Assembly (NCBI GenBank): GCA_945866305.1
Contig: CAMBGS010000002.1
Span: 1-59,289, forward strand
Direction of reading: 5' to 3'
DNA from: Bifidobacterium breve
GTDB taxonomy: Bacteria; Actinomycetota; Actinomycetes; Nanopelagicales; Nanopelagicaceae
Length of the DNA stretch: 59,289 nucleotides
Below, piece after piece: positions 1 to 59,289 of the stretch; the stretch's first letter is position 1, and the number at the start of each line of letters is the position of its first letter. Below the pieces are notes generated by a model. That model had not been told where the DNA came from and ran no database searches. It worked only from the letters and a program-made list of their open reading frames with translations. The position numbers and the translations under genes were made by a program.

Positions 1-35
1 AGAGTGCGAAGAAATAAGGTGGACATGCGCAACAT
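1..35 (-). CDS. proS: Prolyl-tRNA synthetase, N-terminal fragment (truncated by window edge)
   Basis: Minus-strand translation from ATG at 35 gives MLRMSTLFLRT, matching the typical ProS N-terminus; position next to ispG is typical for actinobacteria. Confidence 0.75.
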   Translation of the reverse strand, partial: MLRMSTLFLRT

Positions 36-56
36 AGGCGCAACCTTATCGCGTAA

Positions 57-1208
57 TTACTTGACTGTGACGGAAGGTTCGCCTGAAGTTACTCCGGCAG
101 CTTCCATTTCTTCAGCAAGACGCATCGCTTCTTCGATTAGGGTTTCAACGATCATCGCTTCAGGCACAGTCTTTATGACAACGCCCTTTACAAATATCTG
201 ACCTTTTCCATTACCTGATGCCACACCAAGATCTGCTTCGCGCGCTTCACCTGGACCATTGACCACGCAACCCATTACGGCAACGCGTAACGGAACAGTC
301 ATTCCTTCGAGGCCTGCCTGAACTTTTTCAGCGAGGGTATAAACATCAACTTGGGCGCGACCGCAAGAAGGACAAGAGACAATTTCTAATTTACGTTGGC
401 GCAGATTTAGCGATTCAAGAATTGAAATTCCAACTTTGACTTCTTCTACAGGAGGAGCGGACATTGATACGCGAATCGTGTCGCCGATACCTTCTGCCAG
501 CAAAATTCCAAATGCCGTAGCAGATTTAATTGTTGCTTGAAATGCCGGTCCTGCTTCAGTTACTCCAAGGTGTAATGGATAAGCACATTGAGCAGCCAAG
601 AGGCGATATGCCTTAACCATTGTTACGGGGTCGTGATGCTTTACAGAGATTTTAATATTCGAGAAACCATGTTCTTCGAAGAGTGAAGCTTCCCAGAGCG
701 CGGATTCAGCGAGTGCTTCAGGAGTAGCTTTTCCGTACTTTGCGAGCAAACGTGGATCAAGTGAACCAGCATTAACGCCAATTCGAATAGGAATACCGGC
801 ATCGCCAGCAGCTTTAGCAACTTCCTTTACCTTGTCATCAAATTGTTTAATGTTGCCTGGGTTTACACGAACCGCTGCACAACCTGCATCAATAGCAGCG
901 AAGATATATTTTGGTTGAAAGTGGATATCTGCAATAACAGGTATCTGAGATTTCTTGGCGATCTGCGCCAACGCATCTGCATCATCTTGGCTTGGGACTG
1001 CCACGCGTACTATCTGACACCCAGATGCGGTTAACTCAGCGATTTGCTGAAGAGTTGAATTTACATCGGCTGTAAGGGTTGTACACATTGATTGCACGCT
1101 CACTGGTGAATCGCTACCTACGCCAACGCTGCCAACCTGCAATTGATTTGTCTTGCGACGTGGGTGGAGTGGAGCAGGTGGGGCGCTAGGAATTCCGAGA
1201 TCAACCAT
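57..1208 (-). CDS. ispG: 4-hydroxy-3-methylbut-2-en-1-yl diphosphate synthase (flavodoxin/ferredoxin)
   Basis: 383 aa [42 protein letters not shown] and [12 protein letters not shown] are GcpE/IspG motifs. Confidence 0.97.
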
Positions 1209-1251
1209 GGTGGTTATTCTGCCTTAAAAATCATTGTGGGGCGATTTCTAC

Positions 1252-2400
1252 TTAAAAGTTTAATAAAATTGGATTGAAAATATCTGCAATTAGGAGCAGA
1301 ACGGTGAGCGCAGCCAAAACGACAAATACGACTGCCGTAATTGGGGTTAATACCTTTATATCGATCGCTGTGGGAGTAGGTCTTCCACGCAACCTAGCGA
1401 TAAATGCGCGAAGCGCATCGGCGATTGCAACAGCCATATGTCCACCATCTAAAGGAAGTATCGGCAATAAATTGAAGAGACCTACAAAGATATTGAGGCT
1501 GGCAACGATCAAGATGAAGGTGCCGATTCGCTCAGATGTAGTCAGTTCTCCGCTAGATGAGACTTGACCGGATACTCGTGCGACTCCGACTACGCCAACC
1601 AATCCGTTCTCATCTCGTTCTTGCCCGCCAAATGTTTGCCCCCAAAGAGCTGGAATTTTAGTAGGCAGCTGTACCAAAGCTTTTGCGGAAGCAGATGTGA
1701 AAGTCCAGGTTAACTCTGCCGCATCTGAAATTGAAGCGATGGGAGTGAGTCGCTTAGTACCAAATTCATTAATTATTCCAAGGACATAGCGTGAGGTGCC
1801 ATCATCTATATTTGTCATACGTGGCGCGGCTGAAATATCAATTTCAGTACCGCCACGATTAATTGTGAAAACCAGTTCTTTACCCTGCGAGTTGCGGATC
1901 TTATCTAATTGACTTTGCCATTTGATATTGCGGTCTCCATTAATTGCGACTATCTCATCGCCTTTTTGGAAATCAGCGGCTGCTGCAGCGCTATTGGGAA
2001 CGACGGAATCGATCACAGGAAGTACCTGATTCACACCGACCCCGGAAAGAAGAATAAAGAGAAGTAAGTAACCGAGCACAAAATGCAGAAATGATCCTGC
2101 GCCTAAAACGATTAATTTTTTGCCCGCCGATGCGCGATAGAAGGCTCGGCCTTCTTCACCATCTGGCATTTCGTCATCAGGTGTCATGCCTTCGATTCGA
2201 CAGTACCCACCAGCAGGAATTGCCTTTATTCCAAATTCAGTTTCACCGCGTTGACGCGACCATATACGGGTTCCAAAACCAAGGAAGAATTCCGAGACCC
2301 GCATTCCAAATCTACGAGCGGTTAAGTAATGGCCAAACTCGTGAATCATCACAGAGACGAGAAGGGCTACAACAAAGGCGAGAATTCCGAGTAATTGCAT
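1252..2400 (-). CDS. rseP: Site-2 protease, M50 family (RseP/RIP-like) with PDZ domain
   Basis: HEFGH zinc motif near N-terminus, PDZ-like VPNSAAAAADFQKGDEIVAING, NLLPILPLDGGH. Confidence 0.93.
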   Translation of the reverse strand: MQLLGILAFVVALLVSVMIHEFGHYLTARRFGMRVSEFFLGFGTRIWSRQRGETEFGIKAIPAGGYCRIEGMTPDDEMPDGEEGRAFYRASAGKKLIVLGAGSFLHFVLGYLLLFILLSGVGVNQVLPVIDSVVPNSAAAAADFQKGDEIVAINGDRNIKWQSQLDKIRNSQGKELVFTINRGGTEIDISAAPRMTNIDDGTSRYVLGIINEFGTKRLTPIASISDAAELTWTFTSASAKALVQLPTKIPALWGQTFGGQERDENGLVGVVGVARVSGQVSSSGELTTSERIGTFILIVASLNIFVGLFNLLPILPLDGGHMAVAIADALRAFIARLRGRPTPTAIDIKVLTPITAVVFVVLAALTVLLLIADIFNPILLNF

Positions 2401-3545
2401 TAGCGGGCTACTTTCGAGATATGTTCTTGGGCGATCCGTCGCGCATCATTCTCGATAGCACTGACATCGCCTAAATCCCGCAGCGTTCCGGCGGACTTTG
2501 TACCCAAAGTTTGAACTACTTCTTCCACGGTTTCGATAATAGAGGTAAAACCAATTTTTCCTTCTATAAACGCTGCCACACAAACTTCATTGGCGGCATT
2601 AAAAATTGCTGGCAACCCTCCCCCTAATTCTCCACATCGCCGCGCTAACTCAATCGCCGGAAACTTCTCGTTATCGATCGGCTCAAAAGTCCAAGTATGG
2701 GATGTTTTCCAATGGATCGGAGTTGTTGCACCTTTGACTCGCTCTGGATAATTGATTGCAAAAGAAATTGGCCCCTTCATATTTGGAGGCGATGCTTGGG
2801 CGATAGTTGAACCATCAACATACTGCACCATTGAGTGAATAACCGATTGCGGATGAATCACGGCTTCGATCTGCGCATAAGGCATTTCAAATAGATAATG
2901 AGCTTCGATAATCTCTAAACCTTTATTCATTAAGGTAGCCGAATTTATAGTTACCACCGGACCCATTGACCAAGTTGGATGGTTAAGCGCTTCTATCACC
3001 GTTATATCGCTGAGATCTTTACGTTCGCGAAATGGTCCCCCACTTGCAGTTAATACCAATTTGGCAACATCGCGTTTAGCTCCACCCATGAGGCATTGCC
3101 ATAGCGCTGAATGTTCGGAATCCACGGGCAACAGCTGATCTGGTTTAGCAATCGACATAACTAGATCACCGCCCGCAACTAGTGATTCTTTATTGGCTAA
3201 AGCCACGCGGTTTCCAACTTTTAGGGCGGCCAACGTTGGCGCAAGCCCGATAGAACCGGTAATTCCATTTAAAACAACATCGCAGGTAATTGCGGCAATT
3301 TCTGTTGAAGCGCCTGGACCATCAATTACTGTTGAATCAGGTAGTGCGCTCTTAATTAATTCCGCGCCTTTGGTGACGCCAATTACTGGAACCTTAAACT
3401 TTTTAGCTTGTTCTAAAAGTAATTCTGGATTATTTCCTGCTGAAGTAATTGCAACCACGCGAAAGAGAGTTGGGTTATCTGCCACAATCTCTAGCGCTTG
3501 CACACCAATTGATCCTGTTGATCCCAGAATTACTAAATCTTTCAT
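2400..3545 (-). CDS. dxr: 1-deoxy-D-xylulose 5-phosphate reductoisomerase
   Basis: MKDLVILGSTGSIGVQALEIV, ANKESLVAGGDLV, PVDSEHSALWQC; start placed at MKDLV rather than the ORF's first Met at 3560. Confidence 0.96.
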   Translation of the reverse strand: MKDLVILGSTGSIGVQALEIVADNPTLFRVVAITSAGNNPELLLEQAKKFKVPVIGVTKGAELIKSALPDSTVIDGPGASTEIAAITCDVVLNGITGSIGLAPTLAALKVGNRVALANKESLVAGGDLVMSIAKPDQLLPVDSEHSALWQCLMGGAKRDVAKLVLTASGGPFRERKDLSDITVIEALNHPTWSMGPVVTINSATLMNKGLEIIEAHYLFEMPYAQIEAVIHPQSVIHSMVQYVDGSTIAQASPPNMKGPISFAINYPERVKGATTPIHWKTSHTWTFEPIDNEKFPAIELARRCGELGGGLPAIFNAANEVCVAAFIEGKIGFTSIIETVEEVVQTLGTKSAGTLRDLGDVSAIENDARRIAQEHISKVAR

Positions 3546-3560
3546 CGTCAGCCCGTGCAA

Positions 3561-4559
3561 TTAACGATCTAGAAGATTTTGAGTAGGGGAATATGGAGTA
3601 CCACTGCGACGCTTAGCGATCGCAGATAGAGCTTCGAGCACAACTCGGTTGGCCAATATCGCAGTTATATCTGCGGAATCAAAAGGCGGAGCGACTTCAA
3701 CTACATCAATTCCGACAACCGGAAGTTCTAGACAAATTCTACGAACCGCTTCCAGTAATTCACGACTGGTCATTCCGCCTGGTTCAGGAGTTCCGGTACC
3801 AGGTGCCATTCCTGGATCAACAACATCTATATCAATTGAGAGAAATACTCCATCACAGCCATCGGTGAGCGTTGCAAATGATTCATCCAGCACTGTATTT
3901 AAGCCACGGTGATGGATCTCAGTCATTTCGTAAGAGCGCATTCCTTGATCGCGCATCCAATCCAAAGTCTTGCTATCAGGCCAGTAACCACGTAAACCCA
4001 ACTGTAAGAAACGATCGCCACGTACTGAACCATTTTCGATAAGGCGACGCATTGGTGTGCCATGACCGATTAGCGCACCAAATTGATCTTCACCTGTGTC
4101 GGCATGTGCATCAAAATGGATCATTGAAATCTTGCCTTGTCCGCGATGATTTGCAATACCTGCAACATCGGCAGAGGCGATCGAGTGGTCTCCCCCAAGT
4201 ACAACTGCAATCTTTCCAGCACGAGAAATTTTCTCTGTCGCCGCCTCAAGGATCTTTAGAGATTGCACTAGATCTCCGGGTGGCATTAATAAATCTCCTG
4301 CGTCATAAATCTTGAGCGCTTTAAAAGCATCGATACGCAGTGCTAGGTGTGGTCGCTCTGCATCGTGAGGCAAGTAATCCCCACCGCGAATTGCTTGTGG
4401 GCCAAACTTGGCCCCTGATCGATGAGATGTTCCAGAATCTATTGGCGCTCCAACAATAATTACGTCGGCGTCGGCATATGACTTTGGATCATCTAGATCA
4501 CACTGTGGGATTCCAAGAAATGTAAAACTTGGCCCATACATATTGCCGTGGTTAACCAT
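3561..4559 (-). CDS. speB: Agmatinase / ureohydrolase family
   Basis: GGDHSIA, MIHFDAHADTG and SIDIDVVDPGMAPGTGTPEPGG manganese-binding motifs. Confidence 0.9.
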   Translation of the reverse strand: MVNHGNMYGPSFTFLGIPQCDLDDPKSYADADVIIVGAPIDSGTSHRSGAKFGPQAIRGGDYLPHDAERPHLALRIDAFKALKIYDAGDLLMPPGDLVQSLKILEAATEKISRAGKIAVVLGGDHSIASADVAGIANHRGQGKISMIHFDAHADTGEDQFGALIGHGTPMRRLIENGSVRGDRFLQLGLRGYWPDSKTLDWMRDQGMRSYEMTEIHHRGLNTVLDESFATLTDGCDGVFLSIDIDVVDPGMAPGTGTPEPGGMTSRELLEAVRRICLELPVVGIDVVEVAPPFDSADITAILANRVVLEALSAIAKRRSGTPYSPTQNLLDR

Positions 4560-4582
4560 TGGTTAAGGATATGCGCTTTTCT

Positions 4583-5995
4583 TTAAGAATCGAAACCTAG
4601 GCCAAGTGAATCGAGGAGCTTAAGCCAGAGATTGCGCTTACCGTTGTTCTTATCTGCCTGGTTTATCGACCACTGCGTCAGGCGAATAAAGATAAATCGG
4701 AAAGGCTCCGGCGGAAATGGCATCGGCTTCTTTTGAACCATACGTAATTGAGTGCGCTCGTTCTCTACGCCATCTAAGAGATCAAGCATTACTTGTGCAC
4801 CAAATCGCGTTGAGCCAACTCCCAGGCCGGTGTAACCCAAAACATATGCAACGCGGCCACTGTAGGCAGTACCCCAAAATGGTGAGAAGCGCGAGCAGGT
4901 ATCAATTGCACCACCCCAACCATGTGTGAATTTGATTCCTGTGAGCTGCGGGAAAGTCTCAAGAAATGCCTCGGCTAAATGTGCGTAAGTTTCGGCATCA
5001 GTTTCATATTCTTGCCGAACTTTGCCACGGAAGTTATAGATCGCATCGTATCCGCCCCATAAAATTTCATTATCTTTAGTCATTCGGTAATAATGGAATT
5101 GATTTCCAGCATCGGAAAGTCCTTCGCGATCTTTCCAGCCGATCGAATCTAGCTGTTCTGCAGTCAATGGCTCAGTAACTAATTGGAAGTCATAAACGGG
5201 AATTACATATTTATGGGCGCGCTTAATAAGAGATTTGAATACATTTGTGGCCAGGGCAACTTTATTTGCGTGGACGCTTCCATAAGACGTGTGAACAATC
5301 ATTCCATTTTTTGTTCGCTCGAGTCTCTCAACTTGTGAGTTTTCAAATATCTTTACGCCTAATTTGATACAGGCGCGTTCTAGGCCCCAGACCAATCGAG
5401 CTGGATCTACTAGAGCGGTTCCGTCTGGATCCCAGAGCGCCCCTTTATAAATTGGTGACTTTACGCGTACTTGCATTTCATCTTTGCTTAAAAGTTCTAC
5501 ATTATCGCCAAATGAATTCCGAAGTTCGGCTTCTTCTACTAAACCTTCCATCTGCCAATCCTCGACTGCAACGCGGTATTCACCGTTCCATTCAAAATTG
5601 CAATCAATTTCGTATTTCTTAATTGTTGCTTCAATGGCATCCAAATTCTCGCGCCCTAAACGCTCAATAATCCCCATCTCATCTTTGAAGCGGCTATAGC
5701 CATTCATAAATCCATGTGTCAGGGAATAACTGCAAAAACCACCATTGCGCCCAGATGCACCTGCGCCAGTTTCGCGCTGTTCAACCACTATAACTTCGCG
5801 ATCAGGGTTGGCTTCTTTTGCTAAGAGTGCGGTCCATAAACCGGTGTAGCCAGCGCCGACAATACAAAGATCGGCCGCTACATCACCGATAAGCGTTGGG
5901 TGCGGCAGAGGTTCAAGCGGATCTTCATCCAGCCAATAAAGCTGTGGTTGCATTAACGATAAATGTTTAAGAATCGATGGGTCGATGTTCGCCAT
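4583..5995 (-). CDS. FAD-dependent amine oxidoreductase, PuuB/OrdL-like (gamma-glutamylputrescine oxidase-like)
   Basis: ADLCIVGAGYTGLWTALLAKEANPDREVIVVEQRETGAGASGRNGG dinucleotide-binding signature; located in polyamine cluster. Confidence 0.85.
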   Translation of the reverse strand: MANIDPSILKHLSLMQPQLYWLDEDPLEPLPHPTLIGDVAADLCIVGAGYTGLWTALLAKEANPDREVIVVEQRETGAGASGRNGGFCSYSLTHGFMNGYSRFKDEMGIIERLGRENLDAIEATIKKYEIDCNFEWNGEYRVAVEDWQMEGLVEEAELRNSFGDNVELLSKDEMQVRVKSPIYKGALWDPDGTALVDPARLVWGLERACIKLGVKIFENSQVERLERTKNGMIVHTSYGSVHANKVALATNVFKSLIKRAHKYVIPVYDFQLVTEPLTAEQLDSIGWKDREGLSDAGNQFHYYRMTKDNEILWGGYDAIYNFRGKVRQEYETDAETYAHLAEAFLETFPQLTGIKFTHGWGGAIDTCSRFSPFWGTAYSGRVAYVLGYTGLGVGSTRFGAQVMLDLLDGVENERTQLRMVQKKPMPFPPEPFRFIFIRLTQWSINQADKNNGKRNLWLKLLDSLGLGFDS

Positions 5996-6056
5996 CACGC
6001 TTTCCGGTTAAACCGGAAATCACCTCTGCAATTACTACTAGTAGTTGACCCTTATA

Positions 6057-6893
6057 TTAGCGGGCTTTGCGACGATTGACGAACTGACCCGCTATGACAA
6101 TCGCGAGTGCTAAGAAAAACATGCCCGAACCGATCACATTTGCTTGCGCAGGAATACCACGTGCCGCGGCTGTGTAAACAAATTTAGGAAATGTTGAAAC
6201 AGTTCCGGAATTAAAGTTGGTGATAATAAAATCATCAAAAGAGAGGCTAAATGCGAGTAAGGCTGCACCCGCGATTCCAGGAGCTACAAGAGGAAGTGTT
6301 ACTCGTCTAAATGTCTGAAACTCATTGGCATAAAGATCCATCGCGGCTTGTTCCAAACGAGGATCAAGACTGGCGATACGCGCTTTTACAGTTACGACAA
6401 CAAATGAGATGCAGAACATTACGTGTGCAACAACAGTTGGCCAGAAACCTGGGTTAATTTTGAACACTAGGAATAGTGATAAAAGCGATGCGCCTAACAC
6501 AATTTCGGGAGTTGCCATTGGCAAAAAGATCAAAAGATTTGAAGTAGAACGCCCCTTAAATTTATGGCGGCCAATTGCGAAGGCAATCATCGTTCCTAAG
6601 ATTGTTGAAAATATAGTTGCGAGCAAGCCAATTTTTATGGAGTTAGCCAGCGCCGTACAGACTTCAGGTGCACCGCAAGGATTCTTCCAGTTATCTAGCG
6701 TGAATCCCTTCCAGATCAAGTTGCTCTTGCCGGAATCGTTAAACGAGAAAGCAAAGGTGTAAGCAACTGGAATGAAGAGATAGGTAAAGGCTAGAACCAT
6801 ATAAACACGAATTAAATTTCGCCCAAACCAGCGCTGGAATCTTGCCATCATTGGAATAGTTGGAATTGTGGCATCAACAACTTTTTTACTCAT
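6057..6893 (-). CDS. potC: Spermidine/putrescine ABC transporter permease (PotC-like)
   Basis: Multi-TM; EAA-type loop LEQAAMDLYANEFQTFRRVTLPLVAPGI. Confidence 0.88.
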   Translation of the reverse strand: MSKKVVDATIPTIPMMARFQRWFGRNLIRVYMVLAFTYLFIPVAYTFAFSFNDSGKSNLIWKGFTLDNWKNPCGAPEVCTALANSIKIGLLATIFSTILGTMIAFAIGRHKFKGRSTSNLLIFLPMATPEIVLGASLLSLFLVFKINPGFWPTVVAHVMFCISFVVVTVKARIASLDPRLEQAAMDLYANEFQTFRRVTLPLVAPGIAGAALLAFSLSFDDFIITNFNSGTVSTFPKFVYTAAARGIPAQANVIGSGMFFLALAIVIAGQFVNRRKAR

Positions 6894-7738
6894 ACCAACT
6901 CCTCCGTTCCAGCTTTACGGATATAGATGGTTACCAGAATCAGAATCGCCGCCATTAAGGTAAATGAGAGTGCTGCTGCAGTTGGGTAATCCACGATCTT
7001 GAAGTATCGAGATTCAATTACGTTACCGATCATCTTGGTATTTGGACTTCCCAAAATTGCAGCATTTACATAGTCACCTGCCGCAGGAATAAAGGTCAAC
7101 AGAGTGCCTGCAACCACACCTGGCATAGATAGCGGCAGAGTTACTTTTCGAAACGTGGTGAATGCATTCGCATATAGATCACCAGATGCTTCAAGAGTGC
7201 GTGGATCTATACGGTCAATCGATGCATATAAAGGCAGCGTCATAAATGGCAAGAAGTTATAGGTCATACCCATAACGACAGCAAAGGCAGTTGAGGTCAG
7301 AGTTGTGCTTGGGCTAATGATTCCTAGGGTGCGCAGCGTCGGGACAACAAAACCTTCTTCACCAAGAATCTGCTTCCAGGCCACGGTACGGAGTAAGAAA
7401 GAAGTGAAGAATGGCGCAACCACCAATACGAGCAAGAAATTCTTGTACTTTCCAGCCTTGAAGGCGATTGCGTATGCCAAAGGATAAGAAATCATTAACG
7501 CCAGTACCGTTGCAATAAGGGCATAAACAAATGAGCGACTGAACTGTTCTCTATTTTCGATAAAAGCATCTATATAGTTCTGAAAACGCAGAGTCTGTTC
7601 GTATTGTCCAGTATCGCCCCCAGCGATCGGTGTTTGGGTCGAAGTCTGCGCCAAATTTACGATTGGAAGAATAAAGAAGGTAAAGAGAAAGAGAAAGCCC
7701 GGAAGTAAGAGCAGGTAAGGGGTGCGAATCTTTCCCAT
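6890..7738 (-). CDS. potB: Spermidine/putrescine ABC transporter permease (PotB-like)
   Basis: Multi-TM; LEASGDLYANAFTTFRKVTLPLSMPGVV EAA loop; 4-nt overlap with the downstream permease. Confidence 0.88.
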   Translation of the reverse strand: MGKIRTPYLLLLPGFLFLFTFFILPIVNLAQTSTQTPIAGGDTGQYEQTLRFQNYIDAFIENREQFSRSFVYALIATVLALMISYPLAYAIAFKAGKYKNFLLVLVVAPFFTSFLLRTVAWKQILGEEGFVVPTLRTLGIISPSTTLTSTAFAVVMGMTYNFLPFMTLPLYASIDRIDPRTLEASGDLYANAFTTFRKVTLPLSMPGVVAGTLLTFIPAAGDYVNAAILGSPNTKMIGNVIESRYFKIVDYPTAAALSFTLMAAILILVTIYIRKAGTEELV

Positions 7739-7750
7739 TGTTGCTGCGAC

Positions 7751-8899
7751 TTATTCTTCGTCTAGTACTTCAGGGTTAACTTCTGAACCAGCAGTGACAT
7801 CTTCATCTCCGCGAAGTGCGAAGGTAAAAATTGGCTCCCAAGAAATATTTACTGCATCACCCTTATTAAATGGCGCGACTCCATCATCGTTTTGCTCAAA
7901 AACGATTAACTCTTGTCCCCAAGGCATTGCAACTTGGTACTGTGTTGAAACACCGATATAAGAAACATCTTCAATGTGGCCACCGCTTAGTACATTGCCA
8001 GATACTGGAGTGTTAAGAAGCGAGATACGGAACTTTTCGGGGCGGATACCTGCATAGATTGAATTATCGACTGCGTGTGAACGCTTCTTCGGAAGTGAAA
8101 TCTTCTGCCCGTATAAATCAGCGATTATTGAATCTCCATCGTTGCCGGAAATAGTTCCCTTAATAAGATTTGATTGACCAAGGAAATTAGCAACAAAAGC
8201 AGTCTCCGGATTGTCATAGAGCTCGGCCGGAGAACCCATCTGTTCGATCTGGCCTTCATTCATTACCGCAATGGTGTCAGCCATTGTCATAGCTTCTTCT
8301 TGATCGTGGGTTACGTGAACGAAGGTAAGGCCAACTTCTTTTTGAATCCATTTAAGTTCGATCTGCATCTGGCGACGTAACTTGAGATCAAGTGCACCAA
8401 GTGGCTCATCGAGTAAAAGCAGCGCAGGACGGTTAACAATGGCGCGGGCTAGTGCGATACGTTGCTGTTGTCCGCCGGATAATTGCGTTGGCTTACGTCC
8501 AGCCAAATGAGGTAACTCAACTAAGTTGAGAACCTTATTCACCGCAGCATCAACATCTTTAATACCTCGGCGACGCAAACCAAAGGCAATATTCTCAAAG
8601 ATTGTTAAATGCGGAAATAGCGCATAGTTCTGAAAGACCGTGTTGATCGGACGCTGATATGGCTTTGTAGTGGTGATATCTGTTTCACCTAAGTGAATAC
8701 TTCCGACCGTTGGTTCTTCAAGTCCAGCAATCATTCGCAGCGTTGTCGTCTTGCCACATCCTGATGGTCCAAGCAGAGCAAAGAAAGAACCTTTAGGGAT
8801 CGTTAGCGTCAGATCATCAACTGCTTTGAAATCACCATACTCTTTGGTGATTCGCGTGAGAATTAAATCCCCACGTGCAGAACTTGCGTCAAATGACAC
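7751..8899 (-). CDS. potA: Spermidine/putrescine ABC transporter ATP-binding protein
   Basis: Walker A GPSGCGKTT, LSGGQQQRIALARA signature, Walker B LLLLDEP, C-terminal TOBE-like region. Confidence 0.93.
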   Translation of the reverse strand: MSFDASSARGDLILTRITKEYGDFKAVDDLTLTIPKGSFFALLGPSGCGKTTTLRMIAGLEEPTVGSIHLGETDITTTKPYQRPINTVFQNYALFPHLTIFENIAFGLRRRGIKDVDAAVNKVLNLVELPHLAGRKPTQLSGGQQQRIALARAIVNRPALLLLDEPLGALDLKLRRQMQIELKWIQKEVGLTFVHVTHDQEEAMTMADTIAVMNEGQIEQMGSPAELYDNPETAFVANFLGQSNLIKGTISGNDGDSIIADLYGQKISLPKKRSHAVDNSIYAGIRPEKFRISLLNTPVSGNVLSGGHIEDVSYIGVSTQYQVAMPWGQELIVFEQNDDGVAPFNKGDAVNISWEPIFTFALRGDEDVTAGSEVNPEVLDEE

Positions 8900-10075
8900 T
8901 TAGTTGCCGGCGGCCTTCTGGAAAGCCTCGGTCCAAGCAGTCTCTTCTGTTGGAGTAAGTGAACGGAATACGCTGAGGTTTTTCATAGTCGCATCAGTTG
9001 GGAAGATGTACTCACTCTTGGCGAGATCTGGGTCAATCTTCTCCATCTCAGCCTGCGCGCCCTTTACTGGTGTTACGTAGTTAACGTAAGCAGCAACTTC
9101 GGCAGCGATTGCAGGGTCGTAGTACCAGTTGATGAGTTTTTCAGCACTCGCCTTGGCTTCTGGTGTAGCAGTGGATGGAATCATCATATTGTCGCCAGAA
9201 ATCGTTCCGCCTGATTCAGGGATCGCGAAGTCAAACTTTCCTTCATTTTCGCTAGCGAGAATAAACATATCGCCCGACCAGCCGATAACCGCAGTCGCAT
9301 CTCCGGAAGTTAGATCTTCGGCGTATTCATTACCCTTAACGCCGCGGATCCAACCATCTGAAATCTTCTTCGCCATGAAATCAATTGCATTCATGTATTG
9401 ATCTTCAGTTACAGTTGCAGGATCAGCACCTTGTGCCAACAAAATAATTCCGATTGTGTCGCGGAGTTCAGAGAGAACAACTATCTTTCCCTTATTCGCT
9501 GGAGCAAAGAGATCATCTAGCGTACGAATACCCTTTGGGTTCTTAGCTGTGTTCCAACCAAAACCGCCCATGATGCCTTGCCAAGTAAGAGTCTGCTCAC
9601 GATTTGGATCGTAAGGCGGTGAAGCAAGGGTGTCGAGAATGTTTGTCTTATTTGGAATATTTGCTGCGTCAAACTTTTGGGCGTAACCCAAACGAATCCA
9701 GCGGGCTGCCATCCAGTCAGTTGGGCAGACCAAGTCATAACCAATATCTTCATTTAACTTTAGCTGCGCCTGTACTTTGCCGAAGAATTCATCGTTATCG
9801 TTGTAATCTTCAAAATACTTAACATCAATGCCAGTTGATTCGGAGAACTTATCTAAAGTTGGATATGTCTTCGCATCTTCATCAAAATCTAAATAGAGCG
9901 GCCAGTTACCCCAACGAACTAAATCACCACCTGCTGCAGAATCGCCACTTGATCCGCAAGCGGCGAGCGCACCAGCAGCGCCAACGCCACCGATTCCTGC
10001 AAGAACTGCGCGACGTGAAACACGCGCATTGATAATTGAACGTGCTTCTGGTGATAGTGGTGATTTCTTAGCCAT
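8900..10075 (-). CDS. potD: Spermidine/putrescine ABC transporter substrate-binding protein, Tat-type lipoprotein
   Basis: RRAVLAGIGGVGAAGALAACGSS (twin Arg plus lipobox); start at ATG 10075 preceded by AAGGAG. Confidence 0.88.
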   Translation of the reverse strand: MAKKSPLSPEARSIINARVSRRAVLAGIGGVGAAGALAACGSSGDSAAGGDLVRWGNWPLYLDFDEDAKTYPTLDKFSESTGIDVKYFEDYNDNDEFFGKVQAQLKLNEDIGYDLVCPTDWMAARWIRLGYAQKFDAANIPNKTNILDTLASPPYDPNREQTLTWQGIMGGFGWNTAKNPKGIRTLDDLFAPANKGKIVVLSELRDTIGIILLAQGADPATVTEDQYMNAIDFMAKKISDGWIRGVKGNEYAEDLTSGDATAVIGWSGDMFILASENEGKFDFAIPESGGTISGDNMMIPSTATPEAKASAEKLINWYYDPAIAAEVAAYVNYVTPVKGAQAEMEKIDPDLAKSEYIFPTDATMKNLSVFRSLTPTEETAWTEAFQKAAGN

Positions 10076-10193
10076 GTTTATGGGCTCCTTTTTTTCCGGA
10101 ACAAGGGACGGTTGTGCAGGGCTCATTATGTAACCGATTTGCCCTGCAAGCCAAACGATTTCGCTGTGATTTAGCGAAAATTTTAATTAATTT

Positions 10194-11621
10194 TTACCCG
10201 TTGAGGTTGGTCATGACGTGCTTGATACGGGTGTAATCCTCAAAACCGTAGCTAGATAGGTCCTTGCCATATCCCGAGCGCTTAAAGCCGCCATGTGGCA
10301 TCTCGGCCACGATTGGAATATGGGTATTGATCCAGACGCAACCGAAGTCAAAGGCCTTAGCCATGCGCATTGCAGTGCCGTGGTCTTTGGTCCAGACCGA
10401 TGAGGCCAGGCCATATTCCACGCCATTTGAAAGCGCGATCGCTTCGGCTTCATCTTTGAATTTCTGAATGGTGATGACCGGTCCAAAGATTTCAGATTGG
10501 ATGTGTTCATCTTGCTGACGCAAATCCGCGATAACGGTAGGTGCAATGAAGTAGCCAGCACGATCTAGGGCTGACCCACCTGCAACAACGCGGGCGTGAG
10601 ATGGAACGCGAGCCAAGAATCCTTTAACCCGATCAAATTGCGCCGCATTGTTTACTGGACCAACTAAGACATCTTCATTAGGCATACCAACTGCGATTTC
10701 ATTAGTCGCTTGATTGGCGAGAAGTTTTACCATCTCTTCATATACGCCTTCTTGTACTAATACACGAGTAGCGGCGGTGCAATCTTGCCCCGCATTAAAG
10801 AATCCTGCGACTGCTATTCCTGCTGCGGCGGCTTCTAAATCTGCATCATTGAATACGACAACAGGTGCTTTACCACCGAGTTCTAGGTGGACGCGTTTTA
10901 ATTGTTTAGCCGCGCTTGCCGCAACTTCCATTCCGGCGCGAACTGACCCTGTAATTGAAACCATCGCTGGAGTTGCGTGTTCAATAACGGCTTTTCCAGT
11001 TTCGCGTTCTCCACACAGCACATTGATTACGCCATCAGGTAAAAATTCACCCATTATCTCTGCCATAAATACAGTTGAGGCAGGCGTTGTATCGCTAGGT
11101 TTTAAAACAACAGAATTTCCGGCAGCTATTGCTGGTGCCCATTTCCAGACAGCCATCATCATTGGGTAATTCCACGGAGTTACTTGCCCGCAGACTCCAA
11201 CCGGTTCGCGTCGGATAAATGAAGTCATTCCCTTCATATATTCCCCAGCTGACTTGCCTTCTAGATTGCGGGCGGCACCTGCAAAGAAACGAATCTGATC
11301 AATCATTGGAGGAACTTCCTCAGATGCAGTCAGACCCATTGGCTTGCCACAGTTTTCAGATTCAATAGCGATAATTTCATCAGCCCGTGATTCGATGGCA
11401 TCTGCAATCTTCAACAAAGCGCGCTGGCGTTCAGATGGTGTTGAGTCGCGCCATCCAACGAATGCGCTCGCCGCAGCAGTCATCGCTTTATCTACGTCGG
11501 CAGCATTGGAATTTGGAGCAGTTGCAAAGCCCTGACCTGTGGCTGGATTAATTAGCGTGGTAGTCGCACCAGAAGTCGAGTCGACTAACTTGCCGTTTAC
11601 AAAATTCTGCAACTTCTTCAT
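10194..11621 (-). CDS. Aldehyde dehydrogenase, gamma-aminobutyraldehyde/betaine aldehyde dehydrogenase-like
   Basis: VTPWNYPMMMAVWK, LELGGKAPVVVF, FFNAGQDCTAATR catalytic Cys motif; polyamine cluster context. Confidence 0.9.
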   Translation of the reverse strand: MKKLQNFVNGKLVDSTSGATTTLINPATGQGFATAPNSNAADVDKAMTAAASAFVGWRDSTPSERQRALLKIADAIESRADEIIAIESENCGKPMGLTASEEVPPMIDQIRFFAGAARNLEGKSAGEYMKGMTSFIRREPVGVCGQVTPWNYPMMMAVWKWAPAIAAGNSVVLKPSDTTPASTVFMAEIMGEFLPDGVINVLCGERETGKAVIEHATPAMVSITGSVRAGMEVAASAAKQLKRVHLELGGKAPVVVFNDADLEAAAAGIAVAGFFNAGQDCTAATRVLVQEGVYEEMVKLLANQATNEIAVGMPNEDVLVGPVNNAAQFDRVKGFLARVPSHARVVAGGSALDRAGYFIAPTVIADLRQQDEHIQSEIFGPVITIQKFKDEAEAIALSNGVEYGLASSVWTKDHGTAMRMAKAFDFGCVWINTHIPIVAEMPHGGFKRSGYGKDLSSYGFEDYTRIKHVMTNLNG

Positions 11622-11623
11622 TT

Positions 11624-12094
11624 TTAGCTCAGACCTTTCACTGCACGAACCAATTGATCACCGTGATCTTTTGGATGATTTATATAGCTAGTTAACCATC
11701 TTGCAATTGTGTACTGTCCGATCTCCGAATGTACGCCAGCTTTTTCGAGATCGGAATCAGTAAGTCTCTTCACGATATCTAGCGTCCCGGCACGAACTGC
11801 GGCGAAGACAGCAATGGAATTTTCAACAGGAGCGCTTTCGTAGGCGAGATATGAAGCAACAGCCCACAAGTTTTCGTCATAACCTTGAATGAGTGAACCT
11901 TCTGGTTCGGCAACTAAACGACGTAAGCGTGAATAAGACTGAGCTTCTGAATCGGCTAAGTGATGAATAATCTGGCGTGCAGACCAACCTTCAGGATCTT
12001 TCGTATCCAACTGGTCTTTAGTTACACCGCGCGCTAAGTTTAAAAAGTATTGCGTGGCCGATTCATAGGCTGCTGCCGATTCTTGGATGCTCAT
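11624..12094 (-). CDS. DinB-like (DinB_2 superfamily) protein
   Basis: WSARQIIHHLADSEAQSYSRLRRL ... NHPKDHGDQL, DinB/DUF664-like His pattern; start at MSIQES. Confidence 0.7.
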   Translation of the reverse strand: MSIQESAAAYESATQYFLNLARGVTKDQLDTKDPEGWSARQIIHHLADSEAQSYSRLRRLVAEPEGSLIQGYDENLWAVASYLAYESAPVENSIAVFAAVRAGTLDIVKRLTDSDLEKAGVHSEIGQYTIARWLTSYINHPKDHGDQLVRAVKGLS

Positions 12095-12104
12095 ACGGTT
12101 GAGT

Positions 12105-13235
12105 CTATTTACTCTTTTCCGCTGCTGCCAACTGTCCGCATGCACCGTCTATTTCGCGCCCGCGGGTATCGCGCACGGTAACTGGTACGCCGTAAGCCTC
12201 GAGAATTCGGACAAATTCTTCTTCATCTTCGCGGCGTGAGGCGGTCCACTTTGAGCCTGGGGTTGGGTTAAGCGGAATTAGGTTCACGTGTGCATTGCGG
12301 CTCTTGAGTAAACGACCAAGTAGATCTGCGCGCCAAGATTGGTCGTTAATGTCACGAATTAGCGCATATTCAATTGAGTAACGGCGGCCAGTTTTTTTCT
12401 CGTAAGCATCGGCCGCTGCTAAAACTTCGCGAACTTTAAATCGTGAATTTATCGGTACGAGAGAATCTCGAAGTTCATCATCTGGAGTGTGTAACGAAAC
12501 GGCTAAGGTGCAGTTAATTCCTTCATCCATCAACTTTTCAATACCATTGACCAATCCAACAGTTGAAACTGTTACAGATCTCGCGCTGATTCCGAGTCCA
12601 TCTGGATTTGGGTCGGTGATGTTATGGAGTGTGCGAACAACCGCGTTGTAATTTGCTAGCGGTTCACCCATTCCCATAAAGACGATATTGGAAAGTCGCG
12701 CCTCTCCCCCAGGCAATTCACCATTTACACAAGCACGTGCTGCTGCAACGATTTGTTCGGTAATTTCTCCAGCGGTTAAGTTTCGAGTTAAGCCGGCTTG
12801 TCCTGTCGCACAAAATGGACAGTTCATGCCACAACCCGCTTGTGATGAAATACAAACTGTCACGCGATCGGTGTAGCGCATCAATACTGATTCAACTAAT
12901 ACACCGTCGTGTAATTTCCAGAGATCTTTCCGGGTCATTCCGTTATCAGTGGTTCTGGTGGTCACTAATTCAATCAACTTTGGGGTTAGAGCATCAGCCA
13001 TAGTCTGACGTTCGGCCGCTGGGATATCAGTCCACTCTTCTGGGTTACTGGATAAGTGCGAGAAATAATGGGTCGCAACTTGCGCGGCGCGAAATGGTTG
13101 GAATCCCAACTCTTTTGCCCACGCTTTGCGATCTGCTGGCGAAAGGTCAGCTAAATGTTTTGGTGCCTTCTTCTTCTGAACCGGTTCATCGAAAACTAAT
13201 TTAAGTTCAGGGTTTTGTTCTGGCCGAGTGCTCAT
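12105..13235 (-). CDS. rlmN: Dual-specificity 23S rRNA/tRNA adenine-C2 methyltransferase
   Basis: [26 protein letters not shown] radical-SAM CxxxCxx[13 protein letters not shown]. Confidence 0.96.
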
Positions 13236-14092
13236 AAAAGCCCTGAATCTTGTGCACGGCGCACAACTTCAAGGGCTAACCAGAGCGCAGGGGCAGCGAA
13301 TAAAACTGAATCAAGGCGATCCATAATTCCACCATGGCCGGGAAGAAGATTGCCCATATCTTTAATTGCCATATCGCGTTTTAGCGCTGATTCAATTAAA
13401 TCGCCTGCAGTGGCCGTGAAAACTGTGAGCAAACCTGCAAGTGCGCCAAGCCACCAATCTGAGCCCATTATGTAATAAAAAGCTAAGGCTCCACCGGTAA
13501 CTGTGAATACAAGTGAACCTACAAGACCTTCAATAGTTTTCTTAGGACTAATTTTTGCTGCAAGTGGATGTTTTCCGAATAAGACGCCAGTCAGATAAGC
13601 AAATGTGTCATTGCAGCCAACTAAAACCACAAATGTCATAACGCGTTCTAAGCCATTGCTTGGACGTGCCAACAAAATTAAAAATCCAGCAAGAAATGGT
13701 AAATAAACGAGAGCGAGTGCTGAGGCCGAAGCGGTCTTGACGAAGTTATCTACTCCACGCGGAAGCAGTAAAACCAATAAACAAGGTAGGGCGATTGCGG
13801 TAGCCACTGCTAAACCAGAAATTCCACCAAACCAAGTGGAAGCGCATAAGCCAACTGATGCAGTCGTTAGCGACCAGAGCGGGATATCAATTGAAACAGC
13901 GGTAAATGCTTTATGTAGTTCGCGGATTCCAAGAACCACTGCCACCGTAACAACGCTAGCAAAAATTATCCGTTCGTAGGCTAGTGCAAACCAAATAAGT
14001 GCAATTAGCGAAAGCGATACGGCGATAGATGGCAGTAATTTACGGCCGGCCTTTTTATTTATCGCTTCGTTAATCGAGTGTAAGTCTGACAT
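13232..14092 (-). CDS. cdsA: Phosphatidate cytidylyltransferase
   Basis: Multi-TM; C-terminal [28 protein letters not shown]-diglyceride synthase signature. Confidence 0.95.
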
Positions 14093-14110
14093 CGTAAGTT
14101 TGGCGAGCCC

Positions 14111-14674
14111 CTAGACTTCTAGGAGTTCGGCCTCCTTATGCTTTAGCAGCTCATCAATCTTTGTAACGTGTTCTGAAGTTACTTTTTCAAGCTCTTTTTC
14201 ACCGCGGGCTAGATCATCTTTACCAATGTCGCCATCTTTTTCTAACTTTTCCATCATTTCTTTTGCAGCGCGACGAATATTTCGGATTGAAACTTTGGAA
14301 TCTTCTGCCTTGCCCTTGGCTACTTTGATGTAATCCCTACGGCGTTCTTCAGAAAGTTGTGGCAGCGCGACGCGAATAACTACACCATCATTGCCTGGAT
14401 TCACGCCAAGATCTGACTCGCGGATCGCTTTTTCAATACCTGCCATTGCACCTTTATCAAATGGCGAAACGATTGCCATGCGCGCTTCAGGAATCTGAAT
14501 TGAGGCTAGTTGTGAAAGTGGAGTGTAAGTACCGTAGTAATCAACCATAATCTTATTAAAGAGCGCGGGATGAGCGCGACCAGTGCGAATCGTTGCAAAG
14601 TCATCTTTAGCAACTTCAACTGCCTTATCCATCTTGCTCTGCGCATCGGCTAGAGCACTCGCGACATCTGCCAT
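14111..14674 (-). CDS. frr: Ribosome recycling factor
   Basis: FATIRTGRAHPALFNKIMVDYYGTYTPLSQLASI; start at MADVAS preceded by GAGGAG. Confidence 0.96.
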   Translation of the reverse strand: MADVASALADAQSKMDKAVEVAKDDFATIRTGRAHPALFNKIMVDYYGTYTPLSQLASIQIPEARMAIVSPFDKGAMAGIEKAIRESDLGVNPGNDGVVIRVALPQLSEERRRDYIKVAKGKAEDSKVSIRNIRRAAKEMMEKLEKDGDIGKDDLARGEKELEKVTSEHVTKIDELLKHKEAELLEV

Positions 14675-14723
14675 CTTCTTCAACTCCTCAAAGTTGTAAA
14701 TCTCTAATTTGCCAAGCGGCAAG

Positions 14724-15446
14724 TTATGAAACTAGCGTTCCAATCTTTTCACCGCGCACTGCGCGACCTATATTTCCTTGTGACATTAAGTCAAAGACGA
14801 TGATGGGTAAATCATTTTCGCGGCAAAGGCTAAACGCTGCTGCATCGGCAACTGCTAGTGATTTTGATAGAACTTCATCATAAGAAATGGAGTCATATTT
14901 AGTAGCTTTTGGATCTTTCTTTGGGTCTGCGTTGTAAACGCCATCGACCCCACTCTTTGCGAGGAGTAGCGCTTCAGATCCAATTTCAAGGGCGCGCTGT
15001 GCCGCAACAGTGTCAGTTGTGAAGAATGGCATTCCAGCTCCTGCGCCAAAAATAACCACGCGACCTTTTTCTAAGTGACGGATTGCGCGTCGTGGGATGT
15101 ATGGCTCAGCAACTTGGCCCATTGTGATCGCCGTTTGCACACGAGTATCAACGCCTTCTTTTTCAAGAAAATCTTGGAGCGCTAAACAGTTCATAACCGT
15201 TCCGAGCATTCCCATATAGTCGGCGCGGGCACGATCCATACCTACTTGCTGCAATTCAGCACCACGGAAGTAATTACCGCCACCGACGACAACTGCTAGT
15301 TGTACTCCGCCTTTAACAACATCTTTTATCTGCTTTGCAACATCGCGCATAACATTTATATCTACGCCAATGCCTTTTTCTCCGCCGAAAACTTCGCCAG
15401 AAAGTTTAAGGAGCACCCGCCGATACGTTCCTCTTGTACCGGGCAT
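14724..15446 (-). CDS. pyrH: Uridylate kinase
   Basis: [47 protein letters not shown]. Confidence 0.96.
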
Positions 15447-15492
15447 GGGTGCTCCTTTTCTAAATCGTCTAGATTTACTAGTTCTGGATAGT

Positions 15493-16320
15493 TTACTGAC
15501 CTACGCGGAAACGATGGAATGCCTTGACGGCGGTTCCTGCCTCATCGAGGATCTGCTTGACCGTCTTCTTTGCATCCTTAGCGAAAGCCTGCTCAAGCAA
15601 GGAAACTTCCTTGACGAAACCGGTTACGCGGCCTTCCACGATCTTGCTAAGGGAAGCCTCAGGCTTACCTTCTTCGCGGGCGGTCTCTTCTGCGATACGA
15701 CGCTCATTTTCAATTAAGTCAGCAGGCACATCATCGCGATGGACGAACTTTGGTGCGAACGCGGCAATGTGTTGTGCAACATCTTTACCAATTTCTGCCG
15801 CTGCTGATGCGAGTGATACAAGAACGCCAACTTGTGGTGGCAAATCTGGTGAAGTCTTATGCAGGTAAAGCCCAACTGGACCACTTACAACTGCAACGTT
15901 ACGGATTTCGATTTTTTCACCGAGAGTTGCATTGCCTTCATCGATAACTGATTGAACAGTTTTTCCGTTAGACATAGTCGAAGCAAGAAATGCTTCAACT
16001 GTTCCAGTCTTGGAGGCGAGCAAATGTTCAACGAGTTCATCACCTAGCGCGATAAAGCGTTCACCTTTTGCCACGAAATCTGTTTCGCAATTAAGTTCGA
16101 GCATTACGCCGACATCGCTGGCAACTTTTGCCACTACCAAGCCATTTGAGGTCAGACGACCTTCACGCTTTGTAACGCCTTTAAGTCCCTTTACGCGAAT
16201 CAGGTCGACGGCTTTGTCGTAATCGCCATCTGCTTCATCAAGTGCCTTCTTGCAATCGAGCATTCCTGCTGCAGTTGCTTCGCGAAGACGCTTTACATCA
16301 CCTGCTGAATAGTTAGCCAA
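15493..16320 (-). CDS. tsf: Elongation factor Ts
   Basis: [45 protein letters not shown]. Confidence 0.97.
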
Positions 16321-16325
16321 TTTAC

Positions 16326-17138
16326 TTATGCCTCCGTTGTAGTTACAGCTGGTGCTGCGCCATCAAGAATTTCCTTCTCCCAGTCAGCCATTGGCTCACC
16401 GGCTGCAACCGTTGCTTCTGCGGCAGGTGCGGCAGGTGCGGCAGGAGATGCAGCTGAGCGAGCCTTAAGACCCTCAGCGATTGCATCTGTAATTACGCGA
16501 GTTAGAAGTCCGATTGAACGAATTGCATCGTCGTTACCTGGAATCTTAAAATCAACTTCATCTGGATCGCAGTTTGTATCAAGAATCGCAATAACTGGAA
16601 TTCCCAGCTTCTTGGCTTCTGCAACAGCAAGGTGCTCTTTCTTAGTATCGACAACCCAAATTGCTGAAGGCAACTTGGTCATGTGGCGAATACCGTCAAG
16701 GTTCTTAAAGAGTTTTTCGCGTTCGCGGCGTAGAACAAGAAGTTCCTTCTTAGTTAGCAAAAGATCATTTGCATTCTCAAGGGCTTCTAATTCCTTTAGG
16801 CGCTGAATACGCTTGTAAACAGTTGGGAAGTTAGTGAGCATTCCACCTAACCAGCGCTCGGTGACGGTTGGCATTCCAACGCGCGCAGCCTGCTGCATGA
16901 TCGGTTCGTGTGCTTGCTTCTTAGTTCCTACGAAAAGTACGTGCCCGCCCTTAGCGACGGTGTCCTTTACGAATTCGTATGCCTGATCGATAAGTGCAAG
17001 TGATTGCTGAATATCGATGATGTAGATGCCGTTGCGCTCTGTGAAAATAAAACGCTTCATCTTTGGATTCCAACGACGTGTCTGATGTCCGAAGTGGACT
17101 CCACTGTCGAGGAGTTCTCGCATTGTTACTACTGCCAT
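16326..17138 (-). CDS. rpsB: 30S ribosomal protein S2
   Basis: [22 protein letters not shown]; start at MAVVTMREL (ATG 17138). Confidence 0.97.
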
Positions 17139-17423
17139 GGCAGCGCTCTCTTTCTTAGGTTTACGCGCGCAGCGCAGCAAACCTGATCGGTTAGTGGCTT
17201 AACTATTTGTTAAGCCCGTCGCACCTACAACGCCGACCGCGCTTAGTAATTTCTTAATAAGGTTGGACCGAAGTGGCTTGTATTCCCTACAATTCAATTA
17301 CTGAATTGGTCAGTTCATACATAAGTGCTGAGATGTCACCATAATTTTCGTTCCCGAATAACTAAGGTGCAGGGGAAATCTTACCTGCCGCCAAGGGGTG
17401 CTAAATCCACCCCCGACCGCTGC

Positions 17424-18341
17424 CTATGCACGGGGATGGGCTTGTTTAAAGGCTTTTTGCAACCGTTCAGTTGATACGTGGGTGTAGATCTGAGTTGTAG
17501 CCAAAGATGCATGCCCCAAGATTTCTTGAACTGTTCTTAAATCCGCGCCACCTTCAAGTAAATGTGTCGCCGCCGAATGGCGCAACGCATGTGGGCCCAA
17601 CTTCTCTACACCTTCAAGGGCGGCAAGTGCGTGATAAACCATTGTGCGAACAGTGCGCTGATCAATTCTTTTTCCGCGCGCTCCAAGAAAAACCGCGCGC
17701 TCTGACTTTGCGCCAACCAAAGAATTTCTTCCGTCCTTTAGCCAAACTTCAAGTGCCTTCATCGCAGGATTTCCAATTGGAATAGTCCGCTCTTTATTTC
17801 CTTTACCTAATACCCGAATTGTAGATCGAGCATAATCAATATCTTCCAGATCTAAACCACAGAGCTCTGATACGCGCGCACCAGATGCATACAAGATCTC
17901 CAACATCGCAGAATCTCGTTTTGAAATCGGGCCATATTCTTCACCAACGCGCGCAGCCATTGCATCCATTGCTAACGATGCATCAGCAACGGTTAATACT
18001 TCCGGCAGCGTACGCGCACCTTTGGGGGTAGCGAGCGTTGCCCCAACATCTTTAGACATATAACCCTTTTTAGTTGCCCATTTGGTAAACAAGCGAATAG
18101 AAGTTGCTCGCCGGGAAAGTGTGGTCCGCGCGCTCCCTTTAGTTTGTTGATTGGCCAGCCACGAGCGAATATGTGCAATCTCTAGCGTTGCAAAATCACT
18201 CACATCCAATTTTTCTAAGTGTTCAAGGAAAGAATCTAGGTCGCCTAGATAAGCACGAATTGTATGAACCGAAAGATTGCGTTCTGCCTCTAGATATCTC
18301 TCAAATGCTGAGCGCACTTCACCTAGCACTGCGCTACTCAT
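17424..18341 (-). CDS. xerC: Tyrosine recombinase XerC
   Basis: LGPHALRHSAATHLLEGGADLRTVQEILGHASLATTQIYTHV catalytic R-H-R-H-Y region, YASGARVSELCGL. Confidence 0.93.
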   Translation of the reverse strand: MSSAVLGEVRSAFERYLEAERNLSVHTIRAYLGDLDSFLEHLEKLDVSDFATLEIAHIRSWLANQQTKGSARTTLSRRATSIRLFTKWATKKGYMSKDVGATLATPKGARTLPEVLTVADASLAMDAMAARVGEEYGPISKRDSAMLEILYASGARVSELCGLDLEDIDYARSTIRVLGKGNKERTIPIGNPAMKALEVWLKDGRNSLVGAKSERAVFLGARGKRIDQRTVRTMVYHALAALEGVEKLGPHALRHSAATHLLEGGADLRTVQEILGHASLATTQIYTHVSTERLQKAFKQAHPRA

Positions 18342-18351
18342 AAATTAAAGG

Positions 18352-19941
18352 CTACTCGGGTTTGCGACCCTGGCGCAGCAAGCCAAAGGTAACTGCATCT
18401 TCAAGCGCCATGGCAGATGCTGCAATCACATTTTCGTGAACGCCAACCGTGTTCCATTCGCCTTTACCATCGGATGTTTCAACAAGTACGCGTGTAACAG
18501 CCCCGGTACCAAGGCGACCTTCAAGAATACGAACTTTGTAATCAGTAAGTTCTAGTACTGATAGCTCGGGATAAAGTTGTTTTAACCCAGAGCGAAGCGC
18601 ATTATCAAAAGCGTTAACTGGTCCGTTTCCAGATCCAGCGCAAGATATTTCTTTTCCTTGCGCAGTAACTGTTACTTCTGCTTTTGTAATAATTGTCTGG
18701 TCTTGGGCTCGCTCAACTGTGGTCAACCAATGATTGATCTTGAAAAATGAAGGACGCTTTCCGTTTACTTCCTCCAGCAATAAAAGCTCGAAAGAGGCAT
18801 CAGCAGCTTCAAATGTAAATCCACGAGATTCCATATCTTTCACGCGATCAACGATTCGGCCTACGAGTTCGCGATCTCCACCGAGATCAACACCAAGTTC
18901 TTGTGACTTGAGTTCGATTGATGCCCGACCGGCCATGTCTGATACCAACATCCGCATATCGTTTCCAACAGATGAAGGATCTTCATGTTGATAGAGGGCT
19001 GGATCAACTTTGATTGCAGATGCGTGAAGGCCAGCCTTGTGCGCAAAGGCAGATACCCCAACATATGGCTGGCGGCCAGATGGTGAAATATTTGTAACTT
19101 CAGCAACCGCATGTGAAATACGAAACGACTCACGTAATAAATTTGTTGGAAGAACTAACTGCTTCTTCTTCAACTCTAAGTTGGCGATAATCGTGACTAG
19201 GTCTGCATTGCCGGTGCGTTCTCCGTAGCCATTTAAAGTTCCTTGTACATGAGTAGCGCCTGCGGCAACAGCAGCCATTGAGTTGGCAACTGCGCAACCG
19301 GTGTCGTTGTGGCAGTGGATGCCGATACGTGCAGAAGTTGCAGTTAAAACATCATGAACCACGTTGGCGATTTCATCAGGCAACATGCCACCGTTGGTAT
19401 CGCAGAGCGCAGCCACATCAGCGCCAGCTTCCATCGCAACGCGGATAACTTCCAGTGCGTAATCGCGATTTGCACGATAGCCATCAAAGAAGTGTTCGGC
19501 ATCAAGAAAAACGCGTTGACCTTCTTGGCGCAAGTGCGAAACTGAATCGCGAATCATCGCGAGGTTCTCTTCTAAAGTTGTTTTCAGTGCAAGGTCCACA
19601 TGGCGATCAAATGCTTTCGCTACCAAAGTAACCGCTGGTGCACCGCTTTCGCGAAGGGCTGCAAGTAACACATCATCGGCTGCCTTCACATTTGGGCGAC
19701 GTGTGGCACCGAATGCAACGAAGGTTGCATTCTTAAGCTTTAGCTCTTTCTTAGCGAGAGTAAAAAATTCAGTATCTTTGGGATTAGCTCCAGGCCAACC
19801 GCCTTCAATAAAGCCAACACCCAGATCATCTAAATGGCGAGCGATTGTTAACTTGTCGTGAACGGAAAGATTTAGACCTTCTTGCTGAGCACCGTCACGC
19901 AGAGTTGTGTCATAGATATGAAAAGCATCAGAGACTGGCAT
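18352..19941 (-). CDS. cimA: Citramalate synthase (2-isopropylmalate/homocitrate synthase family)
   Basis: YDTTLRDGAQQEGLNLS, HCHNDTGCAVANS, 529 aa with C-terminal regulatory domain. Confidence 0.88.
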   Translation of the reverse strand: MPVSDAFHIYDTTLRDGAQQEGLNLSVHDKLTIARHLDDLGVGFIEGGWPGANPKDTEFFTLAKKELKLKNATFVAFGATRRPNVKAADDVLLAALRESGAPAVTLVAKAFDRHVDLALKTTLEENLAMIRDSVSHLRQEGQRVFLDAEHFFDGYRANRDYALEVIRVAMEAGADVAALCDTNGGMLPDEIANVVHDVLTATSARIGIHCHNDTGCAVANSMAAVAAGATHVQGTLNGYGERTGNADLVTIIANLELKKKQLVLPTNLLRESFRISHAVAEVTNISPSGRQPYVGVSAFAHKAGLHASAIKVDPALYQHEDPSSVGNDMRMLVSDMAGRASIELKSQELGVDLGGDRELVGRIVDRVKDMESRGFTFEAADASFELLLLEEVNGKRPSFFKINHWLTTVERAQDQTIITKAEVTVTAQGKEISCAGSGNGPVNAFDNALRSGLKQLYPELSVLELTDYKVRILEGRLGTGAVTRVLVETSDGKGEWNTVGVHENVIAASAMALEDAVTFGLLRQGRKPE

Positions 19942-21020
19942 TAGATAACTCGCTTCATCCAGTCGTGCTTATCAGCAGTTGTTCCGTGCTGAATTGCAAG
20001 TAATTGATTTCTAATTTCCATCGTGATCTTTCCAGGTTGTCCATCTCCTGTTATCCACGTGCCCATAGCGCTCTTAGCTTGGCCAACTGGAGATACGACT
20101 GCTGCGGTACCGCAAGCAAAAATTTCAGTGATTTCGCCAGATGAAACACCATCACGCCAATCATCAATAGAGAGCATTACCTCATCTGTTTTATAGCCAA
20201 GATCCTTAGCCGCAAAAAGTATTGAATCGCGGGTTATTCCAGGCAATAAAGTACCGGTGAGCTTTGGAGTGATCACTGTTGCATCTGCGCCTTTACCTTT
20301 TACAAAGTAAAGGTTCATGCCGCCCATCTCTTCAATCCATTTGCGTTCTTTGGCATCGATCCAAACAACTTGATCACAACCTTCTTTTGCAGCAGCTTTC
20401 TGCGCGACAAGAGAAGCGGCGTAATTTCCACCGCACTTTGCTTCACCGGTTCCACCCTGTGCTGCGCGAACATATTCGGTTGAGATCCAAACTGAAACTG
20501 CTTTTGATGGATCAAAATATGCACCAGCTGGCGTTGCTATCAATAAGTAAGTTGCTTTATTTGTTGGGCGAACGCCAAGTCCTACTTCGGTTGCGATCAT
20601 AAATGGGCGAATGTAAAGAGATTCGCCAACTTTATTTGGAACCCATCCCGCATCTTGTTTTACAAGAGTCTCAACCGTCTCCAAGAAAAGTGCTTCTGGC
20701 ATTTCAGGAAGAGCGAGTCGCGCTGCGGATTTTGCAAAGCGACGAGCATTTGCTTCGGGACGAAATAGCGCAATGCCACCATCAGGTTGGCGATAAGCCT
20801 TCATTCCCTCAAAGATTTCCTGACCGTAATGAAAGACTGCAGTTGCTGGATCGAGTGAAATTGGGCCGTAAGGAATTAACTCCGGTTCGGCCCATCCATC
20901 TTTTTCGGTCCATTCACAGATCACCATGTGATCTGTGTAGTACTTGCCGAATCCACCCTCAGCCACCAATGCGTCGCGAACCGCGGCGTCTTTAGCGTTT
21001 GGATTGATGGTTATCTTCAT
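19941..21020 (-). CDS. ilvE: Branched-chain amino acid aminotransferase
   Basis: YGQEIFEGMKAYRQPDG, GEAKCGGNYAASLVAQ, EEMGGMNLYFV. Confidence 0.95.
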   Translation of the reverse strand: MKITINPNAKDAAVRDALVAEGGFGKYYTDHMVICEWTEKDGWAEPELIPYGPISLDPATAVFHYGQEIFEGMKAYRQPDGGIALFRPEANARRFAKSAARLALPEMPEALFLETVETLVKQDAGWVPNKVGESLYIRPFMIATEVGLGVRPTNKATYLLIATPAGAYFDPSKAVSVWISTEYVRAAQGGTGEAKCGGNYAASLVAQKAAAKEGCDQVVWIDAKERKWIEEMGGMNLYFVKGKGADATVITPKLTGTLLPGITRDSILFAAKDLGYKTDEVMLSIDDWRDGVSSGEITEIFACGTAAVVSPVGQAKSAMGTWITGDGQPGKITMEIRNQLLAIQHGTTADKHDWMKRVI

Positions 21021-21022
21021 TT

Positions 21023-22057
21023 TTAAAGTAGCGCGACTAGCGCATCTCCAACTTCTGTAGTGCTGCGCTTCTTATCTCCGCGAGCAAGTAAGTCGGCAGA
21101 TACAGCAACTTCGATTTCGCGAGCAGCTTCACCTAGCCCCATGTGCTCTAACAGCATTGCAACCGACATAACGGTTGCAGTTGGATCGGCTAAATTCTTA
21201 CCAGCGATATCTGGTGCTGAACCGTGCACTGGTTCAAACATAGATGGGAATTCGCGAGTTGGGTTGATATTGCCTGAAGCAGCAAGTCCGATACCTCCAC
21301 AAATTGCCGCAGAAATATCGGTCAAGATATCTCCAAACAAATTGTCAGAAACAACTACATCGAAGCGCTCTGGGCTATTTACAAAGAACATAGCTGCGGC
21401 ATCAACGTGTAGGTAATCGGTTGTCACTGTTGGAAATTCTTTAGCGACTTCTTCAAAGGTGCGCGTCCAAAGGCTTCCGGAATGAACCAGAACATTGTTC
21501 TTGTGCACAAGGGTTAACTTCTTGCGATCGCGCTTTTCGGCCCGAGCAAAGGCATCGCGAATAACTCGCTCTGCACCGCGACGGGTGTTAAGTGATTCTT
21601 CGGTTGCAATTTCATTCGCGGTTCCAATTGCAAGTGTCCCGCCTGCACCGGAATATGGGCCTTCAGTTCCTTCTCGAATCACAATGAAATCAATAGGGGA
21701 TTTAGTGGCAAGTGGACCTTTTACACCTGGGCGCAAAAGAGCGGGGCGTAGGTTTACGTAGTGATCAAATGCAAAGCGAAGTTTCAATAGCAAGCCACGT
21801 TCCAAAATTCCGCTTGGGACAGTTGGATCGCCGACCGCGCCGAGCAAGATGACATCTGATTTGGCTAGTTCTGCCATCACAGAATCGGGAAGGGCTTCTC
21901 CAGTGCGATGCCAGTAAGTGGCACCTAGGTCATATTCGGTCTTTTCAAAAGTTGCGCCGTGCTTTGCGGCAACTTTATCTAGAACACGAAGTCCTTGCGC
22001 GATTACTTCTGGACCAATGCCATCACCGGCTATAACTGCAAGATTTATCTTCTTCAC
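21023..22057 (-). CDS. leuB: 3-isopropylmalate dehydrogenase
   Basis: [47 protein letters not shown]. Confidence 0.95.
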
Positions 22058-22069
22058 TATCTTCCCTCC

Positions 22070-24998
<2,929 letters not shown>

Positions 24999-24999
<1 letters not shown>

Positions 25000-26759
25000 T
25001 AGAGCTCCTGTGAATCCCAGTCAGGCGCAGTTGCGCGAGCGATCATGATCTCATCGTTTGAAGTTCCGGCTGCAACCATTGGCCAAACCATCGCATCACG
25101 ATGAACGCGGAAGTCAACGACAACTGGTTGATCATTGATCGCCATAGCTTTTTCGATTGTTGCATCAACATCTGCTGGGTTCTCGCAAGAAAGTCCAACG
25201 CAGCCCATTGCTTCAGCCAGCAATGGAAAGTTGGGAACTCTCTTTGAATCAAGGCTGGTATTTGAATAACGGCTGTCATAGAACAAGGTCTGCCATTGGC
25301 GAACCATTCCTAAACTTTCATTATTGATGATTGCTACTTTAATCGGAATATTATTGAGTGCGCAAGTAACTAATTCTTGATTAGTCATCTGGAAACAACC
25401 ATCTCCATCAATAGCCCAAACTGTTGTATCTGGTGCGCCAACTTTGGCACCCATTGCTGCTGGTACCGCGTAACCCATGGTGCCCGCGCCGCCTGAGTTA
25501 AGCCAGGTGCGTGGCTTTTCGTAACTAATAAATTGTGATGCCCACATCTGATGTTGGCCAACGCCTGCTGCAAAGATTGTGTCTGGGCCACAGATTTTTC
25601 CAAGCCGTTCAATTACATATTGTGGTGATAGTGCACCATCTGCTGGCGTGTCATATCCCAATGGATATGTTGCTTTTAACTTATTCACACTGGCCAGCCA
25701 AGGTGAGATATCAGCACGGCCCTTTGCAAGAGTTGCTGTAAGTGCCGGAATCAAAGCCTTAATTGTTTCGCGCAAATCACCGATTACTGCAACATCGGCG
25801 TAACGGTTTTTACCTATTTCGGCAGGATCGATATCTGCGTGAATAACCTTTGCATTTTGGGCGAATGTTGAGAGCTTTCCAGTTACACGATCATCAAAGC
25901 GCGCGCCTAAAGTAATTAGTAGATCAGCCTTTTGTAAGCCAGTCACTGCGGCAACGGTGCCGTGCATTCCGGGCATACCCAGATGCAATGGATGTGAATC
26001 AGGGAATGCACCTCGTGCCATCAAAGTTGTAACAACAGGTGCACCAAGTAGTTGAGCGAGTTCTAACAATTCGCGAGCGGCATTAGCTTTAATAACTCCA
26101 CCACCAACATAGAAAATGGGCTTGGCAGATTGCGCAATAAGCGCGGCTGCATCATTGATCGCACCTTGGTTAGGTTGGGTCTGCGGTTTGTAGCCAGCTA
26201 AATTTATTGAAGTCGGCCAGTCATAAGTTGTCTGCTTTTGCAGAGCATCTTTAGCGATATCTACCAAGACTGGGCCAGGGCGGCCAGAAGTTGCAATATG
26301 AAATGCTTCAGCGATTACGCGCGGGATTTGGTCAGGATCTGTAACTAGAAAATTATGTTTGGTAAATGGCATTGTGATACCGCGGATATCTGCTTCCTGA
26401 AAAGCATCGGTACCAATAGCAAGTGAAGGAACTTGGCCAGTAATCGCAACCATTGGAACTGAATCCATTGCTGCATCAGCCAGTGGTGTTACCAAGTTTG
26501 TGGCACCTGGTCCAGAAGTTGCAATACAGACTCCCGCACGTCCCGTTACTTGTGCATAGCCAGTTGCCGCATGCCCAGCACCTTGTTCGTGACGAACCAA
26601 AATATGGCGAATAGTTGAGTCATAGATCGGATCGTAAGCAGGAAGAATTGCGCCACCAGGAATTCCAAACATCACATCGACGCCGGATGCTTCAAGGCTT
26701 TTCACCAATGAAGTTGCTCCAGTCATTGCGGTGCCGTTGGCAGTAGGCACGTGTGCCAT
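24999..26759 (-). CDS. ilvB: Acetolactate synthase large subunit
   Basis: [50 protein letters not shown] (ThDP motif). Confidence 0.97.
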
Positions 26760-26801
26760 CTTCTTACTCCTTTCCGTTTGCGGTTACTTTATTTATTAAA
26801 T

Positions 26802-26826
26802 AAAAAAACCCTCAGTTATCTGAGGG
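26802..26826 (-). terminator. Intrinsic terminator/attenuator upstream of ilvB
   Basis: Minus strand CCCTCAG-ATAA-CTGAGGG followed by TTTTTTT, between leader peptide and ilvB. Confidence 0.88.
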
Positions 26827-26850
26827 CGCGTGCTTTAAAAAGGCACGCGC
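26826..26850 (-). promoter_or_regulatory. GC-rich leader hairpin adjacent to the attenuator
   Basis: GCGCGTGC/GCACGCGC 8-bp perfect stem starting at the leader peptide stop codon. Confidence 0.8.
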
Positions 26851-26909
26851 TATCGAATCACCACCACAATTACAGACGATGACGAGATGAGCGCTAGCTT
26901 CTTTTGCAT
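26850..26909 (-). CDS. ilv operon leader peptide MQKKLALISSSSVIVVVIR
   Basis: 20-codon ORF with VIVVVI run directly upstream of hairpin plus terminator and ilvB. Confidence 0.85.
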   Translation of the reverse strand: MQKKLALISSSSVIVVVIR

Positions 26910-26915
26910 AGGCTT

Positions 26916-26945
26916 ATTGTCCAACGGCGACGGCGCTTGAGTCAA
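26916..26945 (-). promoter_or_regulatory. Candidate sigma70-type promoter for the ilv leader
   Basis: TTGACT (26940-26945), 18-nt spacer, GACAAT (26916-26921); -10 lies 6 nt upstream of leader ATG. Confidence 0.6.
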
Positions 26946-26975
26946 GGTGTGAGATGTAAGTCTCAAATTGTGAAA

Positions 26976-28649
26976 CTAGCCGCAGACCGCACCCTTTGAG
27001 GCTGAACCAACGGTCTTTGAATACTTAGCCAAAACCCCTCGAGTGAATTTATGAGGAAGTGGTTTCCAGCCGATTTTGCGGGATGCAAGTTCGGCTGGAT
27101 CTACCAATAGATCCAAAGTGCGCGCCTCAATATCGATTCGAATTAAATCGCCATCTTTGATAAATGCAATTGGGCCACCATCAACGGCTTCAGGTGCAAC
27201 GTGGCCGACGCAGAGTCCGGTTGATCCTCCAGAGAAACGTCCATCAGTTAATAGCAAAACTGACTTTCCAAGTCCGGCACCTTTGATTGCACCAGTGATC
27301 ATTAGCATCTCGCGCATTCCAGGTCCGCCTTTTGGACCTTCATAACGAATTACTACAACATCGCCTGCTTGAATTGTTCCATTTTGTAATGCAGTCATTG
27401 CTGCTTGCTCACGTTCAAATACACGGGCAGGGCCCTCAAAAGTTTCAATGCCTATACCAGCTGTCTTGCAAACAGCGCCGTCTGAGGCAAGAGATCCACC
27501 CAAAATTGTTATTCCCACATCTGTCGAAAGTGGCGTTGCGATTGCGTGCAAAATATCGCCATCTACATCCGGAGGGTTAATTCCTTCAAGATTTTCCGAC
27601 ATAGTTTTTCCTGTTACGGTCATTACATCTCCGTGTAATAAACCAGCATCAAGTAGCGCTTTCAAAATTACAGGAACGCCACCGACTTTATCCATATCGC
27701 TCATTACATAGCGACCAAATGGTTTTAAATCTCCTAGTAGAGGAACACGTGAGCCGATGCGATGGAAGTCATCTAAAGATAAATCAACTTCTGCTTCGTG
27801 AGCTATTGCCAGTAAATGAAGAACAGCATTTGTTGAACCGCCAACTGCCATAACTGCAGTGATTGCATTTTCGAAAGCTCGCTTAGTCAAGATGTCACGA
27901 GTGGTGAGCCCAAGTTTGATCATATTTACAACAGCGGCACCAGATGCAACTGCAAAAGCATCTCGGCGGCGATCAACTGCAGGAGGTGCTGCAGAACCTG
28001 GAAGGGAGAGCCCAATCGCTTCACCGACCGTTGCCATGGTGTTCGCGGTGAACATTCCGCCACATGCACCTTCGCCTGGACAAATTGCACGTTCGATTTG
28101 ATCAACGCGCTCTTTGGTAATTAACCCGCGCGCGCAAGCACCAACGGCTTCAAATGCATCAATGATTGTCACATCTTGGCCATCGACATTTCCTGGAAGA
28201 GTTGAACCGGCATACACGAACACGGATGCAACATCGATGCGGGCTGCCGCCATCATCATTCCGGGAAGTGATTTATCGCAACCGGCGAAGGTGACCATTC
28301 CATCTAAACGCTCTGCCTGCATAACGGTTTCGACGGAATCTGCAATAACTTCACGCGAGACAAGTGAGAAGTGCATTCCTTCGTGGCCCATTGAAATTCC
28401 ATCTGAAACCGAAATCGTTCCGAACTGCATTGGGAAACCACCGGCATCAATTACGCCTTGCTTTGAAGCTTTCGCTAAACGATCAAGTGAGAGATTGCAC
28501 GGGGTGATTTCATTCCAAGATGATGCAATACCAATTTGTGGTTTTACCCAGTCAGCATCTGACATACCAACTGCTCTTAACATTCCGCGAGCAGGTGCGC
28601 GTTCTATTCCATCTGTGACCAAACCCGAACGTGGCTTCATCTGCGACAT
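26976..28649 (-). CDS. ilvD: Dihydroxy-acid dehydratase
   Basis: [19 protein letters not shown]-like, [38 protein letters not shown]. Confidence 0.97.
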
Positions 28650-28723
28650 AGGCTGAAGTCTATTAGAATCGGCTCATTCACTCCAGTTAAAACTCATTAA
28701 TTTACTTTCTAGAGGAGATCCTT

Positions 28724-30196
28724 GTGTCAAAAAAGCCTGTCCAAATTGGAATTGACGGTCTAGATCCAACAAGATGGCGAACTTTATTCGTTGTGGCTAT
28801 TTCCCAATTAATGCTCGTACTCGATAGCTCGATTATGAATATCGCTATTCCGAGCGCCAAAATTGATCTCGGAATTAGTGATGCCAATCAACAATGGGTT
28901 ATCACTGCGTACACCTTGGCATTTGGTTCATTGCTTCTACTCGGTGGTCGTATTGGCGATTACATGGGGCGTAAGAAAATCTTTATAATTGGATTGATTG
29001 GTTTTGCAGCAGCATCCGCATTCGGTGGGATCGCCTCAACTCAAGGAATGCTCTTTGCTTCCCGTGCTTTACAAGGTGTTTTTGGTGCCTTACTTGCACC
29101 GGCTGCTCTCGCCATCATCTCGGTCACCTTCACTGTTCCAGCAGAGCGCGCCAAGGCATTTGGAGTATTTGGTGCAATCTCGGGTGGAGGCGCTGCAATC
29201 GGCTTGATCTTGGGTGGCGCGTTGACTGAATTCTTTTCATGGCGTTGGTGCCTTGGCGTAAACACTCCAATTGCAATTGTGGCTGCATTACTCGCTTTCA
29301 AATTCGTGCGTGAGTCAAAGGCCGAAGGTGATAACACGTATGACATTCCAGGTGTTTTAACTGCAACTGCTGGACTCTTCTCACTTACCTATGGATTTAA
29401 TGAAGCTGCGACAAAAGGTTGGTCCTCATCTACAACAATCTCATTCTTGGTTGTCGCAGTCGCCCTGCTCGTAATATTTGTAGTTATTGAAATGAAGGTG
29501 GCGAATCCGCTTATGCCACTTCGTGTGGTTACAGAGCGCAACCGTGGTGGTTCATACCTTGGCTCACTCGTTGTTGGTGCTGGACTATTTTCAATGTTCT
29601 TATTCCTAGGTCTTTATCTGCAAGTAATTCTTGGATACACCCCGTTGAAATCAGGGTTTGCTTTCCTACCATTTACTGCGGGCATAATCATCTTCGCCGG
29701 AATTGCATCTCAACTTTTACCAAAGGTTGGCCCTAAGGCGCTAATGGTGCCCGGATTGATTGCCGCAGGATTTGGGCTATTGGCGCTCTCTCGTATTACC
29801 CCAGAGACTTCATATATAACACACGTGTTGCCATCTTTGTTAATTATGAGTTCGGGAATGGCGTTGGTATTTATACCTCTTACTTCCACTTCACTCCACG
29901 GTGTCTCCTCCCATGACACGGGAGTTGCCAGCGCAATGCTTAATACTTCTCAGCAAATCGGTGGATCATTGGGAACTGCGCTGCTAAATACTGTGGCCGC
30001 CACTGCTACAACCACTTTTGCTGCCGCCAATTCTCAACTAGGTGAGAAAGTGATGCCATTTGCAATGACTCATGGATTCACCGTTGCTTTCAAATTTAGT
30101 GCAGCGCTGCTATTTGTTGGAGCAGTCGTACTCTTCTTCTTTATTAACGTCGGTAAAGATTCACTCGTTGAAACCGAAGGCGTGGCTGTCCATTAA
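28724..30196 (+). CDS. MFS transporter, DHA2/EmrB-QacA-like drug exporter
   Basis: 490 aa, multiple TM segments, LDSSIMNIAIPSAKIDLGIS, LGGRIGDYMGRKKIF; GTG start with GAGGAG upstream. Confidence 0.88.
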   Translation: MSKKPVQIGIDGLDPTRWRTLFVVAISQLMLVLDSSIMNIAIPSAKIDLGISDANQQWVITAYTLAFGSLLLLGGRIGDYMGRKKIFIIGLIGFAAASAFGGIASTQGMLFASRALQGVFGALLAPAALAIISVTFTVPAERAKAFGVFGAISGGGAAIGLILGGALTEFFSWRWCLGVNTPIAIVAALLAFKFVRESKAEGDNTYDIPGVLTATAGLFSLTYGFNEAATKGWSSSTTISFLVVAVALLVIFVVIEMKVANPLMPLRVVTERNRGGSYLGSLVVGAGLFSMFLFLGLYLQVILGYTPLKSGFAFLPFTAGIIIFAGIASQLLPKVGPKALMVPGLIAAGFGLLALSRITPETSYITHVLPSLLIMSSGMALVFIPLTSTSLHGVSSHDTGVASAMLNTSQQIGGSLGTALLNTVAATATTTFAAANSQLGEKVMPFAMTHGFTVAFKFSAALLFVGAVVLFFFINVGKDSLVETEGVAVH

Positions 30197-30234
30197 TTAA
30201 GAATTAACGGAAGTAGGGTCTTACGTACTACCAA

Positions 30235-30279
30235 ACACCCCTTGAGCGTTTAATAAGGCAATCAAACGCTCAGGGTGTG
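30235..30279 (+). terminator. Long hairpin between MFS gene and VOC gene, possible terminator
   Basis: ACACCC-c-TTGAGCGTTT ... AAACGCTCA-GGGTGTGT; no clear poly-U tract, so factor-dependent or boundary role is possible. Confidence 0.5.
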
Positions 30280-30357
30280 TGATTTCGCATCCAAATGACT
30301 TCCCGCGTTGCAACCTCGTTGCTATCTTTATCTCGTGGTTGAAAAAGGCGGCGTGCA

Positions 30358-30843
30358 ATGATTATTGGAGTGATGCATTTTTCGTTTACCGTTTCAGATA
30401 TCGAAAAATCTGTCGCCTGGTACACGGATGTACTTGGTCTTGGATTGGTTAGTCGCCAACGCCAAAATAACAAATACACTCAAACATTAGTTGGAATGTC
30501 AGAAGCGGTTCTTGAAGTCGCACGATTCCAAATCATCAACGCTCCTCTAGCTCCTTCAGATCATATTTTGGAGTTAGTTCAATATGTTGCACCCATCGGT
30601 CAAGTCATCCCCTTGAAAACGAATAGTCCTGGAGTCGCACACTTAGCTTTTCTAGTATCTGACATCGTAGAAAGATTTAACAGACTCTCAAATCTAGGAG
30701 TTATCTTTAGAAATCCTCCAGTGTTAATTACTGAGGGCACCAATCGTGGGGGTATGGTTTGCTATTTCCAAGGACCAGATGGTGAAACATTAGAGTTCTT
30801 ACAACCTTCTCCTGAAAATCTAGAAAAAATGCTTCATAAATAG
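30358..30843 (+). CDS. VOC (glyoxalase/bleomycin resistance/dioxygenase) family protein
   Basis: MHFSFTVSDIEKSVAWYTDVLGLGLVSR, YFQGPDGETLEFLQP. Confidence 0.85.
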   Translation: MIIGVMHFSFTVSDIEKSVAWYTDVLGLGLVSRQRQNNKYTQTLVGMSEAVLEVARFQIINAPLAPSDHILELVQYVAPIGQVIPLKTNSPGVAHLAFLVSDIVERFNRLSNLGVIFRNPPVLITEGTNRGGMVCYFQGPDGETLEFLQPSPENLEKMLHK

Positions 30844-30859
30844 AAACGGAGAAAGCCAT

Positions 30860-31870
30860 ATGAGTGAATCTCCTAGGAGTATGACAGCGATAGTTAAGAT
30901 GGCAATCGGTTCAGATTCAATTTCTGTGATCTCGTGGCCACGTCCCGTCCCTAAAGCGGGTCAAGTTATTTTAGAGGTACACGGCGCTGGTGTTTGTGGA
31001 ACGGATCTTCATATCGCAGTTGATGCTTATCCAAATATTCCACCAGTTGTTATGGGACATGAAGTTGCAGGGAAAGTCGTTGAAATCGGTAACGGCGTTG
31101 ATGCAAACTGGTTAGGTTTAAGAGTTGCCTGCGAAACGCATCACCAAGTTTGTAAATGTGATTTTTGCAGAGGCGGTCGAAGAAATTTATGCAAGAACAA
31201 GACATCTATGGGATCTTTTGTTGATGGCGGATTTGCTACTCACGTTGCAGTAGATGAGGAGTTGCTTCATTTAATTCCGGATTCGATTACAGATCATGAA
31301 TCTGCGTTAACGGAACCCTTGGCCTGTGTCTGCCACGTTCTTTTAGATCCACCATTAATCAACGTCGCAGATACAGTCTTAGTGATAGGTCCTGGGCCGA
31401 TTGGGTTACTAGCTGCCCAGGTGGCTAGAGCAATGGGAGGCATCGTGACAATTTGTGGCTTAGAAAAAGATCAGATGCGATTAGGCGTGGCACAAGATAT
31501 AGGTTTTAACACAACGCACTCTCCAGAACCAGAAGGTTTTGATGTTGTCATTGAATGTTCTGGTAGCGAAGGCGGCATTAGTACGGGGCTCAAATCAGCA
31601 CGACGTGGTGGTCGTTATATCGCCGTAGGAATAGTCGGTCATGATGTTAATTTCTCTGCAGATGCAATTCTGTACAAAGAACTTTTAATTAGTTCTGGTT
31701 TTGCTTCCACACCACAATCATGGAATCGAGCACTTAGACTATTAGAAAATTCACAAGTGTCGCTTTCTCCACTGATCAGTAGGGTAGAACCGCTAAAGAA
31801 TTGGCCGAGCGTCTATAAAGATTTAGGAAATGCTGATGTCCTAAAAATAGTATTTGATCCGAGAATCTAG
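30860..31870 (+). CDS. Zinc-dependent medium-chain alcohol/polyol dehydrogenase
   Basis: GAGVCGTDLHI, MGHEVAGKVVEIG, structural-Zn cysteine cluster CKCDFCRGGRRNLCKN, VIGPGPIGLLAAQVARAMG. Confidence 0.9.
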   Translation: MSESPRSMTAIVKMAIGSDSISVISWPRPVPKAGQVILEVHGAGVCGTDLHIAVDAYPNIPPVVMGHEVAGKVVEIGNGVDANWLGLRVACETHHQVCKCDFCRGGRRNLCKNKTSMGSFVDGGFATHVAVDEELLHLIPDSITDHESALTEPLACVCHVLLDPPLINVADTVLVIGPGPIGLLAAQVARAMGGIVTICGLEKDQMRLGVAQDIGFNTTHSPEPEGFDVVIECSGSEGGISTGLKSARRGGRYIAVGIVGHDVNFSADAILYKELLISSGFASTPQSWNRALRLLENSQVSLSPLISRVEPLKNWPSVYKDLGNADVLKIVFDPRI

Positions 31871-31881
31871 CTACTAAAGGT

Positions 31882-33390
31882 TTAGTTAGAAGGCTGACCT
31901 AAATGGCCAAGCAGGAGCTCTCGTACGCGAGCGGCATCTGCTTGGCCTTTTGTCTCTTTCATGACTGCGCCAATTAGCGCGCCCGCTGCGGGAACATGTC
32001 CGTTGCGCACCTTATCGGCGGTCTCTACTTGATCTGCACAAACTTTTTCAATCGCTGCCATTAGTGCGCGATCATCGTTAACAACTTTGATACCGCGCTT
32101 GGCAACTACTTGACTTGGGGTTCCCTCCCCCGCGATTACGCCCTCTACAACTTGGCGCGCTAATTTATCTGTCAGCTCACCCGCAGCAACAAGTGCGACG
32201 ATTTCAGCAACATCTTTAGGTGCGATTGTAAGTTCGGTAAGCGCAACTTCTTTCTCGTTAGCAATACGGGAAATTTCACCTAGCCACCAAGTGCGCGCCT
32301 TAGTTGGATCTGCACCAAGCAGAACTGTCTCTTCGACAATATCTAGAACATCGGCGTTAATCATCGCCGCCATTTCTTTATCAGGCACAGCCCATTGCTC
32401 TTTCAGGCGTTTGCGACGAATTGAAGGGCGCTCTGGCTGTTGCGCGCGAAGCTCTTCAATCCAGGCAGCAGCAGGAGCAACTGGAACTAGATCTGGTTCT
32501 GGGAAGTAACGGTAATCCTCAGCTTGTTCCTTTGATCGACCCGAACGTGTAAGTCCAGTATCTTCTTGGAAGTGACGCGTCTCTTGTTTTACTTTCTTGC
32601 CTTCATTTAATAATTCGGCATGGCGGATCATTTCTCCACGAATCGCGCGTTCCACCGAACGCAGCGAGTTAACGTTCTTAGTCTCTGAACGAGTACCTAA
32701 TACATCTGACCCAATCAAACGCAGTGAAACGTTGGCGTCACATCTAAGTGAACCTTGCTCCATCTTCACATCTGAAACTTTAAGACCGCGCAAAATATCG
32801 CGAAGTTCAGCAACGTAAGCCTTGGCAACTTCTGGAGCATATTTCCCAGTGCCAGGAACGATCTTGGTAACAATTTCAACGAGCGGAATACCAGCGCGGT
32901 TGTAATCAAGAAGTGAATATTCGGCTCCGTGAATGCGACCGGTTGCGCCACCGACGTGGAGTGATTTGCCGGTGTCTTCTTCCATGTGCACGCGTTCAAT
33001 TTCGATACGGAATTGCTTCGCACCTTCATCGGTATCAATTTCAACATCAACAAAGCCATCAAAACAGATTGGCTCGTCGTATTGTGAAATCTGGAAGTTC
33101 TTCGGCATATCCGGATAGAAATAGTTTTTACGAGCGAAGCGGCTATGCGGCGCGATCTGACAATTAAGGGCTAAGCCAATCTTTATCGTTGATTCAATTG
33201 CCTTCGCATTTACAACCGGTAGCGCACCCGGTAGCGCAAGACACACTGGGCAAGTTTGGGTATTAGGTTCTCCACCGAAAGTTGTGCTGCAAGAACAGAA
33301 CATTTTTGATTCAGTATTTAGCTCGACGTGAACTTCTAGCCCCAATACCGGTTCGTACTTTGCAATTACATCATCGTATGAAAGCGCCAT
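31882..33390 (-). CDS. gatB: Asp/Glu-tRNA amidotransferase subunit B
   Basis: [37 protein letters not shown]; start at MALSYDD (TAATG overlap with gatA). Confidence 0.97.
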
Positions 33391-34886
33391 TATTTGGCAC
33401 CTCCTAACGCTGGAGCTTTTGAAATCAAATGTCCACCCCATTTAGAAACAAGCGCTGCTTCAAGTGCTGCACCAACTTGATACAGGCGTTGATCCTGCAT
33501 CGCTGGAGCCATGATCTGGAAACCAACTGGCAAGTTATCTTCATCTGCCAGACCCGCAGGCAGGCTCATCCCGCAAATTCCAGCCAAGTTAACTGGAATT
33601 GTTGCAACATCGGCTAAATACATTGCAATTGGATCTTCGGACTTCTCACCGATCTTAAATGCGGTGATCGGAGATGTCGGAGATACCAATACATCCGCTT
33701 GGGTAAAAGCTTTCTTGTAATCTTCAATGATCAGAGTGCGAATCTTCTGTGCACTTCCGTAATAAGCATCGTAATAACCAGATGAAAGTGCATAGGTTCC
33801 GAGAATGATGCGACGCTTAACTTCGCGGCCAAAACCAGCTTCGCGGGTGGCGTTCATAACAGTTTCTGCTGATGCTCCGTCTGCTTCACCAGTGCGAAGT
33901 CCATAGCGCATGGCATCAAAGCGTGCCAAGTTAGAAGAGCATTCCGATGGCGCAATTAGATAATATGCAGCAAGCGCGTATTCAAAACTTGGACAATCCA
34001 CTTGCACTATTTCTGCCCCAAGGGAAGCCAAAATATCTAATGATTCATTGAAACGCGCCAGCACTCCTGTTTGATAACCATCACCTTGCAGTTGCTTAAT
34101 TACACCGATCTTTAAACCTTTAACATCGCCAGACTTTGCAGCGGCAACAACTGCGGGCACTGGTGCATTAAGACTGGTGGCATCCTTTGGATCGTGTCCG
34201 GCAATAACTTCGTGCAAGAGCGCGGTATCTAAAACTGTTCGACCAAATGGTCCGGCCTGATCCAAACTAGATGAGTACGCAATTAAGCCGTAGCGCGAGA
34301 CAGCGCCGTAAGTTGGACGAACACCAACAATTCCGGTGAGTGCGGCTGGCTGGCGAATAGAACCACCAGTATCTGAGCCGATTGCAATCGGTGCCTCAAA
34401 AGCACTTACAGCTGCAGCAGATCCACCACTTGAACCACCGGGTGTGCGTGTTAAATCCCAGGGATTGAATGTTGGTCCGTAACCAGAATTTTCAGTTGAT
34501 GAACCCATTGCAAATTCATCCATATTTGTCTTGCCTAAAATTACGACGCCAGCCGCTTTCAACTTTGCTACGACAGTTGAGTCATATGGTGGCTTCCAAT
34601 CCTGCAAAATCTTGGACCCTGCAGTTGTTGGAACTCCTTCTTGAGCGAGAACATCTTTAAGCGCAAGTGGGATTCCCGCAAGTGGACCTAACTTTTTTCC
34701 ACTGGCACGATCAGCATCAACAGCTGCCGCCTGCTTAAGTGCGCTTTCACCATCAACATGTAAGAAAGCTTTTACCTTCGGGTCAACCTCTGCGATCCGA
34801 TCTAAATGAAGTTTGGTTAGCTCAACAGAAGTGGTCTCGCCCTTTTCCAGGGCAGCCGACATTTGGGCAGCGGTATTTTTAATCAT
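33390..34886 (-). CDS. gatA: Asp/Glu-tRNA amidotransferase subunit A
   Basis: Amidase signature [33 protein letters not shown]. Confidence 0.97.
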
Positions 34887-35182
34887 TCTGCTTCGCCCAA
34901 AATTTGAGGAACACGAAAACGTTGATCCTCCTGTGCCGGTGCGCCCGATAGCGCTTGATCTGGTGTCAGGCTTGGTAGAACTACATCTTCTCTAAAAATA
35001 TTTTCTAACGGTTGCGGATGCGAAGTCGCTTTTACACCTTCCAGGTTAAGTTCTTGGACGCGAGCGACTGCATCAAGGATGCTGCCAAATTGTGATGAAA
35101 GGTTTATGAGTTCGGCTTCGCTCATTTCGATGCGAGCCAGCGCGGCAAGTTTGGCTACTTCATCACGCGAAAGGCTGCTCAT
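34883..35182 (-). CDS. gatC: Asp/Glu-tRNA amidotransferase subunit C
   Basis: [22 protein letters not shown]; start at MSSLSRDE. Confidence 0.94.
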
Positions 35183-35211
35183 AATGCTCCTGAGTTTAAT
35201 GAGAAAGGTGG

Positions 35212-36480
35212 TTAGTTGCGAATTTGACCGTCGCCGGTGACGATCCAAGTCGTAGTCGTCATCGCTTCTAACCCCATTGGGCCGCGGGCATGTAACTTTT
35301 GATTTGAGATGCCAATTTCAGCGCCGAAGCCCATCTGCTCGCCATCAGTAAATCTAGTTGATGTATTTACCATTACCGCAGCGCAATCAGAGAGCGCGAT
35401 GAAACGATCAGCGTTGGCTTTATTTTCCGTAACAATTGCTTCGGTGTGATTTGTTCCGTACTTTGCAATGTGATCTGCCGCTGCATCTACCGAATCGACA
35501 ACACCCACATTCATCTCAAGAATTCCGTACTCAGTGCACCAATTCTCTTCGGTTGCAGCGGTGGCTGCGATTCCAAACTTTTCAGCAACTTTCTGCGCAG
35601 TTGAATCTGCATGCAGAACAACTCCGGCGTCAGAAAGCGCTTTAAGAGCCATTGGCAAGAAAGTTGGAGCGATTGCGCGATGTACCAGCAAAGTTTCTGC
35701 TGCGTTACAGACGCTAGGGCGGTGAGTTTTAGAGTTGATTAGAATTGGTAAGGCTTTTTCGATATCAGCAAATTCATCTACATAAACGTGGCAAACCCCT
35801 GCGCCCGTTTCTATGGTTGGCACAGTTGACTCGTCTACGACCATGCGGATTAGCGCTGCGCTCCCTCGTGGAATTACTAGATCTACTTTGCCACGGGCGT
35901 TGAGTAACGCCTTAACCGTGGCGCGATCATCTGATGGCACAAGTTGAATAACTTCTGGAGAAATCTTTGTGCTTGAAAGAGCATCACGCATTACCGTCAC
36001 AAGCACTTGATTACTCGCCGCCGCAGTTGAGGATCCGCGCAATAAGGCAGCGTTGCCAGACATTAACAAGATAACTGCAGCATCAACTGTGACATTCGGG
36101 CGCGCTTCATAGACCATCCCGATTACTCCGAATGGAACGGAAATCTGTTTTAAATCTAAACCATTTGGCAAGGTGGAGTGACGAAGTACTTGACCAAGTG
36201 GGTCTGGAAGATCAGCTACCAAGCGAGCTCCATTTGCAATTGCCGCAACACGAGATTCATTAAGCAGCAATCGATCTTGCATTTGTGGGTGCATATCTTC
36301 AGCCTGAGCACGTGCAATATCTTCGGCATTCGCTTTCAATATCTCTGCGCAGCGTGATTCGATCGCATCGGCTATCGCATATAAAGCAGCCTTACGTTCG
36401 GCCCCAGTAGCAGTCGATAAAGTGCGGGCAGCCGTGCGCGATTTCACGGCCAACTCGGAGACTATTTTGACGGCGTCCAT
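35212..36480 (-). CDS. proA: Gamma-glutamyl phosphate reductase
   Basis: VPFGVIGMVYEARPNVTVDAA, IPRGSAALIRMVV, NEN..NTSTRFTDGEQMGFGAEIGIS. Confidence 0.96.
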   Translation of the reverse strand: MDAVKIVSELAVKSRTAARTLSTATGAERKAALYAIADAIESRCAEILKANAEDIARAQAEDMHPQMQDRLLLNESRVAAIANGARLVADLPDPLGQVLRHSTLPNGLDLKQISVPFGVIGMVYEARPNVTVDAAVILLMSGNAALLRGSSTAAASNQVLVTVMRDALSSTKISPEVIQLVPSDDRATVKALLNARGKVDLVIPRGSAALIRMVVDESTVPTIETGAGVCHVYVDEFADIEKALPILINSKTHRPSVCNAAETLLVHRAIAPTFLPMALKALSDAGVVLHADSTAQKVAEKFGIAATAATEENWCTEYGILEMNVGVVDSVDAAADHIAKYGTNHTEAIVTENKANADRFIALSDCAAVMVNTSTRFTDGEQMGFGAEIGISNQKLHARGPMGLEAMTTTTWIVTGDGQIRN

Positions 36481-36503
36481 TGGTAAAGGTTATCGGTTTC
36501 TAA

Positions 36504-37622
36504 TTATCCGAGGAGTACTAAATCATCACGATGAACAAGTTCTCGCTCGAACTCAGCACCTAACGCTGCGGCAAGTTCTTTAGTAGAACGCCCTAACATT
36601 TGTGGGATTTCATGTGAGTCGAAGGCGACTAAACCGCGAGCGATAACTTTTTTGTCGGGACCAACAAGTTCGACAGTATCGCCTGAGATAAATTCGCCTT
36701 CAACGGCAGTGACGCCAGCAGGCAGAAGTGAAACTCCTCTTTCAAGAATTGCAGTGACCGCTCCAGCATCAAGAATTAGGCGCCCGCGTGGAGTAGAAGC
36801 GTGAGCTAGCCAGAGCAATCGTGAATTCGAGCGAGTGCCGTGCGCAGCAAAGAAAGTACCAACTTCAGCGCCGACGAGTGCAGACTCTGCTTTGACTAAT
36901 GAGGTTAGCAACATTGGAATACCTGCACCTGTTGAAATTCGGGCTGCTTCAATCTTAGTAACCATTCCCCCGCTGCCCACACCTGCTGAGCCAGCACCAC
37001 CAAGTTCAATACTTTCGACATCGCTTATGTGATCGACAAAATGAATTGCCTTCGCTCCAGATTGCGAAGGTGGCGCATCGTATAGCGCATCCACGTCAGA
37101 AATTAGAACTAATAAATCTGCACTGACCAACAGTGATACGAGCGCAGCTAGGCGATCATTATCGCCAAAGCGAATCTCTTGAGTGCCAACCGAATCGTTC
37201 TCATTGATGATTGGAACTACGCCTAATAAAAGTAATTTATTGAGGGTTTGCTGCGCATTTTGATAATGTGAGCGACGGACCACATCTTCGGTAGTCAACA
37301 ATACTTGGGAAGACACCAAATTGTGGCGCGAGAAATTTTCGTTGTACTTTGCAATTAGCAAGCCTTGTCCGACTGAGGCAGCCGCTTGTTGCGTGGCAAG
37401 ATCTTTTGGGCGCGCACTCAAGCCCAGTGGAGCAAGGCCAGCGGCAATTGCACCAGATGAAACTAGGAGAACTTCAGCTCCACGTGCACGAAGCGAAGCA
37501 ACCAAATCTACAATTTTAGAAACTGATTCACTATCTAACTTAGAACCTGCGGTTCCAGTGAGTGATGAGGAGCCAATTTTGATTACAACGCGTTTTGCTG
37601 TGGTGACTGCGCTGCGGCTCAT
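36504..37622 (-). CDS. proB: Glutamate 5-kinase
   Basis: VVIKIGSSSLTG, INENDSVGTQEIRFGDNDRLAALV, GSGGMVTKIEAARI. Confidence 0.96.
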   Translation of the reverse strand: MSRSAVTTAKRVVIKIGSSSLTGTAGSKLDSESVSKIVDLVASLRARGAEVLLVSSGAIAAGLAPLGLSARPKDLATQQAAASVGQGLLIAKYNENFSRHNLVSSQVLLTTEDVVRRSHYQNAQQTLNKLLLLGVVPIINENDSVGTQEIRFGDNDRLAALVSLLVSADLLVLISDVDALYDAPPSQSGAKAIHFVDHISDVESIELGGAGSAGVGSGGMVTKIEAARISTGAGIPMLLTSLVKAESALVGAEVGTFFAAHGTRSNSRLLWLAHASTPRGRLILDAGAVTAILERGVSLLPAGVTAVEGEFISGDTVELVGPDKKVIARGLVAFDSHEIPQMLGRSTKELAAALGAEFERELVHRDDLVLLG

Positions 37623-39113
37623 TTACTTATCCTCGTTTGGTGTTGGCTCGGTGAGGCGTGGAGTTTTTGGGTCCTCCACGTTGTACTCCCATTGTTGCGC
37701 AATTTCATCGTCTGATAGTTGATCGACAACCCTTTCTTCTACAACCCAAGCGCCTTCTAGGCGAGAATCTTCGCCGCGGCGGTGTAGGTGTCCGGCTAGT
37801 TGCTCTGCGCCAGCTTCGATAGTTGGCTCCCATTCAAAGACAACTTCGTTATCACCGGAACCGATGCGAACTTCGCTACCTGCAACAGCTCCCTTTTTAA
37901 ATAGCTCTTTTTCAACGCCGAGTTGTGCCAGGCGATCTGCCAGATAACCAATAGCTTCTGCATTTTTAAAGTTTGTTTGGCGAACCCAACGAACAACTTT
38001 CTGTCCGCGCACGCTAAATGAACCATCGGCATTTGCTTGCACTGTGTAGCCAGAGTCATCGACCGCAGTTGGGCGCAAGATGATTCGTGTGCGCTCCTCG
38101 GTTACTGCAGCAGCGCGCTCTTTCTGTACTAATCGCGCCATCGCATAAAGAAGTTCTTGCAGGCCTTCGCGGCTGGCAGCCGACACTGGATAAACCTCAT
38201 AGCCCTTATCGCGAAGTGATTGCGCGACCATATCGGCCATCGCTTTGCCATCAGGTAGATCAATTTTATTTAGCGCAACGATACGGACACGATCTTCTAG
38301 GCCGCCGTATATCGCTAACTCGGCTTCAATGATTTCTAAATCACTGACTGGATCGCGATCCGTTTCTAAGGTTCCGCAATCGAGTACGTGAACTAAGGCC
38401 ACGCAACGTTCGACGTGACGCAAGAATTCCAGGCCCAGACCTTTGCCTTGTGATGCACCGGGAATTAAACCTGGAACATCGGCTACGGTGAAACGAGTTT
38501 CTCCTGCTTGAACAACGCCCAAGTTAGGAACCAAAGTTGTAAATGGATAGTCAGCAATCTTTGGTCGAGCCGCAGAAATTGCCGCGATCAGTGATGACTT
38601 ACCTGCACTTGGATATCCAACAAGTGCAATATCGGCGACCGATTTAAGTTCTAGGTAAAGAGTGCGTTCTTCACCTGGTTCACCAAGGAGTGCAAAACCT
38701 GGTGCGCGGCGTTTAGAAGATGAGAGAGCTAAGTTGCCAAGTCCACCATGACCGCCTTGCGCCGCAAGAAAGGTTGTGCCAGTACCAATTAAATCTGCGA
38801 GTTGATTACCTTTTGCATCGAACACAACTGTGCCATTTGGAACAGGAAGAATTAAGTCTTCACCGTATGTGCCATCTTTACGATCGCCATAACCTTGTGA
38901 GCCAGAAGTTGCTTTGCGATGTGGTGAGTGATGAAAATCTAGGAGCGTAGTCACGCTGGAATCAACGATAAGAATAATGTCGCCACCGCGTCCACCGTTT
39001 CCACCATCTGGGCCGCCCAGTGGCTTAAATTTCTCGCGCTTAACAGAGACACAACCGTCTCCACCTTTTCCGGCAGCCGCATAGAGCGTTACACGATCGA
39101 TGAACGTTGTCAT
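37623..39113 (-). CDS. obg: GTPase Obg/CgtA
   Basis: [74 protein letters not shown]. Confidence 0.97.
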
Positions 39114-39149
39114 CCCTTAACGCTCCTTCCCGAAAACTGTTAATGAAAT

Positions 39150-39185
39150 AAAAAGAGCGAGCCACGGACGCGGCTCGCTCTTTTT
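39150..39185. terminator. Bidirectional intrinsic terminator between rpmA and obg
   Basis: AAAAAGAGCGAGCC-ACGGACGC-GGCTCGCTCTTTTT. Confidence 0.85.
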
Positions 39186-39197
39186 GAGAAACCTAAA

Positions 39198-39452
39198 TTA
39201 AGCTACCGGAACCACATTCACTACACGACGTCCGCGAGCGCGACCGAATTCAACTGCGCCTGCAGCAAGTGCAAACAAAGTGTCATCCTTACCGCGACCT
39301 ACGTTCTTGCCTGGGTGAAAATGTGTACCGCGCTGGCGAACCAAAATTTCGCCGGCATTAACTTCTTGTCCACCGAAGCGCTTGATGCCAAGGTACTGTG
39401 GATTTGAATCGCGACCGTTACGTGTCGAGGAGACACCCTTCTTACTTGCCAT
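39198..39452 (-). CDS. rpmA: 50S ribosomal protein L27
   Basis: [48 protein letters not shown]. Confidence 0.97.
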
Positions 39453-39463
39453 TTTTCAGCCCC

Positions 39464-39778
39464 TTATTTCACGCCGCTGATAGCGGTGATCTTGACTCGA
39501 GTTTGCTGTGCACGAAAACCTTGACGGCGGCGATAGCCAGTCTTGTTCATGTAACGAAGGATGTCGATCTTTGGACCTTTTACTTCATCGATAACTTCGC
39601 CAGTAACTTTTACGCCACTGAGAACCTTTGGATCAGATGTGACGCTTGCTCCATCAACGACGAGAAGTGCAGGGAAAGTTACTGATGCACCAGCAGCTTG
39701 GTCGATGCGATCGACAGTGATGGTTTCACCAACGGTGACTTTCTCCTGGCGGCCGCCAGCTTTAACAATTGCGTACAC
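39464..39778 (-). CDS. rplU: 50S ribosomal protein L21
   Basis: [43 protein letters not shown]. Confidence 0.96.
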
Positions 39779-39843
39779 GATTCTTGCTCCAGTTCATTTC
39801 ACGCTCGCACAGCCCTAGATGGGAAGTGATCGAGCAGAGGCTA

Positions 39844-39873
39844 AGGGTACGGATTTCGCCCCCCTAGGGTCAA
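39844..39873 (-). promoter_or_regulatory. Candidate rplU-rpmA promoter
   Basis: Minus strand TTGACC - 18 nt - TACCCT in the 107-bp rne/rplU gap. Confidence 0.5.
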
Positions 39874-39885
39874 ATTGAGGTATTT

Positions 39886-42069
39886 CTAGGCGGTGATAAT
39901 CCCGCTTGAGGCGGCTCTGCGACGACGACGTCCCGCCGGTTTTTCTACAACGGTTTCCGTGCCATCCTCAGAATCAGTTGAAGTGTCAGTAGAGATCGCT
40001 TCAGTATTTAAGGTCTCGTGGAATTCGTGTTCAGTTGCCATTTCCTCATCAACATCTTCGTGAGATGCTGATTGTGAATTTACTTGTGGCATCGGCGCTT
40101 TCATCTTTACCGGTTCCATATGAATATGTATACCGCGACCTGAACAAGAATCACATGTAGTTGAGAAAGCTTCGATCAGACCTTGTCCAACTCGCTTGCG
40201 AGTCATCTGCACAAGACCTAGAGAGGTTACTTCAGCAACTTGGTGCTTGGTGCGATCGCGACCAAGACATTCAACGAGACGACGCAGAACTGCATCACGG
40301 TTTGATTCCAGGACCATATCGATAAAGTCGATAACGATAATTCCGCCTAAGTCGCGTAAACGAAGTTGGCGCGCGATCTCTTCGGCTGCCTCCAAGTTGT
40401 TCTTTGTGACAGTCTCTTCGAGGTTTCCACCCTTACCAATGAATTTTCCAGTGTTAACATCGATAACGATCATCGCTTCTGTGCGATCGATTACTAGCGA
40501 TCCACCTGAAGGTAGATAAACCTTGCGATCAAATGCTTTAGCTAATTGTTCTTCAACTCGGAATTCGGCGAAAAGATCTCCATTGCCGGAATACTTTTCT
40601 AACTTACCGACGAGCTCAGGGGCTATTCCACCCAGGTAGTTACTGATTTCTTCCCAAGCATCGTTTCCTTGAATTGTCAGTTTGCGGAAATCTTCATTGA
40701 AGATATCGCGAATAACGCGTACAGCAAGGTCTGGCTCAGATAGCAGTAGTGCAGGCGCGTGAAAATTTGGGTTCTCAGACTTCTGATAAATATCTTCCCA
40801 TTGCGCTTTTAAGCGAGCGACGTCATTGGTCAGTTCTTCTTCACTTACTCCTTCAGCGGCAGTACGAACAATTACGCCAGCTTCTTCCGGAATTAAGTTC
40901 TTTAAAATTGCTTTAAGACGTGTGCGCTCTGATTCAGGAAGGCGCTTTGAGATTCCACTCATTCCACCACCAGGCACATAAACAACATAGCGGCCAGGCA
41001 ATGAAATCTGGCTTGTTAAACGTGCGCCTTTTTGGCCGATTGGATCTTTAGTCACTTGAACCAGAACTGGCTGGCCAGTCTTTAAAACCATTTCGATTTT
41101 CCGTGGCTGAGTTTCAGAAATACCAGCAGCATCCCAGTTAACTTCACCAGCGTACAGAACGGCATTTCGACCCTTGCCGATATCAACGAATGCGGCTTCC
41201 ATAGAAGGAAGAACATTCTGTACCCGGCCTAGATAAACGTTTCCTACATAAGAGACGTTGGCATTTCGGTTTACGTAATGCTCGACCATCACCTTATCTT
41301 CGATTACCGCGATTTGAATACGGTCACCAATTTGGCGAACCAACATTTCACGATCAACATTTTCGCGACGGGCTAGGAATTCTCCATCTGTAATTATTGT
41401 TCCGCGACGACGATATGGCTCACGATATTCACCACGATTATCTGAACGATCAGATCGTCCGCCACGTTCGCGGCGATTGCGGGTGCTGCGTTCTGCGCGT
41501 TCTGCGCGCGCTGGACGTTCGGTGCGTTCACGAGCCTCGCGAACTTTAACAACGGTAATCACGCCATCTTCATCAACAATTTCCCCTGGAGTTACGCCTT
41601 CACCGGTTGCGCGACGGCGGCGGCGGCGGCGATGTGTCGCACCGTCTGCACCTTCCTCTGGTGAATCAGAGTTCGACTCTTCTCCATCTTCTGAATTCTC
41701 TTGAGTGTCTACGCCATCAGCACTTGGCTTACGACGTCCTCGGCCGCCACGGCGACGGCGACGGTTACGGCCGCCACGCGAATCTTCATCTTCTGATGTT
41801 GCGGCACTTTCAGGAGCGGAGCTCGCTGAAGGACTCTCGGGAGCCTCTTTCTTTGCCGCGCTCTTTCGCGCAACCTTGGGAGCTTTCTCGGTTGTAGCTG
41901 CTTGAAAAATTGGAACCGGAATTGCCGGTGCTTTCTTTTTACTTTTGCTTTCAACCGCTTCAGCAGCTGGAGCATCAATAATTTCCATTGACTTTTCTGC
42001 AGCAAGTAATTTCTTCTTACTAATTTTTTTCACCGCACGCTTGCGCGGTGACTTTGGCTCAATCGCCAT
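39886..42069 (-). CDS. rne: Ribonuclease E/G family endoribonuclease
   Basis: S1-like YVGNVYLGRVQNVLPSMEAAFVDIGKGRNAVLYAGE, VIDVNTGKF, CDSCSGRGIH; long Arg-rich low-complexity N-terminal extension. Confidence 0.94.
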   Translation of the reverse strand: MAIEPKSPRKRAVKKISKKKLLAAEKSMEIIDAPAAEAVESKSKKKAPAIPVPIFQAATTEKAPKVARKSAAKKEAPESPSASSAPESAATSEDEDSRGGRNRRRRRGGRGRRKPSADGVDTQENSEDGEESNSDSPEEGADGATHRRRRRRRATGEGVTPGEIVDEDGVITVVKVREARERTERPARAERAERSTRNRRERGGRSDRSDNRGEYREPYRRRGTIITDGEFLARRENVDREMLVRQIGDRIQIAVIEDKVMVEHYVNRNANVSYVGNVYLGRVQNVLPSMEAAFVDIGKGRNAVLYAGEVNWDAAGISETQPRKIEMVLKTGQPVLVQVTKDPIGQKGARLTSQISLPGRYVVYVPGGGMSGISKRLPESERTRLKAILKNLIPEEAGVIVRTAAEGVSEEELTNDVARLKAQWEDIYQKSENPNFHAPALLLSEPDLAVRVIRDIFNEDFRKLTIQGNDAWEEISNYLGGIAPELVGKLEKYSGNGDLFAEFRVEEQLAKAFDRKVYLPSGGSLVIDRTEAMIVIDVNTGKFIGKGGNLEETVTKNNLEAAEEIARQLRLRDLGGIIVIDFIDMVLESNRDAVLRRLVECLGRDRTKHQVAEVTSLGLVQMTRKRVGQGLIEAFSTTCDSCSGRGIHIHMEPVKMKAPMPQVNSQSASHEDVDEEMATEHEFHETLNTEAISTDTSTDSEDGTETVVEKPAGRRRRRAASSGIITA

Positions 42070-42289
42070 GGCACCAAATCCTCTATGCGTTAATTAACGC
42101 GCTCTGGCTTGTAGTCACTTATCTGGCTGGCAACCTTTGGGTTGGCCTGAGTAAATCCTTCAAGCAAATCTTTTTAAGTCCGCCGCTGGCTTTATTCGCG
42201 AATTGGTTCGCGAGCCGCGCTGAACTATTGGGATAAGTATGGCACATCACCGTGCTAAAGCGCGAAATGAGCGTTGCTTTGAGGCTAAT

Positions 42290-43450
42290 TCACCCGTGAT
42301 GACGAGCGTGCACGTTTTGAAGCAAGCCAAAGCCGATCATCGTGGCGAACATGCTGGAACCTCCGTATGAGACAAATGGAAGAGGAACTCCAGTCATTGG
42401 CATCATTCCAAGTGTCATTCCAATATTTTCAAATGCTTGAAAAGCAAACCAAGCAATTACTCCCGTGCACACCAACCTCCCGTAAGGATCAGTAGATCTT
42501 CGCGCAATTCCAAATGCGCGCATTAATACCGTGAGATAGAGAATAATTATGAATCCTGAACCTAAAAATCCGAGTTCCTCCCCAGCAACTGTAAAAATAA
42601 AGTCGGTCTGTTGTTCCGGAACAAATCTTCCATTTGTCTGCGGACCATCAAATAAACCTGTTCCAAGTAAACCGCCAGATCCCACAGTGATTCGTGCTTG
42701 TCTAAGTTGATAACCGCTCCCCTGCGAATCAACATTTGGATCCACAAATGCTTGCAGGCGCTTTACTTGGTAATCATTTATGACGCCAACTTTTACCGCA
42801 GCAAAACTGCCAATCACCGCCACTAAAATCAATCCGACCACCCAACGCATTGGAGCTCCAGAGACAGCAATGATCGTCACAACTGCAATTCCAATAATGA
42901 AGATAGTTCCCATATCAGGTTGTGCCGCAATCAATAAGACTGGGATAGCGGCAATAACTAGGGCCTGCATAACATCCCTGTGTTGAGCGGCATCTGTATC
43001 GTGGGTTCGCTCAGATAAAATCATTGACATACCTACAATGATGGAAATCTTGGCAAGTTCTGCTGGTTGTAATTGGAATCCAAAGGGCAGGCCTATCCAA
43101 GCATTTGCACCATTTACTTCCACGCCTATTCCCGGAATCAACACCGCGGTCAAACCGATTACGCCAAGTATCCAAAGAAGTGGTGTGTAGGCACGGATCA
43201 AGCGGTAATCAATAACAGTTGTTCCCCAGGCAAGTAAAGAACCAATCAGAATATTTAGAATGTGGCGCTTTAAGTAATACTCGGGATCCAAACCATTTGC
43301 GGCATACCAATTGCGGGTAGCGGCATATACCAAGAGAGTTCCTATGACTAAGAGAAGTGCGACAGCGATAGTCAAAATTGGGTCAAAACCTGCAAAAGCA
43401 GAAGGGCGAGAGCTCTTTCGATAATTTATGCGCTGCGAAGCCAAACTCAT
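42290..43450 (-). CDS. rodA: Rod shape-determining protein RodA (SEDS family)
   Basis: Multi-TM; GLLGTGLFDGPQTNGRFVPEQQTDFIFTVAGEELGFLGSG, PFVSYGGSSM. Confidence 0.93.
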   Translation of the reverse strand: MSLASQRINYRKSSRPSAFAGFDPILTIAVALLLVIGTLLVYAATRNWYAANGLDPEYYLKRHILNILIGSLLAWGTTVIDYRLIRAYTPLLWILGVIGLTAVLIPGIGVEVNGANAWIGLPFGFQLQPAELAKISIIVGMSMILSERTHDTDAAQHRDVMQALVIAAIPVLLIAAQPDMGTIFIIGIAVVTIIAVSGAPMRWVVGLILVAVIGSFAAVKVGVINDYQVKRLQAFVDPNVDSQGSGYQLRQARITVGSGGLLGTGLFDGPQTNGRFVPEQQTDFIFTVAGEELGFLGSGFIIILYLTVLMRAFGIARRSTDPYGRLVCTGVIAWFAFQAFENIGMTLGMMPMTGVPLPFVSYGGSSMFATMIGFGLLQNVHARHHG

Positions 43451-45537
43451 TTTGCCCCCTTCACTTTCGTTGCTGGAGAAATCTTTGGCAATGTTACTGG
43501 TGGAACCCCACTTGGGAAGATAATTTCTGCTGAGTCAACCTTTGAGCCCTTTACGCCAAAGAGCGTTTCATAAATCTTTCTTACTCCTACGCCAGAAGTA
43601 GATGCACCAAAACCACCTTGACTGACCATCATCACAACTGCAAATCGTGGTTTTTTAGCTGGAGCATATGAAGCGAACCAAGAAGTATCTGCTTTCTCGC
43701 CGCCGTTTGGATTTCTACCAAAAACTTGTGCAGTTCCGGTCTTTCCGCTGATTTCTATTGGGAATCCACTAAACACTCCAGCACCAGTTCCGCTGATTAC
43801 AACTTCGCGTAGCGCCGATTTCAGGAAGCGGATTGTCTCTTTCTCTGCAGGAAGTGATCCAAGTTTTTCCTTTTCAAATGCCTTGATTACTGTTCCATCT
43901 GTTTTCACAATTGCTTTTGCAATAGTTGGCTTCCATAAAGTCCCTCCATTTGCAATTGCGGCATACATTTGCGCTAATTTGACTGGAGTAATTACGGTGT
44001 CCCCTTGGCCAATAGAGAAGTTCACCGCATCGCCAGCACGAATCTTGTCGCCATCTAAACAGTTTTCATAAGCTAGCTGGATAAGAAATGCGGTCTGCTG
44101 GCTCTTTGATGCGCGCGTTTTATAATTACAGTAGAAATCTTTATTTTGCGAATACCAATCTTTACGCCATTCGCGATCAGCCAACCGTCCAGATGATTCA
44201 GAAGGTAAATCTATACCGGTCTTAATGCCTACTTGAAATCCTTTAGCTGCATTATAGAAGTAATCATTTGCATCTGACTTTGGCTTTAGGCCACCATCGC
44301 GTAACCATTCATCAAATGCGATTCGATACCAAATTGTGTCACAGGAAACTGCGATCGCTTTCTTCAGCGAAATGCGTCCTAGCGCTTTACTCTCAAAGTT
44401 CTGAAAGGCACGAGTTCCAACTTCTACTTGCGATGGGCAGTCATAGGAAGTATTTAAGTTATAGCCAGCATTTGCTGCGGCGACAACAGAGACTGCCTTG
44501 AAAGTAGATGCTGGAGCAAATACTCCTTGCAGTGCACGCGAAAGTGCAGGTACTCCAGCTTTTGCGCTATACAAATTCTTTGCTTCAGAAACAGTCAGCC
44601 CTCGCTCATATGAATTTGGATCAAAAGTTGGGTAGGAAGCAAGCGCCAATATTTGTCCATTAGTTACATCCATTACAACTGCAGCAGCGCCATCTGATGG
44701 ATAACCTGATGCACGAGCTCTGCGCACTGCATCCGCTAACGCACTTTCGGCTGATGCTTGCACGCGCGCGTCAATGCTAGTTACGAGGTGATCACCACCG
44801 ACTGGTTTTGTGTTTTGACTAGTACGAGTAACGGCCTCTTTGCGGTCGACAATTACCGTTTTAATTCCAGGTGTTCCTCGCAAGTATTCGTCATATTGAA
44901 TTTCTAATCCTGCTTTTCCAATTGACTCGGATCGATAGTAACTTCGACCATTTGCACCCGCAAGATCATTCTCAGTTAACGGCCCGATGTAACCAAGTAG
45001 ATGTGCGCCGTTGACTCCAATATTTCCGGGGTAGTTTCGGATTGCAACTGGAGTGGCTGATACACCTGGATACTGGTCTGAACGTTCGACGATTCTTAAC
45101 GCTATTTCGGGGTCAGCCTCTTTTGTGATTGGAATAGGTTGAAAACGAGAACCTGTCCAACAGCCCGCCTTAGCGCCTTTGGGAAGTTCGCCACACAAGC
45201 GCGTGCGTTGATAGATATCCGCGTATTCAAGTTTCAAAAGCTTTGCTAACGATTGCAATACAGCAACGCCTTTATCTGGTTGACGATCAATCTTGGTGCG
45301 ATCAACTGTTACGGCAATTCCTACGCGGTTCAAAGCCAACGGCACACCAGATGAATCAACAATTAATCCACGGGTTGCAGGAGTTACCACATCACGGCTT
45401 TGAATCGAAAGTGCAGCATCGCGATATTTAGGGCCGGCCGCTACTTGCAAATAAAAGAGTCGTCCTAAAAGGCCAATTAAGAGAGAAAAGATAAGTACTT
45501 GGACAACCAACAAACTAAGTCTTGCGCGCTGGTTCAT
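43447..45537 (-). CDS. mrdA: Penicillin-binding protein 2
   Basis: APASTFKAVSV (SxxK), SISGKTGTAQVFG (KTG), N-terminal TM; 4-nt overlaps with rodA and mreD. Confidence 0.93.
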   Translation of the reverse strand: MNQRARLSLLVVQVLIFSLLIGLLGRLFYLQVAAGPKYRDAALSIQSRDVVTPATRGLIVDSSGVPLALNRVGIAVTVDRTKIDRQPDKGVAVLQSLAKLLKLEYADIYQRTRLCGELPKGAKAGCWTGSRFQPIPITKEADPEIALRIVERSDQYPGVSATPVAIRNYPGNIGVNGAHLLGYIGPLTENDLAGANGRSYYRSESIGKAGLEIQYDEYLRGTPGIKTVIVDRKEAVTRTSQNTKPVGGDHLVTSIDARVQASAESALADAVRRARASGYPSDGAAAVVMDVTNGQILALASYPTFDPNSYERGLTVSEAKNLYSAKAGVPALSRALQGVFAPASTFKAVSVVAAANAGYNLNTSYDCPSQVEVGTRAFQNFESKALGRISLKKAIAVSCDTIWYRIAFDEWLRDGGLKPKSDANDYFYNAAKGFQVGIKTGIDLPSESSGRLADREWRKDWYSQNKDFYCNYKTRASKSQQTAFLIQLAYENCLDGDKIRAGDAVNFSIGQGDTVITPVKLAQMYAAIANGGTLWKPTIAKAIVKTDGTVIKAFEKEKLGSLPAEKETIRFLKSALREVVISGTGAGVFSGFPIEISGKTGTAQVFGRNPNGGEKADTSWFASYAPAKKPRFAVVMMVSQGGFGASTSGVGVRKIYETLFGVKGSKVDSAEIIFPSGVPPVTLPKISPATKVKGAK

Positions 45538-46055
45538 CCCCGACTCTTCTCTTCAAAGAGTGTGCTGTGAATACGTGTTACAAAGGGCATCAAGAGTGGA
45601 ACAACGGCTACCGTCCAAAGCGCAGAGGCGAGTAATGAAATAAAGATCTGAAATGTACTTCCTAGGTCGCCACCAAACATCAGACCAATAATTAAATAAG
45701 CCAATCTGGTGATAGGTACGGCAACTGCAACAATCACCACGAGTGAAATTGGATTTTCACGAAAATTATCATCGCCGTAACCCAAATATGAGATTACAAA
45801 TCCTGCCAAGATCATGATTAAAGTCCACTGCCCCATTGGGCCCGAAGTTGTTTGTGAGAGATCCATAAGTAGACCAGCGCCAAAACCGGTGAGTGCGCCC
45901 AACTCAGGTGTTCCGAGTGCTGACCATAGGAGTGCAAAGATGAGAAAGAGTGAGAATCCCCCACCAAAAATTCGAAACTGACTGACAATCGATTCTTGAA
46001 TCAAATACACAATCACAAAAATCGGAAAAGAAGTTAAAAATCTACGAGCAAACAT
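45534..46055 (-). CDS. mreD: Rod shape-determining protein MreD
   Basis: 173 aa multi-TM protein positioned between mreC and mrdA. Confidence 0.82.
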   Translation of the reverse strand: MFARRFLTSFPIFVIVYLIQESIVSQFRIFGGGFSLFLIFALLWSALGTPELGALTGFGAGLLMDLSQTTSGPMGQWTLIMILAGFVISYLGYGDDNFRENPISLVVIVAVAVPITRLAYLIIGLMFGGDLGSTFQIFISLLASALWTVAVVPLLMPFVTRIHSTLFEEKSRG

Positions 46056-46979
46056 TTATGGCTTTGGCGATCCAGAAGGTGTGGCGTATACCGTCACAGT
46101 TGGAACAGGGATTGGAACTGGTCCTTTAGGAACAAGTGCATCGCGCGGATCTGTCTTAGGCGAACCAACTACAACTGCCACCACACTTAACGCTGAAAAG
46201 TTAACGTACAACTTCACATCCGCCGTCTGGGTCACCGCTCCTGCAGCATTATCTACTGACGTTACTTCTCCGATTGGAACTCCCGGAACAAAGGGGCGAT
46301 TGTTTTGACTGCCGCGTGCCAAAATTACATCGCCAACTTTCAGCGTTGTTTGGTTATCAAGAAGTTGCAGCACTCCTTTACTGGTGCCTTGCCCGCTTAA
46401 AATACCAATTTGTTGACTACCGGCCACACGAGCACCGACTTGAAATGCTGAATCAGATGCCAATTGCACCAGGGCGCTATTTGGATATGACTTTTTAACT
46501 ACACCAACTAAACCAAGTCCAGTTATTACCGTCATATTCTCTTGCACACCATCATCGGTACCGGCGTCAATTGAAATTGTTTGCGTGAAAGATGATGTCG
46601 AGCCTAGAGAAATTACCTTTGCGCTAACGACTTTATATTTTGCTGTACCCGCTAAATCCAAGACTGATTTGAGTTGGGAAAGCTCAGAGTCTGCATTTCT
46701 GCGATTAATTAAGTTTTGGCGTAACTTTTCATTCTCGGCTTTGAGTTTTTCTATCTCTCCGCGCGTGCGACCAAGGTGGGTTACATCTGAGAAGAAATTA
46801 CCTACCGGCCTAAAAACCTTAGCTCCCGCAGATTGAAAAGGAGAGATTGCAGTTTGAGATCCACTTCGCAGTCCATCAATAACTCGGACCCCACGCAGAT
46901 CTAAAGTGATCAAGAACAGGGATGTAACGATTAAAGAGATAAGCAGCAGACGACCGCGGTTATCGCCGCCGTTTCGCAT
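46056..46979 (-). CDS. mreC: Rod shape-determining protein MreC
   Basis: N-terminal TM, coiled coil, SIDAGTDDGVQENMTVITGLGLVGVV. Confidence 0.92.
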   Translation of the reverse strand: MRNGGDNRGRLLLISLIVTSLFLITLDLRGVRVIDGLRSGSQTAISPFQSAGAKVFRPVGNFFSDVTHLGRTRGEIEKLKAENEKLRQNLINRRNADSELSQLKSVLDLAGTAKYKVVSAKVISLGSTSSFTQTISIDAGTDDGVQENMTVITGLGLVGVVKKSYPNSALVQLASDSAFQVGARVAGSQQIGILSGQGTSKGVLQLLDNQTTLKVGDVILARGSQNNRPFVPGVPIGEVTSVDNAAGAVTQTADVKLYVNFSALSVVAVVVGSPKTDPRDALVPKGPVPIPVPTVTVYATPSGSPKP

Positions 46980-46988
46980 CTTTAAACC

Positions 46989-48020
46989 CTATCGACGTGG
47001 CTCAGAGATCAAAACCTTTTCAAGGGCTTCGAACTCTTCAATGCACTTACCGGATCCTTCAACTACTGCATCCAATGGACGATCAGCGATGTGAATTGGC
47101 ATCCCTGTTTCTTTACGAAGTCTTTCATCTAACCCCTTTAGCAAAGCTCCTCCACCTGTAAGAACAATTCCGCGATCCATAAGATCTGATGAAAGTTCTG
47201 GTGGGCACTTATCGAGGGTGCTCTTTACGGCATTGATAATTGCATTCACTGGCTCTTCTAACGCTTTACGAATTTCTGCAGCGGACACAACAATTGTCTT
47301 TGGTAGACCTGTTGCTAGATCGCGGCCACGAATTTCTGCATCGTTCTCACCTTGCAATGGATAAGCAGAACCGATCGCCATCTTAATTTCTTCAGCGGTG
47401 CGTTCTCCGAGAAGCAATGAGAATTCGCGCTTAACCCAGTTAATAATCGATTGATCTAACTCGTCTCCACCAACGCGGATTGAGAGTGAAGTAACAATTC
47501 CACCAAGTGAAATAACTGCAACTTCTGTAGTTCCACCACCGATATCGACCACCATATTTCCGGTTGGTTCGTGGATTGGTAAACCCGCTCCGATAGCAGC
47601 AGCCATCGGTTCTTCAATAATGTAAACCTTACGTGCACCAGCGGCATAACCTGCATCTTTTACCGCGCGCTGTTCAACGCCTGTGATTCCGGAAGGAACG
47701 CAAACGACGATACGTGGCTTAGCAAGGTAACGGCGGCGGTGAACTTTCTGGATGAAGTAACGGAGCATGCGCTCTGTTGTATCGAAGTCTGCAATAACGC
47801 CATCCTTAAGCGGACGAATCGCCACGATATTTCCAGGTGTGCGCCCAATCATCTTCTTCGCTTCAAGTCCAACTGCAAGAATTCCGCCGGTATCTTGATT
47901 GACGGCTACAACTGAAGGCTCATTAAGTACGATGCCACGACCGCGTACGTAGACCAAGGTGTTTGCAGTACCCAAGTCAACCGCCATATCTCGGCCGATG
48001 AATGACATTCTGTTACTCAT
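46989..48020 (-). CDS. mreB: Rod shape-determining protein MreB
   Basis: [63 protein letters not shown]. Confidence 0.97.
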
Positions 48021-48048
48021 TTTTTACCCTTCAGTTATTTTCTTGAAC

Positions 48049-48468
48049 TTACTTACCGAAAAAAATTTCAATTTCGCGTGCTGCTGATTCTGGTGAATCC
48101 GATCCATGCACAATATTTTGTACAACCTTGGTTCCTTGATCACGAGCTAAATCACCACGGATTGTTCCGGGGGCAGCAAATGTTGGATCAGTTACACCAG
48201 CGAGTGATCTAAATCCTTCAATTACACGATTGCCTTCAGCAACTATTGCAACAATTGGACCTGACATCATAAATTCAACGAGCGGTTCGAAAAATGGTTT
48301 ACCTTTATGTTCTTCGTAATGACGCTCTAGCAATGCACGATCTGCTTGCATCATACGTAGAGCGGTAATTACATATCCCTTATCTTCAACTCTAGCAATA
48401 ACTTCGCCTATTAATTGGCGACGAACGCCATCTGGCTTAACCAGGATTAGGGTCTTATCAGTGCTCAC
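48049..48468 (-). CDS. ndk: Nucleoside diphosphate kinase
   Basis: KTLILVKPDGVRRQLIGEVI, NIVHGSDSPESAAREI. Confidence 0.97.
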   Translation of the reverse strand: MSTDKTLILVKPDGVRRQLIGEVIARVEDKGYVITALRMMQADRALLERHYEEHKGKPFFEPLVEFMMSGPIVAIVAEGNRVIEGFRSLAGVTDPTFAAPGTIRGDLARDQGTKVVQNIVHGSDSPESAAREIEIFFGK

Positions 48469-48480
48469 TTGCTCAGTCTA

Positions 48481-48846
48481 TTAGGCATCTGGCGAAGTTG
48501 GTGACACGGGATTTTCCCCCGGTCGGCCCTTAGCCAATAGCGCTGCTCGCGCCGCCTCACCCTTGCGGCCGACAATTATCGCCGCAACCCATAACCCCAT
48601 GAAGAGCAGATTGACGATGGCCATTGAAGGCACGACCACCGAATAGGCAGCCATTGCAAATTGCAGAATAGAACCGAGTATCCAGCCTGAACGTTTCTTG
48701 AGTAAGCGAATGGCGTAAATCATCAAGAACATAACAACAAATCCATAAATGATTGTCGAAGGTTCGTGGGTATCTTTTGCCAAGAGCATGGCAAATCCCA
48801 TAATCAAGAATTCCATCGCAAGTACAGCAGATCCAAGTACACGCAT
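48481..48846 (-). CDS. Small membrane protein, DUF4233-like
   Basis: 4-TM-like 121 aa protein between folC and ndk, the usual actinobacterial DUF4233 position. Confidence 0.75.
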   Translation of the reverse strand: MRVLGSAVLAMEFLIMGFAMLLAKDTHEPSTIIYGFVVMFLMIYAIRLLKKRSGWILGSILQFAMAAYSVVVPSMAIVNLLFMGLWVAAIIVGRKGEAARAALLAKGRPGENPVSPTSPDA

Positions 48847-50216
48847 TACTTTTCACCTGCTTGCGGCAGCTTTGCATATTTCTTACGGACAGCCGTTCGT
48901 GCTTCTCCAACGGTGACTACTGATCCAGTTATTAAAATTGCCAGAGACTCATCGCTAAGCGGACGGATCGCATCTTTAACGGCGCGATCAATTGCGGCTT
49001 GCAGGGTCTCTTCTGCGAAAACTCGATCTGCGCCGAAAACTTGCATTGCCAATTTGTTTAGGTCGGAAACCTTCATTGAGCGCTCTGAAGAATTAGTCGT
49101 AACAATAATTTGATTCATTACCGGCTCTAGCGCCTGCAAAATCCCAAGTGCATCCTTATCGGCCATCAAGGCCACGATTCCAGTGACATCGTCAAAGGTA
49201 AATTCGCTCTGCATGGTTTCAGCAATCGCTTTCGCCCCGTGAGGATTATGGGCCGCATCTAAAATTATGGTGGGATCGCGATGGATGACTTCACATCTTC
49301 CGGGTGAAGTTACATTGGCAAATCCAGCTCGGACAGCATCAATATCTAAATCTTGTTCTCCAAAGAATGCCTCAACAGCAATTAGAGCGGCTGCCGCATT
49401 TGATGCCTGATGCTTGCCATGAAGTGGCAAGAAAATATCGTCATAATGACCGCGCAAGCCGGTGATTGAAATCAACTGGCCGCCGACTGCAATTGCACGT
49501 GAATCGATGGAGTACTCCAAACCCTCGCGTGCAATATCAGCACCGACTTCAGCAGCGCGACGCAAGAGTTCAACAGCAGCCTCAGGAGTTTGTTGGGCCA
49601 GAACGATGAAGCCTTGTTCTTTAATGATGCCAGCTTTAGTAGCAGCGATTTCTGTAATGGTATTACCCAAGTACTCCATATGATCTAAACCAATTGGGGT
49701 AATTACAGAAACATCGGCATTAACCACATTTGTAGCATCCCATTCTCCGCCCATTCCAACTTCGATTACTCCAACATCAATTGGATGCTCGGCAAATGCC
49801 GCAAAGGCAAGTGCGGTAATCGCCTCAAAGAATGAGATTGGATTATCAAATTTGCTATCCATTAAATCTAAATACGGGCTGATATCGTTAAAAGAGAAGA
49901 TCAACTCTTTAGCATCAATTGGTTGCCCGTTAATACTTATGCGTTCTAGATAACTTTCTAGATGTGGACTAGTAAAACGCCCAGTTCGTAAGCCCATTTC
50001 AAACAAGAGTGAATCAATCATTCGCGATGTCGTGGTCTTCCCATTTGTACCGCCCACGTGGATTGTCGGGTAACTCAGTTGCGGCGAACCCAAAATATCT
50101 ACCAGTGCGCTAATTCGATCTAAAGTAGGCGCAATTCGAGTTTCTGGCCAACGGGCTAAGAGCGCTTTTTCGATCGCATCAATTCGTGCTTGATCATCTG
50201 GGCTTATTTGGTTCAT
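48846..50216 (-). CDS. folC: Folylpolyglutamate synthase/dihydrofolate synthase
   Basis: IHVGGTNGKTTTSRMIDSLL, GVIEVGMGGEWDATNV, ILDAAHNPHGAKA. Confidence 0.95.
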   Translation of the reverse strand: MNQISPDDQARIDAIEKALLARWPETRIAPTLDRISALVDILGSPQLSYPTIHVGGTNGKTTTSRMIDSLLFEMGLRTGRFTSPHLESYLERISINGQPIDAKELIFSFNDISPYLDLMDSKFDNPISFFEAITALAFAAFAEHPIDVGVIEVGMGGEWDATNVVNADVSVITPIGLDHMEYLGNTITEIAATKAGIIKEQGFIVLAQQTPEAAVELLRRAAEVGADIAREGLEYSIDSRAIAVGGQLISITGLRGHYDDIFLPLHGKHQASNAAAALIAVEAFFGEQDLDIDAVRAGFANVTSPGRCEVIHRDPTIILDAAHNPHGAKAIAETMQSEFTFDDVTGIVALMADKDALGILQALEPVMNQIIVTTNSSERSMKVSDLNKLAMQVFGADRVFAEETLQAAIDRAVKDAIRPLSDESLAILITGSVVTVGEARTAVRKKYAKLPQAGEK

Positions 50217-50220
50217 AGAT

Positions 50221-52809
50221 TTATTTCAGCGCTGCAAGTGCGGCTGTAATTCGTTCGATATCCGCAGAAGTTTTTGCAAGTCTCTCTTTAATTTCAACAA
50301 CAACATCTGCCGGAGCTTTAGCCATAAATCCAGCATTTCCGAGTTTGACTTCTGCGGTCTGTAAATCTTTCTTCGCGGCAGCTAAGTCTTTTTCTAAACG
50401 TGATCGCTCGGCCACAACATCGATTGATCCGGTCAAATCTAGTTCGATCTTTACGCCGGCAATTTCCAGAGTTGCAGAAGGTGTGAACTCTTTATCTTCA
50501 AGTTTTAGTAAAAAGCGCAGCGCGCTGGAATATTCGACAATTTCTGCTGATCCGATAAAGCGACCGGGGACTTTCTGAGCTGGCTTTAAACCTTGATCAT
50601 TACGGAAGCGACGAACTTCTGTGACAACCTCTTGAAGTGCGGTTACAAGTGATTCAGATTTCTTGTCGATATGTGCTGCATTGGATTCAGGCCAATTTGC
50701 AACTACAAGTGATTGGCCACCAGTGAGGGTGCACCAAAGTTCTTCAGTGATAAATGGCATTACTGGGTGCAATACGCGCATTAACTGATCAAGAACATGG
50801 CCCAATACTCGTTGAGAGGCGCCTTTATTTTCTGACGCAAAAGTCTCTTTAGAAAGTTCGAGATACCAATCGCAGAGGTCATCCCAAGCGAAGTGGTAGA
50901 GAATTTCGCAAGCACGAGCAAATTCATACCCCTCAAGCAGGGCATCAACATCGCGCAAGGATTCGCTCAGGCGCGAAAGAATCCAGCGGTCAATTGCATT
51001 AAGAGTTGAAACCTCAGGCAGCGGTCCAGCAACGGTTGCGCCATTCATCATTGCAAAGCGAGTGGCATTCCATAACTTGGTGGCAAAGTTACGAGATCCG
51101 CCAATCCAATCTTCGGCCAGCGCTTGATCTGTTCCAGGATTAGCACCGCGTGCAAGAGTAAAGCGGAGTGCATCCGCACCGTACTTGTCCATAAATTCAA
51201 TTGGGTCAATTACATTTCCGCGACTCTTTGACATCTTCTTACCAAATTGGTCGCGAACAAGACCGTGCAACATAATTGTTTTAAAGGGTGCAACGCCATC
51301 CATCGCAAAGGTAGACATCATCATCATTCGAACAACCCAGAAAAACAAGATGTCATACCCGGTAACAAGAACACTGGTCGGGTAGAACTTAGCTAAATCT
51401 GCGGTCTTTTCTGGCCAGCCAAAGGTGGAAAAGGCCCACTGTCCAGATGAGAACCAAGTATCTAAAACATCTGGGTCTTGGCTCCAACCATCTGGTGCAA
51501 CTTCATCAGGACCAATAACTTTTACTTCATCATTTGGTCCATACCAAACTGGAATGCGATGTCCCCACCAAAGTTGGCGAGAGATACACCAATCGTGCAT
51601 GTTGTCGACCCATTCAAAGTAACGAGGTGAGAGCGCTTCTGGTTCAATCTTTACTTCACCACTGCGAACTGCGTCAGCCGACGCTTTAGCAAGAGGCGCA
51701 ACCTTTACAAACCACTGCTTGGAAAGTCTTGGTTCAACAGTTGTATCGCAACGAGAACAATGACCAACAGCGTGAATATAAGGGCGCTTTTCCGCGACTA
51801 CGCGGCCCATCTCTTTTAACTTTGCAACAACTGCAACGCGCGCTTCGAAGCGATCCATTCCATCAAATTCTGTTCCAGTGCCGGCCATTACTCCGTGTTC
51901 GTTCATGATCACGACGAAGGGCACGTTGTGGCGCATCGCCATTTCAAAGTCATTTGGGTCGTGCGCGGCGGTGACTTTTACTGCACCTGTACCAAAATCT
52001 TGCTCCACAAGTTCATCGGCAATGATCGGGATCATGCGATTTACCAAAGGAAGAAGTACTTCAGTACCAATCATATGTTTGTAGCGAGGGTCATCGGGGT
52101 GAACGGCGACAGCACCGTCACCGAGCATTGTTTCGGCGCGAGTGGTTGCAACAACAATTGATTGTTCGCCTTCGCCGTAACGAATCTGTACGAATTCGCC
52201 CGCATCATCTTGATGATCAACTTCAATATCTGAGAGTGCAGTTAGGCAGCGTGGGCACCAGTTGATAATCCTTTCAGCGCGGTAGATCAAACCAGCATCG
52301 TGCATCTTCTTAAAGATTGAGACAACGGCTTTGGACATTCCTTCATCCATTGTGAAACGCTCACGTGTCCAGTCGACGCTAACGCCGAGACGTTTCATCT
52401 GATCGAGAATTGCTCCACCTGATTCAGCTTTCCATTCCCAAACCTTTTTAATGAATGCTTCACGGCCTAAATCATGACGAGATATTCCTTGTGAACCGAT
52501 CTGTTTTTCCACAACGTTCTGTGTTGCGATACCGGCGTGATCCATTCCGGGTAACCATAAAACTTCATACCCCTTCATACGCTTCATTCGCGATAAACAA
52601 TCTTGCAAGGTTTGATCTAGGGCATGGCCAATATGTAAAACGCCTGTGACGTTCGGTGGTGGCAAAACTATTGTGAACGCTTCTTTTTTGGAAGTTGCAT
52701 CGGCGGTGAAATAATTAGCGCTCAGCCACTTTTCATACAGGCGAGGCTCGATATCGACCGGTGAAAAGGTCGAAGCGAGTTCAGCGCCAGCTGGCGATGC
52801 GGAAGACAT
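50221..52809 (-). CDS. valS: Valyl-tRNA synthetase
   Basis: PPPNVTGVLHIGHALDQTLQD (HIGH), KKMSKSRGNVIDP (KMSKS). Confidence 0.97.
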   Translation of the reverse strand: MSSASPAGAELASTFSPVDIEPRLYEKWLSANYFTADATSKKEAFTIVLPPPNVTGVLHIGHALDQTLQDCLSRMKRMKGYEVLWLPGMDHAGIATQNVVEKQIGSQGISRHDLGREAFIKKVWEWKAESGGAILDQMKRLGVSVDWTRERFTMDEGMSKAVVSIFKKMHDAGLIYRAERIINWCPRCLTALSDIEVDHQDDAGEFVQIRYGEGEQSIVVATTRAETMLGDGAVAVHPDDPRYKHMIGTEVLLPLVNRMIPIIADELVEQDFGTGAVKVTAAHDPNDFEMAMRHNVPFVVIMNEHGVMAGTGTEFDGMDRFEARVAVVAKLKEMGRVVAEKRPYIHAVGHCSRCDTTVEPRLSKQWFVKVAPLAKASADAVRSGEVKIEPEALSPRYFEWVDNMHDWCISRQLWWGHRIPVWYGPNDEVKVIGPDEVAPDGWSQDPDVLDTWFSSGQWAFSTFGWPEKTADLAKFYPTSVLVTGYDILFFWVVRMMMMSTFAMDGVAPFKTIMLHGLVRDQFGKKMSKSRGNVIDPIEFMDKYGADALRFTLARGANPGTDQALAEDWIGGSRNFATKLWNATRFAMMNGATVAGPLPEVSTLNAIDRWILSRLSESLRDVDALLEGYEFARACEILYHFAWDDLCDWYLELSKETFASENKGASQRVLGHVLDQLMRVLHPVMPFITEELWCTLTGGQSLVVANWPESNAAHIDKKSESLVTALQEVVTEVRRFRNDQGLKPAQKVPGRFIGSAEIVEYSSALRFLLKLEDKEFTPSATLEIAGVKIELDLTGSIDVVAERSRLEKDLAAAKKDLQTAEVKLGNAGFMAKAPADVVVEIKERLAKTSADIERITAALAALK

Positions 52810-52824
52810 AGAGCGCAGTCTAGA

Positions 52825-54120
52825 TTATGCGCTCTTCTCCTCTGTACCTTTTTCGCGTCGTGAAGCCCGCTTTGGAATATCTCCTGTGCGCTCAACCAAG
52901 GTTGGGCCCACATTTTCATTAATACACTCTTTTGTAATTATGACTTTGGCAATATCTGTGCGACTTGGCACGTCGTACATCACTGTCAGAAGTACTGATT
53001 CCATAATGGCGCGTAATCCACGTGCCCCGGTGCCGCGGGTCAACGCAAGTTCAGAAATGGCATCGAGTGATTCAGGAGTGAATTCAAGTTCAACATCGTC
53101 CAAATTAAAGAGGCGCTGATACTGCTTGACCAGTGCGTTCTTTGGCTCAGTCAAAATTTCCATTAAAGCTGTCTTATCTAGATTTTCCACGCTAGTTAAA
53201 ACTGGAAGGCGACCAATAAATTCAGGGATCATTCCAAATTTCAGAAGATCTTCCGGCATTACATCAGCGAAGATATCTTTACGGTTCTTATCCGCTGCTT
53301 CTTGCAGGGTCGCATTAAAGCCAACTCCTGCTTTTCCGCTGCGCGCTTCTATAATTTTATCTAGACCAGCGAATGCTCCACCCACAATAAAGAGCACGTT
53401 AGTTGTGTCAATCTGAATAAATTCTTGGTGTGGGTGTTTACGTCCACCTTGCGGTGGAACAGAAGCAACTGTTCCTTCTAGGATTTTCAGAAGTGCTTGT
53501 TGTACGCCCTCACCGGAAACATCGCGAGTGATTGACGGATTTTCTGATTTGCGGGCAACTTTATCAATTTCATCAATATAAATGATTCCAGTTTCGGCTT
53601 TCTTTACATCGTAATCTGCCGCCTGCAAAAGCTTAAGAAGGATATTTTCAACATCTTCACCAACGTAACCAGCCTCAGTCAGCGCTGTTGCATCTGCTAT
53701 AGCAAATGGCACATTAAGCATGCGCGCCAAAGTTTGCGCCATCAGAGTTTTACCGCAACCAGTTGGACCAAGTAGCAAAATATTCGACTTGGCAAGCTCT
53801 ACGCCGTCTTCACCTTTAGCTTGTCCTGATTGAACTCGCTTGTAGTGGTTGTAGACCGCAACGGCTAAAGACTTCTTCGCACGATCTTGACCGATTACGT
53901 ATTGATCTAAGAATTCAAAAATTGCTTGTGGCTTGGGAAGTTCAGTAAGTCCAAGTGTTGTCGCTTCGGCAAGTTCTTCAACGATGATCTCGTTACAGAG
54001 TTCAATACATTCATCGCAGATGTATACGCCGGGACCTGCAATCAGCTTTTTTACTTGCTTCTGGGTCTTGCCACAAAAGGAACATTTGAGCAGGTCGCTA
54101 GTTTCGCCGATACGAGTCAT
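52825..54120 (-). CDS. clpX: ATP-dependent Clp protease ATP-binding subunit ClpX
   Basis: Zinc finger [48 protein letters not shown]. Confidence 0.97.
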
Positions 54121-54167
54121 AGGTAAAGAATAGTTTTTAACTCAGTTTTATGTGTCCTGGTTCAAGC

Positions 54168-55427
54168 CTAATTCTGTTCGCTTATAGTGGAATTCGGCTG
54201 TGATTTTCGCGGATCGCGTAATTCTTTAACACCCGGAACGAGCAGCGTCAGATAACAGACAAGTAAGTGGAATGCGATTGCAAAGAGAAGGAAATCTCGC
54301 TCACCAGTTAGTGCAATAACCGGACCAACAAGTGCCATACCCAGTGGCATCAATCCACTAGTACCAACCATGTCAATGCTAAATACTCGGCCTTGCATCT
54401 CTTGTGGAATTTCGCGTTGCACCGCAGTTACCCAATATGCCTCCCAGCCGCCAATCGAAAGGCCGGCAATGAAGTATCCAAAAATTACAAAATTTGGAGA
54501 AATTGGAAATGCTAAGACAAGTGGCGCAAAGGCGAAGAGAGACCACATTGAGATTGCAACGAGTCCGGGCCGCTTGGTTTGAAATTTGATCGCAGCAATT
54601 GCGCTGATCATTCCACCGAGGCTAAACATTGCTGCAGATATAGCAAAAACATTGTTGGTATCGAATTCACGTCGAGTGATGACTGGAAGTAAAACCGTCT
54701 CGGCAGCAACAATCACCATCAATTGAAATGAAGCCATAAAGATGGATGCTGCAAGCCACTTAATTTCCCAAACTAATTTAAGGCCCTCGCGGAGTTCAGA
54801 GAAGAACGACGGCTTTTTTTCAATCACTACCTGAATCGGTTCCTCTGTGATCCCAAATAGGAGAGACGTTCCCAAGAAGAATGCGAAAGCTGTTACGGCA
54901 AAGGTGTAATCAGCACCAATCAATGCAACAGAAAGTCCGCCAACTCCTGGCCCAACAATTGTTCCGATCTTGGCAACAATTCCACGTGCCACATTTCCGG
55001 CTGGAAGAAGATGGTCAGGCAATAAACTTGGAACTATCGCAGCTCCTGCGGGTGCTCCGAATGCATCACCTAAGCCCATTAGAAATACCAACAAACCAAT
55101 TGCCCAAAGTGGCAAATGCGCTGCTGAAAAAAAGACTAAGACCAAAGCGACCAAACCACGAAATGCATCTGCACTGATCATTACCCATTTACGAGGAAGA
55201 CGATCAGACCAAACACCACCAGCGAGTGTGAAAATAGTTCCTGCAAATACACGCGATGCCAGGATTAGACCTAGGTCTGTGGCAGTGCCGCCGTTATCGA
55301 GAATGCTGATTGCTAGCGCAATTGGGAAAGCTGATGAGCCAATTACGAAAATCAATCCAGAGATAAAGAAATTGCGGTAATCCTTATATGAAAAAAGAGC
55401 GCCGGGTTTGAAATATTTCTTCAACAT
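54168..55427 (-). CDS. MFS transporter
   Basis: 419 aa with about 12 hydrophobic segments; GGVWSDRLPRKWVMISADAFRGL loop 2-3 motif. Confidence 0.85.
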   Translation of the reverse strand: MLKKYFKPGALFSYKDYRNFFISGLIFVIGSSAFPIALAISILDNGGTATDLGLILASRVFAGTIFTLAGGVWSDRLPRKWVMISADAFRGLVALVLVFFSAAHLPLWAIGLLVFLMGLGDAFGAPAGAAIVPSLLPDHLLPAGNVARGIVAKIGTIVGPGVGGLSVALIGADYTFAVTAFAFFLGTSLLFGITEEPIQVVIEKKPSFFSELREGLKLVWEIKWLAASIFMASFQLMVIVAAETVLLPVITRREFDTNNVFAISAAMFSLGGMISAIAAIKFQTKRPGLVAISMWSLFAFAPLVLAFPISPNFVIFGYFIAGLSIGGWEAYWVTAVQREIPQEMQGRVFSIDMVGTSGLMPLGMALVGPVIALTGERDFLLFAIAFHLLVCYLTLLVPGVKELRDPRKSQPNSTISEQN

Positions 55428-55454
55428 TTCTAGACCGACGCCCCTTTAATTAAA

Positions 55455-56081
55455 TTATGCGGAAGGCTTCGCCTTACGAGAAGACATAACCTTATCTATA
55501 ATTCCGTACTCAACTGCTTCAGCAGCGGTAAGAATCTTGTCACGCTCGATATCTTTTTCGATTTCTTCGATCGTCTTGTTTGAATGCTTAGCAAGCATTG
55601 TCTCGAGCAAGCCACGCATACGCATAATTTCGCGAGCTTGGATCTCGATATCCGATGCTTGTCCCCCACCTTCTGATGAAGGTTGGTGGATAAGGATTCG
55701 TGAGTGCTCGAGTCCGTAACGCTTACCTTTTGTGCCACCAGCAAGGATGATCGCCGCAGCAGATGCTGCTTGGCCAAGACAAATTGTTGTGATGTCTGGG
55801 CGAACAAATTGCATAGTGTCATAAATTGCAGTGAGCGCCGTAAATGATCCACCGGGTGAGTTGATGTAGATCGAAATATCACGATCAGGATCCATCGATT
55901 CAAGGGTAAGTAACTGCGCCATTACATCGTTGGCAACAGTGTCATCAATTGGTTGACCCAAGAAGATGATGCGCTCTTCAAATAACTTTGTATACGGATC
56001 TAAACGCTTGTAACCGTAGGCCGTCTTTTCTTCAATCGTTGGAAGAACGTAGCGGTTTGTAATCTCTTGTATATGTTTCAT
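55455..56081 (-). CDS. clpP: ATP-dependent Clp protease proteolytic subunit (copy adjacent to MFS gene)
   Basis: [55 protein letters not shown]. Confidence 0.95.
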
Positions 56082-56707
56082 TACTTCTTACCTCCCGCGA
56101 TTTGTCCATCGTTTGTGGCGATGTGATCGATAAAGCCATAAGCAAGTGCATCCTTGGCGTTAAACCAATTGTCGCGATCTGAATCCGCAATGATTTTTTC
56201 AAGTGGCTGGCCAGTGTGCTTGGCATTTAACTCAGACATTGTCTGCTTTGTAATCGCCATCTGTTCTGCCTGAATGCGAATATCAGTTGCGGTACCACCG
56301 ATTCCGCCAAGTGGTTGGTGCATCAAGATTCGTGCATTAGGTGTTGCATAACGTTTTCCTGGTGCGCCAGCAGTAAGAATAAATTGACCCATTGATGCTG
56401 CCATTCCCATTGCCACTGTTGCAACATCGTTCTTGATGTAATGCATAGTGTCATAGATCGCCATACCTGCAGTCACAGATCCACCAGGTGAATTTATGTA
56501 CAGGTAAATATCTTTTTCAGGATCTTCCGCAGCTAGAAGCAGCATCTGTGCACAGATTGCATTAGCCATCTCATCGCGAAATTCTCCGGCGAGAAAAATA
56601 ATGCGTTCGCGCAACAAACGGTTATAGACATTGTCATCTAGCCAGTTAGCGCCGTTTGCAGCACTGCGTGCGTTCTGCCCGGCCGACTGTGGGTCTTGAT
56701 AATCCAC
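56081..56707 (-). CDS. clpP: ATP-dependent Clp protease proteolytic subunit (first copy)
   Basis: [55 protein letters not shown]. Confidence 0.95.
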
Positions 56708-56855
56708 GTGATCCTCCTGATTGAGTACTTCTTTATATGTATTGACCTTAACAATCCTTAAGGCTAAATGCTTCCCAAATATCGAAAAAGGGGCGCAAAT
56801 CGGCCTTTGTTCGCTCAGGGCAGAGCAATCTGATTAATAGTGCGTTAAGTGTGCG

Positions 56856-56963
56856 TTACTCACGCTTAGTCCTACCTGCCAGCCCTTCATGATCTTGTTT
56901 ACACGCGCTTAGTAAGTCACCGAGTTCTGCCAGCGGTCCTTCGAACCCGTTAAGCGATGGCGT
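56856..56963 (-). pseudogene. Possible degenerate C-terminal coding fragment
   Basis: Open minus frame without start: TPSLNGFEGPLAELGDLLSACKQDHEGLAGRTKRE*, with stops upstream; no assignable family. Confidence 0.25.
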
Positions 56964-57172
56964 TTATCCCATTGCGCTGACACAACCAGGGCTAGATGTT
57001 GTTGGGTTCGCCTGAAAAATCAGTAAAAGCGAAGATTTTAATGCCGCAAGGTGAAGCAACTAACTATTTGCGGTAGAGCGAGTGAAGTAATGCCAAGAGA
57101 TAATAATAGAAAAAGTACGAAACATGACGATTTAATACCTGTAAATGGTTAAACCTCCAAATTTAAGATGAT

Positions 57173-58735
57173 TTATCTTTTAATCCACCATACTTTCGAA
57201 ATACGGGCCTTGCCTGAAATCAGATTGTAGTCAGCCTTAAAAAGTGTCTCATATTTGTAATTTATGCCAATATGGTAACCAACTAGACTTTTTTTACTAT
57301 TAATTTCTGCATCGCCTTGATTATCTGTTGTAACACTAAATTCAATGTAGTCAGATTTAATGCTTGAAAGTCGTTTAATAGCAGTAACTAAAAGCTTTTC
57401 CTTGATTAGATTCGATGAAATTACTATTCTAGATGAATTTGATTTCTCGGAGATACCGAACTTGGCAATAGGTGATAAGTCTTCAGAAGTTGGTGGTGCT
57501 ACGTCATTGACGCAGCCATTACATTCCCTGAAATCGGATTCTTCCGAAGTTTGTTGTGATAGCTGTATCAATGAATTTTTGAGATTTTCAATTTTCATAG
57601 AGTTTGAGTTGTGATTTTCGCAAGAAGGGATTAACTTTTTGTTCTCGCCTACTTCTATTCTAAGTTTTTCAACCTCAATTATTCCAAGCTTTATCAAACT
57701 TGAGACTTGATAACTCGATAGAGTACTTATGATTGCCGATCTCACTTCACTTGTTATTTCTTCAATTTTTTGAGCTCTCATTTGAACTTTAAGGTCATTC
57801 TGAGCACATAACTTGTTTATGTTTGATGTGCTCGAAGGCTCAGATAGTTTTGAATCTTCTTGCAGTCTATGAACAGGAATTGAAAAGTGAATTACTTTAG
57901 TAGCCAAATAATCATTAGTCCCGTGGAATTTGATTCGCATATCACAGGTACCCGATGATGAAAGTAACAACTTGAATTCTAAGTAACTATCTAGATCATT
58001 TGAGATGAATTTTTCTAAATTACCGCGCCGGTCATTTAGGCATGCTCCTCTCAATTCCTCTATGTATATATTGTCTGCATTGATTCCATTTCCGTTTAAC
58101 GAGGAATTTTGCTGTAAAGTTAAAATTCTAGCTCTGCCCACAAGATAGCTTGGGGTTGAATTCCTTATTACCACTTTATCGGGAAGTTCCATAACAATTT
58201 TCACAGGTAATGGAAATCCCGAATTTGAATCATCGTGGAAGACAATTTCCTTTGATGTTTCATAGCGGATTGTTCTTTGATCTGAGTTTAACACTTTAAT
58301 ACTTATCTGAGCTTTTCCGGGTTCGCCATCGGAGTAAATGTAAACATCAGCTATCCCGTCAACCAAGGTAGGAAGGAACAAGGATTTTGCTTGCTGAAAT
58401 TCTCTTTGGAGCGATAAAAATCCGCGCCCAGAAACGGTTACCATCACGGGAAGAGTGTTTTTCGTCAGGAGCACTCTCTTTCGATCTGCTGAATCCCACT
58501 GGACAATCTGGATGCGGGCAGCAAGATCCTTTGAACGCAAATTTTTAAGTGGATTGATTGAATCTCGATCAAGGACGTTTGATTTATCGGCATCTATCGT
58601 TGAGGCATAAACAGATGTAAAACCATAATTTTCTGATTCGTTTGCATTAGCACTCGAGATTGCTAAATTTATAACAGTGAGAGCTAGAGATAAATACAGG
58701 GCAATGTTTCTGCGATTCATATGAATCATCTTCAT
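57173..58735 (-). CDS. Orphan secreted protein of unknown function
   Basis: 520 aa ORF; N-terminal MNRRNIALYLSLALTVINLAISSANANES signal peptide; six cysteines including CNGC; exact start uncertain. Confidence 0.7.
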   Translation of the reverse strand: MKMIHMNRRNIALYLSLALTVINLAISSANANESENYGFTSVYASTIDADKSNVLDRDSINPLKNLRSKDLAARIQIVQWDSADRKRVLLTKNTLPVMVTVSGRGFLSLQREFQQAKSLFLPTLVDGIADVYIYSDGEPGKAQISIKVLNSDQRTIRYETSKEIVFHDDSNSGFPLPVKIVMELPDKVVIRNSTPSYLVGRARILTLQQNSSLNGNGINADNIYIEELRGACLNDRRGNLEKFISNDLDSYLEFKLLLSSSGTCDMRIKFHGTNDYLATKVIHFSIPVHRLQEDSKLSEPSSTSNINKLCAQNDLKVQMRAQKIEEITSEVRSAIISTLSSYQVSSLIKLGIIEVEKLRIEVGENKKLIPSCENHNSNSMKIENLKNSLIQLSQQTSEESDFRECNGCVNDVAPPTSEDLSPIAKFGISEKSNSSRIVISSNLIKEKLLVTAIKRLSSIKSDYIEFSVTTDNQGDAEINSKKSLVGYHIGINYKYETLFKADYNLISGKARISKVWWIKR

Positions 58736-58794
58736 ATTGTATTGCCCTCTATTTCGATTGTCATTCTGTTTTTTGCAGTGAAGTCACAGCCTGA

Positions 58795-59199
58795 TTATGA
58801 GACGGTCAGTTTTAGGAAGTAAGTCTTTTTTCCATCAGTGAGTGAGATAGTGGTTTTGCCTTTTTTAAGTGGGGTCAGTGAAGGATATGTTTCATAAGCA
58901 GAGATCGGTCCCCCGGCAACAAACTTTGCAATCTTCGGATTTACAACTTTGCCTTTCCAAATTTCAGGGTTTTTAACTGTGAATACAACTGCACTCTTGA
59001 GTTTTACGGTGATTGTCTTCGCCTTTAGCGGGTTAACCATTTTTGGAGGAAGCGCGGCTGGCGTCGCCATTTTTGGTTCCGCGACAGCAGTATTCGAATC
59101 TGCGGCATTAGCCGCAAGGGCTGCATTAAATAAAAGTGAAAATGCCAGAACCAAGGCAAAAGCGGGACGAATCGCATTCAGGTGCATATGCAACCTCAA
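58795..59199 (-). CDS. Small secreted protein with probable beta-sandwich (Ig-like) domain
   Basis: 134 aa; signal peptide AFALVLAFSLLFNAALAANAADS; VVNPKIAKFVAGG...LKKGKTTISLTDGKKTYFLKLTVS resembles Ig-like repeats. Confidence 0.65.
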   Translation of the reverse strand: MRLHMHLNAIRPAFALVLAFSLLFNAALAANAADSNTAVAEPKMATPAALPPKMVNPLKAKTITVKLKSAVVFTVKNPEIWKGKVVNPKIAKFVAGGPISAYETYPSLTPLKKGKTTISLTDGKKTYFLKLTVS

Positions 59200-59232
59200 A
59201 TCAAAGTTGGAAAGACCAACCTACTCGGAAAA

Positions 59233-59289
59233 CTATGCCTCTGGAAGAGATTGAGCAGGTTCAGTAGCAGGTGAACTTTGTGGGCGAAG
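59233..59289 (-). CDS. C-terminal tail of a truncated ORF, possibly trigger factor
   Basis: Minus-strand in-frame LRPQSSPATEPAQSLPEA* running off the window edge; low-complexity Pro/Ala tail, and tig normally lies upstream of clpP. Confidence 0.4.
   Translation of the reverse strand, partial: LRPQSSPATEPAQSLPEA

Follow-up and report, generated by a model that had tools for sequence, protein, structure and literature searches.

The ilvB leader and its elements

The intergenic region ahead of ilvB in the window (the whole stretch of 59,289 nucleotides that was analysed) raises the question of whether a translating ribosome decides there between termination and read-through, and how it could do so with two hairpins that lie side by side. 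The leader (26802-26909, minus strand) is located between ilvD, which ends at 26976, and ilvB, which starts at 26759, all on the same strand, and reads in order as promoter, ATG, short ORF, hairpin A, terminator T, U7, and then ilvB (Table 1). A preliminary description of this DNA had listed a 20-codon minus-strand ORF with six consecutive valine and isoleucine codons, an 8-bp hairpin, a terminator, and ilvB, and each of these was found in its place. The ATG of ilvL lies 6 nt past the -10 box, an arrangement of the leaderless type, and transcription is predicted to start at or beside the A of this codon. Hairpin A comprises 8 bp, its first base being the G of the ilvL stop codon, and terminator T comprises 8 bp with the G-U closing pair counted. 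One point of the preliminary description can be refined: with each taken to its full extent, hairpin A and T overlap by 2 nt (26826-26827). The fold of the free leader RNA is better than those of all but 1 of 200 shuffled sequences (z = -3.97), and T ranks first among the terminator-like sites between 16000 and 29000 both by stem pairs and by G-C pairs. Together with the conservation of the arrangement in 108 of 108 genus members and in 163 parsed leaders, this indicates that it did not arise by chance. A scan of the leader against Rfam gave no family match (T-box, ppGpp riboswitch, or other) beyond one chance snoRNA hit.

Table 1. Coordinates of the ilvB leader elements and of the operon genes in the window
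Feature	Positions	Strand	Remarks
-35 element TTGACT	26940-26945	-	promoter-like; spacer to -10 of 18 nt
-10 element GACAAT	26916-26921	-	GAGAAT or similar in relatives
Leader ORF ilvL, MQKKLALISSSSVIVVVIR	26850-26909	-	ATG 26909, TAG 26850; 19 aa plus stop
Control codons GTA ATT GTG GTG GTG ATT (VIVVVI)	26856-26873	-	first base of last codon 8 nt before hairpin A
Possible anti-antiterminator (1:2-type hairpin)	26847-26894	-	folding prediction
Hairpin A, proposed antiterminator, GCGCGTGC (26850-26843) / GCACGCGC (26833-26826)	26826-26850	-	sequence, folding, covariation
Intrinsic terminator stem T, GCCCTCAG-ATAA-CTGAGGGT (CCCTCAG-ATAA-CTGAGGG)	26808-26827	-	sequence, conservation
U-tract (T7) of terminator T	26802-26808	-	sequence
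Shine-Dalgarno-like GGAAAGGAG of ilvB	26767-26775	-	sequence; within the ~40 nt between U7 and ilvB
ilvB, acetolactate synthase large subunit, 586 aa	24999-26759	-	TIGR00118, NF005860
ilvN, acetolactate synthase small subunit; short (95 aa), with the ACT-domain half alone	24712-24999	-	TIGR00119 positions 3-79 of 158
ilvC ORF, ketol-acid reductoisomerase	23655-24761	-	family match from residue 26
serA, leuB, ilvE, cimA	18352-23812	-	same operon, almost no gaps from serA onward

Distribution of the leader

The IlvB protein is 96% identical to that of Actinobacteria bacterium IMCC26103, whose complete genome (CP015604) also contains the leader element, and other close records are labelled 'Candidatus Nanopelagicaceae'; we infer a freshwater, Planktophila-like host, the genus name included. 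The genus is represented by 135 species with genomes of about 1.3 Mb. Upstream regions of ilvB were taken from about 110 of its members, and all 108 with readable upstream DNA carry the Val-Ile codons, hairpin A, and T. The preliminary description had named the absence of such codons or hairpins from related genomes as the observation that would speak against its reading; the 108 genus members and the 163 parsed leaders conserve both. A further 60 loci from the family's other genera, mostly recognised by a covariance model (R1, built from 26 genus members), also carry the element, which precedes ilvB across 16 genera of the family and, with small variations, in more than 160 related species. 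In the genome of the window R1 has a single match, at the ilvB leader, and in a scan of 395 genomes from the class its matches fall almost entirely within this family, the few in two other families being located upstream of ilvB or of cimA. A second match in one genome (L209 in G134) was discarded as an ordinary terminator without a leader. In ilvB upstream regions from across the class, the leader peptide reads, for example, MRTRILVLGKRVG (Streptomyces) or MRTEILVRTRRVS (Nocardioides), and sequence comparison suggests that the ilvB leaders of the class are one homologous element. Automatic hairpin parsing failed or was unreliable in many high-GC genomes, including Streptomyces, and linker values from these were not used.

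Start site, reading frame, and control codons

The predicted signals for transcription and translation of the leader are conserved. The start codon follows the -10 element by 6-7 nt in 163 of 163 parsed leaders, a peak that is partly guided by the parser, which looked for start codons at 3-10 nt downstream of a promoter with a preference for about 6 nt, though the sequences show the spacing directly. All 163 have a -35/-10 spacer of 17-18 nt and an ORF that ends ahead of T, with peptides of 7-30 aa, and a Val-Val or longer run of Val, Ile, or Leu is present in 160. The N-terminal parts of the peptides are mostly dissimilar (MSTTFVVVI, MQSTRSSVVSVVVIR, MISVVVIEKRAI). Judged from these comparisons, the conserved start, frame, and run are what would be expected if the message is leaderless and its sensor is translated, as in ilvL of C. 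glutamicum, where the transcript starts one nt from the start codon and replacement of the valine codons by alanine codons abolishes control (PMC11857589). Leaders of only 7-9 residues (MSTQSVVI, MSTTFVVVI; L083, L061, L067, and other genus members) are apparently enough. The leader of one genus, g5 (L134-L136), reads MLSRISVRLERAS and is nearly devoid of a branched-chain run, yet hairpin A and T are kept; its sensor function may have been lost or changed.

Codon usage in the run is strongly biased. In a relative whose genome is complete (G012), GTG is the rarest valine codon of the genes, at 13.9% of 7562, whereas the last two leader valine codons before the isoleucine codon are GTG in 210 of 214 cases (98%) across the genus; the other leader valine codons are GTG in 92 of 157. 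Codon choice has been predicted to set the sensitivity of attenuators, a link that is backed by theory and by experiment (PMC1183508). Invariance of the GTGGTGGTGATT nucleotides was considered as a sign of base pairing and set aside, because the use of rare codons explains it at least as well. The tRNA that reads GTG was not located in 800 kb of a relative's genome, in which the single tRNA-Val has the anticodon GAC (L320-L339, L341-L360), and a pattern search for tRNA motifs gave no useful result.

In 73 of 83 aligned leaders the last branched-chain codon begins 8 nt before the first base of hairpin A, while the stop codon is found at -5, -2, +5, +6, or +10 nt relative to the start of the hairpin. 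Hairpin A is therefore fixed relative to the control codons and not to the stop. In the clade of the window the stop is located at the foot of hairpin A. In L049, L050, L052, L060, L063, L073, and most of the other genera, the stop lies inside the loop of hairpin A, so that the 5' arm is translated (peptides ending in VVIRKRAI or ERAI).

Hairpin A, terminator T, and their junction

A covariance alignment of the ilvB upstream regions, as had been suggested in the preliminary description, was made for 85 loci. In this structure-guided alignment 96.4% of the cells are paired, with two-sided changes in 13 of 18 pairs overall and in 7 of the 10 pairs of hairpin A. The covariation score of the whole structure was 0.229, compared with 0.111 in shuffled alignments (0 of 500 reached it) and at most 0.075 in slid controls; covariation is partly built into an alignment that is fitted to the structure, but the slid controls nonetheless lie far below. 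On this comparative evidence, hairpin A and T are both conserved RNA structures.

The way in which they are joined varies. Within the genus the offset from A to T is -2 in 37 species, -1 in 6, 0 in 59, and +1 in 6; the species of the window has 2 nt common to both structures, and 65 of 108 genus members have none. In some other genera A extends 3 nt into T, giving a range for the junction of about -3 to +1 nt over the variants. Where nothing is common to A and T, base pairing cannot make them mutually exclusive, and any exclusion would have to be steric. A strong hairpin abutting the terminator was found at 4 of 19 ordinary terminator-like sites in 800 kb of a relative's genome compared with 141 of 166 ilvB leaders, a difference that is supporting and not decisive, as the baseline is high (11 of 19 when weak hairpins are counted) and the species are related. 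An earlier and smaller version of this control comprised 7 sites. Sites between genes that resemble intrinsic terminators are scarce in this lineage, these 800 kb containing 19 candidates.

Folding predictions for the species of the window place two states, A with 8 bp and T with 6 bp (A8/T6) or the reverse (A6/T8), only 0.9 kcal/mol apart. When a ribosome was represented by a mask, with an assumed footprint of 13 nt that begins with the A-site codon's first base, positioning it on an early GTG codon gave A8/T6 at -23.9, and positioning it at the stop codon gave T8 with A absent. Such folds had been put forward earlier as a check on attenuation, and their outcome is in line with it: a ribosome at the stop codon masks A wholly or mostly and leaves T alone, whereas on the early GTG codons it leaves A free. 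A and T can also form together in predicted folds. Masking of each control codon and of the stop codon in turn yielded essentially only A and T and no classical antiterminator. An antiterminator made of the GTGGTGGTG codons and the 5' arm of T was rejected by reasoning: a stalled ribosome covers those codons, which would reverse the logic, and the pairing is weak. In predicted folds of ribosome-free RNA from the window species and about 20 relatives, mostly with long leaders, the early leader codons pair with the control codons, the stop codon, and the 5' arm of A. Of the 163 leaders, only about 20 are predicted with high probability to form this putative anti-antiterminator, which makes it a feature of a clade, and its absence from most short-leader species indicates that it is not essential.

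Comparison with known attenuators

The ilvBNC attenuator of C. glutamicum (ilvL MTIIRLVVVTARRLP) is among the closest described systems, with a leaderless peptide, a valine run, an A-T junction with common boundary nucleotides, ilvB downstream, and an extra anti-antiterminator in front (hairpin H1) that is comparable to the early-codon hairpin of the window clade (PMC11857589). In that 'fast attenuator', antiterminator and terminator overlap at the boundary GCC, and mutants support the model (PMC11857589). Here 2 nt are common in place of 3, while most relatives have no common nucleotide; the hairpin has another sequence, and the system is known from sequence. Two hallmarks of the C. glutamicum type recur, namely a start codon at the 5' end of the message, as indicated by promoter spacing, and bases of A and T that adjoin or overlap (genus offset -2 to +1). 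The ilvB1NC leader of M. tuberculosis is similar by description, with a short uORF rich in branched-chain codons (LVVI), a terminator before ilvB1, and a proposed stall-dependent antiterminator; its terminated transcript and its induction were demonstrated by SEnd-seq and reporters (PMC13236596). These precedents bear out the earlier remark that the architecture is established for actinobacterial ilvB, and they make the present leader a new lineage of a known kind. In the accessible text of Seliverstov et al. 2005 (PMC1262725), ilvB leader peptides with terminators are predicted in Corynebacterium, Mycobacterium, and Streptomyces. These candidates and the ilvB-II motif of Corynebacterium (PMC10272879) share an I/L/V uORF that overlaps or precedes a terminator upstream of ilvB, and in the accessible parts of both sources they are described for those three genera and not for this freshwater family.

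The trp, his, and ilv attenuators of E. coli share the regulatory codons, the logic of ribosome position, and the intrinsic terminator. Their classical antiterminators use a whole arm of the terminator. The present structures have only 0-3 nt in common, and 2 nt in the species of the window, in line with the earlier suggestion that the switch may differ from the classical 1:2/2:3/3:4 arrangement. So far as could be found, there is no earlier description of junctions with zero overlap, of the 8-nt ruler, or of leaders ahead of cimA (see below), and a limited literature search retrieved no paper that plainly treats steric exclusion by a hairpin joined to a terminator.

With this leader, a large and experimentally unstudied freshwater lineage with streamlined genomes joins the known actinobacterial ilvB attenuators, and genomes that are poor in intrinsic terminators have retained one for this function. 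The more than 160 natural variants provide rules for its design: a leaderless start, an 8-nt codon-to-hairpin distance, rare GTG control codons, and a junction of about -3 to +1 nt. The zero-overlap variants pose the question of how an antiterminator functions without a nucleotide common to the terminator.

Proposed mechanism and alternatives

We consider it highly probable that the ilvB operon is under ribosome-mediated transcription attenuation by this leader, and that the leader belongs to the leaderless type of the actinobacteria. The run of end-product codons and the intrinsic terminator are read from the DNA, and a ribosome-dependent structure is indicated by the masked folds and the 8-nt spacing. 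The attenuation reading of the preliminary description is thus upheld by the conservation of the codons, of hairpin A with its covariation, of the terminator, of the leaderless start, and of the codon-hairpin spacing. Judged by its architecture, the leader very likely raises expression of the operon upon shortage of valine or isoleucine. Hairpin A is likely the antiterminator, as the fixed 8-nt codon spacing, the masked folds, and the equivalent hairpin of C. glutamicum all favour this role, contrary to the initial view that it was not an obvious one.

RNA polymerase would start at the ilvL ATG, with a 70S ribosome loading straight onto the 5' end of the transcript and following. When Val- or Ile-tRNA is scarce, the ribosome would stall on the GTG/ATT run with its leading edge just before hairpin A, which, by this geometry, could then fold once it is made. 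Folded hairpin A would occupy 26826-26827 and keep the base of T open, leaving a 6-bp stem, and transcription would enter ilvB. In relatives without a common nucleotide, the geometry suggests that a rigid hairpin joined to T is probably not accommodated as T zips in the exit channel of the polymerase. With ample valine and isoleucine, the ribosome would reach the stop at the foot of A and melt the hairpin, T would close to 8 bp, and transcription would end in the U-tract. In the window clade the putative anti-antiterminator, in which early codons pair with the 5' arm of A, would block A and favour termination without a ribosome.

Attenuation could also operate with hairpin A in another role, as a polymerase-pausing or ribosome-synchronising hairpin, while the stalled ribosome or an unrecognised structure blocks T. 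The compatibility of A and T in the predicted folds of most relatives fits such a role, as does the fact that the 1:2 hairpin of classical attenuators is a pause hairpin. This is nevertheless unlikely, because the ribosome-masked folds contain no other structure incompatible with T, A and T have 2 nt in common in the species of the window, and the C. glutamicum equivalent of A acts as an antiterminator in mutants (PMC11857589). A leader that is transcribed and translated but whose codons exert no control, with ilvB regulated by other means, would match the finding for S. coelicolor, where a change of leader codons was without effect on ilvB regulation, as reported in the accessible text of PMC1262725; the strong bias and fixed position of the codons here, the positive experiments in C. 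glutamicum, and the induced attenuator of M. tuberculosis render this very unlikely.

Whether T merely ends ilvD transcription, with a constant fraction of read-through and the peptide as a by-product, was weighed in view of the ilvD end about 150 nt upstream on the same strand and of the scarcity of intergenic terminator-like sites in the lineage. The leader is separated from ilvD by a promoter, however, and the leader frame, branched-chain codons, GTG bias, and 8-nt ruler are all kept, none of which a plain terminator needs, so that we regard this explanation as highly improbable. The chance of a metabolite or tRNA riboswitch (ppGpp type or T-box) appears negligible: ppGpp riboswitches do precede ilvB in some Firmicutes, but ilvB-II RNA is without ppGpp binding (both from the accessible part of PMC10272879), the Rfam scan yielded only the chance snoRNA hit, and the RNA of about 108 nt is fully used by the ORF, A, and T.

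Beyond the ribosome-mediated attenuator favoured here, we tentatively propose, as a possibility short of probable, that these leaders represent a widespread attenuator class of the Actinomycetes. In this class, exclusion of the terminator would come not from sequence in common with the antiterminator but from linker-free joining of the two, the polymerase being unable to hold both, and the design would be used in ilvB (Val/Ile) and separately in cimA (Ile-run) leaders at a fixed distance of 8 nt from the last control codon.

Isoleucine leaders upstream of cimA

Two of the R1 matches outside the family are located between ilvE and cimA of another actinomycete family (L206:363-437, L207). The cimA product, citramalate synthase, catalyses the isoleucine-specific entry reaction. 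A short leaderless-type ORF ending in isoleucine codons precedes 27 of 30 cimA loci of that family (L290-L319 among the loci), with peptides such as VTSTIIIT, VRHSIIIT, and MLHHGIIIN, and with IKI in two. The last isoleucine codon starts 7-8 nt before hairpin A, and T abuts this hairpin with a gap of 0 in 27 of 27, a value obtained with A folded outside T, so that overlap is unscored; by eye there is at most one extra U-G pair. From this layout the cimA leader appears to be an attenuator that senses isoleucine and controls citramalate synthase. It is apparently new to the literature, of which a limited search found no description of such a leader for this enzyme. The isoleucine run fits the pathway of cimA, and the spacing and junction are the same, which supports both the role of the codons as sensor and the junction as a design rule. 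The cimA leaders thus present the same chassis with sensor codons swapped to suit the pathway. In the species of the window, cimA overlaps the end of ilvE and is without a leader of its own.

The operon downstream

The preliminary description had placed the leader upstream of ilvBNC, which is correct for these three genes but understates the operon, whose order on one strand is ilvB-N-C-serA-leuB-ilvE-cimA. The names ilvB, ilvN, ilvC, and ilvD are given by family match and cimA by similarity, whereas for serA, leuB, and ilvE we presume the names from the translations and from knowledge of the families. As the seven genes follow one another on one strand, a switch ahead of ilvB would act on most of branched-chain amino acid synthesis. 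The true start of ilvC is probably near 24686, as the family match begins at residue 26. IlvN is without the C-terminal domain, the small-subunit models being matched over their first half only (about 3-79 of 158). After cimA, a xerC-like gene (17424-18341, minus strand) extends the tight array downstream of ilvC to 17424-23812.
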